DNA of 64,000 nucleotides from Chryseobacterium wanjuense (lineage in GTDB: Bacteria > Bacteroidota > Bacteroidia > Flavobacteriales > Weeksellaceae): contig NZ_FOIU01000001.1 of assembly GCF_900111495.1 (NCBI RefSeq), positions 2,170,001-2,234,000 on the forward strand, given 5' to 3'. Below the pieces are notes generated by a model, which ran no database searches, was not told the DNA's origin, and saw only the letters and a list, made by a program, of their open reading frames with translations. Of the stretch, positions 1-64,000 are shown piece after piece (within the stretch, counting starts at the first letter, position 1; every line of letters starts with the position of its first letter). The translations under genes and the position numbers were made by a program.

Positions 1-59
1 TAATTATTTAAATACAACCAAAACAGCCAACAACTAGAAACCAGCAACCAGCAACAAAA

Positions 60-1097
60 TCAAACCTTCATCTTAATCTTATCCACATTAATAATCTTGT
101 AAACCAGTTCCTTAATCAGTTCCGCTTCACTCATATTGACTGCTCCCAACCCTTTTCCTTTCATGTCGAATTCTCTTAAAATAGAGATCACTCTCGTTGC
201 ATGTTTCAGAGGGTACAATCTCGCCGATTCTGCGTAATCTTTTATAAAATAAGGATTTACACCCATCTGAGAAGCAATCACTTGCGGTGGCTGTCCGATC
301 ATGGTATTGTAAATAATGACATTCGAAAAATAATTGTATAAACTCGACAACATCATTACAAAAGGATTATTTTTTGGATTTTTACCCATAAAATGAGCAA
401 TTTTAAATGCTACATTGGCATTTTTTGTTCCTAAAGCCTTCTGCAGTTCAAAAACGTTGTATTCTTTGCTGATCCCGATGTGATTTTCCACAATATTTCC
501 GTCGAGAATTTCGCCTTCTTTTAAAATAATTTTTAATTTATTCAGCTCATTGGCAATCCTGGAAAGGTCGTTTCCAAGATATTCTGCCAATAAATGTGAA
601 ATATTCGGGGCGGTTTTTATGTTTAATTTAATGCATTCATCGGCGATCCATTTCGGAAGGTTATTTTCCTTGATAGATTCGCTTAAAAATAATGCATTGG
701 ATCTGTCTAAAGATTTCGTAACCTTTTTTCGGCTGTCTAACTTCTTGTGTTTGTGGGCAAAAACCAAAACCGTCGACGGAACAGGATTTTGAACATACAT
801 TTCCAAGGCGTTGCTTTCGCTTTCAGTTAGCTTTAAATCCTGGGCTTCTTTTACGATGATCACCTGCTTGTCTCCCATCATCGGAAACTGTCTCGCCAGG
901 GAAAGAATCTCCTGATAAGACGTATCTTTTCCATACACAACAGTTTGGTTGAATGCTTTTTCGTCTTCATCCAGAAAGTCGTGTTCAAGGGCTTTTACAG
1001 CAAGGTCAATAAAGTAAGGTTCTTCTCCGTGGAAAAAATAAATCGGTAAAACTTCTTTATTTTTAATATTTTTGAGGATTAAATCTAATTCTTTCAT
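60..1097 (-). CDS. holA: DNA polymerase III subunit delta
   Basis: The delta subunit opens the beta sliding clamp within the clamp-loader complex during chromosome replication. The 345 residues match the family's usual length. Near the N-terminus (about residues 18-28) is the FFHGEEPYF stretch typical of HolA, where a degenerate nucleotide-binding fold begins. The middle contains NELNKLKIIL and the C-terminal third is the helical collar domain with the usual ALGTKNANVAF-like segment. The ATG at 1097 lies only 10 bp from the start of the divergent gene at 1108, so its promoter must overlap that gene. Recognised by overall sequence; no competing assignment. Confidence 0.93.
   Translation of the reverse strand: MKELDLILKNIKNKEVLPIYFFHGEEPYFIDLAVKALEHDFLDEDEKAFNQTVVYGKDTSYQEILSLARQFPMMGDKQVIIVKEAQDLKLTESESNALEMYVQNPVPSTVLVFAHKHKKLDSRKKVTKSLDRSNALFLSESIKENNLPKWIADECIKLNIKTAPNISHLLAEYLGNDLSRIANELNKLKIILKEGEILDGNIVENHIGISKEYNVFELQKALGTKNANVAFKIAHFMGKNPKNNPFVMMLSSLYNYFSNVIIYNTMIGQPPQVIASQMGVNPYFIKDYAESARLYPLKHATRVISILREFDMKGKGLGAVNMSEAELIKELVYKIINVDKIKMKV
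1067..1074 (+). promoter_or_regulatory. Bacteroidota -7 promoter element
   Basis: TATTTTTG matches the Bacteroidota TAnnTTTG consensus. It lies inside the 5' end of holA, 33 bp before the ATG at 1108, and would serve the rightward gene. Confidence 0.5.
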
Positions 1098-1107
1098 CTT
1101 ATATTAA

Positions 1108-1533
1108 ATGGAACTTCCAAAACTGAATTTTCAGGAAACTTTTGATTTTAAATTCAAGAGAGACAAAGATAAGTTTTTTATTTATGATTTGGTTCGTAAA
1201 GCTTACCTTTTGCTCACTCCTGAAGAATGGGTGCGCCAACACTGGATTCACTATTACCTGACTGTGAAATCCTACTCTACCTCTGCTTTAATTACAGAAA
1301 AAAAGATTGTCCTGAATGGTTTAACAAAACGAATCGACCTTCTCATTACTGAAAAAACGGAACCCATAATTTTAATTGAATGTAAAGCTCCCCAGATTAA
1401 ATTGACGGAAAAAACCTTTGAGCAGACCGCAAGGTACAACTCCATTATCGGGGCAAAAGAAATTATTTTAACCAATGGTTTGCAGCATATCAATGCTCAT
1501 TATGAAAACGAGCAATATCGCTTTTATAAATAA
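1108..1533 (+). CDS. HsdR N-terminal-like (PD-(D/E)xK) nuclease-fold protein
   Basis: A 141-residue stand-alone protein resembling the N-terminal domain of type I restriction enzyme R subunits. The nuclease core is visible: D77 in RIDLLIT, then E91 and K93 in LIECKAPQ, which is the D-x(n)-ExK pattern of the PD-(D/E)xK fold. The helicase and specificity parts of a real type I system are absent here, and no hsdM or hsdS lies nearby, so this is not a restriction locus in itself. Proteins of this type are widespread single genes in Bacteroidota, commonly beside holA. Its biological role is unknown; DNA-end or structure-specific cleavage is inference. Confidence 0.8.
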   Translation: MELPKLNFQETFDFKFKRDKDKFFIYDLVRKAYLLLTPEEWVRQHWIHYYLTVKSYSTSALITEKKIVLNGLTKRIDLLITEKTEPIILIECKAPQIKLTEKTFEQTARYNSIIGAKEIILTNGLQHINAHYENEQYRFYK

Positions 1534-1596
1534 TATTTCAGGTTAAGGCTGAGACTGAAATTTTACACCAACCTTAACTTTAATCTTAGAAAAAGT

Positions 1597-2208
1597 ATGA
1601 AAATTAAAAACATTATATTCGATTTTGGAGGCGTTTTAGTGGATTGGAATCCGAGATATTTCTTTAAGGAGTATTTTAATGATGATGAAAAAATGGAATA
1701 CTTTCTTGAAAATATCGCTCAATCTGAGTGGAATGAAGAACAGGACAGAGGAAGATTACTATCCGAAGGTACGGAGATTCAGGTGAAAAAGTTCCCTGAG
1801 TGGGAAAAGGAAATTCGGGCGTATTACGACAACTGGACAATCATGCTGAGAAGCGACATCCCTCATAATGTAGAAGTTCTAAGAAAGCTCGGAAATACTG
1901 ATTATCAACTATACGGATTAACCAACTGGTCGGAAGAAACTTTTCCTTACGCCCTCGAAAACTATGATTTTTTCCAATTATTTGATGGGAAGATCGTTGT
2001 TTCCGGAACGGAAAAATTAATAAAACCTGATCCGAAAATATGGCATGTTTTATTGGAAAGATATAACCTTCACGCTAATGAATCGGTTTTCATAGATGAT
2101 AATCCGAAGAATATTGAAATGGCAAAGTCTTTAGGTTTCAATACCATTCATGTTACCCCGAAAACTGATTTGGAAAAGGAATTAATTGATTTAGGCCTTC
2201 AGTTCTAA
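1597..2208 (+). CDS. HAD-superfamily phosphatase (YihX-like)
   Basis: A soluble 203-residue HAD hydrolase. Motif I is IIFDFGGVLVDWN with nucleophile D9; as in YihX (FDLGNV) the second Asp of the usual DxD is replaced by Gly. Motif II is the YGLTNWS segment, the motif III lysine is in KLIKPDPKIW, and motif IV is VFIDDNPKN (D167, D168). The family removes phosphate from small metabolites; E. coli YihX acts on alpha-D-glucose 1-phosphate. The exact substrate here cannot be read from sequence. It stands alone, followed by a terminator-like hairpin. Confidence 0.85.
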   Translation: MKIKNIIFDFGGVLVDWNPRYFFKEYFNDDEKMEYFLENIAQSEWNEEQDRGRLLSEGTEIQVKKFPEWEKEIRAYYDNWTIMLRSDIPHNVEVLRKLGNTDYQLYGLTNWSEETFPYALENYDFFQLFDGKIVVSGTEKLIKPDPKIWHVLLERYNLHANESVFIDDNPKNIEMAKSLGFNTIHVTPKTDLEKELIDLGLQF

Positions 2209-2235
2209 TGCACTGAAACTTTATAACATTCTATT

Positions 2236-2283
2236 AATCCTCATTGTAAGTTATTTTTATTAATTTAGATGAGGATTTTTTGT
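2236..2283 (+). terminator. Terminator-like hairpin after the HAD gene
   Basis: The arms AATCCTCAT (2236-2244) and ATGAGGATT (2269-2277) are fully complementary, with a 24-nt loop and a T-rich tail. It lies 27 bp after the stop at 2208. The loop is long for an intrinsic terminator. Confidence 0.6.
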
Positions 2284-2510
2284 TTTCCACGAACAAAGCA
2301 TTCAGTTTGTCATCCTGAAAGGATCTAGACTCATTTTTTGAATAACGTTGTTGAGATCCTTTCAGGATGACAAAAAGAGTGTTGAATATGTGATAAAAAA
2401 TTGAAAATCCGACAAATACCCTAGCCCCGATTGTAGTGAAAATCCTTTTTTGGAAAAAAAGATTGTAACGGAAAGCGGGAAAAAGCTCCTAAAAAATTAA
2501 ATTACAAAAT
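2284..2510. repeat. Intergenic region with palindromic repeat
   Basis: The gene-free stretch from 2209 to 2510 holds the terminator-like hairpin and an inverted repeat at 2306-2374. The arms of the repeat begin TTTGTCATCCTGAAAGGATC and end with its complement, around a roughly 27-nt spacer. The same half-sequence recurs at 18.9 kb and in the tandem array at 48.4-48.8 kb. The rest shows no coding potential. Confidence 0.75.
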
Positions 2511-3254
2511 ATGATACGTTCAATCTTACTAACAGCTTTTTTTATGGCTTCAGGAACAGTTTTCAGTCAAAACCTTAAAACGGTTTCTTATCAGGACGGT
2601 TCACAAAAACTGAATGGCCTGGTAACTTCCAACGCAGGAAAAAAACTTCCGGGGGTGTTGATTCTCCCAGCCTGGAAAGGAATTGATGACGAAGCAAAAA
2701 CGGCCGCCATAGAATTGGAAAAACAGGGGTATGTAGCTTTTATTGCCGATATTTATGGAGAAGGAAATATCCCAACTGACAGTGATTCTGCGGCGAAAAC
2801 TTCCGGATATTACAAGAAAAATTATGACGCATACCAGAAAAGAATTTCGCTGGCTTTGGAACAATTGAAAAAAAACGGTGCCATTTCGGATAAAATTGCC
2901 GTGATCGGATATTGCTTCGGAGGAACCGGCGCCCTGGAATCTGCGAGAGGAAATCTGCCTGTAGTGGGTGTTGTCTCGATTCACGGAAGCATCGGGAAAG
3001 ATCAGACCAGAAAAAACGGACTGATTTCGACGAAGATTTTAGTTGAAAATCCTGCGGATGATAAAGGGGTGACGCCAGAAGATTTTAATAATTTAATTAA
3101 AGAAATGAACGAAGGCAATGCAGACTGGCAGATCATTACATATGCACATTCCAAACATACTTTCACGGATCCAAAATCACCGGATTACAACCCAGTGATG
3201 GCCAAAAGAGCCTGGAATCATACACTGATGTTTTTGAAGGAGATTTTGAAATAA
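2511..3254 (+). CDS. Secreted dienelactone hydrolase family protein
   Basis: An alpha/beta hydrolase of 247 residues with an N-terminal signal peptide (ending about residue 19, GTVFSQ), so probably periplasmic. The nucleophile elbow is GYCFGG with C135, as in dienelactone hydrolases, which use Cys rather than Ser. The other triad members are probably D183 or D184 (ENPADDKG) and H216 (HSKHTFTD). Substrates of the family range from dienelactones to other small esters; nothing here fixes one. The gene is flanked by palindromic repeats on both sides and appears monocistronic. Confidence 0.87.
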   Translation: MIRSILLTAFFMASGTVFSQNLKTVSYQDGSQKLNGLVTSNAGKKLPGVLILPAWKGIDDEAKTAAIELEKQGYVAFIADIYGEGNIPTDSDSAAKTSGYYKKNYDAYQKRISLALEQLKKNGAISDKIAVIGYCFGGTGALESARGNLPVVGVVSIHGSIGKDQTRKNGLISTKILVENPADDKGVTPEDFNNLIKEMNEGNADWQIITYAHSKHTFTDPKSPDYNPVMAKRAWNHTLMFLKEILK

Positions 3255-3277
3255 GGTTTAAATTTTAAAGATAAAAG

Positions 3278-3370
3278 ATGCTTCGACCGGCTCAGCATGA
3301 CATCGCTAAAAATATACTGTTTAATTAGACAATTAGTATTAGAATTGTCATGCTGAGCCAGCGGAAGCAT
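3278..3370. repeat. Inverted repeat, CTTCGAC/CTCAGCATGACA family
   Basis: The left arm ATGCTTCGACCGGCTCAGCA and the right arm (3346-3370, TGCTGAGCCAGCGGAAGCAT) are near-complementary around an AT-rich spacer. A closer-matched copy of this sub-type is at 22006-22105. Confidence 0.75.
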
Positions 3371-3408
3371 TATTATTTTAACTATACACTGCCAAATCGG
3401 TGCATTTT

Positions 3409-3780
3409 TTAATCTACTCCTTCATCTTCCCTGTTGACCAACTCCATAGAAAACGCAGGAAGACAGATAGAAATATATTCGCACTGTTCCGGAAAAGGAT
3501 TGCTGTAGCGTACCCGCGCACCTTTTTCTACCAGAATACTTTGTCCTTTTTCCAAAGTGACAATTTCCCCGTCGATTTCAAATTGTTTTTTGCCTGAAAT
3601 AATGATGGTAAACTCATCAAATTCAGGAGTTTGATGCGGTTCGCTCCAGTCTGGCGGAGCAACCATGTGTGCAATTGAAATATTTGGATTTTCTGTTGAG
3701 TGCCCCCAATGCTCTTCAATCAGTTTTCCGTCCATTGTAGGAACAACAAATGGTGTTTTTTGGATTTTATATTTTTTCAT
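3409..3780 (-). CDS. Cupin-domain protein
   Basis: A small single-domain cupin of 123 residues. Cupin motif 1 is visible in EPHQTPEFDEFTIIISGK and motif 2 in EKGQSILVEKGARVRYSNP. The reading frame can be extended five codons to a TTG at 3795, but the ATG at 3780 (MKKYKIQ) is the better start. Substrate and function cannot be inferred; small cupins of this type include isomerases, dioxygenases and sugar-binding regulators. It stands alone between a repeat (upstream of its stop) and an AT-rich 240-bp spacer. Confidence 0.8.
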   Translation of the reverse strand: MKKYKIQKTPFVVPTMDGKLIEEHWGHSTENPNISIAHMVAPPDWSEPHQTPEFDEFTIIISGKKQFEIDGEIVTLEKGQSILVEKGARVRYSNPFPEQCEYISICLPAFSMELVNREDEGVD

Positions 3781-4016
3781 AAATATTTTTTTCAATTAAG
3801 TTGTATTAAACTGAATATGTAATTTTAACCACAAAGTACACCGAGATTTTTTAACAATTAACTGCTTTTAAGAAACACAAAACCGTTTGACTACGTTGAA
3901 TCTTCAATTTCACTTATAAAAACTCTCAAAGCCTTTCAGTTATGATTATATAGATACTTAAAGATTAAAAATCTACTAAATCAGCATAATCTGCGAGATA
4001 AATTTTTAATCTAAAT

Positions 4017-4541
4017 CTAAATAGTTTTCTTTTTTATCTCATAAACAAAATTCGTTCTCGTCGGCTCTCCGAAATAGGCAACTTCCTCTTCCGCTACTTT
4101 TTTTCCACCAATCCTTTCCAATGCAATTTGTGAACGAAAATTTTCTTTTCCGATATGAAAATGAACCGTATCCACAAACTGAAAAATATAGTCGAGCATT
4201 AATTTTTTAATCTGAGGATTGATTCCCTTTCCCCACGATTGGGTTCCATAAAAAGTATATCCTATAAAGATACTGTTCTTTTTTTCATCAAAATCATAAA
4301 AACGGGTACTTCCCAAAACATTTCCCGTGCTTTTTTCAACAATTTTAAAGGCACCTTTGCTTTCCATCGCTCCTTTGAAAAAATTTTCGAAAACTTCTCT
4401 TTGGTAACGGTCTTTGTTGGGATGCTGTTCCCAGACTTTCGGGTCTGAAGCCACTTCATATAGAGACTCAAAATCCCCTTGCTGTAAGGGGATTAATTGG
4501 TATTCCTGATTTTCTAAAACAGTCTGAATAGAAAAATTCAT
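4017..4541 (-). CDS. GNAT family N-acetyltransferase (RimJ/RimL type)
   Basis: 174 residues resembling RimJ/RimL-like GNAT acetyltransferases, which transfer acetyl from acetyl-CoA to an amine. The C-terminal half shows the expected order: FKIVEKSTGNVLGSTRFYDF (strands 2-3), IFIGYTFYGTQSWGKGINPQIKKLML (motif A with the CoA pyrophosphate loop) and NFRSQIALERIGGKKV (motif B, typical of RimJ/L). The acceptor is unknown. It ends 3 bp from the start region of the opposite end of the DUF2911 gene (stop at 4545), which lies upstream on the same strand, so the two are probably co-transcribed. Confidence 0.85.
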   Translation of the reverse strand: MNFSIQTVLENQEYQLIPLQQGDFESLYEVASDPKVWEQHPNKDRYQREVFENFFKGAMESKGAFKIVEKSTGNVLGSTRFYDFDEKKNSIFIGYTFYGTQSWGKGINPQIKKLMLDYIFQFVDTVHFHIGKENFRSQIALERIGGKKVAEEEVAYFGEPTRTNFVYEIKKKTI

Positions 4542-4544
4542 TTC

Positions 4545-5150
4545 TTAGCTTTTTGTTTTATTAGCGTCAGCTTCTATTTTTTTGATCTCTTTTAATTTAT
4601 CTGCAATCTTAGTTACAGCGTCCGGACTTGATGGTTTTAAAGCGACCTCAGCCTGAGCCATATCCCATTTCAATACTAAATTTGCAGAATTTTCTCCTGT
4701 CGGGTTTAAAGTAATTTCAAACCATTCCTGCTTGTCAGCCAGCTTATTTACAGGAACAGTAACATCTACCACATCCTGTTTTGGATCGTAGGTATAAGCG
4801 CCCCATTGCTGGAAATCTTTATTTAAGATCACTTTCCATTCCTTTTCTGTCGGAATGATGAATAATCCGTAAGTCCCTGCAGGAACTATTTTTCCTCCAA
4901 AGTTTACCGATTGTCCGAATGTAATTTTGGTTGATGAGTTGGCTCCTGCTCTCCAAACCTGTCCGTAAGGCACCAGTTCTCCGAAGATTTTGCGGCCTTT
5001 TACGCCCGGTCTTCCGTAATCAACGGTGATTTTAGACATTGAAAACTGCTGTTCCACTTTCTGACGCGGACTCGCTGCCGGTACCGAGTAATCCTGAGCA
5101 AAACTGAAAGCCGAAGCTGATATGCAAAGTGCAAATAGTAACTTTTTCAC
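4545..5150 (-). CDS. DUF2911 family exported protein
   Basis: A secreted protein typical of Bacteroidota, of unknown function. The frame is open to 5258, but the extra N-terminus would overlap ogt and look unlike a protein start. A GTG at 5150 begins VKKLLFALCISASAFSFAQ, a good signal peptide cleaved after about residue 19, giving a 201-residue product. The DUF2911 core follows, including VDYGRPGVKGRKIFGELVPY and VWRAGANSSTKITF, then VPAGTYGLFIIP. The family appears to be a beta-sandwich; no activity is known. It starts 28 bp after ogt and may share its transcript. Confidence 0.82.
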   Translation of the reverse strand: MKKLLFALCISASAFSFAQDYSVPAASPRQKVEQQFSMSKITVDYGRPGVKGRKIFGELVPYGQVWRAGANSSTKITFGQSVNFGGKIVPAGTYGLFIIPTEKEWKVILNKDFQQWGAYTYDPKQDVVDVTVPVNKLADKQEWFEITLNPTGENSANLVLKWDMAQAEVALKPSSPDAVTKIADKLKEIKKIEADANKTKS

Positions 5151-5178
5151 GTGTAAATTTTTGTTTAAAATTACAAAA

Positions 5179-5688
5179 TCAAAACAGAATAGCCTTCTCC
5201 AATTCCAATAATTTTTGCTTTCTCCAGATTCCTCCCGCATAGCCCACCAATTCGCCATTGGAACCGATCACACGGTGACAGGGAATTAAAATCGCAATTT
5301 TATTAATTCCGTTTGCCGTTCCCACTGCGCGGATTGCCTTAAGGTTTCCTAATTTTTCCGACTGCTGCTTGTAAGTCCGAATCTCTCCCATCGGGATTTC
5401 TCTCAAAAGCTGCCAGACTTTCTCCTGAAACTCAGTCCCTTTGATGAATAACGGAACTTCAAACGAGCTTCTTTTCCCTTCAAAATATTCGTTTAATTCA
5501 TTTTCCAGTTGTTTGAAATGCTCGTGTTCTTTTTCCGTAATTTCGGCATTTAAAGCTTTAGATAATGATTTGAACTGCTTTTCAATATTTTTCCGGTCGG
5601 TGAATTCCAGAAGACAAATTCCTTCGTCTACGGCACAGGCGATCATTTCTCCGAGCGGGGTTTGGATGGTTTTTTGGTGTATTTCCAT
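5179..5688 (-). CDS. ogt: Methylated-DNA--[protein]-cysteine S-methyltransferase
   Basis: A suicide repair protein that takes the methyl group from O6-methylguanine (and O4-methylthymine) onto its own cysteine. The active site IPCHRVIG is present with C137, followed by GELVGYAGGIWRKQKLLELE. The helix-turn-helix recognition region (GEIRTYKQQSEKLGN) and the R120 arginine finger region (KAIRAVGTANG) precede it. At 169 residues it is an Ogt/MGMT-type single-domain enzyme without the Ada regulatory domain. It is likely the first gene of a short leftward unit with the DUF2911 protein and the GNAT enzyme. Confidence 0.95.
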   Translation of the reverse strand: MEIHQKTIQTPLGEMIACAVDEGICLLEFTDRKNIEKQFKSLSKALNAEITEKEHEHFKQLENELNEYFEGKRSSFEVPLFIKGTEFQEKVWQLLREIPMGEIRTYKQQSEKLGNLKAIRAVGTANGINKIAILIPCHRVIGSNGELVGYAGGIWRKQKLLELEKAILF

Positions 5689-5703
5689 TTTAATTTAAAT
5701 AAA

Positions 5704-5736
5704 AAACCTCATAAGCATAAAAAACTTATGAGGTTT
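5704..5736 (-). terminator. Intrinsic terminator of the lipoprotein gene
   Basis: A 12-bp perfect stem (AAACCTCATAAG / CTTATGAGGTTT) with a 9-nt loop. On the minus strand it is followed by TTTTATTT. It lies between the stop at 5756 and the start of ogt at 5688. Confidence 0.85.
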
Positions 5737-5755
5737 AAATTTATATAATTTTTTA

Positions 5756-6616
5756 TTAATATCCGTAAATCGCAGAGACTTTCAGACCTGTATTGCCCGG
5801 ATAGTCATACTGAAGATAAATAGTTCCCGGAAGATCGTTGTTTTGATAATTATAATGAAAATTTGTTGTCTCAAGAAGAATTTCTGAAGGATATATCCAA
5901 TAAGATTTTTTCACAACAACATTATTTTTCGAAATTTGCGAATAATCCTGCAACATAAAAACATTAAATGCATATTCCGGAAGAGCCAGGATTCTGTTTC
6001 TGTCTATTAAAGAATTTGGATTATTTTTCTGATCATATTCATACCTTACTTCTTTAGTAAAAACAGGTGAATTATCATAAGCAAACTGTACTTTCGTTAC
6101 ATTTCCATTATTTAAAAATATCTTTGAAGTTTCTTTTAAAACCCCAGGATTATTTAAGTATTTATTATAATATTTTGCAATGATAATATCGGATGAAGGG
6201 TATTCAAACAGTGTATAAGTCGTATTTCCTGAAAAGTCTGCAATAGGATTTTCAGAAGAAATTATTTTGTTATTGGCGTCACAGACAATATTTCTTTTAA
6301 CATTAAGAGGTTGATGACTAGCCAAATCAGGATAAATATATCCGCTAATAGTAATCGCACTTAATGAATTGTTGTTATAGGTTAAATTTTCCGTGTAGTT
6401 ATTGTGCAAATCCCAGACTTTTACAAGTTTGTTTTGATTATATTCAAATTGAAAATCCAGTTTCTCAGAAAGCGAAGCATTTCCGTTTGTAATATTCTCA
6501 TCCTGAATAGTAAGGGTCTGAATTTTTGAAGAATTGAAGGTCTGATTATCCGAATCACCAGAATCTCCACAAGATAAAAAAGAAAGAAAGCAAATTCCCA
6601 GCAGATATTTTTTCAT
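5756..6616 (-). CDS. Hypothetical lipoprotein
   Basis: A 286-residue protein with a type II signal peptide: hydrophobic stretch then FLSC with the lipidated cysteine at C16, followed by GDSGDSD, which keeps it outside the cytoplasm. The body is rich in Asn, Tyr and Asp and built of repeated short beta-strand segments (FQFEYNQNKLVKVWD, LTYNNNSLSAI, TKVQFAYDNS), reminiscent of RHS/YD-like or DUF4595-type lipoproteins common in Bacteroidota. No enzymatic motif is seen. It has its own promoter and terminator, so it is monocistronic. Confidence 0.75.
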   Translation of the reverse strand: MKKYLLGICFLSFLSCGDSGDSDNQTFNSSKIQTLTIQDENITNGNASLSEKLDFQFEYNQNKLVKVWDLHNNYTENLTYNNNSLSAITISGYIYPDLASHQPLNVKRNIVCDANNKIISSENPIADFSGNTTYTLFEYPSSDIIIAKYYNKYLNNPGVLKETSKIFLNNGNVTKVQFAYDNSPVFTKEVRYEYDQKNNPNSLIDRNRILALPEYAFNVFMLQDYSQISKNNVVVKKSYWIYPSEILLETTNFHYNYQNNDLPGTIYLQYDYPGNTGLKVSAIYGY

Positions 6617-6633
6617 ACATGATTATTAATTTT

Positions 6634-6641
6634 GCAAAAGT
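6634..6641 (-). promoter_or_regulatory. -7 promoter element of the lipoprotein gene
   Basis: TACTTTTG on the minus strand matches TAnnTTTG and lies 17 bp upstream of the ATG at 6616. Confidence 0.6.
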
Positions 6642-7013
6642 ATAAAAATTGGTATCTAAATAAAAGTTTCATTTAAAAGCAAAGTAATTTCTCCTTTTTT
6701 AAATATTTGAAAGCTTTGGCTAAGTCATATTCTCTACTTCTAAATAAGAAATCAATGATAAATTATCAATAAATCTGCAGTTTTTCAAACTATCTTGTAC
6801 CATCCTGTACTAATAATTTTTTATTCAGAAAATTTTTATACTTTTAAAAAATGATAAAATACCCGGGCTGAAAAATCAATGATAAATTAAAAAAATTATG
6901 CAATCGATTAACCCATCTTTAATTTTTTCTGAAAGAGCGATTAATTGATTAAAAGTCATAATATATTCCGGGCAAATCATGTAATAAAATATTTCACAAA
7001 ATAATATAAGCCA
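6642..7013. promoter_or_regulatory. Intergenic control region of the fucose cluster
   Basis: A gene-free AT-rich stretch between two divergent genes. At 6899-6911 is TGCAATCGATTAA, whose core AATCGATT is palindromic and resembles LacI/GalR-family operators. A related GCGATTAATTGATTAA follows at about 6938-6953. Repeated ATCAATGATAAATTA segments occur at 6749-6763 and 6876-6889. No exact TAnnTTTG promoter is visible close to the ATG at 7014. The regulatory reading is inference. Confidence 0.35.
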
Positions 7014-8306
7014 ATGAATAATACCCAACCCGGAAACTCGTTTTCTTCTTCAAAAAAGAAAAATTATTACTTTCCACTCATCCTGATAACGAGTTTATTT
7101 TTCTTCTGGGGATTTATCCATAATCTCGATCCGATCTTGATTAAACATCTGCGAAGTGCTTTTCAACTGAGTCATTTCCAGGCTTCATTAGTCGATTCAT
7201 CTGTTTTTGCAGCGTACTTTTTACTGGCCATTCCTGCCGGACTGATTATTCAAAAATATGGCTACAAAACTGGGATTTTGGTAGGTTTATTCTTCTTCGC
7301 CGCCGGATGTTTTCTGTTTGTTCCTGCAGCCAATACCATCAGTTATCCATTTTTTCTAGCCGCACTTTTCATTTTGTCTTGCGGACTTGCAATTCTGGAA
7401 ACCGCAGCCAATCCTTATATTACCATTTTAGGCGAACCCGAAAAAGCAACACAAAGACTCAACTTCGCCCAGTCTTTCAATGGTTTGGCAGCTTCTATTG
7501 CTCCTATTATTGGTGGGATTTTCATTCTAGGTGAAGAACCCAAATCTCAGGAAGAACTTGCCGGACTTGATCAGGCCGCCAAACTAGCCTATATTCAAGC
7601 CGAAACTTCACTGGTAAAAGGACCCTACATCATATTAGGGCTGATCATTCTTTTGGTTATGTTTTTATTTTTATTGATAAAACTACCGGAGGTGGCGGAA
7701 AATAAAGAAAAATCAACAAAGAACTTCCTGCAGGTTTTAGGCGTAAAAAATGTCGGATGGGGTGTTCTTGCCCAGTTTTTTTATGTCGGTGCCCAAATTT
7801 ACGTTTTCAGTTTCCTTCTTGTTTTTGCAGAAGATGCAATCGACATGAAAGGTCAGGAAGCGAAGTATTATGCGGGTGTAGCAGGATTTTTATTCATGAT
7901 AGGGCGTTTTATCGGTACTTTTTTCATGAAATATATCTCACCTCAAAAATTGCTGAGCATTTACAGTATCATCAGTATCGTTCTCAGCATCTGGGTTATT
8001 GTGGGATCAGGAATTTCAACGTTATATGCATTGGTTTCAATAACATTTTTTATGTCAATCATGTTTCCGACAATTTTTGCGTTGGGAATAGAAGGAGCCG
8101 GTTCGGAAACAAAACCTGCTTCCAGCTTGCTAATCATGTCAATCGTCGGAGGGGCAATCATACCTCCCATTGCAAGTAAAATCACCGATATTTCAGGGAA
8201 CATTCATTTCTCTTATGTCGTACCTTTAGTCTGTTTTATCATCGTATTTTTATTTTCATTAAGATTTAGAAATAAAAAAATCTCATCAATAAATGTAGAA
8301 GCTTAA
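7014..8306 (+). CDS. fucP: L-fucose:H+ symporter-like MFS permease
   Basis: A 430-residue, 12-helix major facilitator of the FHS family, which brings in L-fucose or related sugars with protons. Features seen: FFFWGFIHNLDPILIKHLRSAFQLSHFQASLVD at the start of the first helix pair (the FucP-type N-terminal motif), ALAILETAANPYI-like LAILETAANPYITIL, and QRLNFAQSFNGLAASIAPIIGG, all characteristic of FucP/GlcP sugar permeases. It begins the rightward catabolic cluster, with the dehydratase starting 2 bp after its stop. Fucose is inferred from the downstream enzymes; glucose or galactose permeases share the family. Confidence 0.85.
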   Translation: MNNTQPGNSFSSSKKKNYYFPLILITSLFFFWGFIHNLDPILIKHLRSAFQLSHFQASLVDSSVFAAYFLLAIPAGLIIQKYGYKTGILVGLFFFAAGCFLFVPAANTISYPFFLAALFILSCGLAILETAANPYITILGEPEKATQRLNFAQSFNGLAASIAPIIGGIFILGEEPKSQEELAGLDQAAKLAYIQAETSLVKGPYIILGLIILLVMFLFLLIKLPEVAENKEKSTKNFLQVLGVKNVGWGVLAQFFYVGAQIYVFSFLLVFAEDAIDMKGQEAKYYAGVAGFLFMIGRFIGTFFMKYISPQKLLSIYSIISIVLSIWVIVGSGISTLYALVSITFFMSIMFPTIFALGIEGAGSETKPASSLLIMSIVGGAIIPPIASKITDISGNIHFSYVVPLVCFIIVFLFSLRFRNKKISSINVEA

Positions 8307-8307
8307 A

Positions 8308-9948
8308 ATGAGCAATTTAATTTTAAAAATAAATCAAAAAGACAATGTTTTAGTAGCCTTACAGGATATCCATGCAGGTACCGAAATCATTTTCGAAGGA
8401 GTAACTTACACCACTTTAGAAGCCATCCCCGCCAAACATAAATTCTTTATGAATGATATGAAACAGGGTGATGAGATCTTCATGTATGGCGTTTTGGTAG
8501 GCAAGGTACAATACGATCTGTCAGCGGGAACCCGAATGACGACAGATAATACAAAACACGCTGCCGAACCTTACTACTACCGCGATATTGATTATCACTG
8601 GACAAAACCCGACGTGTCAAGATTTTTACATAAAACTTTTAAAGGGTATCACCGCTCAAACGGCGATGTAGGTACGGCAAATTATTGGTTGTTTATCCCA
8701 ACTGTTTTTTGTGAAAACCGCAATCTTGATATTATTAAAGAATCTCTGTATAATGAACTGGGATACGCGGTTGACGCAAAATACAAAAACTATACGCATC
8801 AATTGGTAGAAGCCATTTTAAAAGGAGAAAACATTGATGATATTGATTTTTCGCCGTCAAGTATTCCTGCAAAAGACAGAATTTTTAAAAATGTAGACGG
8901 GATCAAATTCCTCAATCACACAGGCGGATGCGGCGGAACAAGACAAGATGCGGATACGCTCAGTAAACTTTTGGCGTCTTATGCGGATCATCCCAATGTG
9001 GCTGGAGTTACGTTGTTAAGTTTGGGCTGTCAACACCTTCAGATTGACAATTTTAAAAAAGATTTATACAATCGCAATCCTGATTTTGATAAACCTTTAC
9101 TCGTTTTTGAACAACAAAAAGCGGTAAGTGAAGAAACCATGATCAAAAATGCCATTTTCGAAACTTTGAAAGGGCTTTTGGAAATCAATAAAATTGAACG
9201 TAAAGATGCTCCCCTCAGCAAACTTTGTGTAGGGGTAAAATGTGGCGGAAGTGACGGATTCAGTGGTATTTCAGCTAACCCGGCGGTGGGACATCTTGCG
9301 GATATCCTTTCGGTTTTGGGTGCTAAAGTTCTACTAGCCGAGTTCCCGGAATTGTGTGGTGTCGAACAGGAGTTAATAGATCGCGCTGCAGACAAAGAAA
9401 CCGCTGAAAAATTCATTAAACTGATGACGGAATATGATGAACTCGCTCATGCAGTGGGTTCAGGATTTTACATGAATCCCTCTCCGGGAAATATTAAGGA
9501 CGGATTGATCACAGATGCCATAAAATCTGCTGGAGCCGCTAAAAAAGGAGGTTCCTCCCCTGTTGTCGATGTGTTGGATTACACTGAACCCGCAAAAAAA
9601 CCGGGATTGAGCCTTGTCTGCACACCGGGAAATGACGTAGAAGCTACCACAGGAAAAGCTGCTTCAGGAGCTACTTTAATTCTGTTTACGACAGGTCTTG
9701 GAACCCCAACAGGAAATCCGGTTTGTCCAGTCATCAAAGTGGCGACCAATACAGCTTTAGCAACGAAAATGTCGGATATTATCGATATTGATACGGGAGC
9801 GATTGTACGCGGCGAAAAAACCATTCAGCAAATGGGTGAAGATATTTTAGATTTCTGCATCGAAGTGGCCAGCGGAAATATTATCCCTAAAGCTGTGGCA
9901 TTGAATCAGGATGACTTTATTCCTTGGAAGAGAGGAGTGAGTCTTTAA
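8308..9948 (+). CDS. UxaA-family sugar-acid dehydratase (probable L-fuconate dehydratase)
   Basis: A 546-residue protein of the altronate/galactarate dehydratase family, metal-dependent enzymes that remove water from sugar acids. It is full length: an N-terminal SAF domain (about residues 1-95, including LVALQDIHAGTEI) and the large catalytic domain with HTGGCGGTRQD (about 204-214), LLSLGCQ, VGVKCGGSDGFSG and SPGNIKDGLIT. Annotation pipelines call this altronate dehydratase, but no uronate isomerase or altronate reductase is here. All neighbouring enzymes fit oxidative L-fucose breakdown, in which L-fuconate must be dehydrated and no enolase-superfamily fuconate dehydratase is present. That assignment is contextual inference. 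It starts one base after the permease's stop codon. Confidence 0.78.
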   Translation: MSNLILKINQKDNVLVALQDIHAGTEIIFEGVTYTTLEAIPAKHKFFMNDMKQGDEIFMYGVLVGKVQYDLSAGTRMTTDNTKHAAEPYYYRDIDYHWTKPDVSRFLHKTFKGYHRSNGDVGTANYWLFIPTVFCENRNLDIIKESLYNELGYAVDAKYKNYTHQLVEAILKGENIDDIDFSPSSIPAKDRIFKNVDGIKFLNHTGGCGGTRQDADTLSKLLASYADHPNVAGVTLLSLGCQHLQIDNFKKDLYNRNPDFDKPLLVFEQQKAVSEETMIKNAIFETLKGLLEINKIERKDAPLSKLCVGVKCGGSDGFSGISANPAVGHLADILSVLGAKVLLAEFPELCGVEQELIDRAADKETAEKFIKLMTEYDELAHAVGSGFYMNPSPGNIKDGLITDAIKSAGAAKKGGSSPVVDVLDYTEPAKKPGLSLVCTPGNDVEATTGKAASGATLILFTTGLGTPTGNPVCPVIKVATNTALATKMSDIIDIDTGAIVRGEKTIQQMGEDILDFCIEVASGNIIPKAVALNQDDFIPWKRGVSL

Positions 9949-10207
9949 AAATTCAATTTTAAGTAAAAGGTAAAAAGTAAAAAGAGCCAAGGTTACGACA
10001 AGTCGCATTAAGCTTGAAAATAATAAAATCATAATTGCATTAGGATTAATATTAATAATCAACTGCAAGCCTTTGCTGAGTGAAATCGAAGATTCGACGT
10101 AGTCAAACGCCTTTACGAACGAAAAATATGCAGAAGAATATTAAAAAAAAACTTTGCGCCCTTTGCGTTAAAAAAATATGAGTAAAATTTAATAATTAAT
10201 ATAAAAA
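9949..10207. repeat. Spacer with TTTGCG-type repeat
   Basis: A 259-bp spacer without a gene. Positions about 10065-10165 carry a diverged unit (CCTTTGCTGAGTGAAAT, ACGAACGAAAAATATGCAGAA, CTTTGCGCCCTTTGCGTTAA) of the family that is repeated in tandem at 11040-11455. Confidence 0.65.
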
Positions 10208-10972
10208 ATGTTTTCTTTAAAAAATAAAAAAGCAGTTGTAACAGGCGGCGGAAGCGGAATCGGACAAGCCATTGCGGTTCAGCTTGCAGCTAATGGTGCT
10301 GAAGTTCACATTCTGGAAATAACCGAGCAAAACGGACAGGAAACACTGGAAAAAATACAATCTTCCGGAGGCAATGCGAAAGTGTATGCCTGTGATGTTT
10401 CAAAACAAAAAGATGTTTTGGCAGTTTTTGATCAAATTGGAGCGATTAATATTCTCATCAATAATGCAGGAATTGCACACATTGGAAAAGCTGACACGAC
10501 TTCAGAAGAAGATTTCGAAAGAATCTATAATGTCAATATTAAAGGGGTCTACAACTGCCTATTCGCAGGTATTCCACAAATTAGAAAATCAGGAGGTGGC
10601 GTGATCATTAATATGGCTTCCATTGCAGCATTGGTCGGCATTCCAGACCGTTTTGCATACAGTACGGCGAAAGGTGCCGTAAAAGCAATGACCATGAGTG
10701 TTGCCAAAGATTATATTCATGAAAATATCAGATGTAATTCTATTTCTCCGGCACGAGTTCATACTCCTTTTGTGGATGGATTTTTACAAAAAAATTATCC
10801 TGACAATATCGAAGAAATGTTTGCAAAATTATCGAGAACACAACCAATCGGAAGAATGGCTCAACCTGAGGAAATTGCTTCTTTAGCGTTGTATTTATGC
10901 AGTGATGAAGCTTCATTCATTACAGGTGTAGATTATCCTATCGATGGTGGTTTTACCACTTTGAATAATTAA
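10208..10972 (+). CDS. SDR-family oxidoreductase of the fucose cluster (dehydrogenase 1)
   Basis: A classical short-chain dehydrogenase of 254 residues. Cofactor motif TGGGSGIG at 12-19, NNAG at 85-88, and the catalytic S138, Y151 and K155 (YSTAK) are all present. An acidic residue at the end of the second strand (HILEI) suggests NAD rather than NADP. The pathway needs two dehydrogenases: L-fucose 1-dehydrogenase and 2-keto-3-deoxy-L-fuconate 4-dehydrogenase. This one is followed by the FAH-family hydrolase that would act on the second enzyme's product, which favours the 2-keto-3-deoxy-L-fuconate role, but sequence does not decide it. Confidence 0.82.
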   Translation: MFSLKNKKAVVTGGGSGIGQAIAVQLAANGAEVHILEITEQNGQETLEKIQSSGGNAKVYACDVSKQKDVLAVFDQIGAINILINNAGIAHIGKADTTSEEDFERIYNVNIKGVYNCLFAGIPQIRKSGGGVIINMASIAALVGIPDRFAYSTAKGAVKAMTMSVAKDYIHENIRCNSISPARVHTPFVDGFLQKNYPDNIEEMFAKLSRTQPIGRMAQPEEIASLALYLCSDEASFITGVDYPIDGGFTTLNN

Positions 10973-11479
10973 AAAAAAATTATTAATTATTTCTTTAATG
11001 CAAAGAGAGTAAAGATTATTAAATTAAATTTCAAAAAATTTCGTTCGCAAAGGCATTTCACTCAGCAAATGATAGCATAGTCTTTTGTTAAAATTTTAAC
11101 AATGTAATTAAAGCAAATATTAAAAATCAGTTATCATTTGCTGAGTGAAATGCCTTTGCGAACGAAAAATATACAGAAAACATTAAAAAAATATTAGCGC
11201 CCTTGCGTTAATTTTAAAAGCGTAATTAAAACAAATATAAGATTCAGTTATCATTTGCTGAGTGAAACGCCCTTGCGAACGAAAAATATACAGAACAACA
11301 TTAAAAAAATATTAGCGCCTTTGCGTTAATTTTAAAAGCGTAATTAAAACAAATATAAGATTCAGTTATCATTTGCTGAGTGAAACGTCCTTGCGAACGA
11401 AAAATATACAGAACAACATCAAAAAAATCTTAGCGCCCTTCGCGTTTAAATTAAACATTCAAAAAAATCAAAATTAAAA
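10973..11479. repeat. Tandem and inverted TTTGCG-type repeats
   Basis: A 507-bp gene-free stretch made almost wholly of repeats. Three tandem units start at 11129, 11245 and 11363 (periods 116 and 118 bp), each containing CAGTTATCATTTGCTGAGTG, TTGCGAACGAAAAATATACA and TTAGCGCC-TTGCGTTAA. At about 11039-11075 an inverted copy of the first part of the unit faces the first tandem unit across about 55 bp, giving arms of roughly 35 bp that could form a hairpin. The region separates the SDR gene from the hydrolase gene; whether transcription passes through is unknown. Confidence 0.85.
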
Positions 11480-12331
11480 ATGAAATTAATAAAATTCGGA
11501 AAACCGGGACAAGAAAAACCGGGAGTGATTATTAACGAAAAAAGATACGATGTCTCCCATTTAGTGAAAGATTATGATGAAAACTTCTTTTCCGGGGATG
11601 CTATTGAAAATTTAAAAGCAGAAATAAACACACAGAATTTACCCGAAATTTCCCTTGACGAAAGATTAGGTTCACCTTTGGCAAGACCCTCCAAAATCAT
11701 CTGTGTTGGATTGAATTATAAAGATCACGCTGCTGAAACCAACGCCCCGATTCCGCAGGAACCTATTTTGTTTTTTAAGGCTACGACTGCTATCGTGGGT
11801 CCTAATGATGATTTAATTATTCCTAAAAACAGTACAAAAACCGACTGGGAAGTTGAATTGGGCATCGTCATCGGAAAAAAAGCAAGCTATATTTCTGAGG
11901 AAAATGCGCTTGAACACGTTGCTGGTTATGTTTTGCACAACGATTATAGTGAAAGAGCCTTTCAGCTGGAAAGAAATGGACAGTGGGTAAAAGGAAAAAG
12001 CTGCGATACCTTCGCGCCGATTGGGCCTTTCATTGCGACGCCTGACGAAATTGAGGATGTTCACAACCTGCGTTTATGGCTTAAAGTGAATGGACAAATG
12101 CTGCAGAACGGAAATACTTCTAATCTGATCTTTAATATTCCTTTTCTGATAAGCTATATCAGTCAGTTTATGACTTTGCTACCGGGGGATGTGATCAGTA
12201 CGGGAACGCCTGCGGGTGTCGGTTTAGGTCAAAAACCAGAGCCTTGGTATCTGAAACCGGGGGATGTGGTGGAATTGGGAATTGACGGTTTAGGAAGCAG
12301 CGCACAAAAAGTAAAAGCTTACGACGAATGA
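11480..12331 (+). CDS. Fumarylacetoacetate hydrolase family protein (probable 2,4-diketo-3-deoxy-L-fuconate hydrolase)
   Basis: A 283-residue FAH-family enzyme with the standard N-terminal small domain and C-terminal catalytic domain. The metal ligands are the E124-x-E126 pair in DWEVELG and D155 in HNDYSER; GLNYKDHAAE (78-87) and STGTPAGVGLG complete the active-site signature. Family members break carbon-carbon bonds of acylpyruvates. In oxidative L-fucose degradation the corresponding enzyme splits 2,4-diketo-3-deoxy-L-fuconate to pyruvate and L-lactate. The neighbouring mutarotase and lactonase support this. Its stop overlaps the next start by 4 bp (ATGA), showing translational coupling. 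Confidence 0.85.
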   Translation: MKLIKFGKPGQEKPGVIINEKRYDVSHLVKDYDENFFSGDAIENLKAEINTQNLPEISLDERLGSPLARPSKIICVGLNYKDHAAETNAPIPQEPILFFKATTAIVGPNDDLIIPKNSTKTDWEVELGIVIGKKASYISEENALEHVAGYVLHNDYSERAFQLERNGQWVKGKSCDTFAPIGPFIATPDEIEDVHNLRLWLKVNGQMLQNGNTSNLIFNIPFLISYISQFMTLLPGDVISTGTPAGVGLGQKPEPWYLKPGDVVELGIDGLGSSAQKVKAYDE

Positions 12332-12657
12332 AAAGATACTGTCTCGCCCTCGACTTGATCGATGACCCTGAATTGATCGCGGAATACGAAAAATATCACC
12401 AAAACGTTTGGCCTGAAATCAAGCAAAGTATCTTGGATTCCGGAATTATGAATATGGAGATTTATCGTCTTCAAAATCGTTTATTTATGATAGTGGAAGC
12501 CGATGAATATTTCTCTTTTGAAGCCAAAAATGAAGCTGATAAAAACAATCCGAAAGTTCAGGAATGGGAACAATTGATGTGGAAATTTCAACAACAGCTG
12601 CCCCACTCGAAACCGGGAGAAAAATGGCAATTGATGGATAAAATATTTTCATTATAA
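12328..12657 (+). CDS. L-rhamnose/L-fucose mutarotase (RhaM-like)
   Basis: A 109-residue single-domain protein of the L-rhamnose mutarotase family, a small ferredoxin-like fold that interconverts the anomers of a deoxysugar. The N-terminal strand RYCLALDL is followed by EKYHQNVWPEI, holding the conserved H24; later ADEYFSFEAKN and EWEQLMWKFQ match the family. In this cluster it most likely acts on L-fucose, presenting the right anomer to the 1-dehydrogenase. It overlaps the preceding hydrolase by 4 bp and is 27 bp from the lactonase gene. Confidence 0.85.
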   Translation: MKRYCLALDLIDDPELIAEYEKYHQNVWPEIKQSILDSGIMNMEIYRLQNRLFMIVEADEYFSFEAKNEADKNNPKVQEWEQLMWKFQQQLPHSKPGEKWQLMDKIFSL

Positions 12658-12684
12658 ATTTAATTTCATAGAAAATTATTAAAA

Positions 12685-13509
12685 ATGATTATTGATTCTC
12701 ACGTACATTTTTGGAAATTTGATCCGGTTCGGGATGCCTGGATTACGGAAGATATGACCACCATCCGGAAAGACTTTCTGCCGGAAGATTTTTCATTATA
12801 TTTAAAAGAAAAAAGTACTGAAGGCTGCATCGCTGTCCAGGCTGATCAAAGTGATGAAGAGACCACCTTTCTGATTAATCTTGCTAAAGAAAATTCGTTT
12901 ATTAAAGGGGTTGTCGGATGGATTGATTTGACTTCTGAAAAACTGGAAGAATCCCTTCAAAATTATCAGTCAGAAAAACTCATTAAAGGATTCAGGCATA
13001 TCGCGGAAGGAGAAGAAATCGGATTTTTACTGCAAAAAAATGTACTCAACGGAATTGCTACACTCCATCAGTATGGTTATACTTTCGATATTTTATTGAG
13101 ACAGAACCAGCTTTCTGACGCCGTAAAACTTTCAGAAAAATTACCTGATCAACCCTTTATTTTGGATCATTGCGGAAAACCGGATTTGAAAACAAATGAC
13201 TTGAAAGATTGGAAATCAAATATTTCAGAGCTCGCTAAAAACTCCAACATTTATTGTAAAGTTTCAGGACTTTTAACGCAGGGAAATTGGGATACTATTG
13301 ATGAAAAGTCAATTTTTAAAGTTTTGGATTTTATTTTTTCACAATTCGGAATTAAGCATACGGTTTTCGGGAGCGACTGGCCAGTGATGTTATTGGGAGG
13401 AAATTATGCTTTGTGGCTGGAATTGATTACAAAATATTTGACACAGTTTTCCAAAGAAGAACAGCAACTTTTTTTCGCTGGAAATGCTGTGGAATTCTAC
13501 AATTTATGA
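12685..13509 (+). CDS. Amidohydrolase family lactonase (probable L-fuconolactonase)
   Basis: A 274-residue COG3618-type amidohydrolase with a TIM-barrel fold. Metal-binding and catalytic residues are evident: H6 and H8 in IDSHVHFWKFDP, the histidine in ILDHCGKPD, and the aspartate in FGSDWPV near the C-terminus. Family members open sugar lactones such as L-fucono-1,5-lactone, galactarolactone and L-rhamnonolactone. Given the permease, mutarotase and two SDRs around it, L-fuconolactone is the best-supported substrate. The position directly after the mutarotase suggests the pair works on the first steps of the pathway. Confidence 0.85.
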   Translation: MIIDSHVHFWKFDPVRDAWITEDMTTIRKDFLPEDFSLYLKEKSTEGCIAVQADQSDEETTFLINLAKENSFIKGVVGWIDLTSEKLEESLQNYQSEKLIKGFRHIAEGEEIGFLLQKNVLNGIATLHQYGYTFDILLRQNQLSDAVKLSEKLPDQPFILDHCGKPDLKTNDLKDWKSNISELAKNSNIYCKVSGLLTQGNWDTIDEKSIFKVLDFIFSQFGIKHTVFGSDWPVMLLGGNYALWLELITKYLTQFSKEEQQLFFAGNAVEFYNL

Positions 13510-13726
13510 TTTTTTTCACCACAAAAGTCACAAAAGATTTTAACACATGAGTCACATTAGATTTAAGTTTAAAACTTTGAGAATATTTAGAACACATCAG
13601 TTTAAAATGAATGTATTAAAACCTTTTTGGTCTTGGCTAAGTAAAACGCCTTTGCAAACTTAAAAGCATTTAGTAATTAGAAAAAACCTTAGCGCACTTT
13701 GCGTTTAAAACAATTATAATCAAAAC
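13510..13726. repeat. Spacer with diverged TTTGCG-type repeat
   Basis: A 217-bp spacer. Around 13624-13705 it has a decayed copy of the unit seen at 11129-11455 (TTGGCTAAGTAAAACGCCTTTGCAAAC, then CTTAGCGCACTTTGCGTTTAA). No gene or clear promoter was seen. Confidence 0.5.
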
Positions 13727-14509
13727 ATGAACTTAAATCTCGACCATAAAATAATCATCGTAAGCGGCGGTGCAAAAGGCATCGGAAACGCCATTACAAA
13801 AATCTTAGCCGAAGAAAAAGCATTGCCCATCATCATCGGCAGAAACAAAAATGACAACAAAAAAGCGGTTCAGGAAATCGTTGATCAAGGCGGAAAAGTT
13901 GATTGTGTTACCGCCGAACTTTCCCAACCCGATGAATGCAAAAAAGCGATCGAAGAAGTCATAAAAAAATACGGAAAGATCGATGGTATCGTGAATAATG
14001 CCGGTGTCAACGATGGTGTAGGTCTGGAGAATGGTTCATACGAAAAATTCATAGAATCCTATCATAAAAATGTGGTGCATTATTACCTTTTGGTGCATCA
14101 TGCACTTCCCTATCTTAAGGAAAGCAAAGGTTCAATTGTGAATATCGGCAGCAAAACTGCAGAAACCGGGCAAGGAGGAACGTCGGGTTATGCCGCTGCG
14201 AATGGCGCCAGAAACGCCCTGACAAGAGAATGGGCGGTCGAACTTTTGCCTTACAGCATTCGTGTCAATGCCATTATCGTCGCTGAAGCCTGGACACCGC
14301 TCTATCAATCGTGGATTTCTACCTTTGAAAATCCGGAGGAAAAATTAAGCAGCATTACTTCAAAAATACCGTTGGAAAACAGAATGACAACTTCCGAGGA
14401 AATTGCGAATATGGCAGCGTTTCTGTTATCGGAAAGATCTTCGCATACAACAGGACAGTTGATTCATGTGGATGGTGGGTATGTGCATTTGGATAGGAGT
14501 TTGGGGTAA
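13727..14509 (+). CDS. SDR-family oxidoreductase of the fucose cluster (dehydrogenase 2), YxxxN variant
   Basis: A 260-residue short-chain dehydrogenase with SGGAKGIG at 13-20, NNAG at 90-93, S142 and Y155. The residue that should be the catalytic lysine, four after the tyrosine, is asparagine (YAAAN, N159, codon AAT). The basic residue at the end of strand 2 (IIIGRN) suggests NADP. The rest of the fold, including the C-terminal HVDGG, is intact and nothing suggests decay. It would be either the L-fucose 1-dehydrogenase or the 2-keto-3-deoxy-L-fuconate dehydrogenase; by elimination the former is somewhat likelier. Last gene of the cluster. Confidence 0.8.
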   Translation: MNLNLDHKIIIVSGGAKGIGNAITKILAEEKALPIIIGRNKNDNKKAVQEIVDQGGKVDCVTAELSQPDECKKAIEEVIKKYGKIDGIVNNAGVNDGVGLENGSYEKFIESYHKNVVHYYLLVHHALPYLKESKGSIVNIGSKTAETGQGGTSGYAAANGARNALTREWAVELLPYSIRVNAIIVAEAWTPLYQSWISTFENPEEKLSSITSKIPLENRMTTSEEIANMAAFLLSERSSHTTGQLIHVDGGYVHLDRSLG

Positions 14510-14558
14510 TAATTTTATCAAATAAAAAGAAATTAATAAATTTGTTTAAAACAAAAAG

Positions 14559-14789
14559 ATGGAATCTGCTACATTAAAAAACATTAACAAAATTCTTAAA
14601 GATGCTCCGGAAAGTATTTTGGAAAGAATTTTAGGTTATATTGAAGGAATTTTAGAAGAAGAAAATACTGATTTTAAACTTTCTGATGAGCAAAAAGAAA
14701 GTCTTCGGCAAATTAAAAAACGATCCTACGAACAACACACAGAAATTGATGCTTTTTTAAATGAAATGAGCTCAAAATATGGCATTTAA
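14559..14789 (+). CDS. Putative antitoxin of a ParE/RelE-type module
   Basis: A 76-residue, acidic, mostly helical protein. The C-terminal half (FKLSDEQKESLRQIKKRSYE, then HTEIDAFLNEMSSKYGI) resembles addiction-module components that pair with ParE/RelE toxins. The assignment rests mainly on the gene order: its stop codon overlaps, by 11 bp, the start of a recognisable but frameshifted RelE/ParE toxin frame. Antitoxins of this kind bind and neutralise the toxin and often repress their own operon. Confidence 0.65.
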   Translation: MESATLKNINKILKDAPESILERILGYIEGILEEENTDFKLSDEQKESLRQIKKRSYEQHTEIDAFLNEMSSKYGI

Positions 14790-15061
14790 AATTATCATTT
14801 CTGATGAAGCAAAAACAGATCTAGAACATTCCTATCTTTATTATCAAACCAAAGTCAATAAAAAAGTCGCTGATAATTTTTTCAAAGATTTTAAATATTA
14901 TTTCTAAAAATCCATATTTTAAAATTTGGTTTGAAGATTTTCATGGAAAGTTAATGAAAAAATATCCTTTTCTTATATTTTACACAATTGATAGAGATGC
15001 TGAAATCATTGTTATAGCTAGGGTATTTCATACTTCACAAAATCCTAGAAGATATCCATAA
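14779..15061 (+). pseudogene. ParE/RelE-family toxin, frameshifted
   Basis: The frame opening at the ATG 14779 (MAFKIIISDEAKTDLEHSYL) stops after 42 codons. The remainder of a typical ParE/RelE toxin continues in another frame: ILNIISKNPYF, then FEDFHGKLMKKYPFLIFYTI, ending in FHTSQNPRRYP and a stop at 15061. The full span is 283 bp, one more than a multiple of three. Removing one T from the run of six T at about 14878-14883 joins the frames into a normal 93-residue toxin. It is therefore either recently inactivated or a homopolymer sequencing error. ParE toxins poison gyrase and RelE toxins cleave mRNA; which applies cannot be told. Confidence 0.8.
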
Positions 15062-15062
15062 A

Positions 15063-15266
15063 TTTCTTTTGTCTTGAAACAAAAGAATCAAAAATTCAAG
15101 ACTTGGAAACTTTCGCTAAAAATTAAAACTTAATCCTAAAATTCCCAAAACTTGCGCGAAATTTAATGTTGGTTCTTCGGTTGAACACTTGTCTCGCGCT
15201 TCGGACAGTGGGAATTTTTTAACGGATTAAGTTTTAATTTTCTTAACGCTCCATTTTCCTATGTCA
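15063..15266 (+). repeat. Long-hairpin dispersed element, copy 1
   Basis: About 200 bp beginning TTTCTTTTGTCTTGAAACAA and ending near TTTTCCTATGTC. Nested complementary segments fold it into one long imperfect hairpin: AATTAAAACTTAATCC pairs with GGATTAAGTTTTAATT, AAAATTCCCA with TGGGAATTTT, and TTGCGCGA with TCGCGC near the tip. No coding capacity. Other copies: 15363-15553, 23468-23677 and 27949-28141, all in the same orientation. Confidence 0.85.
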
Positions 15267-15326
15267 TTTAAACAAAAAAACGCACCTTAAAAAAAGATAC
15301 GTTTTAAAAATATTTTAAATCCGAAA

Positions 15327-15553
15327 TTACATCGTCTCCATTTTGAAGCTTATGCTTTCGGAAACAAAGAATCAAAAATTCAAGACTTGGAAACTTCCGC
15401 TAAAAATTAAAACTTAATCCTAAAATTCCCAAAACTTGCGCGAAATTTAATGTTGGTTCTTCGGTTCAACGTTTGTCTCGCGCTTCAAACAGTGGGAATT
15501 TCTTAACGGCTTAATTTTTAATTTTCTTTACGCTCCACTTTCCTATGTCGTTT
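15327..15553 (+). repeat. Duplicated carB 3' end plus hairpin element copy 2
   Basis: Positions 15327-15360 repeat the last codons and stop of carB (real copy 15612-15645) with a single change, and the sequence before them (terminator included) is also repeated. The offset is 284-285 bp. Immediately after, at about 15363-15553, is a second copy of the long-hairpin element that lacks its TTTCTTTTGTCTTGAAAC head. This is a tandem duplication of about 285 bp covering the element, the carB terminator and the carB 3' end. Confidence 0.85.
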
Positions 15554-15557
15554 AAAC

Positions 15558-15587
15558 AAAAAAAAACGCACCTTAAAAAAGATACGT
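15558..15587 (-). terminator. Intrinsic terminator of the pyrB-carA-carB operon
   Basis: On the minus strand ACGTATCTT pairs with AAGGTGCGT (two G-U pairs) and is followed by eight or nine T. It starts about 25 bp after the carB stop. A near-identical copy exists at about 15273-15303 in the duplicated unit. Confidence 0.75.
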
Positions 15588-15611
15588 TTTAAAAATATTT
15601 TAAATCCGAAA

Positions 15612-18600
15612 TTACATCGTCTCCATTTTGAAGCTCATGCTTTCGATTACTTTCAGAATTGCTTCAACCGTATCCATTGATGTTAAACAAGGAACTCCGT
15701 TTTCTACACTCATTCTTCTGATCTGGAAACCGTCTCTTTCAGACTGTTTTCCTTTTGTCATGGTGTTGACAACGTACTGAACTTTTCCTTTCTGGATCAG
15801 GTCGATCAGGTTTACACTTTCTTCTCCGATTTTGTATCCTATTTTGCAAGGAATTCCCTGTTCTCCAAAGAATTTTGCCGTTCCTTCCGTTGCCCAGATT
15901 CTGAAACCAACTTCATGGAATCTCGCGGCCAGATCAGCCGCTTCCTGCTTATGTTTATCAGCTACCGTGAACAAGATCGAACCGTGCATCGGAACTTTTC
16001 TTCCTGCTGCGATCAATCCTTTGTAAAGCGCTTTTTCCAGCGTCGTATCTTTCCCCATCACTTCTCCCGTAGACTTCATTTCCGGGCCTAAAGAGATATC
16101 AACTTTCGTTAATTTTGAGAAAGAGAATACAGGAACTTTAACAAAGACTCCTTCTTTATTTGGAACCAAGCCGCTTTGGTAGCCTAGATCTTTCAGTTTC
16201 TGACCCAAGATAGCTTTTGTGGCCAGGTTTGCCATCGGAACTTCCGTGATTTTAGATAAGAAAGGAACTGTTCTCGATGATCTTGGATTCACCTCGATGA
16301 CATATACATTTCCTTCGAAAAGGACGTATTGGATATTCATTAGTCCGATTACGTTTAATCCTTTTGCTAATCTTTTTGTATAATCAACCAAAGTATCGAT
16401 TTCGCTTTGTGAAATATTCTGTGGAGGATACACCGCAATCGAGTCTCCGGAGTGAACTCCCGCTCTTTCAATGTGCTCCATAATTCCCGGAATCACGACT
16501 GTTTCGCCGTCGCAGATCGCATCGATTTCCACTTCTTTCCCCACCATATATTTGTCAACCAAGACAGGATGTTCAGGGCTTGCTTCCACCGCATTTTCCA
16601 TGTAGTGTGCCAATTCTGTTTCCGTGTATACAATTTCCATTGCTCTACCTCCTAAAACGTAGCTCGGACGAACCAATACCGGATACCCGATTTCGTTGGC
16701 AATTTTTATCGCTTCTTCTTTCGAAGTGGAAGTTTTTCCTAAAGGCTGAGGAATCTGCATTTCCTGAAGCGCTTTTTCAAATTTGTCTCTGTTTTCAGCT
16801 CTGTCAAGATCTTCCAGAGAAGTTCCTAAGATCTGAACGCCGTGAGAAGCCAGTTTGTCGGCTAAGTTGATGGCTGTTTGTCCACCGAACTGTACCACAA
16901 CACCTTTTGGTTTTTCCAATTCGATGATATTCATTACATCTTCTTCCGTTAAAGGCTCGAAGTATAATTTATCTGAAATTGAGAAGTCTGTAGAAACTGT
17001 TTCAGGGTTGTTATTAATGATAATCGCCTCGTAACCCATTTCTTTGATGGCCCAAACCGAGTGAACTGTTGCGTAATCAAACTCAACACCCTGCCCGATT
17101 CTGATGGGTCCTGAACCCAAAACGATGATTTTTTCCTTATCTGTAACTACACTTTCGTTTTCTTCTTCGTACGTTCCGTAGAAATATGGTGTTTCAGACT
17201 CGAATTCTGCGGCGCAGGTATCTACCATTTTGTAAACCGGCATTAATCCGTTTTCTTTTCTGAAATTGAAAACCTCGCGCTCTGTTACATTCCAAAGAGT
17301 TGCAATATTAATATCAGCAAAACCTAATTTTTTGGCTTCTAATAAAGTTTCTTTGTTGAATTTATTTTCAGCGATTGCTTTTTCGAAATCAATTAATTTC
17401 TTGATTTTCCAGATGAAGAATTTATCGATTTTACTCCATTCTACGATCTGTTCCCAGTCGTACCCTCTTCTTAAAGCATCCCCGATGATGAACAATCTTT
17501 CGTCATCACAAACTCTGATTCTTCTTTCGATTTCTTCTTCCGTAAGTGCTGCTGCCTGTTTGGTTTTTAAACCAATATGTTTAATTCCGGTTTCCAAAGA
17601 ACGGATGGCTTTTTGTAAAGACTCTTCGAAGTTTCTTCCGATGGCCATTACTTCCCCCGTTGCTTTCATCTGTGTCGATAATCTTCTGTCTGCCGTTTCG
17701 AACTTATCGAACGGGAATCTTGGAAATTTGGTTACCACGTAATCTAAAGCCGGCTCGAAGCAAGCGTATGTCTTTCCTGTAACCGGGTTCATGATTTCAT
17801 CAAGCGTTAATCCTACCGCGATTTTTGCAGCAATTTTTGCAATCGGATACCCTGTTGCTTTTGATGCTAAAGCTGATGAACGGGAAACTCTTGGGTTTAC
17901 CTCGATGATATAATAGTTGAATGAATGCGGGTCTAATGCCAACTGTACGTTACATCCCCCTTCGATTCCTAATGCTCTGATGATTTTTAGTGAAGCATTT
18001 CTCAATAACTGATACTCTCTGTCTGAAAGTGTCTGAGAAGGCGCCACAACGATCGAGTCACCTGTGTGAACACCTACCGGATCTATATTTTCCATGTTAC
18101 AAACCACAATCGCGTTGTCGTTTGCATCACGCATTACTTCATATTCAATTTCTTTGAAACCTGCGATTGATTTTTCGATAAGACACTGAGTAACCGGACT
18201 GTATTTTAGCCCTAATTCAGCGATTTCTTTCAATTCAACCTCGTTGGAAGCGATACCACCTCCTGTTCCACCCATCGTGAAGGCAGGACGAACAATGACA
18301 GGATATCCGATGTCATCAGCAAAATTTAATGCTCCTTCCACCGTGTTTACGATGTCTGATTCAGGAACGGGTTCGTTCAGTTCTCTCATCAATTCACGGA
18401 ACAAATCTCTGTCTTCCGCTCTGTTGATGGCTGAAAGTTTTGTTCCCAATACCTCAACCTTGCATTCTTCAAGAATTCCTGATTTTTCCAATTCTACCGC
18501 CATATTCAGTCCAGTCTGACCTCCCAAAGTCGGTAAAAGCGCATCCGGACGCTCTTTTCTGATGATATGACTTACAAACTGAAGTGAAATAGGCTCGATA

Positions 18601-18794
18601 TATACTTTATCTGCGATTTCAACATCCGTCATAATCGTTGCAGGGTTTGAATTAATCAAAATTACCTTGTAGCCTTCTTCCTTCAAAGACAAACAAGCCT
18701 GCGTTCCTGCGTAATCAAATTCCGCCGCCTGACCAATAATGATAGGTCCTGAACCGATTACTAAAATTGTTTTTATATCTGTACGTTTTGCCAT
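15612..18794 (-). CDS. carB: Carbamoyl-phosphate synthase large subunit
   Basis: Makes carbamoyl phosphate from bicarbonate, ATP and ammonia supplied by CarA; the product feeds both pyrimidine synthesis (pyrB) and arginine synthesis (argF' in this window). At 1060 residues it is full length. The two homologous ATP-grasp halves are clear: the first with [20 protein letters not shown] at the N-terminus and the second with [20 protein letters not shown] at about residue 560. The C-terminal MGS-like allosteric domain (about 930-1060) includes [13 protein letters not shown]. It is the last gene of the pyrB-carA-carB operon. Its last codons are duplicated downstream. Confidence 0.97.
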
Positions 18795-19046
18795 TTTATA
18801 TTTTAGATTAAAGAATCAAAAGCAAGAGCCAAGATTCTAAACTTTGTATTTTTACTTTTTATCTGACTTATTTTTCCATGCTTTGTCATTCCGTAGGAAT
18901 CTAAGCAGTGTCTCTAAATCGCTTTGTTGAGATCCTTTCAGGATGACAAACTGAGCGTTTATTTTTTATCTGTTGTCATTTCGAGGAATCTTTTTTATAG
19001 ATTCTTCACTGCGCTTTCGCTTCGTTCTGAATGACAACCAACTGCC
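18795..19046. repeat. carA-carB spacer with two palindromic repeats
   Basis: A 252-bp spacer holding two inverted repeats. The first (18882-18950) has TTTGTCATTCC and GATCCTTTCAGGATGACAAA ends and is related to 2306-2374. The second (18972-19038) has GTTGTCATTTCGAGGAATC and a TCTGAATGACAAC end. In the operon mRNA both could form hairpins between carA and carB. Confidence 0.75.
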
Positions 19047-20132
19047 TTATTGATTCTTCTTATTCTTAAAATCCTCCATCAAGTGGATGAAATCATCGAA
19101 TAAGTAGTTTGCATCTTCAGGACCCGGGCTCGCTTCAGGATGGTACTGAACTGAGAAACAAGGGTAAATTTTGTGCTTCAGACCTTCGTTTGTTCTGTCG
19201 TTCAATGCGATGTGTGTTTCAATTAAATCTGTTCCTTTCAAACTTTCCTGGTCAACTGCATAACCGTGATTCTGAGAAGTGATTGCTACTTTATTTTTCT
19301 CTAAATCCAATACCGGGTGATTTCCTCCTCTGTGACCGAATTTTAACTTGAAAGTTTTCGCTCCGCAAGCCAATCCGATTAATTGATGCCCCAGACAGAT
19401 TCCGAAAATTGGAACTTTTCCTAATAATCCACGGATCATTTCTAGAGCGTGCTGATTGTCTTCCGGGTCACCAGGACCGTTTGACAGCATGACTCCGTCA
19501 GGATTCATTAGCAAAATCTCTTCTGCCGTTACATCATGGGAAACTACTATGATATCACAGTTTCTTTGAGATAATTCTCTGATAATCCCTAATTTAGAAC
19601 CAAAATCGACCAATACTACTTTAAAACCTCTTCCTGGATTTGCGTAAGGTGTTTTTGTAGAAACCATTTCCACCTGATTGGTAGGGAAAGTTGTTGATTT
19701 TAATTCTGAAACTACTGCATTATCATCAACATCTTCGTTTACGATTTTTCCTTTCACTACTCCGTGGTTACGAAGAATTCTTGTCAGTCTTCTTGTATCG
19801 ATTCCTGAAATTCCTGAAAGGTGTTTCTTTTTAAATAATTCATCTAAAGTAATCTGAGTACGGAAATTGGAAGGCAGATCACAAATTTCTTTTACGATAA
19901 GACCTTTGATAGCCGGTTCAATACTCTCATAATCATCTCTATTAATCCCATAGTTTCCGATAAGCGGATAGGTCATACAAACAATCTGACCGCAATAGGA
20001 AGGATCAGAAATTAGTTCCTGATACCCTGTCATTCCGGTATTGAAAACCACCTCTCCTGCAGTTTCCAATTCTGCTCCGAAACCTTCTCCATGAAACACT
20101 TCACCGGACTCCAGTATTAACTTTTTCTTCAT
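19047..20132 (-). CDS. carA: Carbamoyl-phosphate synthase small subunit
   Basis: The glutaminase subunit that hydrolyses glutamine and passes ammonia to CarB. Of normal length at 361 residues. The N-terminal domain includes GEVVFNTGMTGYQE and SYCGQIVCMTYPLIGNYG. The C-terminal class I glutamine amidotransferase domain has the nucleophile in FGICLGHQLIGLACG and the His/Glu pair in QYHPEASPGPED. It lies between pyrB and carB; both flanking spacers (about 235 and 252 bp) are filled with hairpin repeats, so differential RNA stability within the operon is possible. Confidence 0.97.
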   Translation of the reverse strand: MKKKLILESGEVFHGEGFGAELETAGEVVFNTGMTGYQELISDPSYCGQIVCMTYPLIGNYGINRDDYESIEPAIKGLIVKEICDLPSNFRTQITLDELFKKKHLSGISGIDTRRLTRILRNHGVVKGKIVNEDVDDNAVVSELKSTTFPTNQVEMVSTKTPYANPGRGFKVVLVDFGSKLGIIRELSQRNCDIIVVSHDVTAEEILLMNPDGVMLSNGPGDPEDNQHALEMIRGLLGKVPIFGICLGHQLIGLACGAKTFKLKFGHRGGNHPVLDLEKNKVAITSQNHGYAVDQESLKGTDLIETHIALNDRTNEGLKHKIYPCFSVQYHPEASPGPEDANYLFDDFIHLMEDFKNKKNQ

Positions 20133-20170
20133 TTTCTTTATTTAGATTTTCTTTTTTTTATTAACAGGTC

Positions 20171-20314
20171 GCCTCTACGAGGCTCAAATTCTTTATCCTT
20201 TGTTTTCCACAGGTTCTATCCGTGGCTATTAACAGGTCGCCCCTCCGGGGCTTGGATGATTTTTCTGCCATGGATTTCACCCAATGGCTATTCATATTTC
20301 GCCCTTCAGGGTTC
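20171..20314 (-). repeat. Three short REP-like hairpins between pyrB and carA
   Basis: Read on the plus strand: AACAGGTCGCCTCTACGAGGCTC (hairpin 20171-20183), CTATTAACAGGTCGCCCC TCCGGGGC (hairpin 20239-20251) and a decayed GCCCTTCAGGGTTC (20301-20314). Each hairpin varies in its stem by compensating changes while the flanking ACAGGTCG is kept in the first two. They are spaced about 65 bp apart. This pattern resembles REP sequences. Confidence 0.7.
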
Positions 20315-20367
20315 TCCAACTTTTACCTTTAATCTTTTCCCTTGGCTCTTTTTATTTTCCTTGGCTC

Positions 20368-21258
20368 TTATTTAAAGGTATACCCTTCTTTTTCCAAGGC
20401 TTCTTTTAAAATCGCCATTCTTGCAAAAACGCCGTTTTCCATTTGTTTGAAAACTCTTGAGCGTTCGCATTCTACCAAGTCTGTATCAATTTCAACCCCT
20501 CTGTTGATGGGAGCCGGATGCATGATGATGGCTTCTTTTTTCATGGCTTTTTCCCTTTCTTTCGTCAAACCATATTTTCTGTGGTAATCCGAAGCAGAGA
20601 AACTCATTTTGGCATCGTGTCTTTCGTGCTGGATTCTCAGTAACATTACAACATCAACCTCAGCAATTAATTCATCTACATTTAAATATGTTCCGTTGAT
20701 CAAAGCTCCTTCATCAAACCATTGTTCCGGACCTGAGAAGTAAACTTTTGCGCCCAGTCTTCTTAACGCTTCTGCATTTGAGTTCGCAACACGGCTATGT
20801 TTCACATCTCCTACGATTCCTACTTTTAATCCCTCAAATTTTCCGAATTCCTGGTAGATCGTCATCAAATCTAGCATACATTGAGATGGGTGGTTTCCCG
20901 TTCCGTCTCCTCCGTTGATTACAGGAATTTTTATATTTTTTAATTCATCAAAATACCTGTCTTTCTTATCTCTGATTACTACCAGATTTACGCCTAAACT
21001 TTCTATCGTTTTCACCGTATCATAAAGACTTTCACCCTTGTTTACCGAACTGTGAGATGCATCAAAAGGCACTACCTGCAAGCCTAATTTTCTTTCGGCA
21101 ATATCAAAACTTGTTTTTGTTCTTGTACTGTCTTCGAAGAAAAGATTTGAGCAAAAAACCTCTCCTTCAATTTTAGCAGTTTTTCCGTTTGCAAAAGCCA
21201 AAGCTTCTGTCAGTATCCTGTTGATTCTCTCGGTGCTTAGTTCTGTAATCGTAAACAT
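20368..21258 (-). CDS. pyrB: Aspartate carbamoyltransferase catalytic subunit
   Basis: Joins carbamoyl phosphate and aspartate to N-carbamoylaspartate, the committed step of pyrimidine synthesis. At 296 residues it is slightly shorter than the E. coli enzyme. The carbamoyl-phosphate site [10 protein letters not shown] is present, as are [24 protein letters not shown] and the C-terminal [12 protein letters not shown]. No pyrI regulatory subunit is adjacent. It is the first gene of the pyrB-carA-carB operon. Its 5' leader (21259-21380) contains a leader ORF and an intrinsic terminator, described separately, implying control by attenuation. Confidence 0.96.
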
Positions 21259-21276
21259 AATTTCTTAATTTTTTAC

Positions 21277-21307
21277 AAAAAAAAAAGCGAAGAAAATATC
21301 TTCGCTT
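21277..21307 (-). terminator. Attenuator (leader terminator) upstream of pyrB
   Basis: On the minus strand AAGCGAAGA and TCTTCGCTT form a perfect 9-bp stem with a 5-nt loop (21285-21307), followed by eight T (21277-21284). The end of the U tract is only 18 bp before the pyrB ATG, so it can only act as a leader terminator. It begins one base after the leader ORF stop codon. Confidence 0.85.
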
Positions 21308-21308
21308 A

Positions 21309-21377
21309 CTATAAATAAATATCGTATAGGGCGCTATCGCCCGGTAATTCTAATGATATAAATACTGTCTTATTCAT
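21309..21377 (-). CDS. Putative pyr leader peptide
   Basis: A 22-codon ORF starting MNKTVFISLELP and ending ALYDIYL with tandem stops (TAG TAA). It spans a GC-rich hairpin (21329-21342, GGGCG/CGCCC with a 4-nt loop) followed by a U-rich stretch (TATACGATATTTATTTATAG), and its stop codon directly abuts the stem of the attenuator. A ribosome reaching the stop codon would cover the terminator stem. This is the layout of the E. coli pyrBI leader, in which slow RNA polymerase at low UTP lets the ribosome catch up. The ATG is only 6 bp after the -7 element, so the message would be almost leaderless. Translation has not been shown; inference from layout. Confidence 0.6.
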   Translation of the reverse strand: MNKTVFISLELPGDSALYDIYL

Positions 21378-21383
21378 TAGGTG

Positions 21384-21391
21384 CAAAGATA
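21384..21391 (-). promoter_or_regulatory. Promoter of the pyr operon
   Basis: TATCTTTG on the minus strand matches TAnnTTTG exactly, and a TTTTG sits 19 bp upstream as the -33 element. It places the transcript start a few bases before the leader ATG at 21377. Confidence 0.75.
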
Positions 21392-21473
21392 CAACAATTT
21401 TACAAACTGACAAAACCAAATTTTGATTTGGATTAAAAAAACTTATTCTCTCCTTATTTTCATTTTTAAATGC

Positions 21474-21481
21474 TATTTTTG
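21474..21481 (+). promoter_or_regulatory. -7 promoter element of the Lrp-type gene
   Basis: TATTTTTG matches TAnnTTTG, 22 bp before the ATG at 21504. It faces away from the pyr promoter about 85 bp to the left. Confidence 0.6.
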
Positions 21482-21503
21482 TTAAAACTCAACCTTATAC
21501 TAT

Positions 21504-21965
21504 ATGGATTTAAAAGACAAAATGATTCTCAGTATTATTCAGGAAGACTCTACTCTATCGGTGAAAGAAATTTCAGAAAAGATAGGTCTTACCTTTACCC
21601 CGACTTACGAGCGCATCAAACAACTTGAAAAACAGGGAATTATTGAGAAATATGTAGGTCTTTTGAATCGCGAAAAACTAGGTTTAAATATTGTCGTATA
21701 CTGTAACGTCCGCCTTAAAGAGCAATCCAAAAAAGTTTTGGAAACGTTCGAGAAAAACATTATGCAACATGATGAAGTTCAGGAAATTATCAGCCTTTCC
21801 GGCGAATATGATTATATGTTGAAAATTATTGCAAAAGATATTAATTCTTATAATGATTTTACAGTGAACGTAATTTCAAATATTCCTAATATTGGACAAT
21901 ACCACAGTTCTATTGTGCTTCATGAAGTGAAAAAATCTACTAAGCTTAAAATTGATTTGGATTAA
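21504..21965 (+). CDS. Lrp/AsnC family transcriptional regulator
   Basis: A 153-residue regulator with an N-terminal winged helix-turn-helix (about residues 1-60: LSVKEISEKIGLTFTPTYERIKQLEKQGII) and a C-terminal RAM effector-binding domain (about 65-140, including EIISLSGEYDYMLKI). Family members sense amino acids and control amino-acid metabolism. Its position between the divergent pyr operon and the arginine operon suggests a link to nitrogen metabolism, but no specific target can be derived. Monocistronic; its stop is followed by an inverted repeat shared with the converging argH side. Confidence 0.9.
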   Translation: MDLKDKMILSIIQEDSTLSVKEISEKIGLTFTPTYERIKQLEKQGIIEKYVGLLNREKLGLNIVVYCNVRLKEQSKKVLETFEKNIMQHDEVQEIISLSGEYDYMLKIIAKDINSYNDFTVNVISNIPNIGQYHSSIVLHEVKKSTKLKIDLD

Positions 21966-22005
21966 TTTTTTAATTAAATTAAAATTTTTAGCTTAATAAT
22001 TTAAA

Positions 22006-22105
22006 GATGCTTCGACGGAGCTCAGCATAACATCATCTCTAATACTAACTGTTTTATTTAGCAGCATATTTAACGCGGTGTCATGCTGAGCTCCGTCGAA
22101 GCATC
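22006..22105. repeat. Inverted repeat, CTTCGAC/CTCAGCATGACA family
   Basis: The left arm GATGCTTCGACGGAGCTCAG is matched by a complementary right arm ending GAGCTCCGTCGAAGCATC. It sits between the convergent ends of the Lrp-type gene and argH and could serve as a bidirectional stop. Its spacer shares CTCTAATACTAA with the repeat at 50390-50494. Confidence 0.8.
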
Positions 22106-22139
22106 TCATTATCAATTCTAAACACTTTTTTGTTTAAAA

Positions 22140-23444
22140 TCAACCCAACAACTTATTTTTCAATTTATTAAACTGATATTCTATTTTATCTAAACAAAGA
22201 TTTCCAATACTTCCCTGATGAGTATGGTTTAAATTTCCTATTTCAAAATCAAACTCATTATTTTCAATCTCCTGCCCTACCTTTATATAAGCATCACGGA
22301 ATGAACTTCCCTTTTTCACTTCTTCATTGATCTTTTCTACACTGAAAAGGTATTTGTACTTTTCATCTTCCAAAATCCCGTCTTTCACCTGAATATTGGG
22401 TAAAGTATAGTTTAAAATTTCAAGACATTCCTTTAATGAATCGATGGCCGGGAAAAGTATTTCTTTCGTCAACTGCATATCGCGGTGATAACCTGAAGGA
22501 AGATTGTTCGTCAATAAAATAAACTCGTTCGGCAACGACTGAATTCTGTTGCAACGTGCACGAACCAACTCAAAAATATCAGGATTTTTTTTGTGCGGCA
22601 TAATGCTGCTTCCTGTGGTAAATTCTTTTGGAAAGCTGATAAAATCAAAGTTCTGACTTAAATATAAACACACATCATAGGCAAATTTCCCCAACGTTCC
22701 TGCTAAAGTTGCCATCGCCATTGACAACATTTTCTCCGACTTCCCGCGGGTCATTTGAGCATAAACGGAATTATAATTCATCGATTGAAAACCCAAATTA
22801 TACGTCGTACTCTCACGGTCGATCGGGAAAGACGAACCATATCCCGCCGCAGAACCCAGTGGATTTTTATTAATGATATTTTTAACCGAAAAAAACATTT
22901 CAAGATCATCTACCAACGATTCTGCATAGGCTCCCAACCACAATCCAAACGATGAAGGCATGGCAATTTGTAAATGCGTATAACCCGGAAGCAGAATATT
23001 TTTATGTTGATCTGCCAATTTGATTAATATTTGAAAAAACTCATCCGTCAATACTGTAATTTCACGGATTTCATCAAGCAGATACAGTTTGACATCAACC
23101 AAAACCTGATCATTTCTCGAACGTGCTGTATGAATTTTCTTTCCGATATCTCCTAATTCTTCAATTAAAATAGCTTCAATCTGTGAATGGATATCTTCCG
23201 CATTTTTATCAATTTTAAAATTACCATCTAAAATATCCTGTAAAATTGCCGCCAAAACAAAAATAATTTTGTCTGACTCTTCTTTTGTGATAATTCCTAC
23301 TTCTGCCAACATCATACAATGGGCAATAGAACCTTTGACATCGTATTTCGCCAATCGTTCATCAAAGTCGAGATCTTTCCCTACTGTAAATTTATTGACT
23401 AATATGTTTGTGGCATTGTCGTCTTTTTGCCATATTTTTTTCAT
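22140..23444 (-). CDS. argH: Argininosuccinate lyase
   Basis: Last step of arginine synthesis: splits argininosuccinate to arginine and fumarate. The 434-residue protein has the fumarase/aspartase superfamily signature GSSIMPHKKNPD with the mobile catalytic loop, the HTARSRNDQV segment near residue 108, and GYTHLQIAMPSSFG around 159. It is somewhat shorter than the E. coli enzyme but all conserved regions are there. It is the last gene of the leftward arginine operon and is separated from the deacetylase gene by 256 bp containing a long-hairpin element. Confidence 0.95.
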   Translation of the reverse strand: MKKIWQKDDNATNILVNKFTVGKDLDFDERLAKYDVKGSIAHCMMLAEVGIITKEESDKIIFVLAAILQDILDGNFKIDKNAEDIHSQIEAILIEELGDIGKKIHTARSRNDQVLVDVKLYLLDEIREITVLTDEFFQILIKLADQHKNILLPGYTHLQIAMPSSFGLWLGAYAESLVDDLEMFFSVKNIINKNPLGSAAGYGSSFPIDRESTTYNLGFQSMNYNSVYAQMTRGKSEKMLSMAMATLAGTLGKFAYDVCLYLSQNFDFISFPKEFTTGSSIMPHKKNPDIFELVRARCNRIQSLPNEFILLTNNLPSGYHRDMQLTKEILFPAIDSLKECLEILNYTLPNIQVKDGILEDEKYKYLFSVEKINEEVKKGSSFRDAYIKVGQEIENNEFDFEIGNLNHTHQGSIGNLCLDKIEYQFNKLKNKLLG

Positions 23445-23467
23445 AAAATTTAATTTTCTATTTAAAA

Positions 23468-23677
23468 TTTTCTTTTGTCTTGAAACAAAAGAAACAAAAG
23501 TTCAAGACTGGAAACTCCGGCTAAAAATTAAAATTAAATCCTAAAATCCCCAAAACTTGCGCGAATTCAAAATTTATTCTTCAATTCAAAATTAGTGTCG
23601 CGCTTCAAACAGTGGGAATTTTTTAACGGATTAAATTTCAATTTTCTTAACGCCTCCGTTTCCTAAGTCGATTTAAA
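23468..23677 (+). repeat. Long-hairpin dispersed element, copy 3
   Basis: Begins TTTTCTTTTGTCTTGAAACA and ends CTAAGTCGATTTAAA, with the same nested complementary segments as the copy at 15063. It occupies most of the argE-argH spacer inside the arginine operon, antisense to the operon. Confidence 0.85.
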
Positions 23678-23700
23678 ACTTCCATCACCCAGCTTCCAGC

Positions 23701-24783
23701 CTATAAAATCTTCTCTAAAATCTTAATATAAATCTCTATTCCTTCCGCAATTTCATCGATGAAAATAAATTCATCTGCCGTGTGGGAGCGCCTGCTGTCG
23801 CCAGGACCGATTTTCACTGATGTGCAAGGAATAATCGCCTGATCGGATGACGTGGGTGAACCGTAAGTTGTCCTCCCAATTTCTAATCCCGCCTGTACGA
23901 ACGGATGATCCATTTCAATTTTTGAAGAATTTAGCCTGAAAGATCTAGTCGTTAAGGTTGATTTCATCTTTGATTGAATGATTTCAAATGCTTCCTGATT
24001 AGAATATTCATCCGTAACTCTTACATCTAAAGTAAAAGTACACGATTCCGGAACGACATTATGCTGAACTCCGGCATGAATTCCCGAAAGCGTCACCTTA
24101 ACTTCACCCAAATAATCTGAAACTTTTGGAAATTTAAAGCTTAAAATTTGCTGCAAATCTTCCATACATTTCACAATCGAGTTATCATCGTTCGGATGTG
24201 CGGCGTGGGAAGGCGTACCTTTCATTTCCCCGTCAATCACCAAAAGTCCTTTTTCCGCAATCGCCAGATTCATCTGCGTAGGTTCTCCTACAATGGCAAG
24301 CTCGATATTGGGTAACTGAGGAAACAAAGCTTCGATCCCGTCAAACCCTGAAATCTCCTCCTCGGCCGTCAAAGCGATCACTAAATTATATTGCAAATCT
24401 TCCTGAGCATAAAAATGTAAAAAAACCTGCGCCATCGAAACCAAAGAAGCTCCGGCATCATTACTTCCCAATCCGAATAATTTTCCGTCTTTTTCAATAG
24501 CCAAAAACGGATCTAACGTATACGCTTTGTTCGGTTTTACGGTGTCGTGATGCGTGTTCAGTAAAATCGACGGTTTAAAAACATCAAAATTTTTATTCAC
24601 CGCCCAGATATTATTTTTAAAACGTTTTGTAGGTATTTGATGTTTTTTGAAAAAATTTTCAATTTCCACCGACGTATTAAATTCATCCTTGCTGAATGAC
24701 GGAATTTCAATCAGTTTTTTCAACAAATCGACTGCATTATTCAGTAATTCTTCTTTATTATAAACAGATTTCAGTTCCTGCAT
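23701..24783 (-). CDS. argE: M20-family deacylase of arginine synthesis (N-acylornithine/N-acylcitrulline deacylase)
   Basis: A 360-residue zinc aminoacylase of the ArgE/DapE family. Metal ligands lie in LNTHHDTVKPN, GLGSNDAGAS and TAEEEISGFDG, and the dimerisation-domain insert follows in the middle. In pathways that use an N-acylornithine carbamoyltransferase the acyl group is removed from N-acylcitrulline, so the substrate here is probably N-acetyl- or N-succinylcitrulline rather than acetylornithine. It overlaps the end of argB by 26 bp, which fixes it in the operon. Confidence 0.88.
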   Translation of the reverse strand: MQELKSVYNKEELLNNAVDLLKKLIEIPSFSKDEFNTSVEIENFFKKHQIPTKRFKNNIWAVNKNFDVFKPSILLNTHHDTVKPNKAYTLDPFLAIEKDGKLFGLGSNDAGASLVSMAQVFLHFYAQEDLQYNLVIALTAEEEISGFDGIEALFPQLPNIELAIVGEPTQMNLAIAEKGLLVIDGEMKGTPSHAAHPNDDNSIVKCMEDLQQILSFKFPKVSDYLGEVKVTLSGIHAGVQHNVVPESCTFTLDVRVTDEYSNQEAFEIIQSKMKSTLTTRSFRLNSSKIEMDHPFVQAGLEIGRTTYGSPTSSDQAIIPCTSVKIGPGDSRRSHTADEFIFIDEIAEGIEIYIKILEKIL

Positions 24784-25552
24784 GATGGTTTTCTATATGG
24801 TTTTTTAGTTCAGTTTCTTTAATTAAGAATACTTTATTGACATTATTTTTTACAGCTCCAAGAGCGTTTTCCAACTTAGGAAGTATTCCTTTATGCAATT
24901 TTCCTTCATCTTTTAAAACAGAAAATTCTTCTTCAGAAATATTTTTTATGACAGAATCAGGATTGTCAACATCTTCCAAAACTCCCTCTTTATCAAAACA
25001 ATACAACAATTCCACATCATATTTTACTGATAAAGCCTGGGCAATCACCGAAGCAATCGTATCTGCATTGGTATTGAAAAGATGTCCTTTTTTATCGTGA
25101 GTAATTGCTGAAAAAACAGGAACTAATTCCAGTTTAAGCAACTTTGAAATTAGTTTTCTATTCACACTTTTCTCCGTAATATCTCCCACAAATCCAAAAT
25201 CTATTTCTGCGTGTTCTCTTTTTTTGGCTTTAATTAAATTGGCATCAGCACCTGAAAAACCAATTGCTTTACACTTCTTCTGCTGAAGTTTGGCCACAAT
25301 ATTTTTGTTGATCCCTCCCGCATACACCATCGCCACAATATCCAGCGTATCTTTATCCGTAATTCGCCGTCCGTTAATCATTTTTTGTTCGACGCCAAGT
25401 TTATCAGCCAAAATCGTTGCTAATTTTCCTCCTCCGTGAACAAGGATCTTCCTTTCCTTGATTTTAGAAAACTGCTCCAGAAATTCGTTCAATAATTCTT
25501 CATCATCGATTAATGCTCCGCCGATTTTTATGATGTATAATTTTTCTTTCAT
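24758..25552 (-). CDS. argB: Acetylglutamate kinase (N-acylglutamate kinase)
   Basis: Phosphorylates the side-chain carboxylate of N-acylglutamate with ATP. The 264 residues match the short enterobacterial-type kinase, without the N-terminal helix that confers arginine feedback in hexameric enzymes. Visible features: IIKIGGALIDD (phosphate-binding glycine pair), LVHGGGKLATIL, and FNTNADTIASVIAQAL near the nucleotide site. The 3' end overlaps the deacylase start by 26 bp, indicating translational coupling. Confidence 0.94.
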   Translation of the reverse strand: MKEKLYIIKIGGALIDDEELLNEFLEQFSKIKERKILVHGGGKLATILADKLGVEQKMINGRRITDKDTLDIVAMVYAGGINKNIVAKLQQKKCKAIGFSGADANLIKAKKREHAEIDFGFVGDITEKSVNRKLISKLLKLELVPVFSAITHDKKGHLFNTNADTIASVIAQALSVKYDVELLYCFDKEGVLEDVDNPDSVIKNISEEEFSVLKDEGKLHKGILPKLENALGAVKNNVNKVFLIKETELKNHIENHHAGTEICL

Positions 25553-25569
25553 TGCAATCCTTTTTTGAG

Positions 25570-25602
25570 AACCCTGTCAAGGTTTAGAACCTTGACAGGG
25601 TT
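25570..25602. repeat. Perfect 15-bp inverted repeat between argF' and argB
   Basis: AACCCTGTCAAGGTT and its exact complement are separated by TAG. It lies in the 79-bp spacer inside the arginine operon. On neither strand is it followed by a clear T tract, so a processing or stability hairpin is likelier than a terminator. Confidence 0.8.
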
Positions 25603-25631
25603 TACTAGTGAAAAACCTGTTAGGTTTGATT

Positions 25632-26606
25632 TTATTTAGAATTCAACCCATCTAAAATTTCAGAAAAAACCGCCTGAGCCGAGAAAATTCGATTTTTTGC
25701 CTGTTGATAAATAATAGAATTTTCACCATCCATTACCTCATCGCTCAACTCTACATTTCTGCGAACCGGAAGACAATGCATTACTTTTGCCTGATTGGTA
25801 TTGGCTAATTTTTCATTTGTCAGCATCCAGTTTTCTTTCACTTCCGGCATTGCTGCGTAATCATCAAAAGACGACCAGTTTTTAATATAAATAAAATCTG
25901 CATCTTTCAACGCTTCCTCCTGATTATGAACTACTTTCACATCTTTTGTGAAATTTTCATCCAAATCATAACCCTCAGGATTCGTGATCACAAAATCGAC
26001 ATCCATCTCCTGCATCCATTCTGCGAAAGAATTTCCTACCGCATGAGCAATCGGTTTAATGTGAGGCGCCCAAGTCAGCACCACTTTCGGTTTGCGCTGT
26101 ACACTGAGCTTGTCGAAGTGCCAGTTTTCAGTAATCGTGATGCAATCTGCCAAACTTTGCAAAGGGTGACGTGTAGCCGACTCCAATGAAATAACCGGAA
26201 CTTTCGCATGTTGCTCGAACTGACTTAAAATGCTTTCGTTAACATCATCTTCCTTGCTTTTCATTCCAGCAAAACAACGAACCGCGATGATGTCACAATA
26301 TTGATTTAATACTTCAATGGCATCTTTGATGTGTTCAACAGTATCACCGTTCATGACGGCTCCGTCTGCAAATTCCAGATTCCAGGCTTCCTGAGCTGCA
26401 TTTAACGTTAACACATTTAAGCCTAAATTTTGTGCCGCAATCTGGCTGCTTAAACGTGTTCTCAAACTTGAATTTAAAAAGACAAGTCCGATTGTTTTTC
26501 CTTTGCCTTTTTCAGTTTCCGAAAGAGGATTTTCTTTAATTTGTAAAGCTTTTTTTATAATTTCCTGTAAGTTTTTAACATCGCTTACAGAGGTGAATTT
26601 TTTCAT
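25632..26606 (-). CDS. argF': N-acylornithine carbamoyltransferase
   Basis: Transfers carbamoyl from carbamoyl phosphate to N-acetyl- or N-succinylornithine, as in Bacteroidota and Xanthomonas. The 324 residues contain the carbamoyl-phosphate site SSLRTR (46-51), HPLQSLAD and HCLPVRR. It is of the acylornithine type rather than ordinary OTCase: WAPHIKPIAHAVGNSFAEWM is the marker segment. In the loop at 86-92 (NGDTVEH) residue 90 is Val; from memory Bacteroides fragilis succinylornithine enzyme has Pro90 and the Xanthomonas acetylornithine enzyme a Glu at the equivalent place, so the acyl specificity is open. Confidence 0.92.
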   Translation of the reverse strand: MKKFTSVSDVKNLQEIIKKALQIKENPLSETEKGKGKTIGLVFLNSSLRTRLSSQIAAQNLGLNVLTLNAAQEAWNLEFADGAVMNGDTVEHIKDAIEVLNQYCDIIAVRCFAGMKSKEDDVNESILSQFEQHAKVPVISLESATRHPLQSLADCITITENWHFDKLSVQRKPKVVLTWAPHIKPIAHAVGNSFAEWMQEMDVDFVITNPEGYDLDENFTKDVKVVHNQEEALKDADFIYIKNWSSFDDYAAMPEVKENWMLTNEKLANTNQAKVMHCLPVRRNVELSDEVMDGENSIIYQQAKNRIFSAQAVFSEILDGLNSK

Positions 26607-26723
26607 TTTGAATTGATTTTAAAGATTTTTTATCTTACATATTTTGGCTGAATTTTTAACGCTATGATCGCAAAGTTTTTTTTAATTATACTTTCATTTA
26701 AGCCTTATCAGCTTTCTTCGCCT

Positions 26724-27863
26724 TTAAATTTCTTCAAGAACTATTTTCAAAGCACTGATGAATAAATCAGTTTCTTCTTTTTTAATGTTAAGTGCCGGAA
26801 GAATCCTCAACACAGCCTTATCATTGGAATTTCCTGTGAAAATATGATGATTGTATAACAGGTTGTTCCTCACTTCCGAGCAATCCCTGTCGAGCTCAAC
26901 TCCAATCATCAAGCCTTTCCTTCGGATCGTTTTAATATGTGGAAAATCTTTCAATTCATTTTCAATATACTCGCCCATTTTCTGAGCATTTTCGATGAGA
27001 TTTTCATCTTTCATGACGTCCAATACAGCAATCGCAGCGACACAAGCTAAGTGATTTCCACCAAAAGTTGTTCCCAGCAAGCCGTTACTTGCCTGAAATT
27101 TTGGGTGAATCAATACTCCGCCGATTGGGAAACCGTTCCCCATTCCTTTCGCTGTTGTTATAATATCTGCTTCAATTCCAAATTCCTGATGAGCAAAGAA
27201 ATATCCACTTCTTCCATAACCGGACTGAACTTCATCTAAAATCAAAACGCTATTATGTTTTTCACACAATTCTTTAATTTTAGTTAAAAATTCAACCGTT
27301 GGAATCATAATTCCGCCAACTCCCTGAATTCCTTCAATAATTACAGATGAAATTTCCCTTCCTTGTTTTTCGAAAATTGCTTCAAGCTGCTCGATATTAT
27401 TCCATTCAGATTTGATAAATCTTTCATCATAATTTACCGGAGCTACAATCTTAGGATTATCGGTCACGGAAACTGCTGCCGAAGTTCTGCCATGAAACGA
27501 ACCTGAAAAATACAGCACTTTGCTTTTTCCGTTATGGAAAGAAGCCAGTTTTAAAGCATTTTCGTTGGCTTCAGCTCCTGAATTACACAGGAACAAGTTG
27601 TAATCTTCCAAGCCTGAAAGTTTTCCTAATTTCTCAGCCAATTCAGTTTGTAATTCATTCTGAACCGAGTTTGAATAGAAAGATATTTTGTCTAATTGGT
27701 TTTTTAATTGAGTTTGATAATACGGATGATTGTGTCCGATAGAAATTACAGCGTGACCTCCGTAAAAATCAAGATATTTTTCTCCTTTATCGTCCCAAAG
27801 AAATGATCCCTGAGCTTTTACCGGATTTATATTGAATAATGGATATACGTTGAATAAATTCAT
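26724..27863 (-). CDS. argD: N-acylornithine aminotransferase
   Basis: PLP-dependent class III aminotransferase making N-acylornithine from N-acylglutamate semialdehyde and glutamate. Of the 379 residues, the cofactor region is clear: CNSGAEANENALKLA, GSFHGRTSAAVSVT, LILDEVQSGYGRSG and the Schiff-base lysine in TTAKGMGNGFPIGG. Arginine-binding residues of the family are in GVELDRDC and near the C-terminus. It lies third from the promoter-distal side, with a 117-bp spacer to argF' and a 291-bp spacer to argC that holds a long-hairpin element. Confidence 0.93.
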   Translation of the reverse strand: MNLFNVYPLFNINPVKAQGSFLWDDKGEKYLDFYGGHAVISIGHNHPYYQTQLKNQLDKISFYSNSVQNELQTELAEKLGKLSGLEDYNLFLCNSGAEANENALKLASFHNGKSKVLYFSGSFHGRTSAAVSVTDNPKIVAPVNYDERFIKSEWNNIEQLEAIFEKQGREISSVIIEGIQGVGGIMIPTVEFLTKIKELCEKHNSVLILDEVQSGYGRSGYFFAHQEFGIEADIITTAKGMGNGFPIGGVLIHPKFQASNGLLGTTFGGNHLACVAAIAVLDVMKDENLIENAQKMGEYIENELKDFPHIKTIRRKGLMIGVELDRDCSEVRNNLLYNHHIFTGNSNDKAVLRILPALNIKKEETDLFISALKIVLEEI

Positions 27864-27948
27864 TTTTTCTAGTTGATTGTTGTTGGTTGATAGTTGCTGG
27901 TTTTACAACTTCATTTTTAATTTTTTTTGTTTTAATTAATTTCTTTTG

Positions 27949-28141
27949 TCTTGAAACAAAAGAGACAAAAGTTCAAGACTGGAAACTTCCGCTAAAAAAT
28001 ATTTTTGTTCTCTAAAAATTTTAAAACTTGCGCGAAATCGACATTTGTTCTTCGATTCGACATTTTTCTCGCGCTTCGAACAGTAGAATTTTCTTAACGT
28101 TCACAAAAGTATTTTCTTAACGCTCCACTTTCCTAAGTCGG
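27949..28141 (+). repeat. Long-hairpin dispersed element, copy 4
   Basis: Begins ATTTCTTTTGTCTTGAAACA and ends CACTTTCCTAAGTCG. Compared with the other copies its inner stem has diverged: it has AGAATTTTCTTAACG TTC and a short duplicated tail (TTTTCTTAACG occurs twice). It fills the argD-argC spacer inside the arginine operon. Confidence 0.8.
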
Positions 28142-28154
28142 ATTATTTCATGTT

Positions 28155-29117
28155 TTAAAATGCAATTGGTTTCAAGTTTAATCCTGAATTTTCTTCCCAA
28201 CCCATGGCAATATTCATGTTTTGAACCGCCTGTCCGGACGCTCCTTTCAACAAATTATCAATCACTGAGTGAATAACGGCAACATTTCCACTCTTTTCTA
28301 TATGAATCATACAACGATTCGTGTTGACAACCTGTTTTAAATCAATTGCTTTATCACTTACCTTTACAAAAGGCTCATCTGCATAAAAATCCTGATACAA
28401 TTGCTCAATATCTGAAAGTTCTACATCTGTTTTCACCGTGGAACTCGTAAAAATTCCTCTCGCAAAATCTCCTCTCCATGAAACAAAATTTAGACTGATT
28501 TCATTCGTATTGAAAGAAACTAACTGCTGTAAAATCTCATCCACATGCTGATGCGTCAAAGTTTTATAGGCTGAAATATTATCATTCCTCCATGTAAAAT
28601 GCGTCGTTGCCTGCAAAGACTGACCCGCACCCGTCGAGCCCGTAATTCCCGTCGTATACACTTCATTCAACAAACCTTTTTGAGCCAATGGAAGCAAAGC
28701 CAATTGAATCGCTGTTGCAAAACATCCCGGATTCGCAATACTTTTTGCTCCTAAAAGTTGTTTTTTGTTGATTTCAGGTAAACCGTAGATAAAATTTCTG
28801 TTTCCAAAGCTTCTATCCAAACGAAAATCATTTCCTAAATCGATTACTAAAGTTTCATCGTCTACACCATTTTGAACCAGCCAATTCTGACTTTCTTTGT
28901 GAGGAAGGCATAGAAACAAAATATCTACATCTTCAGGCTGATCGGTTAAAACCATTCCACAAATTGTCGCTAAATCCGGGTACAAATCTGAAATTTTTGT
29001 CCCCGAATTTGAACGACTATATAAAAAACGCAATGACACATGGGGATGAAAAGCCAGCAGACGTACCAATTCGCTTCCCGTGTAACCGTTAGCGCCTACA
29101 ATTCCTACTGTTTTCAT
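28155..29117 (-). CDS. argC: N-acetyl-gamma-glutamyl-phosphate reductase
   Basis: NADPH-dependent reduction of N-acylglutamyl phosphate to the semialdehyde. The 320 residues start with the nucleotide-binding motif GIVGANGYTGSELVRLL (5-21). The catalytic cysteine is in ANPGCFATAIQLAL, and the histidine region in FTWRNDNISAYKTLTHQHVDEI. Its start overlaps the argG stop by 4 bp (29114-29117), so the two are translationally coupled. Confidence 0.95.
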   Translation of the reverse strand: MKTVGIVGANGYTGSELVRLLAFHPHVSLRFLYSRSNSGTKISDLYPDLATICGMVLTDQPEDVDILFLCLPHKESQNWLVQNGVDDETLVIDLGNDFRLDRSFGNRNFIYGLPEINKKQLLGAKSIANPGCFATAIQLALLPLAQKGLLNEVYTTGITGSTGAGQSLQATTHFTWRNDNISAYKTLTHQHVDEILQQLVSFNTNEISLNFVSWRGDFARGIFTSSTVKTDVELSDIEQLYQDFYADEPFVKVSDKAIDLKQVVNTNRCMIHIEKSGNVAVIHSVIDNLLKGASGQAVQNMNIAMGWEENSGLNLKPIAF

Positions 29118-30310
29118 ATCTTTTCTCCGTTAATCTGATGATATATATTTAAAGAATTGCTTACAATTTTCGTGTAACCTTTCACATCTTCGCCCGTCCA
29201 AGCTCTGTTTGCTTCGCCGTAGCTTCCGAATTTATCGGACATTAAATCATGTTCAGATTCAATTCCATTTAAAATAAATCGGTAAGGATGAAGGGTTACA
29301 AAAACTTTTCCGCTCACTGTTTTTTGAGAATCAATTAAAAAAGATTCGATATTTCTCATCACCGGATCCAAGAAAAGTGCTTCGTGAAGCCAGTTTCCGT
29401 ACCAATCGGATAATTGGGACTTCATCATTTGCTGATATTTTGAAAGCGTATGTTTTTCCAATAAATGGTGCGCTTTAATGATCACAGATGCCGCCGCTGC
29501 TTCAAAACCAACCCTTCCTTTAATTCCAACAATCGTATCTCCAACGTGGATATCGCGACCAATTCCGTAAGCCGATGCCAATTCTTCAATCTTTTGAATG
29601 GCATAAACCGAATATTCAAAATTTTCTCCATTCACCGCCACTACCTCACCATTTTTGAACTCAATTTCCAATTCTGATGGCTGATCTTCTTTAATTTGTG
29701 AAGGAAAAGCTTCTTCAGGAAGGTAATTTCTTGAGGTCAAGGTTTCTTTTCCACCCACTGAGGTTCCCCAAAGTCCTTTATTCACAGAGTATTGCGCTTT
29801 TTGGAATTCTTTTTCATAGCCGTAATTTTTCAAAAATTCAATTTCTTCTTCACGGGACAAAGACATATCACGAATTGGCGTAATAATTTCTACATTTGGA
29901 CACATTACCTGAAAAATCAAGTCGAAACGAACCTGATCGTTTCCAGCACCTGTACTTCCATGAGCAATCGCATCAGCCCCGATTTCAATCGCACATTTTG
30001 CAATTTCCTGTGCCTGAATCGTACGTTCAGCACTTACAGAAAGTGGATATGTATTGTTTTTCAAGACATTACCAAAAATCAAATATTTCACACAAGAATT
30101 ATAATAATCTTCCTGAGCATCTACGCACCTGTATTCTTTTACCCCAAGATTCAGGGCTCTTTTTTCCAGCTCTTTTTCCTCTTCTTTAGAAAAACCTCCG
30201 GTATTTACAGTAACTGCATACACATCATATCCCAGTATTTCACTGAGATATTTAGCACAGTATGAGGTATCTAAACCTCCGCTAAACGCTAAGACGACTT
30301 TCTTGTTCAT
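29114..30310 (-). CDS. argG: Argininosuccinate synthase
   Basis: ATP-dependent joining of citrulline and aspartate. The open frame extends to 30349, but the ATG at 30310 begins MNKKVVLAFSGGLDTSYC, placing the PP-loop motif SGGLDTS at the N-terminus as in the family; this gives 398 residues. Further family segments are AHGSTGAGNDQVRFD and the C-terminal GSYGEANRAWTGEDVKGYTKI. The start overlaps the end of the GNAT gene by 29 bp. It is the second gene of the arginine operon. Confidence 0.95.
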   Translation of the reverse strand: MNKKVVLAFSGGLDTSYCAKYLSEILGYDVYAVTVNTGGFSKEEEKELEKRALNLGVKEYRCVDAQEDYYNSCVKYLIFGNVLKNNTYPLSVSAERTIQAQEIAKCAIEIGADAIAHGSTGAGNDQVRFDLIFQVMCPNVEIITPIRDMSLSREEEIEFLKNYGYEKEFQKAQYSVNKGLWGTSVGGKETLTSRNYLPEEAFPSQIKEDQPSELEIEFKNGEVVAVNGENFEYSVYAIQKIEELASAYGIGRDIHVGDTIVGIKGRVGFEAAAASVIIKAHHLLEKHTLSKYQQMMKSQLSDWYGNWLHEALFLDPVMRNIESFLIDSQKTVSGKVFVTLHPYRFILNGIESEHDLMSDKFGSYGEANRAWTGEDVKGYTKIVSNSLNIYHQINGEKI

Positions 30311-30881
30311 TATTATATTTAATTTCCGGTTGCGTATACGCAACACCATTTTTTGTTATATTTTCAGGAACGAAAAGCATTGCCGTGCAAAGGCAGTTTT
30401 TACGTTCTTTTTTCATGAGAATATCATAATTCACACAGTTTTTACAACCATTCCAGAATTCTTCATCCTGAGTCAGTTCAGAATAAATTACAGGCTTATA
30501 ACCTAAATCACTGTTGATTTTCATTACAGCAAGACCTGTAGTCAATCCAAAAATCTTTGCATTCGGATATTTGTCTCTAGATAGTTGGAAAACCTTATTC
30601 TTAATTAAAGTTGCAGCTCCCCTTTCCCTGAATTTCGGAGAAACGATCAATCCGGAATTGGCCACAAACTGACCATGCGACCAGGTTTCTATATAACAGA
30701 AACCCACCCACTCACCGTTTTCAGAAGCTATCACAGCATTACCCTCTGAAATTTTTTTACTTAAATATTCTATGGAACGTTTTGCAATACCCGTCCCTCT
30801 TCGCTGTGCAGAATCGTACATTTCCTGCTGTATTTCACTCACATACATCAGATGTATGGATGAGGAAATTTCTATTTCCAT
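30282..30881 (-). CDS. GNAT acyltransferase, candidate N-acylglutamate synthase (ArgA substitute)
   Basis: A 199-residue GNAT protein and the first gene of the arginine operon. The GNAT core is seen in NAVIASENGEWVGFCYIET and FVANSGLIVSPKFRERGAATLIKNKV, the latter containing the acyl-CoA loop. Neither a classical ArgA (kinase-like domain plus GNAT) nor an ArgJ is found in the operon, so this protein is the only candidate here for making N-acetyl- or N-succinylglutamate; a GNAT gene in a Bacteroides arginine cluster has been assigned that role by genetics. The C-terminus (about residues 155-199) has CKNCVNYDILMKKERKNCLC, a cysteine-rich tail. It overlaps argG by 29 bp. Confidence 0.8.
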   Translation of the reverse strand: MEIEISSSIHLMYVSEIQQEMYDSAQRRGTGIAKRSIEYLSKKISEGNAVIASENGEWVGFCYIETWSHGQFVANSGLIVSPKFRERGAATLIKNKVFQLSRDKYPNAKIFGLTTGLAVMKINSDLGYKPVIYSELTQDEEFWNGCKNCVNYDILMKKERKNCLCTAMLFVPENITKNGVAYTQPEIKYNNEQESRLSV

Positions 30882-30902
30882 TTATTTATCTAAATTTTTC
30901 GG

Positions 30903-30935
30903 CAAATTTAAAGTAAAACTACTTTAAAAACCAAA
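30903..30935 (-). promoter_or_regulatory. Arginine operon promoter with palindromic operator
   Basis: On the minus strand TAAATTTG (30903-30910) matches the -7 consensus, 21 bp ahead of the ATG at 30881, and a TTTG (30932-30935) lies 21 bp further upstream. A perfect palindrome TTTAAAGTA-N4-TACTTTAAA fills the space at 30907-30928 and overlaps the -7 element, an ideal site for a repressor. The regulator is not known. Confidence 0.65.
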
Positions 30936-31002
30936 TTAAAAAGATATTTTTTTTGTTTAAAATAAATACACAGGTAATTTTATCTTTACAATAAATTAAT
31001 AT

Positions 31003-31030
31003 TTTGCTAAATAATTATACATTTGCTAAA
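31003..31030 (+). promoter_or_regulatory. Promoter and direct repeats before the InsA-like gene
   Basis: TACATTTG (31018-31025) matches TAnnTTTG, 16 bp before the ATG at 31042. TTTGCTAAA occurs twice, at 31003-31011 and 31022-31030, 19 bp apart and flanking or overlapping the promoter, which could be an operator. Confidence 0.5.
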
Positions 31031-31041
31031 AAAATATAGTT

Positions 31042-31458
31042 ATGGAAACTCACTGTCCAAAATGCAACAGCAATAAAATCGTAAAAAGCGGAATCGTCAA
31101 TGAAAAACAACGTTTCCTATGCAAAAACTGCAACTATTATTTTACCGTAAAAAAACTCGGAAAAAAAATAGATGATTATTACGTAACGAAAGCATTACAG
31201 CTTTATCTTGAGGGTTTAAGTTTCCGCGAAATAGAAAGGATTATCGGAGTTTCTCATGTTACTATTAGTTCATGGATCAAGAAATATAATATCACCAGAC
31301 CCCCACATTCAGAATTTCATCCGGTGTATAAAATTTTAAAGCAAAATGAACTTATTGAATACATGTCTAAAGAAGAAAATATTAAAAATTCCGGACTTAT
31401 TATCACTCAGTTTGCAGATAAATATATGCTGATCAAATGGGAAAGGTTTAAAAAATAA
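31042..31458 (+). CDS. InsA-like zinc-ribbon/HTH DNA-binding protein (no catalytic domain)
   Basis: 138 residues. The N-terminus has a zinc ribbon (CPKC at 5-8, CKNC at 27-30 with NEKQRFLC before it) followed by a helix-turn-helix (LYLEGLSFREIERIIGVSHVTISSWIKKY), the same order as InsA of IS1-type elements. The DDE transposase half (InsB) is not found beside it and no terminal repeats were seen, so it does not look like an active element. The C-terminal 50 residues (from NITRPPHSEF) are of unknown type. It is divergent from the arginine operon with 160 bp between the starts, so it may be a domesticated regulator; that is inference. Confidence 0.75.
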   Translation: METHCPKCNSNKIVKSGIVNEKQRFLCKNCNYYFTVKKLGKKIDDYYVTKALQLYLEGLSFREIERIIGVSHVTISSWIKKYNITRPPHSEFHPVYKILKQNELIEYMSKEENIKNSGLIITQFADKYMLIKWERFKK

Positions 31459-31702
31459 GCTTTGGGAGTTATGAGTTATTAATTATAAGTCATGAGTTTT
31501 AACGCATAAAACAAAAACCATTAATTAATAATCAATATATTAAATATAAAATCAATTCAAAAAGCAGGCATTTTTACAACTCATACTTCATAATTCAAAC
31601 TTACAACTATATAATTACCATAAATATATATTAAATTTTTATAAATAAATTATTAATTCCAATTTGGCTTTCATAAAAAACAACGCCAAAAATTGATAAT
31701 TT

Positions 31703-33082
31703 ATGAAGAAAATTCTCACTTTTATTGGATTGGCTTTAATCAGCAATTCTTTATATTCTCAAGGCTCCCCTGATTATGGAAGTGGATTAAAATTAAACCT
31801 CAATCAACAGGGCGATAAATACATCAGATTCATTTTATGGGATCAGTTTTGGGTAAGAAATACTGAAATGAACCCCGGAAGTATGGTCGGCGGAGAACCA
31901 ACCGACAATTCGTGGAGCTTAGGAAACAGGCGATTACGAGCTTTAGCCTATGCCCAGATTTCCAAAAGATATATGATTTTGGCTCATTTTGGAATTAACA
32001 ATCAGACTTTTATCAATGGCGGCGGTTCCGGAACATCAGGAACGGGTGGTTATGGAAACGGTAAAAAGCCACAGATGTTTTTCCATGATGCCTGGAATGA
32101 GTACGCAGTTATTTTACCTGGAGAAGCAGGAAAATTCAGTTTATCTTTGGGAGCAGGACTGCATTATTACATGGGACTTTCCCGTATGACGATGGCTTCC
32201 ACGCTCAACTTCCTTACCGTTGATTCCCCTATTTTCACCTGGCCTTTGATTGATAATTCTGACCAGTTCGCCAGACAACTCGGCATGTTCGCCAAAGGAA
32301 AGTATGGAAAACTAGAATATCGTTTTAGCTTAAATAAACCTTTCGCAACAGATTTAATTCCAACAAACGTCACAGACCCGGCAAAAGCTGTCGCCGTCGA
32401 CAACAATGGAAATCCAAATTTTTCAAAAGCGGGATATGTAGAATATCAGTTTTTGGATGAAGAATCCAACTTATTACCTTTCAAAGTGGGCTCTTACTTA
32501 GGAACGAAAAAAGTTTTCAATGTGGGCGCCGGGTTTTACCATCAAAAAGACGGAACGAGAACTTCCGTGAATTCAAATATTGAAAAACATGACATCACGC
32601 TCGTTGCAGTCGATGCTTTTGCAGATATTCCTTTGGGAAATGCTAAAAATAAAATGGCAGTTTCAGCGTATGCAGGCTATTACAATTATCAATTCGGGCC
32701 CAATTACATCAGAAATTTAGGCATCATGAATATTGCTGCATCCGATCCAAATTTTATTGGTGAAAAAGCTATTGCCGGAGCAGGAAATCTACAACCAACG
32801 ATCGGAACAGGTAATATTATCTACGCACAGGCCGGCTTGCTGTTGCCAAGTCAGGCAGAAAAACCGAAAATCAGAATTCAGCCTTTTGCAGCGTATACCC
32901 ACAAAAATTTTGAAGCATTTGATAAGTCTTCATCGCAATTTGACATCGGCGCCAACTGGTTCATCGACGGTCATCATGCGAAAATCACCACACAATATTC
33001 TACAAGACCGGTGTATACAAACCCAATGGAAAGCCCGAAATCTAAAGGAGAATTTATTGTGCAGTTCCAGATTTATTTATAA
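31703..33082 (+). CDS. Outer-membrane porin-like protein
   Basis: 459 residues with a signal peptide (cleavage about residue 19, NSLYSQ). The mature part has alternating strand patterns, aromatic girdle residues and the terminal FIVQFQIYL, an outer-membrane insertion signal ending in a hydrophobic residue. Such porins are usually annotated only as porins in Bacteroidota. The next genes encode an inner-membrane MHS-type symporter and small partners, so this may be the outer-membrane gate of one uptake route. A low-complexity Gly/Thr-rich loop (about residues 111-127) is probably surface exposed. Substrate unknown. Confidence 0.75.
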   Translation: MKKILTFIGLALISNSLYSQGSPDYGSGLKLNLNQQGDKYIRFILWDQFWVRNTEMNPGSMVGGEPTDNSWSLGNRRLRALAYAQISKRYMILAHFGINNQTFINGGGSGTSGTGGYGNGKKPQMFFHDAWNEYAVILPGEAGKFSLSLGAGLHYYMGLSRMTMASTLNFLTVDSPIFTWPLIDNSDQFARQLGMFAKGKYGKLEYRFSLNKPFATDLIPTNVTDPAKAVAVDNNGNPNFSKAGYVEYQFLDEESNLLPFKVGSYLGTKKVFNVGAGFYHQKDGTRTSVNSNIEKHDITLVAVDAFADIPLGNAKNKMAVSAYAGYYNYQFGPNYIRNLGIMNIAASDPNFIGEKAIAGAGNLQPTIGTGNIIYAQAGLLLPSQAEKPKIRIQPFAAYTHKNFEAFDKSSSQFDIGANWFIDGHHAKITTQYSTRPVYTNPMESPKSKGEFIVQFQIYL

Positions 33083-33342
33083 AATACCAATTAATTAAAT
33101 CTTTTGGATGTGTTTAAATCGCAAAGACACAAAGTTTTTTTTAAAACTTAAATATTTTTAAGGCGCAAGAAAATCATGAATTTTCAACAAAAAATATTAT
33201 TAAAATTTTATCGAAGATAAAATCTTTGCGCCTAAAAAATACACAAAATATTCCTCGCGCCTTTGCGATTGCCAACCAAAACAAATTTTTATAAAATTAA
33301 AAAAACTCAATATCAATTTAAACTAACATTAAATCAAACAAT
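33083..33342. repeat. Porin-MFS spacer with imperfect inverted repeat
   Basis: A 260-bp spacer. AATCGCAAAGACAC (from 33117) and CGCGCCTTTGCGATT (to 33270) are complementary ends of an imperfect long hairpin, with inner GGCGCAAGAAAATC and AAAATCTTTGCGCC also pairing. It belongs to the TTTGCG-type repeats seen in the fucose region. No promoter was recognised. Confidence 0.6.
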
Positions 33343-34923
33343 ATGAGCGAAAATCATCACGATGCCTACGAAAATATGACCGAAAAGCAGAAAAACCGCA
33401 CGATTTGGAGCGTTATCACGGCATCCTCACTCGGCACATTGATAGAATGGTATGACTTCTACATTTTTGGAAGTTTAGCCGTCGTTTTAGCAACGAAATT
33501 TTTCCCGGCAGATAACCCGACCGCCGCATTTTTATCCACGCTTGCCACTTTTGCAGCCGGATTTGTGGTAAGACCTTTCGGAGCGCTATTTTTCGGAAGA
33601 TTGGGAGATATCATCGGAAGAAAATATACTTTTTTAGTAACTTTATTAATCATGGGATTCTCGACATTTCTCATCGGATGTATCCCGAGCTATGAAACCA
33701 TCGGGTTTTTAGCCCCTGTTTTAGTTTTAATTTTAAGATTATTACAAGGATTAGCCTTAGGAGGAGAATATGGTGGTGCCGCGACTTATGTTGCAGAATA
33801 CGCACAACCCCACAGAAGAGGTTACTGGACTTCATGGATTCAGACGACTGCAACGGCCGGACTTTTCATTTCATTGATTGTCATTTTAGTAACCAAAACT
33901 ACCCTTTCTGCAGAAGAATTCGACGGTTGGGGATGGAGAGTTCCTTTCTGGATTTCTATTTTAATGGTGGGAGTTTCTTACGTTATCAGAAGGAATATGA
34001 AAGAATCTCCGCTTTTTGCTAAGGCTAAAAGTGAAGGAAAAACCTCGAAAAACCCTTTAAAAGAAAGTTTCGGGAATAAATTTAATTTCAAATTTGTCTT
34101 ACTTGCATTATTCGGAGCGGCGATGGGACAAGGAGTAATCTGGTACACCGGGCAATTCTACGCCATGAGTTTTCTACAAAAAGTAATGAATGTAGAATCT
34201 GCACAGGTCGATTCTTTGATGGCAACGGCGTTGTTTTTAGGAACTCCTTTTTTCGTTTTCTTCGGATGGCTTTCAGATAAAATCGGGCGAAAAGCTGTGA
34301 TGATGACAGGAATGCTGATCGCTATTTTAGCGTACAGACCGATTTATGATTCCATGTTTAAAAGTGTAAATCTTGAAAGCAAAACCGTCGCAGCCAACGG
34401 AATTATAGAAAAAAGAACAGCAAAAATTCATGATAAAATTACAACTGACAGTTTGGTAACTTTCCATAAAGAAACGCTGTACACAGACGGAACTTTAATT
34501 AAAAAAGACAGCGTTGTACACTGGTCACCGAGCGGACCGGTAATGAAAGACGGAAAGGCGGAAGAACCGAAAGTTTCAAAAAGCATCAAATTAGCCGATA
34601 ATACAAAATGGTATCTGGTGTTTCTGGTGTTCATTCAGGTATTATTCGTAACAATGGTTTACGGTCCGATTGCCGCATTTTTAGTGGAAATGTTCCCGGT
34701 GAGAATCCGCTATACATCGATGTCTCTGCCTTATCACATCGGAAACGGGGTTTTTGGAGGACTGCTTCCGGCCGTTGCCACTTATCTGGTGACAACTGCA
34801 AAAGATGCAGGCAATGAATCCTGGTATCTGCAGGGACTTTGGTATCCTATCGGAGTAGCCACCGTCTGTCTGGTCATCGGATTATTTTATCTTAAAAATA
34901 AGAACAATAATATTCATGATTAG
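33343..34923 (+). CDS. MFS transporter, metabolite:H+ symporter (ProP-like) family
   Basis: A 526-residue 12-helix permease of the MHS group, which includes ProP, citrate, ketoglutarate and shikimate carriers. Evidence: TASSLGTLIEWYDFYIFGSLA in helix 1, the GRLGDIIGRKYTF loop 2-3 signature, and LQGLALGGEYGGAATYVAE, characteristic of this family. It has an unusual soluble insertion of roughly 90 residues in the central part (about residues 340-430, rich in Lys and Thr) between helices. The SSS-kinase and acs downstream suggest the substrate may be a small carboxylate, but the sequence does not prove it. Confidence 0.87.
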   Translation: MSENHHDAYENMTEKQKNRTIWSVITASSLGTLIEWYDFYIFGSLAVVLATKFFPADNPTAAFLSTLATFAAGFVVRPFGALFFGRLGDIIGRKYTFLVTLLIMGFSTFLIGCIPSYETIGFLAPVLVLILRLLQGLALGGEYGGAATYVAEYAQPHRRGYWTSWIQTTATAGLFISLIVILVTKTTLSAEEFDGWGWRVPFWISILMVGVSYVIRRNMKESPLFAKAKSEGKTSKNPLKESFGNKFNFKFVLLALFGAAMGQGVIWYTGQFYAMSFLQKVMNVESAQVDSLMATALFLGTPFFVFFGWLSDKIGRKAVMMTGMLIAILAYRPIYDSMFKSVNLESKTVAANGIIEKRTAKIHDKITTDSLVTFHKETLYTDGTLIKKDSVVHWSPSGPVMKDGKAEEPKVSKSIKLADNTKWYLVFLVFIQVLFVTMVYGPIAAFLVEMFPVRIRYTSMSLPYHIGNGVFGGLLPAVATYLVTTAKDAGNESWYLQGLWYPIGVATVCLVIGLFYLKNKNNNIHD

Positions 34924-34966
34924 GCACTGAATCACTTAAAAATTTATTAATTTTAAAACAACTAAA

Positions 34967-35194
34967 ATGAACGGACTAAAAAAAATATTAGGTATACTTT
35001 GGATCGCCATCGCTCTGGTGGTAGGATACTTCGGAATTACGGTAATGGGAATTCCAAAAATTACCTCAGGAAAACAGGAGGATCTGGTATTCGGAATCAT
35101 CATTCTGTTTGTCCTGATGCCGATTATCTCCGGCGGACTGGCAGTTTTCGGTTACTATTCGCTGACGGGAGAATATTCTGACGACAATGTTTAA
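34967..35194 (+). CDS. Small two-helix membrane protein (DUF6814-like)
   Basis: 75 residues with two predicted membrane helices: ILGILWIAIALVVGYFGITV and FGIIILFVLMPIISGGLAVFGYYSLTG, with a short acidic tail. It starts 43 bp after the MFS gene and probably belongs to the same transcript. Small proteins of this type accompany MHS-type transporters in Bacteroidota; a role as an accessory subunit is inference. Confidence 0.65.
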   Translation: MNGLKKILGILWIAIALVVGYFGITVMGIPKITSGKQEDLVFGIIILFVLMPIISGGLAVFGYYSLTGEYSDDNV

Positions 35195-35255
35195 ATAAAA
35201 ATAAGTTAGTGGTAATTGGCGGATATCATCTGTCCGTCAATTATCTTTTTTAAAT

Positions 35256-35450
35256 ATGAAGAAAAGGCACGAACAAAAGCTAATCATCCTGAGCATCGGA
35301 CTTCTGATGGCATTCAGTATTCCCATATCATTGCTGTTCAACAGTGACCGGGAAATTTTTGGATATCCGATGATTCTGATTTACATTTTCGCTGTCTGGA
35401 TGATTTCCATCATTATTTCTTTTGTAATCATAAAAAAATATGATGAGTAG
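35256..35450 (+). CDS. Small two-helix membrane protein preceding the symporter-kinase
   Basis: 64 residues, two membrane helices (LIILSIGLLMAFSIPISLLF and ILIYIFAVWMISIIISFVII) and a lysine-rich end. Its last 11 bp overlap the start of the symporter-kinase gene. Similar small membrane proteins are found next to sodium:solute symporters, where they are thought to be partner subunits; that role is inference here. Confidence 0.7.
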   Translation: MKKRHEQKLIILSIGLLMAFSIPISLLFNSDREIFGYPMILIYIFAVWMISIIISFVIIKKYDE

Positions 35451-38154
35451 TTTCGCATTATTTACCGTGGTTTTGTTTTATCTGGCACTTTTGTTCTTAG
35501 TCGCTCATCTGGCGGAGAAGAAAAAGAGCAAGCTTTGGATCAACAATCCTTACATCTATGCACTGTCTTTAGCCGTGTACTGCACAGCCTGGACGTATTA
35601 CGGAAGCATTGGTGTGGCGGCAACAAGCGGACTTAATTACCTTCCTATTTACATTGGCCCTATCATAGTCATTCCGGCATGGATTTATATTAATACCCGG
35701 ATTGTACGCATTTCAAGGGTGAATAAAATCAGCAGCCTGGCGGATTTTATTTCGTTGAGATATGGGAACAGCAGGAGTTTCAGCGCTATTATTACGATTG
35801 TGTGTCTTTTGGCGATTGTACCTTACATCGGTTTACAGATCAAGGCGATTTCCGAAACTTTTCACCTTGTGACAGAAACCCCAATGTCAAAAAATATCCT
35901 GACTGATAATGCGACTTTTGTGGTTGTTTTAATTGCTTTATTTTCATCATATTACGGAACCCGATATGTTGATGCTTCAGAAAAACGTTTGGGAATTATT
36001 TCTGCAATTGCTTTGGAAAGTTTTTTAAAGCTTTTCTTTATTATCATTTTGGGATTATTTGTCATTTATTTTGTATTTGACGGATTTTCAGATATTTATG
36101 AAAAAGCCAGCAAATTTGAAGATTTTAAAGCAAAAAACACCTTCAACGGGATTGAAGGCGCCTTAAACTGGATGATTTTATGCATGATTTCAGGAACGGC
36201 GATCTGTATCCTTCCGAGACAGTTTCACACGGCGATTGTCGAGAACAGACAGGAAAAACATATCAAAACAGCGATTTGGTTTTTTCCGCTTTACTTATTG
36301 ATTTTCACCATCTTTATCTTTCCGATTGCCTGGGGTGGAAGATTGATTTTTGACGGGCAAAATGTAAATCCGGAATTTTATTCTATTTTAATTCCGCAGC
36401 ATTTTAATAATACTTTGATTACGGTTTTTGTTTTCCTTGGAGGCTTAAGTTCTTGTATTTCAATGATTATCATTTCTGCGATTACTTTATCCATCATGCT
36501 TTCCAATAACCTGATTATTCCTTACGGTTTATTGGGAAAATTTAAGTCTGAAAATGAAATTCAGAACACGAGAAACATTACAAATATCAGAAAATTCAGC
36601 ATTTTTGCGCTGATTATCATGGCGTTTGCTTTTTATAAATATTTTATTTTAAAAACTTCGCTGGATTCGGTTGGTTTAATTTCATTTGTTGTGATTGCCC
36701 AATTGGCACCCGCATTTTTCGGAGCAATTTTCTGGCGGAGAGGAAGTTATAAAGGTGCCGTTGCAGGTTTATTAGCAGGATTGGTTATTTGCTATTTCGG
36801 GTTGATCATTCCACAATATTATTTCTCTTACAATCAGGAATTCAAGGGCGTTTTGAGAGATCTGTACAATCTTTTTGACTTCTTCACAATTCCCTATTTG
36901 GGAAGAATTCCAGAGATTTTCTTTTGGTCGATTTTGGTAAATACGGGATTGTTTACCATCATTTCTGTGAGTATTAAAGGGAATTACCGTGAAAGAAATT
37001 TTGCCGAGCTGTATGTAGATATTGATAAATACATTCAAAATCACGAAAACGCTTTCATCTGGCGCGGAACAGCTTATGTTTCAGACATTAAAAACATTCT
37101 GGAAAGATTTTTAGGTAAAAATAAAACAGAGCAGGCTTTAAGGATTTTCAATTTAAAATATAATATTGATTCCCAGACAGAAACCGCCGATTCGAGATTC
37201 ATCAAATTCTCGGAAAACCTTTTGGCAGGGAGAATCGGGACCGCTTCAGCTAAAATTTTAATTGAAGGTGTAACGAAGGAAGATAAAATTTCATTAAAGG
37301 AAGTTTTAAACATTTTAGAAGAATCTAAAGAAAATATTACACTCAATAAAAAACTTACGGAACAGTCGGAAGAACTGCAAAAATTATCCGATGATTTAAG
37401 AAATGCCAACGAAAGTTTAATCATCAAAGACCGTCAGAAAGACGACTTCCTCGATTCTGTCGCCCACGAACTGAGAACCCCGATTACCGCCATTCGTTCG
37501 GCGGGGGAAATTTTAGCGGACGACGACGATATTCCGTTAGACATCAAAAAAGAGTTTTTAAATAATATTATTACAGAATCTGACAGATTAAGTGAAATTA
37601 TTAATGATATTCTCTATCTGGATAAATTGGAACATGGCGAAATTGCCCTGCATATCAAGGAAAATAATATTATTGAAACCTATAAAAAAGCATTAAATCC
37701 GCTTCTTCACCTTATTCATCAAAAAAATATTCATTTAAGTGAAGTCAATCTTTTGAATCAGTTTATATTTGAATATGATGAAGCCAGAATGATTCAGCTA
37801 TTTCAGAATATTTTAGGAAATGCTTTAAAATTTACTGATGAACAGGGAACTATTCAGACCAAATTATCTGAAAGGGAAAATCAATTAATCATTACAATTT
37901 TTAACACCGGAAAACATATCCCTGAAGAAGATCTGGAAATGATTTTTGATAAATTTTACCAATCCAGAAACCAAAACATCCTAAAACCAACAGGAAGCGG
38001 ATTGGGACTGGCAATTTCAAAGAAAATAGTTCAGGCTCAGGGTGGAACAATAAAAGCGGAAAACAGCGGACTGGGTGTCACTTTCACCATCACCCTGCCC
38101 AAAAAAATAAAAGAGAATAAAAATGAAGTTGAACAAAATCAAAACACGATATGA
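35440..38154 (+). CDS. Sodium:solute symporter fused to a sensor histidine kinase
   Basis: 904 residues. The first about 520 form a multi-helix SSS-family domain (AVYCTAWTYYGSIGVAATSG and FSAIITIVCLLAIVPYIGLQ are family segments). After a linker with a coiled coil (about residues 600-660) comes a HisKA domain with the phospho-acceptor H676 in VAHELRTPITAIRSAGEIL, then the ATPase domain with NALKFTDEQG (N box) and GSGLGLAISKKIV (G2). This is the CbrA/CrbS architecture, which in proteobacteria controls acetate or carbon use. The initiator may be either of two adjacent ATGs (35440 or 35443). Overlaps the receiver gene by 4 bp. Confidence 0.92.
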   Translation: MMSSFALFTVVLFYLALLFLVAHLAEKKKSKLWINNPYIYALSLAVYCTAWTYYGSIGVAATSGLNYLPIYIGPIIVIPAWIYINTRIVRISRVNKISSLADFISLRYGNSRSFSAIITIVCLLAIVPYIGLQIKAISETFHLVTETPMSKNILTDNATFVVVLIALFSSYYGTRYVDASEKRLGIISAIALESFLKLFFIIILGLFVIYFVFDGFSDIYEKASKFEDFKAKNTFNGIEGALNWMILCMISGTAICILPRQFHTAIVENRQEKHIKTAIWFFPLYLLIFTIFIFPIAWGGRLIFDGQNVNPEFYSILIPQHFNNTLITVFVFLGGLSSCISMIIISAITLSIMLSNNLIIPYGLLGKFKSENEIQNTRNITNIRKFSIFALIIMAFAFYKYFILKTSLDSVGLISFVVIAQLAPAFFGAIFWRRGSYKGAVAGLLAGLVICYFGLIIPQYYFSYNQEFKGVLRDLYNLFDFFTIPYLGRIPEIFFWSILVNTGLFTIISVSIKGNYRERNFAELYVDIDKYIQNHENAFIWRGTAYVSDIKNILERFLGKNKTEQALRIFNLKYNIDSQTETADSRFIKFSENLLAGRIGTASAKILIEGVTKEDKISLKEVLNILEESKENITLNKKLTEQSEELQKLSDDLRNANESLIIKDRQKDDFLDSVAHELRTPITAIRSAGEILADDDDIPLDIKKEFLNNIITESDRLSEIINDILYLDKLEHGEIALHIKENNIIETYKKALNPLLHLIHQKNIHLSEVNLLNQFIFEYDEARMIQLFQNILGNALKFTDEQGTIQTKLSERENQLIITIFNTGKHIPEEDLEMIFDKFYQSRNQNILKPTGSGLGLAISKKIVQAQGGTIKAENSGLGVTFTITLPKKIKENKNEVEQNQNTI

Positions 38155-38510
38155 AAAAGATAATAATTGCCGATGATGAACACAAAATACTCATGTCGCT
38201 GGAATACAGTTTCAAGAAAAACGGCTATGACGTGTACATTGCAAGAGACGGAACCGAAGTGCTGGAATTTCTGAAAACCATGGTTCCCGACGTAATTTTG
38301 CTCGATATCATGATGCCGAATCTTGATGGATACAGTACTTTAAAGATCATTAAACAAGATGAAAAACTAAAAAACACAAAAGTCATTTTCCTGAGCGCCA
38401 AAAACAATCCGAAAGACATTGAAAAAGGCCTGGAAATGGGAGCTGACGCGTATGTTACAAAACCTTATTCGATCAAAAAACTGATTCAGCAGATTGAGGA
38501 AATGTTTTGA
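38151..38510 (+). CDS. Receiver-only response regulator
   Basis: A single CheY-like receiver domain of 119 residues with no output domain. The acidic pocket (D8, D9), phospho-acceptor D52 (LLDIMMP), S82 and K104 are all intact. It overlaps the sensor kinase by 4 bp, so it is the obvious partner. In the proteobacterial counterpart CrbSR the regulator has a DNA-binding domain; here the signal must pass on by protein contact, for example to another kinase or phosphotransfer protein outside the window. Confidence 0.93.
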   Translation: MKKIIIADDEHKILMSLEYSFKKNGYDVYIARDGTEVLEFLKTMVPDVILLDIMMPNLDGYSTLKIIKQDEKLKNTKVIFLSAKNNPKDIEKGLEMGADAYVTKPYSIKKLIQQIEEMF

Positions 38511-38573
38511 CATAAAATAAAATTATAAACTAAAAAAATTTAAATAAAATAAATTTCAAAAAACGAAAGGGAT

Positions 38574-40484
38574 ATGAGAAATTATCAAATAGAAGATTTA
38601 CCGCATTATTTTGAGGAGTATAAAAAATCTATTAAAAATCCTAAAAAATTCTGGGACAAGATAGCCGATCAAAATTTTGTATGGTATCAAAGATGGAATA
38701 AGGTAGTGAAATATGATATGAGTGAAGCAAAAATCACATGGTTTAAAAATGCCAAGCTCAATATCACAAAAAACTGCCTGGACAGACACCTTTCCGTAAG
38801 AGGCGACAAAACCGCGATCATTTGGGAACCCAACGATCCGAAAGAAGAAGCGCAGCATATTACTTACAACGAATTATATACGAGAGTTAACAAAACTGCC
38901 AATGTTCTGCGGGAAATGGGCATCGAAAAAGGTGACAGAGTCTGCATCTACCTTCCGATGATTCCTGAACTGGCGATTACCATGTTGGCCTGTGCAAAAT
39001 TAGGAGCCATCCATTCTGTGATTTTTGCAGGATTTTCCGCTTCAGCAATAGCTTCGAGAGTGAATGACTGCGGCGCAAAAATGATCATTACCTCAGATGG
39101 AAGTTACCGAGGAAACAAAGTGCTGGATTTAAAAAGCATCGTTGATGAAGCGTTGGAGAAAACACCAAGCGTTGAAAAAGTTTTAGTGGTAAAAAGAACC
39201 CACAACGAGATCAAAATGAAGGAGCACAGGGATTTCTGGATGGCAGATTTATACGAAAATGCTTCCCCGGATTTTGTGACAGTGATCATGGATGCCGAAG
39301 ATCCGCTTTTCATTTTGTACACATCAGGTTCTACGGGAAAACCAAAAGGGATGCTTCACACTTGCGCCGGTTATATGGTGTATACGGCTTATACTTTTAA
39401 AAATGTATTTAATTATAAAGAAAACGATATTTACTGGTGTACAGCTGATATTGGCTGGATTACAGGCCACTCGTACATCCTTTACGGCCCACTGTTGAAC
39501 GGAGCCACAACCGTTATTTTTGAAGGAATTCCTACTTATCCTGAACCGGACAGATTTTGGGAAGTCATTGAAAAACATAAAATTACCCAATTTTACACTG
39601 CTCCAACAGCAATCCGTTCATTAGCAAAAGAAAGTGCAGAATGGGTTGATAAGCATGATTTAAGCACTCTAAAAGTCATTGGTTCCGTTGGCGAACCCAT
39701 CAATGAAGAGGCTTGGCACTGGTTCAATGACCATGTCGGAAAGAAAAAATGCCCGATTGTAGATACTTGGTGGCAGACGGAAACAGGTGGAATTATGATC
39801 TCTCCTCTTCCATTCGTAACGCCGACAAAGCCGACTTACGCTACCCTGCCTTTGCCCGGAATTCAGCCTGTTTTGATGGATGATAAACGCAACGAAATCA
39901 TGGGAAATCAGGTAACGGGAAATCTTTGCATACGTTTTCCGTGGCCGGGAATTGCAAGGACGATCTGGGGAGATCATCAACGTTATAAAGAAACTTATTT
40001 TACCGCTTTTCCTGGTAAATACTTCACCGGAGACGGTGCATTGAGAGACGAAGTTGGCTATTACAGAATTACGGGTCGTGTAGATGATGTGATCATTGTT
40101 TCAGGGCACAATCTGGGAACGGCGCCGATCGAAGACAGCATCAACGAACACCCTGCTGTAGCCGAATCTGCCATCGTCGGCTATCCTCACGACATCAAAG
40201 GAAATGCATTGTACGGATTTGTTATATTAAAAGAAACCGGAGAAAGCCGTCAGAAAGATAATCTTAAAAAAGAGATCAATCAGTTGATTTCAGACCAGAT
40301 CGGACCCATCGCGAAACTGGATAAAATACAGTTTGTTTCCGGACTACCGAAAACCCGTTCTGGAAAGATCATGCGTAGGATTTTAAGAAAAATCGCAGAA
40401 GGTGATTTCAGTAATTTCGGAGATACCTCTACCCTTTTGAATCCTGAAATTGTTGAGGAAATTAAAAATGAAAGAATAGATTAA
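38574..40484 (+). CDS. acs: Acetate--CoA ligase (acetyl-CoA synthetase)
   Basis: 636 residues, the expected length. Makes acetyl-CoA from acetate, ATP and CoA through acetyl-AMP. Visible signatures: FILYTSGSTGKPKGMLH (phosphate loop), DTWWQTETGG (acyl site), the hinge GRVDDVIIVSGHNLGTAPIE, and the regulatory lysine in LPKTRSGKIMRR, whose acetylation shuts the enzyme off in many bacteria. It starts 63 bp after the receiver gene and ends at a strong terminator, so porin-to-acs may be one transcript or two. Its presence points to acetate or a related carboxylate as the sensed substrate. Confidence 0.96.
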   Translation: MRNYQIEDLPHYFEEYKKSIKNPKKFWDKIADQNFVWYQRWNKVVKYDMSEAKITWFKNAKLNITKNCLDRHLSVRGDKTAIIWEPNDPKEEAQHITYNELYTRVNKTANVLREMGIEKGDRVCIYLPMIPELAITMLACAKLGAIHSVIFAGFSASAIASRVNDCGAKMIITSDGSYRGNKVLDLKSIVDEALEKTPSVEKVLVVKRTHNEIKMKEHRDFWMADLYENASPDFVTVIMDAEDPLFILYTSGSTGKPKGMLHTCAGYMVYTAYTFKNVFNYKENDIYWCTADIGWITGHSYILYGPLLNGATTVIFEGIPTYPEPDRFWEVIEKHKITQFYTAPTAIRSLAKESAEWVDKHDLSTLKVIGSVGEPINEEAWHWFNDHVGKKKCPIVDTWWQTETGGIMISPLPFVTPTKPTYATLPLPGIQPVLMDDKRNEIMGNQVTGNLCIRFPWPGIARTIWGDHQRYKETYFTAFPGKYFTGDGALRDEVGYYRITGRVDDVIIVSGHNLGTAPIEDSINEHPAVAESAIVGYPHDIKGNALYGFVILKETGESRQKDNLKKEINQLISDQIGPIAKLDKIQFVSGLPKTRSGKIMRRILRKIAEGDFSNFGDTSTLLNPEIVEEIKNERID

Positions 40485-40510
40485 ATTTATTTTAATTACA
40501 ATATCAATAG

Positions 40511-40540
40511 AAACGGGCGAAAGTCCGTTTTTTTTATTTT
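40511..40540 (+). terminator. Intrinsic terminator after acs
   Basis: AAACGG and CCGTTT form a 6-bp stem around an 8-nt loop, followed by TTTTTATTTTT. It lies 27 bp after the acs stop. Confidence 0.8.
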
Positions 40541-40699
40541 TAGAAAAGAACATTATTTTAAACACCCGTTCAATAGACATCTTCATAAATTTTAACAATA
40601 TTTTATAGATAAAATATTAAAATTAAATTTTTATTAAAAAATTATCAATATATATAGAAATTATTTATTATCTTTAAGTACAATTTTAAAACTATTGCT

Positions 40700-41068
40700 A
40701 TGTCAAATATATTAGCTGGATTATTTGAACATCACAGCGATTACAAGAAACTTGAAACCGATCTTGAAAACTCCGGTTTCGAAAATTCAGATTACATTGT
40801 ATATCTTGATAACGGACAGCACAATGCTCAGTATCTGGCAAGTGTAGCTGTAAAAGATAATGTCCAGACGGACAATGCAAAAAATATTTTTAATCAAAAT
40901 TCTGTTTTAAAGACATTTTTATTTGAAAATATGAGTATCGAACAGGCTCATTATGACAATCTAAAAAGATACATTGACGCAAGATGCAAAGCTGAAATTC
41001 ATAACAGTCCCGATGTAAAGATTAGAAATTCTAATCACGGCATGGATTCCGCTGAAGTAAAATTTTAA
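40700..41068 (+). CDS. Hypothetical protein
   Basis: 122 residues, soluble, no recognised domain. It begins MSNILAGLFEHHSDYKKLET, with alternating helical segments and DNGQHNAQYLASVAV in the middle, somewhat like general-stress or small alpha/beta proteins; I do not recognise a family. A near-consensus promoter (TATCTTTA) lies 21 bp upstream and a strong terminator lies 30 bp downstream, so it is expressed as a single gene. It is preceded by a highly AT-rich 215-bp spacer. Confidence 0.65.
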   Translation: MSNILAGLFEHHSDYKKLETDLENSGFENSDYIVYLDNGQHNAQYLASVAVKDNVQTDNAKNIFNQNSVLKTFLFENMSIEQAHYDNLKRYIDARCKAEIHNSPDVKIRNSNHGMDSAEVKF

Positions 41069-41098
41069 ACAAATAATGATAAAAAATTAATAACCGGA

Positions 41099-41127
41099 AA
41101 TCCGTAGAACGTTCTACGGATTTTTTT
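41099..41127 (+). terminator. Intrinsic terminator after the 122-residue gene
   Basis: A perfect self-complementary 24-bp sequence (AATCCGTAGAAC and its complement GTTCTACGGATT) followed by T7. It closes the hypothetical gene 30 bp after its stop. Confidence 0.9.
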
Positions 41128-41185
41128 GTTGTTTGAAAAGTCTAAAAATTTTCGTATTTTCGTTTAATTATAGGCTTTTACACAA

Positions 41186-43396
41186 ATGAGTTACGACTTA
41201 GAACAAGAAAACAAAGAGATCCTCGCAAGATATAAGGATCTGATTTCGAATACATACCGAACTTTGAGTGAGGAAAACAACAAACTCATCCGAAAAGCAT
41301 TCGATATCGCGTTAGACGCACACAAAGACCAAAGAAGAAAATCTGGTGAACCATATATTTACCATCCTATTGCTGTAGCCAAAATTGTAGCAACGGAGAT
41401 CGGTTTGGGAGCTTCCTCCATTGCCTGTGCACTTTTGCACGACGTGATCGAAGATTCCGATTATACCTATGAAGATTTAAAGAAAATTTTTGGTGAAAAA
41501 ATAGCCAATGTCGTGAATGGACTGACCAAAATTTCCATCATGAATCACCAGAATATTTCGGTACAGTCTGAGAATTACAGGAAGCTGCTGCTTACTCTTT
41601 CCGAAGACTTCAGGGTTATTTTAATTAAAATTGCAGACCGTCTTCACAATATGCGTACCCTGGAAAGCATGGCGCCGGACAAGCAGAAAAAAATTGCCTC
41701 CGAAACCGTTTATATCTATGCTCCGATGGCGCACCGTCTCGGTTTATACAACATCAAATCTGAGCTTGAAGACTTATCTTTAAAATATAATAATCCGGAG
41801 GTTTACAACGAGATCACAGAAAAACTGGAACTCGCAAAAGAAAGCCGTGAAAGGTATATTGAAGAGTTTAAAAAAGAGGTTTCCGAGAGACTCAATGAAG
41901 AAGGGTTGAACTTTAAAATCAAAGGGCGTGCAAAGGCCATTTCTTCGATTTACAGAAAAATGTTGAAGCAAGGGGTATCTTTTGAAGAAGTTTTCGACAA
42001 TTACGCGATCAGAATCATCTATAAATCAGATGCTAAGAATGAAAAATTCCTGGCCTGGAAAATTTATTCGATCGTAACGGATGTTTACCACAGCAACCCT
42101 TCGAGAATGCGAGACTGGATCACTCAGCCGCGTTCAACAGGCTACGAAAGTCTACACCTAACCGTTCTCGGCCCCGACAGAAAGTGGATCGAAGTACAAA
42201 TCCGTTCCGAAAGAATGGATGAAATTGCAGAAAAAGGGGTTGCCGCCCACTACAAATACAAGGAAGGGTACAAACAGAGCTCTGAGGATAGAAATTTTGA
42301 AAACTGGGTAACAGAAATCCGTGAGGTTCTTGAACAGCAGCAAAACCTTTCTACATCGGAACTTTTGGATAATATTAAACTTAATTTATATTCAAAAGAG
42401 GTTTTTGTATTTACTCCGAAAGGGGAAATTAAAATTTTGCCGACCAATGCAACGGCTCTCGATTTTGCTTTCGCCGTCCATTCTGACTTGGGAATGAAGT
42501 GTTTAGGTGCAAAAATCAACGGAAAATTAGTTCCGATTTCTTATGTTCTTCAAAATGGAGATCAGGTGGATATTTTATCTTCCCAAAACCAAAAACCAAA
42601 ATCCGACTGGCTTGAATTTGTTGTCACATCGAAAGCTAAGTCGAAGATTAAGAGCTATTTAAACTCACAAAAAAATCAACTGGTTGAAGAAGGAAAAGAA
42701 ATCTTACAGAGAAAACTTCGTCATGCAAAAATTAATTTCAATGATGATGAAGTGAACAAACTTCAAAAATTCTTTAATCTTAAAACTTCACAGGAACTCT
42801 ACTTAAAATTCCAAAGTAACGAATTGGATGCAAGTAGTTTAAGAAAATATATTGAAAGTAAAAACGTATTCAATAATTTACTTTCGAGATTCAGAAAATC
42901 TCCGACGAAAAATACCACTTTTGTAGAACCGAAAGAGCAAAATCTGGATATGATCGTCTTCGGAAAAGACGAAGAAAAACTGAATTACAGCTATGCAAAA
43001 TGCTGTACAGTGATTCCGGGAGACAAAATTTTTGGTTTTATCACCATTTCAGACGGTATTAAAGTACACAGCGACAATTGTCCGAATGCGATCAACCTTC
43101 GGGCACAGTACGATTACAGGGTGATTCCTGCAAAATGGGTAAATGCAGAAAGCTTCAAAAACAGAGTAAAAATCGAGATTGAAGGCTTGGACAGAATGGG
43201 AATGATCAATGATATTACGACCGTTATCAGCGGTGCAATGGGAATGGATATGAAAAGTATGTCGATTGAGTCAAACGACGGAATTTTTACAGGAACTATT
43301 AATCTTGAAGTAAAAAATAAAAGCCAATTGGAACAAACATTTAAAAAACTTAATGATATTAACGGGATTTCAAGAGTCAGACGATTACAATCTTAG
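41186..43396 (+). CDS. RelA/SpoT family (p)ppGpp synthetase/hydrolase
   Basis: A long RSH of 736 residues that makes and degrades the starvation signals ppGpp and pppGpp. The hydrolase HD domain is complete (HPIAVAKI, H85-D86 in LLHDVIEDS, ADRLHNMRTL), so hydrolysis is retained. The synthetase domain has YAIRIIY and RSTGYESLHLTV. TGS (about 400-460, VFTPKGEIKILP) and the C-terminal ACT domain (about 655-736) follow. This is the bifunctional Rel/SpoT type. It starts 59 bp after a terminator and is followed at 4 bp by nhaA. Confidence 0.94.
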   Translation: MSYDLEQENKEILARYKDLISNTYRTLSEENNKLIRKAFDIALDAHKDQRRKSGEPYIYHPIAVAKIVATEIGLGASSIACALLHDVIEDSDYTYEDLKKIFGEKIANVVNGLTKISIMNHQNISVQSENYRKLLLTLSEDFRVILIKIADRLHNMRTLESMAPDKQKKIASETVYIYAPMAHRLGLYNIKSELEDLSLKYNNPEVYNEITEKLELAKESRERYIEEFKKEVSERLNEEGLNFKIKGRAKAISSIYRKMLKQGVSFEEVFDNYAIRIIYKSDAKNEKFLAWKIYSIVTDVYHSNPSRMRDWITQPRSTGYESLHLTVLGPDRKWIEVQIRSERMDEIAEKGVAAHYKYKEGYKQSSEDRNFENWVTEIREVLEQQQNLSTSELLDNIKLNLYSKEVFVFTPKGEIKILPTNATALDFAFAVHSDLGMKCLGAKINGKLVPISYVLQNGDQVDILSSQNQKPKSDWLEFVVTSKAKSKIKSYLNSQKNQLVEEGKEILQRKLRHAKINFNDDEVNKLQKFFNLKTSQELYLKFQSNELDASSLRKYIESKNVFNNLLSRFRKSPTKNTTFVEPKEQNLDMIVFGKDEEKLNYSYAKCCTVIPGDKIFGFITISDGIKVHSDNCPNAINLRAQYDYRVIPAKWVNAESFKNRVKIEIEGLDRMGMINDITTVISGAMGMDMKSMSIESNDGIFTGTINLEVKNKSQLEQTFKKLNDINGISRVRRLQS

Positions 43397-43399
43397 AAC

Positions 43400-44578
43400 A
43401 TGAATTTAACGCTATATTTTAAAAAGTTTTTCAGCAGCAGTCAATCTTCAGGGATTATCCTGATTTTCTGTGTATTAATTTCATTATTAATTGCAAATTC
43501 TTCTGCTGCAGGAAGTTTCCAGGCATTTTTAGACAAAGAAGCCGGGATCGATATTTTTCATCTGAAATATCCGGTAAGCATCTGGATCAATGATGGTTTA
43601 ATGGCCGTTTTCTTCCTTTTGGTAGGCTTGGAAATCAAAAGAGAGCTGGTAGAAGGTGAGCTTTCATCTTTCAAAAATGCTTCTCTACCGATCTTTGCTG
43701 CGATTGGGGGAATGGTTGTTCCGGCTGCTATTTATTCAGCTTTTAATTTGGGGACGACGTACAGCAACGGTTGGGGAATTCCGATGGCGACGGATATTGC
43801 TTTTTCTTTGGCTATTATTTCCATGTTGGGCAAAAAAATTCCGAATGCTATTAAAATTTTCCTTGCTGCATTGGCTATTGTGGATGATTTGGGAGCCATT
43901 TTAGTAATCGCAATATTTTATACAGAACAAATTCATTGGACGTATATTTTCCTATCTTTAGGAATCACCGCTTTATTATTTTTATTTAATTTTTTAAAAG
44001 TTAAGAAAATAGTTTTCTATATTGTTCCCGGACTGTTTTTATGGTATTTCCTACATCATTCGGGAATTCATGCTACGATTGCCGGCGTTTTGTTAGCATT
44101 TACAATACCGACTAATGTTTCTGATGTAGAAATTTCACCACTGGAAAAACTGGAGCACAAACTTCATTTTCCGGTAAGCTTCCTGATTATGCCGATTTTC
44201 GCATTAACGAATACCAATATTACGTTTAATGAAGGGATGATTTCAGGATTAACAAGCAGTTTAGGTTTAGGAATTATCGGGGGACTGATTTTAGGAAAAC
44301 TGATTGGAATTAATCTGTTTTCATTGCTTGCTATTAAATTGAAACTTAGTTCATTACCTCAAAACAGTTCCTGGATGCATATGTTAGGAGTTGGATTTTT
44401 AGCAGGTATTGGTTTTACGATGTCAATTTTTATCGCTTTGCTTTCTTTCAAAGGAGAAATTGAAATTCAGGATGAGGCGAAATTTGCGATTTTAATTGCT
44501 TCTTTTTTAGCCGCCGTTTTAGGTTTTATAATTTTAAAAGTAAGCTCTAAAAATCAAGCAATTGAAGAGGAAAATTAA
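43400..44578 (+). CDS. nhaA: Na+/H+ antiporter NhaA
   Basis: A 392-residue inner-membrane antiporter that expels sodium in exchange for protons. NhaA hallmarks are present: FFLLVGLEIKRELVEGEL (helix 2-3), GWGIPMATDIAFSLA with the unwound helix 4 segment, and ALAIVDDLGAILVIA with the paired ion-binding aspartates. It starts 3 bp after the RSH stop, so the two are co-transcribed. Its stop overlaps by 4 bp with the stop of the converging yihY gene. Confidence 0.96.
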   Translation: MNLTLYFKKFFSSSQSSGIILIFCVLISLLIANSSAAGSFQAFLDKEAGIDIFHLKYPVSIWINDGLMAVFFLLVGLEIKRELVEGELSSFKNASLPIFAAIGGMVVPAAIYSAFNLGTTYSNGWGIPMATDIAFSLAIISMLGKKIPNAIKIFLAALAIVDDLGAILVIAIFYTEQIHWTYIFLSLGITALLFLFNFLKVKKIVFYIVPGLFLWYFLHHSGIHATIAGVLLAFTIPTNVSDVEISPLEKLEHKLHFPVSFLIMPIFALTNTNITFNEGMISGLTSSLGLGIIGGLILGKLIGINLFSLLAIKLKLSSLPQNSSWMHMLGVGFLAGIGFTMSIFIALLSFKGEIEIQDEAKFAILIASFLAAVLGFIILKVSSKNQAIEEEN

Positions 44579-45591
44579 TCTTTTTTCTCTTCTTTGTTAA
44601 ATTTCCATATATGTTCTTCATCGCTTTCAAGATTGGGCTCAGCGCTTTGGGCGTGATAATTCGTGGCTTCTTTTTTAAGCTGGTCGGATAATAGTTTTTC
44701 GATTCTCAGCTTTCGGATGGCCATATTCAATTCATTTCCGAAAAGGAGAAGATATACGTTGACATTCACCCAAACCATCAGAAGAATCATACTTCCAATT
44801 GATCCGTAAAGAACATTGTAACGCGCTATATTTTTAACATAAATAGCAAATCCATAAGTAGTTACAACAAATAAAACGGTGGTAAGAATAGCTCCCGGAA
44901 CAGCTTGTCTGAATCTTGTGATTCTTACCGTTCCCAGCCAATAAAACAATGCCAGAAGTATAAAATAAAATAGTGGAAAAGAGACAAATCCGATGATTTT
45001 AGAAAGGTTGTCAGCCAGCCAGGAGACATCATAAACCGGCGTAAATAGCTTTAAAACCACTTCTGAATAATATACTCCAAAAAGCGTTAAAAAGACGATC
45101 GTGATAAACCCGATGGTGATAAAAAATGAAAGAATGAATTCTTTGACATCAGTCATTTTTTCGTCTGTATTTTCGTTGAATCCGTTAATGATGGAAAACG
45201 TTCCGTTAGTCGCGAATACCAATGCTAAAACGATAGTCAAATTACTGATTCCCTTCATATTAGGAATAATATTCGTTTCAATATACCCTCTCACATCACC
45301 TTCTATATTGGATGGAAAAACATTGTGCATCAATACCTCAAAAATATAAAACTGAAGCTTGTCATAATGCGGCATATACGGCAAAACAGACAACAGGAAA
45401 AGGAGAAAAGGGAATAAACTGATCGTGAAACTCCATGAAATGGCGGCAGCTTTTCGTCCGATATTTCCTTTAAAAATTCCGGAAATATAGATCTCGAACA
45501 TCTGCCAAAGCGATATTCCCAACACCGGAATATGAATATCGTCAAAAAACTCTTGAACCTTCAAGATAAATTTAGGAAGTTTTATGCCCAT
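44575..45591 (-). CDS. YihY/BrkB family inner-membrane protein
   Basis: 338 residues, about six membrane helices, matching the YihY/virulence factor BrkB family. The family segment AAAISWSFTISLFPFLLFLLS is near residues 45-65, and VRITRFRQAVPGAILTTVLF and RYNVLYGSIGSMILLMVWVNVNVYLLLFGNEL are in the C-terminal half. The name ribonuclease BN is a historical error. No biochemical function is established. The last 40 residues are charged and cytoplasmic. It converges on nhaA with a 4-bp overlap at the stops. Confidence 0.88.
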   Translation of the reverse strand: MGIKLPKFILKVQEFFDDIHIPVLGISLWQMFEIYISGIFKGNIGRKAAAISWSFTISLFPFLLFLLSVLPYMPHYDKLQFYIFEVLMHNVFPSNIEGDVRGYIETNIIPNMKGISNLTIVLALVFATNGTFSIINGFNENTDEKMTDVKEFILSFFITIGFITIVFLTLFGVYYSEVVLKLFTPVYDVSWLADNLSKIIGFVSFPLFYFILLALFYWLGTVRITRFRQAVPGAILTTVLFVVTTYGFAIYVKNIARYNVLYGSIGSMILLMVWVNVNVYLLLFGNELNMAIRKLRIEKLLSDQLKKEATNYHAQSAEPNLESDEEHIWKFNKEEKKD

Positions 45592-45760
45592 TTTACTTTA
45601 AATATCAACTATTCATCCAAGTTTTTAGAATTTACCGAAAATGACAAAAAAGAAAATAATTGTTTTCATCCTTTTGGTGTTCCTACAAAAGTAATGATTT
45701 TTTTTAGTTTTAAAATTAGCTTTAAAAGTCCGTGCATTATGACTTTCTTTAATTTATGAA

Positions 45761-45768
45761 TATCTTTG
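45761..45768 (+). promoter_or_regulatory. -7 promoter element of rlmH
   Basis: TATCTTTG matches TAnnTTTG and lies 23 bp before the ATG at 45792. Confidence 0.65.
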
Positions 45769-45791
45769 CTTAAAACATTGTAAGACAGAAA

Positions 45792-46265
45792 ATGCAGATC
45801 AATTTGCTTTGTATCGGGAAAACGGATGATAAAGAAATCACTTCTTTAATCAATTATTATCTTAAACGCCTGCCCAAACACTGGAATTTTACCATCGTCG
45901 AAATTCCTGATGTGAAAAATGCTAAAAACCTTTCTCCTGATCTTTTAAAGAAAGAGGAAGCCCGGTTGTTTCTCAATTATATTGATAAAAATGATCTTGT
46001 CGTCATTCTGGATGAAAAAGGAAAACAGTTTACAAGCCGTGAATTTGCCCAAAAAATTGACGTTTGGATGAATTCTTCAGTAAAAAAAATTCACCTTTTA
46101 ATTGGTGGAGCGTATGGATTTTCAGAAGAGATATACAGCAGGGCAAATGAAAAAATGTCACTCTCTACAATGACTTTCACCCATCAGATGATCCGGTTGT
46201 TTATTGTTGAGCAAATCTATCGTGCCGATCAGATTTTACAGGGCAAACCTTATCATAATGATTAA
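45792..46265 (+). CDS. rlmH: 23S rRNA (pseudouridine1915-N3)-methyltransferase
   Basis: 157 residues of the SPOUT class. Methylates pseudouridine 1915 in helix 69 of 23S rRNA, in the assembled ribosome, using S-adenosylmethionine. The knot region is intact: LLIGGAYGFSEEIYSRA and the C-terminal SLSTMTFTHQMIRLFIVEQIYRADQILQGKPYHND-type end, of which the final PYHND-like tail (KPYHN) is diagnostic. Single gene with its own promoter. Confidence 0.96.
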   Translation: MQINLLCIGKTDDKEITSLINYYLKRLPKHWNFTIVEIPDVKNAKNLSPDLLKKEEARLFLNYIDKNDLVVILDEKGKQFTSREFAQKIDVWMNSSVKKIHLLIGGAYGFSEEIYSRANEKMSLSTMTFTHQMIRLFIVEQIYRADQILQGKPYHND

Positions 46266-46281
46266 TGTAAGTTTCAAATAG

Positions 46282-46308
46282 TTTCGGGTCGGCTTTGCCG
46301 ACCCGAAA
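46282..46308. terminator. Strong hairpin between rlmH and the TPR gene
   Basis: A perfect 12-bp stem (TTTCGGGTCGGC / GCCGACCCGAAA) with a TTT loop, 17 bp after the rlmH stop and 22 bp from the TPR stop. It has no T tract, so it may be a repeat-type hairpin that acts as a bidirectional end rather than a classical terminator. Confidence 0.55.
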
Positions 46309-46329
46309 CCTATCGGTCTATTTAAAAAT

Positions 46330-47145
46330 CTATTTTTTCACTTCACATTTCGCATAATGTTCAAAAAGCAAAGGCTTTTCATATCCCAGGCTGACAGCTT
46401 TATCCAAGCTTGCACAAGCTTCTTTGGGCTTTGCGGTATCAAACAAAATTAATGCTTTATTCACGTATGCCTGAGCAAATTTCGGGTCAATAGAAATTGC
46501 TTTGTTCACATCGGCAAGTGCTTCTTTGTTTTTCTTTAATTTATAATATACATCGGCTCTTCCGCTGTACAAAAGAGATTCCGGTTTTTCGGCAAGTAAT
46601 TGATTATAATCTTTCAAGGCACCTTCCAGATCACCGCTGTTTTTCTTAAGATTTGCTAAACCTGTTCGGGCATAGATATTATCAGGAGCAAAGCTTAAAA
46701 TTTGATTTAAATCTTTTGCGGCAAGATCTTTTTTACCCAGGTTTTCGTAAACTTTCGCTCTTGTCAGATACATCTCTGCATTTTCAGGCTGTAACTGAAG
46801 ACCTTTATTGAGATAATCCAGAGCGGCCTGCTTATTTCCTTTCTGACTGTGAATAGAGCCTAAATTGGCATATACAGCCGCAGACATAGGGTTTGATTTT
46901 AAGGCAGATTCATACGATTTAAAAGCTAAAGAAGTTTTTCCCAATCTTCTCTGCGCCGTTCCTAAATTGTTGTAATATTCCGACTGAAGCTGCTGGATTT
47001 TTTCGCTCTGAGCCAATTTCGAATACTGTTCCTCAGCACATTTGTAGTCTGCTTTCTGAAAGCATTCTTCGGCGACTTTTTTGTCTTGTGCGTGAAATGG
47101 TAATGAGGAAAAAGCGAGTACTAGAAATAATAAATGTTTTTTCAT
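46330..47145 (-). CDS. Exported TPR-repeat protein
   Basis: 271 residues with a signal peptide (cleavage about residue 19, LPFHAQ) and then TPR repeats: YNNLGTAQRRLGKTSLAFKSYE, AVYANLGSIHSQKGNKQAALDY, and several further 34-residue units up to about residue 250. TPR proteins form scaffolds for protein partners; nothing more specific can be said. The ATG overlaps the PAP2 stop by 4 bp, so the order tatA-PAP2-TPR is one operon. Confidence 0.85.
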   Translation of the reverse strand: MKKHLLFLVLAFSSLPFHAQDKKVAEECFQKADYKCAEEQYSKLAQSEKIQQLQSEYYNNLGTAQRRLGKTSLAFKSYESALKSNPMSAAVYANLGSIHSQKGNKQAALDYLNKGLQLQPENAEMYLTRAKVYENLGKKDLAAKDLNQILSFAPDNIYARTGLANLKKNSGDLEGALKDYNQLLAEKPESLLYSGRADVYYKLKKNKEALADVNKAISIDPKFAQAYVNKALILFDTAKPKEACASLDKAVSLGYEKPLLFEHYAKCEVKK

Positions 47146-47708
47146 GTGGTTATTTTTTGCTTATTGATTACTTTTTTGGCGAGTGCACCGAAAATCACTC
47201 CCAATAAAGTACCAACAAACGCCCCCACCAAAATATCTATCGGGAAATGCACTCCTAAATAAATGCGGCTATAAGAAACAACTACAGCCCATACAAATAT
47301 AGCATAAGGAAACCATTTAAGGTTATTTTTTAATAAAATAGTTAAATAAGTTGCCAAAAAGAACGTATTGGAAGCATGAGCGGAATAAAATCCGTACTGC
47401 CCACCACATTTTACGATTCTCATGTGATGCTCAAGAGTTGGGTCATGACAAGGTCTCAGTCTCTCTATGCCATGTTTGAAAATACCGGCCACCTGATCAG
47501 AAACCGTAACACCGATAGCTACAAATATTAATATAAAAACTAACGATCTTAGTTTATAATTTTTGAATAAAAAATAACAGAATATAATGTAAAGCGGAAC
47601 CCAGATCCACGTACTGGAAATCAGCATCCAGAACTGATCAAAAGAAGAGCTTCCCAAATTATTGAGAAACAAAAAAGCTTTCTTATCCTCCAGAATTATT
47701 TCTTCCAT
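47142..47708 (-). CDS. PAP2-family membrane phosphatase
   Basis: 188 residues, five or six helices. The three motifs of PAP2 acid phosphatases are visible: KHGIERLRPC, YSAHASNTFF and SYSRIYLGVHFPIDILVGAFVG. The active site faces the periplasm. Candidates for substrate are undecaprenyl pyrophosphate or phosphatidate/PG-phosphate; sequence does not distinguish them. It is 4 bp from tatA and overlaps the TPR gene. Confidence 0.92.
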   Translation of the reverse strand: MEEIILEDKKAFLFLNNLGSSSFDQFWMLISSTWIWVPLYIIFCYFLFKNYKLRSLVFILIFVAIGVTVSDQVAGIFKHGIERLRPCHDPTLEHHMRIVKCGGQYGFYSAHASNTFFLATYLTILLKNNLKWFPYAIFVWAVVVSYSRIYLGVHFPIDILVGAFVGTLLGVIFGALAKKVINKQKITT

Positions 47709-47711
47709 CGA

Positions 47712-48047
47712 TTATCTGCTTACAGGTCCTTCGTAAGTTTCATCTTCGGAAGGCTTTGGTTTTGGAGGTTCATTCGATGCCTGTGGTTCGGTAAGAATAT
47801 CTTTTTGGATATCTTTCATCGGATTAAAATCTTTCGCAGCATCCTTCACTTTCTCTATTTCACGCTTGATCTCAGAAACAGGATTATCTGTTTCCTTCAA
47901 GATCTCAGTTTTAATATCTTCCACTGCGCCACGCATTTTTCTTACACCTGATCCCAGATCACGCGCAATTTGAGGAAGTTTATCCGGTCCGAATAATACA
48001 ACGATCGCCACAGCAATCAGTGCCATTTCTCCAAAGCTTAGTTCCAT
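47712..48047 (-). CDS. tatA: Twin-arginine translocase subunit TatA/TatE
   Basis: 111 residues: a single N-terminal membrane helix (GEMALIAVAIVVLFGPDKLP, with the FGP hinge), an amphipathic helix with IARDLGSGVRKMRGAVE, and a charged tail ending EDETYEGPVSR. It polymerises into the channel for folded proteins with twin-arginine signals. tatC is not in this window. The helix and FGPDKLP hinge make the assignment secure, though TatA and TatB share this layout. Confidence 0.9.
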   Translation of the reverse strand: MELSFGEMALIAVAIVVLFGPDKLPQIARDLGSGVRKMRGAVEDIKTEILKETDNPVSEIKREIEKVKDAAKDFNPMKDIQKDILTEPQASNEPPKPKPSEDETYEGPVSR

Positions 48048-49013
48048 TTTGTAAAATTACGAAAGATTATACAATTGTATGATGTTATATATTAATTTTA
48101 AACAAATTTTAAGAAAAGGGGTCGAGTTTCGGGTCGCAGGTTTTGGAGATACGAGGTTCGAGTTGTGGGTTGAAAGGTTGGGGGATTTTAAAGTTTCTCT
48201 GTTTTTTAGGAGCTATTTCCAGCTTTCCACTGTATCTTTTGAGTTACGGCCTCCGCTTTGCTCCGGCCGCAACTCAAAAGGATGCCGTTGCAATCTGGGC
48301 TAGGGTTTTTGTCGACTCATCAATTTCTGAATTTGATTGAACTTTATTTGCCATTCTGGAAGGATCGCAACAACAAAATTCGAAAACCCTTCGACTGCTT
48401 CGCGCTCAGGGTGACACTGGCAAATTATTTCGATTAGCTGAAACGTTTATTATTAGAGAAGTTTGTCATCCTGGAAGGATCTCAACAACCAAGTTCAAAA
48501 ACCCTTCGACTGCTTCGCGCTCAGGGTGACACTGGCAGATTATTTAGATTAGCTGAAACGTTTATTATTAGAGAAGTTTGTCATTCTGCAGGATCTCAAC
48601 AACAAAATTCAAAACCCTTCGACTGCTTCGCGCTCAGGGTGACACTGACAAATTACTTCGATTAGTTGAAACGTTTATTATTAGAGAAGTTTGTTATTCT
48701 GGAAGAATCTCAACAACAAAAATTCAAAATCCTTCGACTGCTTCGCGCTCAGGGTGACACTGGTAAATTATTTCGGATATCTGGGACGCTAAGTATTGAC
48801 GACAAACGTGGTGGTAAAATTATTATTCGACTTGAAGTTCATTGAAAAAATTCATCATAATTTAAATAACAATTAACAAATACTTAATTCACGTCAAAAT
48901 GATTTAACTTAACTTTCCATTCATTAAAAGATGACAAAAACTTAATAATATATTCTTTCAAACATTATATTTCCAACAGAACGGGACATCAATCTGATGC
49001 CCCGTTTTGCATT
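48048..49013. repeat. Gene-free region with a four-unit tandem repeat array
   Basis: A 966-bp gap. Four units at 48388, 48503, 48616 and 48731 (counted from CCTTCGAC; period 113-115 bp) each contain CTTCGACTGCTTCGCGCTCA, GGGTGACACTGGCAAATTAT, GAAACGTTTATTATTAGAGA and GTCAT-CTGGAAGGATCTCAACAAC. The array runs about 48345-48790. The left part (48048-48344) has a short inverted segment but no gene, and a small open frame at 48079 does not look like a protein. An AT-rich piece (48840-48960) and a hairpin at 48980-49006 complete it. Confidence 0.85.
48980..49006 (-). terminator. Hairpin after the Tet-type MFS gene
   Basis: AACGGG-A-CATCA pairs with TGATG-C-CCCGTT around ATC with one mismatch. It lies 8 bp after the end of the MFS gene on the minus strand. 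The T tract is weak. Confidence 0.5.
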
Positions 49014-50249
49014 TTATTCTATACTATCTTTCTTCGGATGTTTTTTCTGAAAAGCGTAATACGTAATCACCACACTGATCGCCATTAAAATAAAAGCCAA
49101 AAAGAACGGCGCGCCGGAAAACTTAAACGGAGCTTCATCATGCGTGAAGAAGTAAAATAAATTCGTCATCATCGGAGGTCCGACAATAGATGTTGCACTC
49201 ATTAAACTCGTCAATGCCCCCTGCAATTCTCCCTGCTCGTTGGAAGGTACACTTTTCGTAATGACCGACTGTAACGCAGGTCCGCAAATACCGCCTAGAC
49301 AATAAGGAATTAAGAATGCAAACATCATCCAACCCTGCGTAGCAAAGGCAAAAAGCAACATTCCGACAGCGTAAAGTGCCAATCCGTAATAAATACTTTT
49401 TTGTTCGCCCAGTCTCGGAGTAGTCCATCGAATCAAGCCTCCTTGAACGATTCCTACCAATAATCCCACAACACCTAAAGAAATTCCTACCATTCTCTCC
49501 GTCCAGTTGAATTTATACATAGTAAAGAAGCTCCAGTTACTCTGAACTGCGTGTCCTGCAATGTAAATTAAAATTAATGAAACAATTAATCCGGAAATTT
49601 CGGGATGTTTACCTAAAAATTTAAATGAACCTATCGGGTTTGCTCTTTTCCAGTTAAATTCCCTTCTTTTGTCTTTATCCAAACTTTCCGGAAGGATGAA
49701 ATATCCGTAAAGGAAATTCAGTAAACACAATCCGGCTGCAGCATAAAAGGGAACTCTGGCTCCATAATGGCCTAAAACTCCACCCAAAACAGGTCCAATA
49801 ATGAATCCGAGGCCAAAAGCAGCACCAATTAAACCAAAATTTTTAGCTCTGTCTTCATCTGTAGAAATATCGGCAATATAAGCACTCGCCGTAGTCACGC
49901 TGGCTCCCGTAATGCCGGCAATCACCCTTCCCAGGAACAGCCACCAGATTGTCGGTGCTAAAGCCAGGAAAATATAATCTACCGCAAATCCGAAAAGTGA
50001 AATCAGAATAATAGGTCTTCGTCCATATTTGTCACTTAAGTTTCCGACAACAGGAGAGAAAATAAATTGTGTAAATGCATAAGCAAATCCCAACCAGCCC
50101 CCATATTTAGCAGCTTCACTTATGTCACCATGAATAAGTTCTTCAATAAGTTTCGGAACCACCGGAATGATGATACCCCATCCCGTAATATCAATCAGTA
50201 ATGTAATAAATATGAAACCAATAGCGGCCTTTTTCCTAGAATTTTCCAT
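49014..50249 (-). CDS. MFS drug exporter, TCR/Tet family
   Basis: A 411-residue 12-helix antiporter. Motif A is [19 protein letters not shown] and motif C is [16 protein letters not shown] (antiporter motif), with [21 protein letters not shown] between them, placing it in the TetA-like DHA1 group. Family members expel tetracycline or other compounds with protons in; chromosomal members in environmental bacteria often have unknown substrates, and resistance should not be assumed. Single gene with its own near-leaderless promoter. Confidence 0.87.
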
Positions 50250-50256
50250 AGTTGTG

Positions 50257-50264
50257 CAAAAATA
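50257..50264 (-). promoter_or_regulatory. -7 element of the Tet-type MFS gene
   Basis: TATTTTTG on the minus strand matches the consensus and lies only 7 bp before the ATG at 50249, which implies a leaderless or nearly leaderless transcript. Confidence 0.55.
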
Positions 50265-50642
50265 GTCAAATCGGAAAAAATAATGATTCTAAATTATTAA
50301 TTGGGTGTTAATTTTGTTGCTGGTTTTTAGTTTTTGGTTGCTTATGGTTTTTGGTTAGGATTATTAAACTGTTTCATTTTTGAGTTGAGATCCTTCGACT
50401 GCTTCGCGCTCAGGATGACATCTCTAATACTAAGCGTTCCAGATATCCGAAATAATTTGCCAGTGTCATCCTGAGCGCGAAGCAGTCGAAGGATTTAATT
50501 TGTTTTTTTAAATGGAAAAATTGTGTTTAGATTCTTCCAAAATGACAAAATGCAGATTTTTCTGATTGGAAGTTTGAAAACTAAATACTAAACCAGCGAC
50601 GAGAAACTATCAACAAAATTCACAACCAACAAAATCAAGCAC
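50265..50642. repeat. Gene-free region with inverted repeat
   Basis: The 447-bp gap between the MFS gene and secDF holds an inverted repeat at 50390-50494. Its arms are ATCCTTCGACTGCTTCGCGC / CTCAGGATGACA and the complement, around a spacer containing CTCTAATACTAAGCGTTCCA. The spacer and arms match the units of the array at 48388-48780, read in the opposite direction. The rest has no gene that I can support. Confidence 0.8.
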
Positions 50643-50677
50643 AAAAAAAGCCTTTCAGTGTTGAAAGGCTTTTTTTC
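50643..50677 (-). terminator. Intrinsic terminator of secDF
   Basis: AAGCCTTTCA and TGAAAGGCTT form a 10-bp stem around a 4-nt loop (GTGT), flanked by A- and T-runs of seven on either side. It lies 20 bp after the secDF stop. Confidence 0.9.
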
Positions 50678-50696
50678 TTATTTATTGTAGTAAACT

Positions 50697-53606
50697 TTAT
50701 TTTGAAGCAAGTACTTCTTTGTTTGTAGTCGACTTACCGTGAACATCTTCTTCCTTACCGGTTTTTAAGAAGTCGTAGGCAATTGCCGATGCTACGAAGA
50801 TCGATGAATAGGTACCGAATCCGATACCGATTAACATTGCAAACATGAATCCTCTTAGGTTGTCTCCACCAAAAATGAAGATCGCCAAAATTACAAGGAT
50901 TGTTGTAAATGAGGTGTTGAATGTTCTACCCAACGTACTTGAAATAGAGTCATCGAACAACCCAGCCAAAGTGATGGATTTCTTTTCTCTCAGATATTCT
51001 CTAATTCTGTCGAAGATAATTACCGTATCGTTGATTGAGTATCCCAATACCGTAAGGATCGCAGCGATGAAATCCTGATTGATCTCCATGTTGAAAGGCA
51101 TATACTTGTGAAGCAATGAATAAGCTCCCAAAATGATTACCGCATCATGGAATAGAGACGCAACCGCACCAAGAGAGAACTGCCATTTTCTAAATCTCAC
51201 CAAGATGTAGATAAAGATCATTCCCAATGCCGCTAAAACCGCATAGATCCCATGAATCTTAATATCATCGGCCACAGAAGGCCCTACTTTTTCAGAAGAG
51301 ATGATTCCTGCGTGGTCTTTATCTGCTGATTTGAAGTCTTTCAACGTCATATTTGCAGGTAAGTTTGTTTTTAACCCTTCAAATAATTTTTGCTCGATAA
51401 TCTGGTCAGCTTTTAAAGATTCGTCATCGATCAGGTAATCTGTAGAGATCTTTAGCTGTCTGTCGTTTCCAAAAGTTTTAGCTTCAACAGAAGAGTTTTT
51501 ACCGTCTTCAGTTTTGAATGTCGTTACTAATTTTTCTTCAATATCATTAACATTGATATTTTTATCAAATCTTACCACGTAGTTTCTACCTCCCGTAAAG
51601 TCGATACCGTATTTGAAACCGTGTGTAGCAATCGAAATGATACAAACCACTGTAAGAACTGCAGAGAAGATATAAGCATATTTTCTTTTTCCGATAAAAT
51701 CGATCCAAGTATTTCTGAATAGATTTTTCGTAGCCGGAGTCCAGACAGAAAGTCCTTTTCCTTTATTTAATCTTGAGAAGATCATTACTCTCGAAAGCAA
51801 TACTGACGTGAATAATGTCATCGCAATACCGATCATTAGTGTCAATGCAAAACCTTTGATAGGTCCCGTTCCGAAGAAGAATAATACAACAGCCGTTAAG
51901 AAAGTCGTGGTGTGACCATCGATAATTGCATTCAATGCATGTTTGAAACCATCTTTATATGCTTCAAGAATACCTTTTCCGGCGAATAGCTCTTCTTTTG
52001 TTCTTTCATAGATAATAACGTTCGTGTCGACCGCGACCGCCATCGTAAGAACGATACCCGCGATACCTGGAAGCGTAAGCGTAAAGTCTCCCGAATCCAT
52101 GATACCGAAAATATAGAACAAGTTGATAATCATTGCAATAACAGCATAAACACCTGCTCCACCATAATAGAAGATGATATAAACGATAATAATACCGAAT
52201 GCGATAATGAATGACATTAAACCTGCATCAATAGACTCCTGTCCTAAAGACGGACCTACAACCGTAGCCTGAACTACTTTTGCACCTGCCGGTAATTTAC
52301 CCGCTCCTAAAACGTCTACCAATTCCTTAGCTTCTTCCTGAGAGAAGTTACCGGAGATCTGAGTTCTACCGTTAGGAATAGCATTTACAACGTTCGGTGC
52401 AGTGTATACTCTACCGTCAAGTGTTACAGCAACTGGTTTACCTACGTTTTTCTCTGTTAATGTTTTCCATTCTTTAGCACCTTTAGAATCCATCTGCATG
52501 TCTACTACTACTCTGCTCAGCTCATCATAGCCGATGCTTGCAGATTCAACAGCACCGTCTACAGGAGCTTTCTGATTGATGTTACCTCTGATCGCATACA
52601 ATACCAGACTTTCAGAGTCTGTAGCTTCAGGTTTGTAACCCCACATGAATTGTGTATATTTAATGTTAGCCGGACGTAATGACTGAGCTACTTTGCTGTT
52701 TAAAATTTTGTTTACAACAGCTGTATCAGACAATTTTACGTTGGCAACACCATTGGTTCTTAATTTGTCAAGGTGTATAAGATTCATGAAGTTTACGTTT
52801 TTCGCAACTCCCATAGAATCGCCTTTAGCAGCCACGATAGACGTTAATGTCTGGAAATATGGCGCTATTTCAGGAACTTGTTGTACTTCCCAGAATTGAA
52901 GTTTTGCAGAAGTCTGAAGCATTTTCTTCACCTTATCGATGTCTTTCATACCAGGCATTTCTACAGAAATTCTAGCTGTACCAGGTACTCTCTGAACGTT
53001 TGGCTGGATAGCTCCCAACTTGTCAATTCTCGTTCTGATTACCTCAAAAGCTGTTCCTACAGACGCATCGATTTTTCTTTTAACAATGCTTTTTACCTGA
53101 TCATCAGGCGTATTGTACTTTACCTCAGTAAGTGTTGTATTTCCGAAAATTTCCGGATCTGCCAACTTCAGGTTTGTACCTTTAGCTTTGTTAATTGCAT
53201 CGAACTGGTCGAAAAAGTTGTCGATGTAAGATTTTGTAGAATTCTTCTGAACTTCATCCGTTTTGTTTAAAGCCTCGATAAGGATCGGGTTCGTAGAATA
53301 ATTTGTTAAATCATTCACAAGATCTCTTTGGTTGATCTCCAAAAGAACGTTGATCCCACCTTTCAAGTCAAGACCAAGTTTCATTTCCTTGTCTTTGGCT
53401 TTAGTGTAATAAAGTTTAGTGAATCCCAGATTCAGTGTATCCTTAGAAAGTTTTGCAATTTCTTTCTGATACTTCTCCGGATTGTCTCCTGCAATAGCAG
53501 TCGCCTGCTTTTCAATTTTGCTGGCGTACCATGTTGGTAATAGCTCGTTTAAGCAAATCAACCCTAGTACAATAGCAACAATTGTAATAAGTCCTTTTCC
53601 TTGCAT
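50697..53606 (-). CDS. secDF: Protein translocase subunit SecDF (fused)
   Basis: 969 residues: SecD and SecF in one chain, as in Bacteroidota and Firmicutes. Proton-driven helper of SecYEG export. The SecD part has a large extracytoplasmic domain with LGLDLKGGINVLLE, ISVEMPGMKDIDKVKKML and LDVLGAGKLPAGAKVV, then a six-helix MMPL block (AVAVDTNVIIYERTKEEL). The SecF part starts about residue 640 with IDFTGGRNYVVRFD and ends with the second block (LGYSINDTVIIFDRIRE). A good promoter precedes it and a strong terminator follows, so it is monocistronic. Confidence 0.96.
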   Translation of the reverse strand: MQGKGLITIVAIVLGLICLNELLPTWYASKIEKQATAIAGDNPEKYQKEIAKLSKDTLNLGFTKLYYTKAKDKEMKLGLDLKGGINVLLEINQRDLVNDLTNYSTNPILIEALNKTDEVQKNSTKSYIDNFFDQFDAINKAKGTNLKLADPEIFGNTTLTEVKYNTPDDQVKSIVKRKIDASVGTAFEVIRTRIDKLGAIQPNVQRVPGTARISVEMPGMKDIDKVKKMLQTSAKLQFWEVQQVPEIAPYFQTLTSIVAAKGDSMGVAKNVNFMNLIHLDKLRTNGVANVKLSDTAVVNKILNSKVAQSLRPANIKYTQFMWGYKPEATDSESLVLYAIRGNINQKAPVDGAVESASIGYDELSRVVVDMQMDSKGAKEWKTLTEKNVGKPVAVTLDGRVYTAPNVVNAIPNGRTQISGNFSQEEAKELVDVLGAGKLPAGAKVVQATVVGPSLGQESIDAGLMSFIIAFGIIIVYIIFYYGGAGVYAVIAMIINLFYIFGIMDSGDFTLTLPGIAGIVLTMAVAVDTNVIIYERTKEELFAGKGILEAYKDGFKHALNAIIDGHTTTFLTAVVLFFFGTGPIKGFALTLMIGIAMTLFTSVLLSRVMIFSRLNKGKGLSVWTPATKNLFRNTWIDFIGKRKYAYIFSAVLTVVCIISIATHGFKYGIDFTGGRNYVVRFDKNINVNDIEEKLVTTFKTEDGKNSSVEAKTFGNDRQLKISTDYLIDDESLKADQIIEQKLFEGLKTNLPANMTLKDFKSADKDHAGIISSEKVGPSVADDIKIHGIYAVLAALGMIFIYILVRFRKWQFSLGAVASLFHDAVIILGAYSLLHKYMPFNMEINQDFIAAILTVLGYSINDTVIIFDRIREYLREKKSITLAGLFDDSISSTLGRTFNTSFTTILVILAIFIFGGDNLRGFMFAMLIGIGFGTYSSIFVASAIAYDFLKTGKEEDVHGKSTTNKEVLASK

Positions 53607-53635
53607 TTTGTTATAACTACGTTAAATTAAGTCGG

Positions 53636-53643
53636 CAAATATA
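53636..53643 (-). promoter_or_regulatory. -7 promoter element of secDF
   Basis: TATATTTG on the minus strand matches TAnnTTTG, 29 bp before the ATG at 53606. Confidence 0.65.
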
Positions 53644-53821
53644 ATCATTTTCTTGTATTTTATGAATTTTTAACAACAGAAATCATTTATTTTCAGATAT
53701 ATCGGCATTCTTATTTTTATTTCAGATTTAATAATTTTTTCATGGTATTGTAATGAATTTTTCAATGTTTGATTGGTATGAAATTTTCATTCATGTTTAA
53801 TACACTAAATATCAAAATATT

Positions 53822-55183
53822 ATGAAAAAACTACTTTTTACAGCAAGTATTTTTTCTTCCCTGTTTATTAATGCCCAAAGCATTAGTCTGGAAGAATTTG
53901 CTACCGGGCTTACTGCCCCAGTTGAGATTGTAAATGCCAATGACAGCAGAATGTTTGTCGTACAGCAAAACGGGATTATTAAAATCGTACAGCCGAACGG
54001 AACTGTAAATCCAACTAATTTCCTGAATATCAGCTCAAAAATCACTTACGGAGGCGAAAGAGGTCTTTTGGGACTGGCATTTCATCCGCAATACTCGACC
54101 AACGGGTATTTTTTTGTGTATTATAACGACCTGGACGGTAATGTAACAGTCGCCAGATACACCCGAAGTTCAAATCCGGATGTTGCAGATCCGGCCACTG
54201 AAAAAATTATTATCAACCAGTCGAAACCGTTTGATAATCACAATGGAGGAAGCATTCATTTTGCGCCGGATGGTTATTTGTGGATTGTTACGGGTGATGG
54301 AGGAAGCGGCGGCGATCCCAATAATAATGCCCAAAACAAAAATTCTCTTTTGGGAAAATTGTTAAGATTAGACATCAATTCTACCGGGCCCTACAATATC
54401 CCACCCGGAAATCCTTTTGTAGGCGTGGATGGAGCGGATGAAGTCTGGGCTTACGGATTGAGAAATGCCTGGAAATTTAATTTCGATACCGTTTCCGGGA
54501 ATGTGATGATTGCGGATGTAGGTCAGGGACAATATGAAGAAATCAACCGTGTTCCGCTGACACAGGCTGGAGTCAACTATGGGTGGAGATGTTATGAGGG
54601 AAATAATGCCTACAATACTGCCGGATGTGCTGCTCAATCGACCATGACATTTCCGGTTGCGGTGTATGATCATTCCGGAGGAAAATGCTCGATTACAGGA
54701 GGTTATGTTTACAGAGGAGCGCAATTTCCTGTCTTACAGGGAAAATATATTTTTGCTGACTATTGTTCTACACAGATCGGTATCTTAAATCCGAATAATT
54801 CAATTACCTGGTCACCGGCATTTTCAGGAAATAATTTTTCAACTTTCGGAGTGAATAATCAAAATGAATTGTTCGTCGCAGCAGTAAATAACGGAAAAAT
54901 TTTCAGAGTGACTACAACCAGCTTAGGAACTCAGGAAAACGAAAACCTTGCTGAAATAAAAGTTTATCCGAATCCTGCATCTAAAAAAGTTTTCATAGAA
55001 GGCTTAAAAGACAAAAATATTTCCGTTGAAATCATCAATTTTGAAGGAAGAAGAATACTAGAATCAGTAAAGATAGAAAATGATAACAGTATTGACATAT
55101 CGGGAATTCCAGCGGGAGTTTATTTTATTAATTTAAAATCAGGAAACCTGAAATCTTATAGCCAGAAATTGATTATTAAGTAA
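53822..55183 (+). CDS. PQQ-dependent sugar dehydrogenase with T9SS sorting domain
   Basis: 453 residues. A signal peptide ends at about residue 19 (FINAQ). The glucose/sorbosone dehydrogenase beta-propeller (about 25-360) contains GLLGLAFHPQYSTNGYFFVYY, HNGGSIHFAPDGYLWIVTGDGG and WAYGLRNAWKFNFD, the usual segments for this family. The last about 75 residues (from IKVYPNPASKKVFIEG to the end) are a type A C-terminal sorting domain, so the protein is exported across the outer membrane by the type IX system. The redox cofactor would be PQQ; whether this strain makes PQQ cannot be seen. Single gene, followed by an inverted repeat. Confidence 0.88.
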   Translation: MKKLLFTASIFSSLFINAQSISLEEFATGLTAPVEIVNANDSRMFVVQQNGIIKIVQPNGTVNPTNFLNISSKITYGGERGLLGLAFHPQYSTNGYFFVYYNDLDGNVTVARYTRSSNPDVADPATEKIIINQSKPFDNHNGGSIHFAPDGYLWIVTGDGGSGGDPNNNAQNKNSLLGKLLRLDINSTGPYNIPPGNPFVGVDGADEVWAYGLRNAWKFNFDTVSGNVMIADVGQGQYEEINRVPLTQAGVNYGWRCYEGNNAYNTAGCAAQSTMTFPVAVYDHSGGKCSITGGYVYRGAQFPVLQGKYIFADYCSTQIGILNPNNSITWSPAFSGNNFSTFGVNNQNELFVAAVNNGKIFRVTTTSLGTQENENLAEIKVYPNPASKKVFIEGLKDKNISVEIINFEGRRILESVKIENDNSIDISGIPAGVYFINLKSGNLKSYSQKLIIK

Positions 55184-55217
55184 AATTCTTACATGTAAAT
55201 TAATTTCACTTAATGAA

Positions 55218-55322
55218 ATCCTTCGACTGCTTCGCGCTCAGGGTGACACTGGCAAATTATTCCACTTAGTTGGAATGCATAGTATTAGCGGTGTCACTCT
55301 GAGCGCGAAGCAGTTGAAGGAT
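55218..55322. repeat. Inverted repeat, CTTCGACTGCTTCGCGCTCA family
   Basis: The arms ATCCTTCGACTGCTTCGCGC / CTCAGGGTGACA and the complement enclose a spacer with GGCAAATTATTCCACTTAGT. It sits between two convergent genes and shows the same half-sequences as the array at 48388-48780. Confidence 0.85.
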
Positions 55323-55370
55323 CTATAAAGTGTTACATCTAATATCTAAAATATTTTAACCCAAATTTTT

Positions 55371-55405
55371 AAAGCCTCAATCAATTCGGTTGGGGCTTTT
55401 TTAAG
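55371..55405. terminator. Bidirectional terminator
   Basis: AAAGCCTCAA and TTGGGGCTTT (one T-G pair) form a 10-bp stem, with T6 on the right and A/T rich sequence on the left. It overlaps the stop codon of the leftward gene at 55381. Confidence 0.7.
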
Positions 55406-56586
55406 AAATATAAAATTAAAAATATCGGTACAATTATTATTAATCTTACAATTAAAGAAAATCTTTCCACCTCATTATCCATCAATACATTTGGTATTAA
55501 AGAAACCAATCCCAACGAAATACTGAAAAAGATAATTTCTAAAGTTGATAATTTTCTCGTTTTTTCTTTTTTAATAGTAATTTTTGAGCTTAAGATCCAA
55601 AAAACCAACAACAGGATCATAAAAGGAAATGACCAGATTCTATAGGTATCATATGCAATGGCATGAAGCAATAAAGGAATGAATGAAACCACCATCAATA
55701 AAAGAAACAACTGAATATTTTGTTTCAGTTTAAATTCTTTAAAAATCATCCACAAAGAAAAAAGTATCGGAATTCCATACAAGATGGTTGCTCTAGAAAA
55801 AAATAATCTTTGGATAAAACTTCCGCTCTCTTCTTTAAAATAATAAGTGAAACTTTTCGTGTAAGCCGATGCCACGGAATCTGCAGCTTTTTCAGAAATA
55901 AAAGGTATTTCCTTTAAATAATTAAAAATAACAGAAAAGTAATTTTCACCATTCCATTCCTGATACAAAGTGACGGAAATTGCAGTAAAAAATGGCAATA
56001 TCAGAAATACCACCAGCTTTTTTAAAATATCCGCTGAAAATATATTTTTTAATGAAAATTTTTCAACCCCAATTTCTGTCACCACAAGCGCAAAACAACT
56101 TACCGGCAACATCAGGAAGAACGAAACTTCATGTATCAGTATACAAATCGCTGCAATAGCCGATGATAAAAGAATTTTCTTTTGTTTAATAAAATAAATG
56201 ACTAAAATTGTCAGTAAAAAAATGATATGGTCTAAATATCCGATCAGGTGAGCGGAAAACACAATGTATTGAGAAAGAAAAAAGATTAAGAAGAAAAATA
56301 TCCTGTAAAAACTATTTTCCTGTTTAAATGTTTCTTTTACAGCAATTATAAACACAGAAACATACAGTAAAAACAATATTACAGCGGAAAGAATTAAAAT
56401 ATTAAATTCATTCTTCTCAAAAATCCATCCGAAAATTTCCCCAGCCAGTCCTCTTTTGATAAACCCAAACCTGTAATCCAGCATCCAGTGTGCTTCGGAC
56501 CAGTCATTGGGAAACCTTATCGTTTTTAAAACACTGAAAACAAGTGCATAAAGATAAAGTAAAACCAAGAGAACCTTCCTGTTCAT
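55381..56586 (-). CDS. Hypothetical polytopic membrane protein
   Basis: 401 residues, rich in Phe, Ile and Leu, with roughly ten membrane helices. A conserved-looking first extracytoplasmic loop (NDWSEAHWMLDYRFGFIKRG) contains aromatic and acidic residues as in polymerases or glycosyltransferases of the EpsG or GT-C sort, but I cannot assign a family. It lies 4 bp downstream of hemN on the same strand, so the two share a transcript, though a functional link is not apparent. The gene is more AT-rich than its neighbours. Confidence 0.75.
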   Translation of the reverse strand: MNRKVLLVLLYLYALVFSVLKTIRFPNDWSEAHWMLDYRFGFIKRGLAGEIFGWIFEKNEFNILILSAVILFLLYVSVFIIAVKETFKQENSFYRIFFFLIFFLSQYIVFSAHLIGYLDHIIFLLTILVIYFIKQKKILLSSAIAAICILIHEVSFFLMLPVSCFALVVTEIGVEKFSLKNIFSADILKKLVVFLILPFFTAISVTLYQEWNGENYFSVIFNYLKEIPFISEKAADSVASAYTKSFTYYFKEESGSFIQRLFFSRATILYGIPILFSLWMIFKEFKLKQNIQLFLLLMVVSFIPLLLHAIAYDTYRIWSFPFMILLLVFWILSSKITIKKEKTRKLSTLEIIFFSISLGLVSLIPNVLMDNEVERFSLIVRLIIIVPIFLILYFLKKPQPN

Positions 56587-56590
56587 AGAC

Positions 56591-57949
56591 CTAGATCGTC
56601 ATTGAGAAAATTCTCGTTTCCGGTTTGTTTCTCATCATTCTAAGGTCGAAAACCATGGCTACATTTCTTGTAAAAGCCCTTCCTTTTTCCGTAATTTTTA
56701 TCTGATTATCATTAATTTCCACCAACTCGTCTCTTTCCATTTCCTGCAGCATTTCAAAAGCATTTTCCAGCTCAGGGAAAGAATTGTTTACGTCAAAAGT
56801 GGTTTCCAACTGACACATTAGATTCAAAATATGTCTTCTTACCATAAGATCTTCTTCGTTCAGAATATGACCTTTTACTACAGGAATTTCGCCCTCTTCC
56901 ACCATTTTTTGATACTCTTCCACTGTTTTCACATTTTGTGCAAAAGCGTACCACGAATCTGAAATGGCAGACATTCCCAGACCGACCATCAGTTGGGTCT
57001 TGCTGGAAGTATAGCCCATGAAATTTCTATGTAATTTTTTATGAATTAAAGACTGGTACAGATCATCGTGTTCCAAAGAAAAATGATCCATCCCTACTTC
57101 AATATAGCCTAGATTTTCCAGTAATTTTTTACCGTCTTCGTACAAATGGCGCTTTTCTTCACCACTCGGAAGGTCATTTTCGTCAAAGCCTCTTTGCCCG
57201 ACTCCTTTTACCCACGGAACGTGCGCGTAAGAATAGAAAGCCAGACGATCCGGTTTCAACTCCATAGTCTTGCGAATGGTGTGCTCCATCGCTTCCCAGG
57301 TCTGATGCGGAAGCCCGAAAACAAGGTCATGACTGATTCCCCTGTACCCGATTTCTCTTGCCCATTCCGTCACTTCTTTTACCTTTTCAAAAGGCTGAAT
57401 TCTGTTGATGGCCTTCTGAACCTTCGGATCATAATCCTGTACCCCAAAACTTACCCTTCTGAAACCAAGATCAAATAACGTCTGAAGATGTCCCCTCGTT
57501 GTATTGTTCGGGTGACCTTCGAAAGAAAACTCCTGATGCTCAGCGATCTCAACTGTTTCAAAAATACCTGTCAAAAGTTTTTTAAGATTCTCCGGAGAGA
57601 AGAAAGTCGGAGTTCCACCTCCTAAGTGAAGTTCTTTCAGCTTCGGTTTTTCGTCAAACATTTTAAGATACAGCTGCCATTCTTTCAACACACTTTCCAG
57701 GTACGGAATTTCAACACTGTGCTGTTTTGTAATGCGCTTATGACACGCACAAAACGTACATAAAGCTTCGCAGAAAGGCAGGTGAATATAGATAGAAATC
57801 CCCTCTTCTGCATTACTCTCCTTAAAAGTCCTGATCACACTTTGCTTCCATTGCTCCGGTGAGAATGAAGTTTCATCCCAATACGGAACGGTAGGATAAG
57901 AAGTGTAACGAGGGCCGGGAATGTTATATTTATCTATTAAAGAATTCAT
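56591..57949 (-). CDS. hemN: Oxygen-independent coproporphyrinogen III oxidase
   Basis: A radical-SAM enzyme of 452 residues that converts coproporphyrinogen III to protoporphyrinogen IX without oxygen, in haem synthesis. The 4Fe-4S motif is C60-x3-C64-x2-C67 (FCEALCTFC) followed by C69. The N-terminal SYPTVPYW and the segment HLGGGTPTFFSPENL (glycine-rich SAM motif) are HemN-type, as is the C-terminal HemN domain. Family relatives HemW lack the long N-terminal part, which this protein has. It has its own promoter. Confidence 0.94.
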   Translation of the reverse strand: MNSLIDKYNIPGPRYTSYPTVPYWDETSFSPEQWKQSVIRTFKESNAEEGISIYIHLPFCEALCTFCACHKRITKQHSVEIPYLESVLKEWQLYLKMFDEKPKLKELHLGGGTPTFFSPENLKKLLTGIFETVEIAEHQEFSFEGHPNNTTRGHLQTLFDLGFRRVSFGVQDYDPKVQKAINRIQPFEKVKEVTEWAREIGYRGISHDLVFGLPHQTWEAMEHTIRKTMELKPDRLAFYSYAHVPWVKGVGQRGFDENDLPSGEEKRHLYEDGKKLLENLGYIEVGMDHFSLEHDDLYQSLIHKKLHRNFMGYTSSKTQLMVGLGMSAISDSWYAFAQNVKTVEEYQKMVEEGEIPVVKGHILNEEDLMVRRHILNLMCQLETTFDVNNSFPELENAFEMLQEMERDELVEINDNQIKITEKGRAFTRNVAMVFDLRMMRNKPETRIFSMTI

Positions 57950-57994
57950 TTTTGATTTAAAATTTTAACATGAACTCCACATGAATTCATTATG

Positions 57995-58002
57995 CAAAAT
58001 TA
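57995..58002 (-). promoter_or_regulatory. -7 promoter element of hemN
   Basis: TAATTTTG on the minus strand matches TAnnTTTG, 45 bp before the ATG at 57949. Confidence 0.55.
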
Positions 58003-58036
58003 AATATATCTTATGGATTTTGAACCATGAAATATA

Positions 58037-58949
58037 TTAGGGTTTATTTTCGAAATTTATAATGAGTCTAAATACTTCTTCCGCAAATTTCTGTCCCAAA
58101 TCGATATAACCTGCACTGTTGTAATGCCACGGATCGTCGCCGTAACCGTAATTTTTAGTTGAGCGGACGATCGCTGCACTTTTATCATTCAGCACAAATT
58201 TCTCCTGAGCATACTGCACCAGCTCGCCCATTTTCCAGACTCTGCCCGATTTGTCTTTCCCTGAATCTGAAATTTTTCCGATCACGACGGGAAGATCATC
58301 CGTCAACAAAGCTGCCCTCATTTGATTCATCAATATTTTTAAATGATCATAATACCGGTTGGCAATGGCTTCGTCATAACTTGCATCGCCTTCGCCCTGC
58401 ATCCAGAGAATTCCGGACGGGACGATAAGGTCTTTTTTACCGTCTTTATCAATATCTGTTTCCGATAAAGCATTTTTTACGGTTTTTAAAAAATTATCAT
58501 ATTGATTTAAACCATTTAATCCTTGAAAATCTGCATCCCAGCAACCGAAATCTCCCTTTGCCAAGCTGTCAATTGAAGTTCCTTCTCTTGCGTATTTGAT
58601 CAAGGCAATTTTATCGTTGGGGAAAAGTTCTTTCATTTTTTTAGCGAAAGATAACTCAAGTCCAAACCTGTCGGACAGCGTGTTGGTTTTTCCGTTTGAC
58701 TTAAAACCGGTTCCGTTTCCCGGCTTTAAAACATCCCATTTTCCCAGTCCGCCATTCAAATTTCCGTCCGGAACAGAATTTCCCTGAAAAATATAAACAT
58801 CTTTAAACGATTTTAAATCATTCGGAAGATCTTTATTAAAGCCAAAACCATTCATATTCCGATTGTCCGGCCAAAATAAACACCCGGATTTTTTGAGTAT
58901 AAAATAAAGTTGGAATTAATAAAAAGAAGAATATTTTTAAGTTTTTCAT
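58037..58949 (-). pseudogene. Sialate O-acetylesterase-like carbohydrate esterase, frameshifted
   Basis: The main open frame (to 58855) starts at MNGFGFNKDLP, but the true gene begins further upstream at the ATG 58949 (signal peptide MKNLKIFFFLLIPTLFYTQ) and reads RVFILAGQS, then the frame is lost. Deleting one G at about 58859-58860 restores the family motif AGQSNMNGFG, joining the catalytic-serine motif to the rest. The span is 913 bp, one over a multiple of three. Further marks of the SGNH/sialate esterase family downstream are ILWMQGEGDASYDEAIANRY and DPWHYNSAGYIDLGQKFAEE (Asp-His pair). It would remove acetyl groups from sialic acid or xylan-type sugars in the periplasm. Either a recent inactivation or a sequencing error. 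Confidence 0.85.
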
Positions 58950-58962
58950 TGGAAAATTTGTT

Positions 58963-58970
58963 CAAATTTA
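58963..58970 (-). promoter_or_regulatory. -7 element before the esterase-like gene
   Basis: TAAATTTG on the minus strand matches the consensus, 13 bp before the ATG at 58949, and supports that upstream start rather than 58855. Confidence 0.6.
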
Positions 58971-59026
58971 GCTTGAAGAAAGTTTTAATGGATATTATTT
59001 AGAAAGATATGTTCTATGAAGAAGAT

Positions 59027-60040
59027 TTAGAATTTTAATTTCATCAAAGAAACTTTACCATTTCCGGCAAAAACAACTGTATTTTTATCTACCCATTCAC
59101 AGACAAAAAATCCTTTTTCATCAGAAATTTTCTTCCATGTTTTTCCAAAATCAGAGGAATAACTGATATGCTGATCGCCAACGGAAATAATTTCTTGTCC
59201 TTTAGAATTCGGTTTAATTTTTACACAAGTCGTATACCCGGCATTTTTTCCTGATGCCTGAATCTGCCAAGTTTTTCCACCGTCGTTTGTGGTAGCGATA
59301 TTATTGATGTTTGCATCCTGTTTTGTGTAATCCCCGCCGACAGCAATCCCGAATTTATCATCTGAAAAATCGATAGAATACATTCCCTGGGAAGATTCTC
59401 CCTGAACGAAAGGCGTCGTAAAAATTTCGAATTTTTCATCTTTTAAATTCATTCTTAAAATTCTGGAAGCTTTCCCTCCGGTCGCAATCCACAAATAATT
59501 TTTGGAGGAAGCAATATTGGTATTGCTTGCGGCAAATGCGGCCTCTCCTTCATTCAATGAAATATTATTTTTAAACATACTCCATTTTCCATTTCTAAAA
59601 ACAGCTAATTTCAACTGATTATTTTTATCTGAATCGCTGAAAGTATAGGCAACCTGGTCATTTACAAAATGAAGTGCATCATAAAAAGCTGTTTTCACCG
59701 TATCTGTGAATACAATTTTTGATGTTAAGCTTTTTTTATCAATCTTAAAAAACTCAGCCGGACTTTCAATATTAATGGCATAAAACGAACTTTTATCCTG
59801 CGCCAATGTCCGAAACTGCAACTTCTTTTCAGATAATCTGATCTGTTTTTGATTTTTAGGATTTTTTAGGTCTACAAAACCGAATTTAGAATCCGTTCCG
59901 CTGTACCAGACCTTGTTGTCGTAGATTTCCAGAGCACGGATGCTTATTTTGTCATTTAAAATAGTTTCAAAGCTTTCTATCTGTTGAGAAAATGAAAATA
60001 TTCCTAAGAATGAAAATAAAAATGGTAAAATCTTTTTCAT
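59027..60040 (-). CDS. Exported Asp-box (BNR) repeat protein
   Basis: 337 residues with a signal peptide (cleavage about residue 18, IFSFSQ). The body looks like a beta-propeller; Asp-box motifs are visible in TNDGGKTWQ and SSDFGKTWK, as in YCF48-like and sialidase-like propellers. Pipelines often call it an oxidoreductase, but I see no cofactor motif. Its role is unknown. Next gene upstream ends at a terminator, so it is monocistronic. Confidence 0.78.
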   Translation of the reverse strand: MKKILPFLFSFLGIFSFSQQIESFETILNDKISIRALEIYDNKVWYSGTDSKFGFVDLKNPKNQKQIRLSEKKLQFRTLAQDKSSFYAINIESPAEFFKIDKKSLTSKIVFTDTVKTAFYDALHFVNDQVAYTFSDSDKNNQLKLAVFRNGKWSMFKNNISLNEGEAAFAASNTNIASSKNYLWIATGGKASRILRMNLKDEKFEIFTTPFVQGESSQGMYSIDFSDDKFGIAVGGDYTKQDANINNIATTNDGGKTWQIQASGKNAGYTTCVKIKPNSKGQEIISVGDQHISYSSDFGKTWKKISDEKGFFVCEWVDKNTVVFAGNGKVSLMKLKF

Positions 60041-60044
60041 AAGA

Positions 60045-60079
60045 ACAAAAATAAAAAATCCACAGAATTCTGTGGATTT
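60045..60079 (-). terminator. Intrinsic terminator of the APC permease gene
   Basis: The 24-bp perfect palindrome AAATCCACAGAA / TTCTGTGGATTT (60056-60079) is followed on the minus strand by TTTATTTTTG. It lies 13 bp past the permease stop at 60093. Confidence 0.85.
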
Positions 60080-60092
60080 AAGTTTATATTTT

Positions 60093-61622
60093 TTACAAAT
60101 CTAGATCTGGTTTTTCCAAAGGTTCCTGTTCCGCTTTGAAAGTTTCACCGTATCCTCCGTTCTGGATTTTCGAGTGTTTTTTACTGTATAGGAAGTAAAT
60201 CACAAACCCGATCGCCAGCCAAGCCAAAGAATACATCTGAGCTTCTTTACTTAGATTAATAATCAAATAAATATTAATAGCAATACCTGCACAAGCAATT
60301 ACCGGTAACGCAGGTACCTTGAAGTTTCTCTGTAAGTTCGGTTCTTTTACTCTCAACACCCAAACCGCTACACACACCATTGTGAATGCGAATAAAGTTC
60401 CAAAACTTGTCATGTGAGCAAGCTCATTAATAGGTGTTAAAGAAGCGATAACAGAAATTACAATTCCTAAAATGATAAGGTTTTTTCTAGGAACTCCCGT
60501 TTCAGGATTTACTTTTGAGAATGTTTTAGGAATCAATCCGTCTTTAGACATTCCTAAGAAAATTCTCGACTGTCCCATGATCATTACCATTAATACTGAA
60601 ATTAAACCAACTGTCGCTGCAATCGTAATAATGTATCCAGCCCAAGCCTGACCTGCAATATCAAATGCATACGCTACCGGAGCTTTGATCGCATCCGGAT
60701 ATTTACCAAGCGGATTGAAGTCTGTATAATGCATCATCCCCGTTAAAACAAGAGATACCAAAATATATAAAAGTGTACAGATCACCAATGAAGCGATGAT
60801 CGCAAAAGGTACATCTTTTTTAGGATTAATAGCTTCCCCGGCCTGCGTGGAAACCGCATCGAACCCGACATAAGCAAAGAAAATTGCGGATGCTCCGGCG
60901 ACAACTCCCCCAAAACCGTAGGCAGTGTGTGACACTCCGTTTTCTGTAATGACAGTCGGTTCAGGAATGAAAGGCGTCCAGTTTTCAGGATTAATGAAGA
61001 AAGCACCGGCAATGATTACGAAAATAATGGCTGAAACTTTCAGCATTACAATAAAGTTATTGGCTTTTGCAGCTCCTTTTGTACCTCTCAATAGAATCGA
61101 AATAACAAACAAAACAATAAAAAATGCGGGTAAATTCATTGAAAAACCTGAGTTTCCTGCAGCAATATACGTTTGCGGATCTGTTGTAAGATATTCCGGC
61201 AGATGCAGCCCAAACATTTTGAGGAGCTTACTGAAATATCCGGACCAGGAAACGGCGACCGTCATTGATCCCATTGCATATTCCAAAATCAATCCCCATC
61301 CGATGATCCATGCGAAAATCTCACCTACCGTTCCGTATGCATACGCATAAGCAGACCCTTCAACCGGAAGAATGGAAGCAAATTCTGCATAGCACAAAGC
61401 AGCAAATACACAGGCGATCCCCGCAATTACAAAAGAAAGTGCCAATGCAGGTCCTGCATTATAATAAGCTCCCGTTCCTGTAAGTACAAAGATTCCTCCG
61501 CCGATAATTGCTCCGATCCCAATAGCAGTAAGGCTCCATTTTCCTAAAACGCGTTTCAGCTGACTCTTTTTGATATCGGCTTCATAAGCGCTCATTGGCT
61601 TTTTAACCCAAATTTTAGACAT
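60093..61622 (-). CDS. APC-family amino acid permease
   Basis: 509 residues, 12 or more helices, of the APC superfamily, group of cationic amino acid transporters (YfnA/CAT-like). The first helix has GIGAIIGGGIFVLTG, the backbone-binding loop typical of these carriers, followed by AGPALALSFVIAGIACVFAALCYAEF. FAYVGFDAVSTQAGEAINPKKDVP is the family's helix 6-7 signature. It takes up amino acids with protons; the exact substrate cannot be told. Single gene. Confidence 0.9.
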   Translation of the reverse strand: MSKIWVKKPMSAYEADIKKSQLKRVLGKWSLTAIGIGAIIGGGIFVLTGTGAYYNAGPALALSFVIAGIACVFAALCYAEFASILPVEGSAYAYAYGTVGEIFAWIIGWGLILEYAMGSMTVAVSWSGYFSKLLKMFGLHLPEYLTTDPQTYIAAGNSGFSMNLPAFFIVLFVISILLRGTKGAAKANNFIVMLKVSAIIFVIIAGAFFINPENWTPFIPEPTVITENGVSHTAYGFGGVVAGASAIFFAYVGFDAVSTQAGEAINPKKDVPFAIIASLVICTLLYILVSLVLTGMMHYTDFNPLGKYPDAIKAPVAYAFDIAGQAWAGYIITIAATVGLISVLMVMIMGQSRIFLGMSKDGLIPKTFSKVNPETGVPRKNLIILGIVISVIASLTPINELAHMTSFGTLFAFTMVCVAVWVLRVKEPNLQRNFKVPALPVIACAGIAINIYLIINLSKEAQMYSLAWLAIGFVIYFLYSKKHSKIQNGGYGETFKAEQEPLEKPDLDL

Positions 61623-61773
61623 ATTTTATTATTTATTAAAGATTTACGAAAATATAAAAATTTTAGAAACCTTAACGTTTATTGACAAACTTTAACCATT
61701 TATTTTAAATTTTAAAACTTAAAATCCTGATTTCCCATTATTTAAAGTATTTTCCTGTGTGTGAATTTTTGTT

Positions 61774-61781
61774 TATTTTTG
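61774..61781 (+). promoter_or_regulatory. -7 element before pnuC
   Basis: TATTTTTG matches TAnnTTTG and lies only 5 bp before the ATG at 61787, suggesting a leaderless transcript. It lies inside the longer frame that could start at a GTG at 61757, which argues against that start. Confidence 0.6.
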
Positions 61782-61786
61782 AGCAT

Positions 61787-62455
61787 ATGAATTTATACGA
61801 TCTTTTCGTAAAGCCCTACGAAAGCTATACAACGTTCCAAATTTTCTTAGAATCGTTTGCTGCGGTCTTCGGAATTCTGAGTGTTTATTTTTCCATTAAA
61901 AAAAATATCTGGCTCTATCCTACCGGAATTGTTTCTACCTTAATCTATGTATACATTCTTTTTAATTTCGGATTGCTGGGAGATTGTATGATAAACGGTT
62001 ATTATACGGTGATGAGCGTATATGGATGGGTCTTGTGGGCGAAGAGTTCTGAAGATCATATCCATGTAGATGTAACATGGGCTTCAAAGAAAGAATGGAT
62101 GTACGGGATTTTACTTTTTGCATTAAGTTTAATCTTAGTAACTGTAATCTATTATTACAAACCTTATATTGATAATCAGTTTTCGATGGAAGGGACAAAC
62201 TTAGGATTGTATCATCTGGATTGGGGAAATTGGTTGGATGTAATCACCACTTCAATATTTTTAGTCGGGATGTGGTTTATGGCCAAAAGGCGCATTGAGA
62301 ACTGGATTTTCTGGATTATCGGAGATTTTATCTGTATGCCGATGATGATTTATAAGGGACTTGGAATCACTTCGGTGCAATATTTGGTATTTACTATAAT
62401 GGCGATCTTAGGATACGTCAGTTGGAAAAAAAGTTTAAAGAAAAAAAGTTTATAA
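61787..62455 (+). CDS. pnuC: PnuC-family nicotinamide riboside (or related vitamin) transporter
   Basis: 222 residues (start MNLYDLFVKPYE chosen because a promoter lies inside the ten-codon extension to GTG 61757). Seven or so helices; PnuC marks are IWLYPTGIVSTLIYVYILFN and MINGYYTVMSVYGWVLW, with aromatic residues lining the substrate path, and the C-terminal NWIFWIIGDFICMPMMIYKG. Facilitated uptake of nicotinamide riboside is the family's usual role; thiamine carriers (PnuT) and riboflavin carriers (PnuX) belong to the same family. No riboswitch is seen in the 134-bp spacer, which makes a thiamine role less likely. The next gene starts 8 bp later. Confidence 0.88.
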   Translation: MNLYDLFVKPYESYTTFQIFLESFAAVFGILSVYFSIKKNIWLYPTGIVSTLIYVYILFNFGLLGDCMINGYYTVMSVYGWVLWAKSSEDHIHVDVTWASKKEWMYGILLFALSLILVTVIYYYKPYIDNQFSMEGTNLGLYHLDWGNWLDVITTSIFLVGMWFMAKRRIENWIFWIIGDFICMPMMIYKGLGITSVQYLVFTIMAILGYVSWKKSLKKKSL

Positions 62456-62462
62456 AAAAGTC

Positions 62463-63140
62463 ATGAAAAATTTATTTAAAATAGCATTTAGCATTATTAC
62501 TATAGCTAGTTTAACAGCTTGTACAGTGTATTCTGATCCATATGCAAGCGGATACGGAGATCCGTACTATGATAACGGATATTATTATGCTCCTCAAGGA
62601 TACTACGGAGGTGGAGGATATTGGGGAAATGACGGATATTATTACAGAAATGATATTAATTATTATTATGATAATGGTATGCCTTATTATTACTACAATT
62701 ACAACAACTCAAGAAGAAAAGTATATATTGAAAGAAGATCCGGAGCTACTACTTCCCAAAGACCGAACAATGGTTTCAGAGGTGGAGTAAATGATGGAGG
62801 TTCCGGAGGTTTCAGACCTAACAATCAATATAACCAAGACAACAAGGGGAATCAGAGACCAAACAACGGTTTCAGAAATCAGGGAAACCAGGGTGGAAAC
62901 AATAACAGCGGAGGATTTAGAAACAGCTCATCGAATACCAACAGCAATTCAAACAGCGGATTCAGAAATAATTCTTCAAGCAATACCAATTCGAATAGCG
63001 GAGGTTTTAGAAATAATTCTTCCAACAATAACAGCAATTCGAACAGCGGCGGCTTCAGAAACAGCTCCGAGAGCAGCTCTCCACAGCCACAACAGACATC
63101 TCCTCAGCCAACAAGAAGCACAGGAGGCGGATTTAGATAA
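62463..63140 (+). CDS. Low-complexity Asn/Ser/Gly-rich lipoprotein
   Basis: 225 residues. The type II signal ends in LTAC with C20. Residues about 24-78 are Tyr- and Gly-rich (YYYAPQGYYGGGGYWG-type). From about 95 to the end, short repeats dominate: NNGFR, then units around GGFRNNSSNNNSNSN, each with GFRN spaced by Asn/Ser linkers, ending RSTGGGFR. Such sequences are flexible, hydrophilic and likely exposed on the membrane. No function is known. It starts 8 bp after pnuC and ends at a terminator. Confidence 0.8.
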   Translation: MKNLFKIAFSIITIASLTACTVYSDPYASGYGDPYYDNGYYYAPQGYYGGGGYWGNDGYYYRNDINYYYDNGMPYYYYNYNNSRRKVYIERRSGATTSQRPNNGFRGGVNDGGSGGFRPNNQYNQDNKGNQRPNNGFRNQGNQGGNNNSGGFRNSSSNTNSNSNSGFRNNSSSNTNSNSGGFRNNSSNNNSNSNSGGFRNSSESSSPQPQQTSPQPTRSTGGGFR

Positions 63141-63156
63141 AACGATTATAAATAAG

Positions 63157-63187
63157 AAAACGAACAGCTAACACTGTTCGTTTTTTG
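63157..63187 (+). terminator. Intrinsic terminator of the pnuC-lipoprotein unit
   Basis: AAAACGAACAG and CTGTTCGTTTT form an 11-bp stem around a 6-nt loop, followed by further T. It begins 17 bp after the lipoprotein stop. Confidence 0.9.
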
Positions 63188-63199
63188 TTTTAATTATAG

Positions 63200-63207
63200 T
63201 AATTTTG
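63200..63207 (+). promoter_or_regulatory. -7 promoter element before dapF
   Basis: TAATTTTG matches TAnnTTTG, 79 bp before the ATG at 63287, giving a longer leader than usual here. Confidence 0.45.
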
Positions 63208-63286
63208 CATGTTCAATTTTAGACAAAATTTAAGTTTTTTTTAACCACAAAAGAAACAAAAGATAAACAAAACATTTAGATCAAAT

Positions 63287-64000
63287 ATGGAATTTTATAA
63301 ATATCAAGGCACGGGAAATGATTTTGTAATGATCGACAACCGCGATCTGCAGTTTCCTAAAGAAAAAGACATCATCGAAAAATTGTGTGACAGACGTTTC
63401 GGAATCGGAGCGGATGGTCTTATTTTGCTGGAAAATGAGCCGAATTATGATTTTAAAATGGTGTATTACAACTCAGACGGCGGAGAAAGTACGATGTGTG
63501 GGAATGGCGGAAGATGCCTTGTCGCTTTTGCTTTTTTCCTTGATATTTTTGAAGATAAATGCAAGTTTATCGCCATCGACGGAGAACATGAAGCGGAAAT
63601 TCATAATGGTGTTGTAAAATTAAAAATGATCGACGTAGAAGCCATTTCCAACGACGGAACAGATACTGTGATGAATACCGGTTCGCCACATTATGTAAAA
63701 TATGTTGAAGATCTGGTAAATTATAATGTTTTTGCAGAAGGACACGGCATCAGAAATTCGGAAAATTATAAAGAAAAAGGAATCAATGTGAATTTTGTGG
63801 AAAAAATTACGGATGATGAAATTTTCGTAAGAACCTATGAACGAGGCGTTGAGGACGAAACGTACAGCTGCGGAACAGGAGTTACAGCTTCGGCTTTAAC
63901 TTTTTTACAAAAAAACAATCTAATCTCTGTAAAAGTTAAGACTTTGGGAGGAAACCTTAAAGTACATGCTGAAAAAAACGGAAATTCTTTCCAGAACATC
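63287..64000 (+). CDS. dapF: Diaminopimelate epimerase (partial, runs off the right edge)
   Basis: The 238 codons present begin MEFYKYQGTGNDFVMIDNRD. Interconverts LL- and meso-diaminopimelate in lysine and peptidoglycan synthesis. Both catalytic cysteines are present: MCGNGGRC (about residues 70-77) and YSCGTGVTAS (near 200). GSPHYVKYVED and NSENYKEKGINVNFVE are family segments. The chain is open at the window's end, about 20 codons short of the usual length. Promoter at 63200 is plausible. Confidence 0.95.
   Translation, partial: MEFYKYQGTGNDFVMIDNRDLQFPKEKDIIEKLCDRRFGIGADGLILLENEPNYDFKMVYYNSDGGESTMCGNGGRCLVAFAFFLDIFEDKCKFIAIDGEHEAEIHNGVVKLKMIDVEAISNDGTDTVMNTGSPHYVKYVEDLVNYNVFAEGHGIRNSENYKEKGINVNFVEKITDDEIFVRTYERGVEDETYSCGTGVTASALTFLQKNNLISVKVKTLGGNLKVHAEKNGNSFQNI

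Follow-up and report, generated by a model that had tools for sequence, protein, structure and literature searches.

A candidate ribosome-coupled, pyrBI-like attenuator ahead of pyrB-carA-carB in the Weeksellaceae

PyrR is the usual regulator of pyr operons. In E. coli pyrBI, low UTP causes RNA polymerase to pause and the trailing ribosome then blocks the terminator. According to the accessible part of PMC4824070, the pyrBI terminator, which escapes repression when UTP is normal, lies inside its leader gene, whereas the terminators of amino-acid attenuators are located more than 20 bp past the leader gene, a distance that spares them ribosome block. An extract of PMC5021804 holds tight coupling across pyrL to be necessary if the terminator is not to form. 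Within the Bacteroidota, ribosome-based attenuation of amino-acid operons has already been proposed in Flavobacterium psychrophilum (PMC9723704, accessible part), and these amino-acid attenuators make ribosome-based attenuation likely in the phylum. A pyrimidine attenuator of the pyrBI type was found in no report on Bacteroidota in the open-licence literature searched, which does not prove that none exists.

In this study, the leader that precedes pyrB in Chryseobacterium wanjuense was compared with those of other Weeksellaceae. We read it, with a probability of roughly 0.78, as a ribosome-coupled, pyrBI-like attenuator placed ahead of pyrB-carA-carB, in place of PyrR. As in E. coli pyrBI, a leader ORF, a pause hairpin, a gap, a terminator and pyrB follow each other in the same order, and here too the ribosome itself would block the terminator. 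The distance from the ATG to the terminator is 69–86 nt in a non-redundant set of 37 leaders (less than 80% identical between ATG and terminator) versus 88 nt in E. coli K-12, and the best hairpin ends 19–29 nt upstream of the terminator in 36 of these 37 leaders, versus a gap of 38 nt, 37% U overall, in E. coli K-12. The Weeksellaceae leader ORF usually ends at the terminator, whereas that of E. coli ends 46 nt past the terminator start. The genes behind the leader are pyrB-carAB rather than pyrBI and, unlike in E. coli, the AUG would stand almost at the 5' end of the message, downstream of a Bacteroidota promoter.

Layout of the pyrB leader and its surroundings

The window, i.e. the whole stretch of 64,000 nucleotides that was analysed, derives from a Chryseobacterium-like genome, its PyrB being at 97–98% to those of the best named relatives. 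The order on the minus strand is leader, pyrB, carA and carB, with the following features:

21384–21415, minus strand: Bacteroidota-type promoter (TTTTG at 21415–21411, 19-nt spacer, −7 box TATCTTTG at 21391–21384)
21350–21380, minus strand: possible hairpin over the start codon, from folding (CTAATGA at 21380–21374 with TCATTAG at 21356–21350)
21309–21377, minus strand: leader ORF, 22 codons plus TAG (21311–21309), MNKTVFISLELPGDSALYDIYL, read from the sequence, with its ATG at 21377, 6 nt past the box
21329–21342, minus strand: pause hairpin GGGCG-ATAG-CGCCC, from sequence and family comparison
21311–21322, minus strand: U-rich tract ATATTTATTTAT, putative UTP-sensitive pause region
21308–21306, minus strand: second stop codon, TAA, directly behind the TAG of the leader ORF
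21277–21307, minus strand: intrinsic terminator (attenuator), with a 9-bp stem at 21307–21285, a TATTT loop and a T8 tail
20368–21258, minus strand: pyrB, aspartate carbamoyltransferase catalytic subunit (NF002032, 358 bits, cut-off 263)
19047–20132, minus strand: carA, carbamoyl phosphate synthase small subunit (NF009475, 482 bits, cut-off 221)
15612–18794, minus strand: carB, carbamoyl phosphate synthase large subunit (NF003671, 1631 bits, cut-off 599)

The promoter, 22-codon ORF, hairpins, stops and terminator had all been placed on the minus strand in the preliminary description, and re-reading of the sequence confirmed each of these positions. The pyrB ATG, at 21258, is 18 nt past the T8 tail of the terminator. 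As the Lrp/AsnC-like gene located upstream (21504–21965, plus strand) is divergent, the terminator at 21307–21277 serves no upstream gene. The folding of the leader is better than that of its own shuffles (z −3.90; 1 of 200 shuffles as good). Terminator-like sites across 12 kb number 6, against 8.7 expected, and the pause hairpin of the window leader has p = 0.085 when taken alone. The hairpins of a single leader are therefore little proof; it is the comparison within the family that takes the leader far beyond chance.

Several other elements were recorded in the window. A direct repeat is present at 15082–15645, at and just past the end of carB, with 284–285 bases between the copies; its stretches are 94% and 88% alike and each copy bears a similar terminator-like hairpin. 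Arginine genes, including argH, are found near pyrB-carAB at 22140–26606 (minus strand), one of them N-acetylornithine carbamoyltransferase-like (NF003384, 289.3 bits, cut-off 288); the arginine and pyrimidine pathways both use carbamoyl phosphate. Rfam matched the window at two places only, both of them Flavo-1 RNAs (RF01705) located away from the leader, at 2419–2486 (plus strand, 72.4 bits) and 48212–48305 (minus strand, 64.2 bits). The function of this motif is called unclear in the accessible part of PMC9723704.

Conservation of the leader in the family

We read 149 pyrB loci of the family: 80 from named Chryseobacterium together with the window, 60 from other genera and 8 more. These are a subset, PyrB having a match in 166 of 197 family genomes, and 30 loci (L081–L110) were left out. 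A script was used to search 141 loci for a promoter box, an ATG no more than 12 nt from the box and a terminator. None of the three was missing from any of the 141, and the ATG was always 5–7 nt past the box; this spacing holds in 37/37 non-redundant leaders. Three of the 8 added loci are canonical and the other five, all from the genus g36, are not. The canonical order (promoter box, ATG 5–7 nt on, short ORF, GC hairpin, U-rich tract, terminator reached by the end of the ORF, pyrB) is thus present in 144 of the 149 loci read. At one locus, L133, about 100 extra bases separate the terminator from pyrB.

The genus g36 has the canonical leader in none of its five loci. Four of them (L237–L240) instead carry a frame of 75–84 codons, or 69–83 codons after the first TTG, which stays open through the terminator and ends no more than 22 nt from the pyrB start, as in the layout of E. 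coli pyrL; two of the four loci are near-identical by eye. Their terminator has another sequence, about ACATCTT/AAGATGT by eye. The fifth locus, L241, has neither the canonical nor the long-frame leader. Outside the family, no pyrB leader of this type was seen by eye in 20 further loci of the phylum, whose starts were guessed from in-frame ATGs; in at least one of them, L277, an ORF of PyrR size lies upstream (L215 of the same genome). Within the genome of the window itself, the regions ahead of pyrD and of the 459-residue ORF holding pyrE showed no pyrB-type leader on inspection by eye.

Aspartate carbamoyltransferase itself is not universal in the family: it was absent over cut-off in 16 of 24 rechecked genomes, which had been picked mostly for having no or a weak earlier match, and 2 of the 16 are less than 90% complete. 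The genomes without it belong to the genera g27, g29, g31, g38, g40, g47, g48 and g50, so repeated loss of the gene is possible.

Because the 37 non-redundant leaders are related sequences, the counts made on them are not independent. From the ATG to a point 8 nt ahead of the first terminator G/C, a span that omits the usual stop of the ORF, frame 0 contains 2 stops in 825 codons, versus 83 in 813 and 49 in 792 for frames +1 and +2. Leaders are wholly open in 35/37 cases in frame 0, in 2/37 in frame +1 and in 9/37 in frame +2; the two with an early in-frame stop are those of L133 and L151. In 29 of the 37 leaders, the stop codon's last base falls 0–17 nt short of the first G/C in the terminator stem; in the other 8 it lies past that point, two of these having no stop in the stretch read. 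The peptides encoded vary widely between genera as judged by eye, although a start such as MKR-FPLDD is common to groups of genera. Because of these differences an arrest peptide was rejected, and the Weeksellaceae leader and the enterobacterial pyrL are likely analogous. Among 81 Chryseobacterium leaders, the variation lies in codons 3–5, 10, 14–15 and 22 and consists mostly of amino-acid changes; codon 19 is changed in three leaders, and codons 2, 6–9, 11–13, 16–18, 20 and 21 in no more than one leader each. We infer that selection bears on the open frame and the RNA more than on the peptide.

The terminator stem is paired in 99.4% of cells over the 37 leaders, with changes on both sides in 4 of its 9 pairs. 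Its sequence AACGAAG/CTTCGTT (window 21307–21285; alignment columns 109–140) is nearly invariant in these leaders, unlike the pause hairpin and the peptide, which vary freely. A common genomic repeat was rejected as the source of this stem, the pattern having 1–5 matches per genome against 0–2 for a reversed control in 8 genomes.

Pause hairpins tested one by one reach p<0.05 in 9 of the 37 leaders. When the search was restricted by place, hairpins were found in 35/37 leaders, with 23 distinct innermost 4-bp stems, and their summed score was 413 versus 42 (sd 19) in shuffles, none of 500 reaching 413; for this joint test the place window was picked from the hairpin positions of the same leaders and the shuffles were of single bases. 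In a MAFFT alignment of the 37 leaders, the pause and terminator stems jointly exceed 500/500 shuffles on all five measures, bearing in mind that related sequences may exceed such shuffles. All six pairs of the pause stem show changes on both sides. As the stems shift register between genera, only 66.7% of its cells pair in fixed alignment columns. RNAalifold reported the terminator alone from the same alignment. Compared across the family, the pause hairpin varies in sequence while its pairing and its place are kept. U makes up 54% of the 18 nt that precede the first terminator G/C, versus 32% of the 5' portion of the ORF, and 25 of 35 leaders have ATATTT in the gap; this U-rich tract would be the region of UTP-sensitive pausing.

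The preliminary description had put forward a conserved leader ORF, a terminator stem with compensating changes and a U-rich segment as features to be sought in relatives, and the open frame, the both-side changes and the U content reported above bear out all three. It had also counted tandem stops among the leader parts; these occur in only 8 of 144 leaders and are not defining.

Mode of control and alternative explanations

Regulation by PyrR, named in the preliminary description as the alternative, failed. PyrR exceeds the NF003549 cut-off in 0 of 197 family genomes (best score, 37 bits versus 138), the genome of the window giving two weak matches of 29.9 and 21.6 bits, and the leader has no Rfam match at gathering score; PyrR-dependent attenuation was rejected on these two grounds. 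By contrast, 65 of 88 genomes from the other families of the order have a PyrR that exceeds the cut-off (the sample of 99 genomes, 65 of them with PyrR, includes 11 of the Weeksellaceae), and in the other-family loci compared, where PyrR acts on the same pathway, the PyrR match adjoins pyrB in 17/17, with an ORF of PyrR size at that place. The simplest reading of these distributions would be that PyrR was lost and the attenuator gained at the root of the family or close to it.

In the pyrBI-like reading, transcription would begin almost at the leader AUG. RNA polymerase would make the pause hairpin and then cross a U-rich tract nearly free of G/C. With ample UTP, the polymerase would run on, the terminator would fold ahead of the ribosome and transcription would stop. 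With scarce UTP, the polymerase would linger in the tract and the ribosome would catch up. Since the end of the leader ORF falls at the terminator or within it, a ribosome there would cover the 5' arm of the terminator stem, and the polymerase would read through into pyrB. What the comparison shows is the family-wide order of parts, the open frame, both hairpins, the spacing, and the absence of both PyrR and an antiterminator; these, together with a geometry unlike that of amino-acid attenuators, favour the pyrBI-type reading advanced in the preliminary description. The start of the transcript, translation of the leader ORF, pausing of the polymerase and the role of UTP as the signal are inferred.

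Amino-acid leader-peptide attenuators share a short leader ORF and a terminator with the Weeksellaceae pyrB leader, but the latter has its stop at the terminator and no antiterminator was found: a competing antiterminator reached p<0.05 in 1/37 leaders, about the level of chance, and attenuation of the amino-acid type was rejected on this basis. As the stop is at most 17 nt from the first G/C of the terminator, or past it, in 37/37 leaders, the pyrB leader is not of that type, and by this geometry the Weeksellaceae leaders fall on the pyrBI side of the rule of more than 20 bp. No run of cognate codons was seen by eye in the leader ORFs.

A ribosome-coupled attenuator might nevertheless respond to a signal other than UTP, namely general translation capacity, conveyed by how far apart ribosome and polymerase are, or the charging of tRNAs used in the leader (Ile, Phe, Tyr). 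The comparison shows an ORF that makes contact with the terminator, as such a device would have, and Ile is present in 37/37 and Phe in 36/37 leaders; however, many of these codons derive from the ATATTTATTT tract itself, antiterminators are at chance level, the stop is too near the terminator for attenuation of the stalling type, and the genes regulated are those of pyrimidine synthesis. We consider this explanation improbable. Control of the terminator by an RNA-binding protein or a small-molecule aptamer appears very improbable. Over the 37 leaders the terminator stem is nearer to invariance than simple termination would demand, a possible hint of a protein, and many synonymous sites are fixed among the 81 Chryseobacterium leaders, but outside the U-rich tract the alignment has no unpaired core that is conserved, RNAalifold finds the terminator alone, the Rfam matches of the window lie away from the leader, PyrR is below cut-off in all 197 genomes, and an aptamer needs no open reading frame. 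The lack of a conserved structured aptamer core in the alignment, RNAalifold and Rfam results led us to reject a riboswitch. That the terminator is merely leaky and unregulated, fixing a low level of pyrB with an ORF that only aids re-initiation, is barely credible, as it leaves unexplained the pause hairpin at its steady distance and the U-rich tract.

Start codon, transcript start and implications

A complement of NNATG is found within 42 nt in 16/37 leaders, versus 1.8 expected from shuffles, and both CTAATG/CATTAG and CCAATG/CATTGG pairings occur over the start codon. A helix over the leader ATG has p<0.05 in 11/37 leaders and is lacking in 5/37, these counts being inflated by related leaders. 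In the 81 Chryseobacterium leaders, the codons of the stem are nearly invariant and those of the loop, codons 3–5, are variable. In fixed alignment columns, covariation in this hairpin is not above that of shuffles: 2 pairs change on both sides versus 2.1, and 49 of 500 shuffles attain the score. Only the share of paired cells is high there, with 4 of 500 shuffles as high. The hairpin was not returned by RNAalifold from the 37-leader alignment. Taken together, these data are only suggestive of a start codon hidden by a hairpin.

In the accessible part of PMC9723704, the −7 box of F. psychrophilum sits at −12 to −5. Applied to the window, this position would set the start of the transcript at about 21379, leaving about 2 nt ahead of the leader ATG. 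A near-leaderless start of this kind is unusual, as leaders exceed 10 nt in 87% of the transcripts of Flavobacterium johnsoniae (PMC6847099, accessible part) and leaderless messages represent 5.5% in F. psychrophilum (PMC9723704, accessible part). A broader reading, a nearly leaderless attenuator with two gates that replaced PyrR at the base of the family, is on the whole doubtful. With about 2 nt ahead of it, the AUG would be shut by the hairpin as soon as about 30 nt had been transcribed, so that only a ribosome loading at once on the nascent end would translate the ORF; the choice of the start nucleotide (C, U or A before the AUG) might read nucleotide pools, and the U-rich pause downstream would read UTP.

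The pyrBI-like reading of the leader, by its comparative evidence, extends UTP sensing in the style of pyrBI to a phylum far from the proteobacteria. The Weeksellaceae are without the PyrR of their neighbours, and its task seems to fall to the ribosome. If this is true, the ribosome and the RNA polymerase of Bacteroidota travel close enough together to stop a terminator from folding, and transcription-translation coupling in this phylum becomes directly testable with a short natural element. The leaders of the family, with dissimilar peptides and similar geometry, would provide natural variants for gauging how close the ribosome needs to be.
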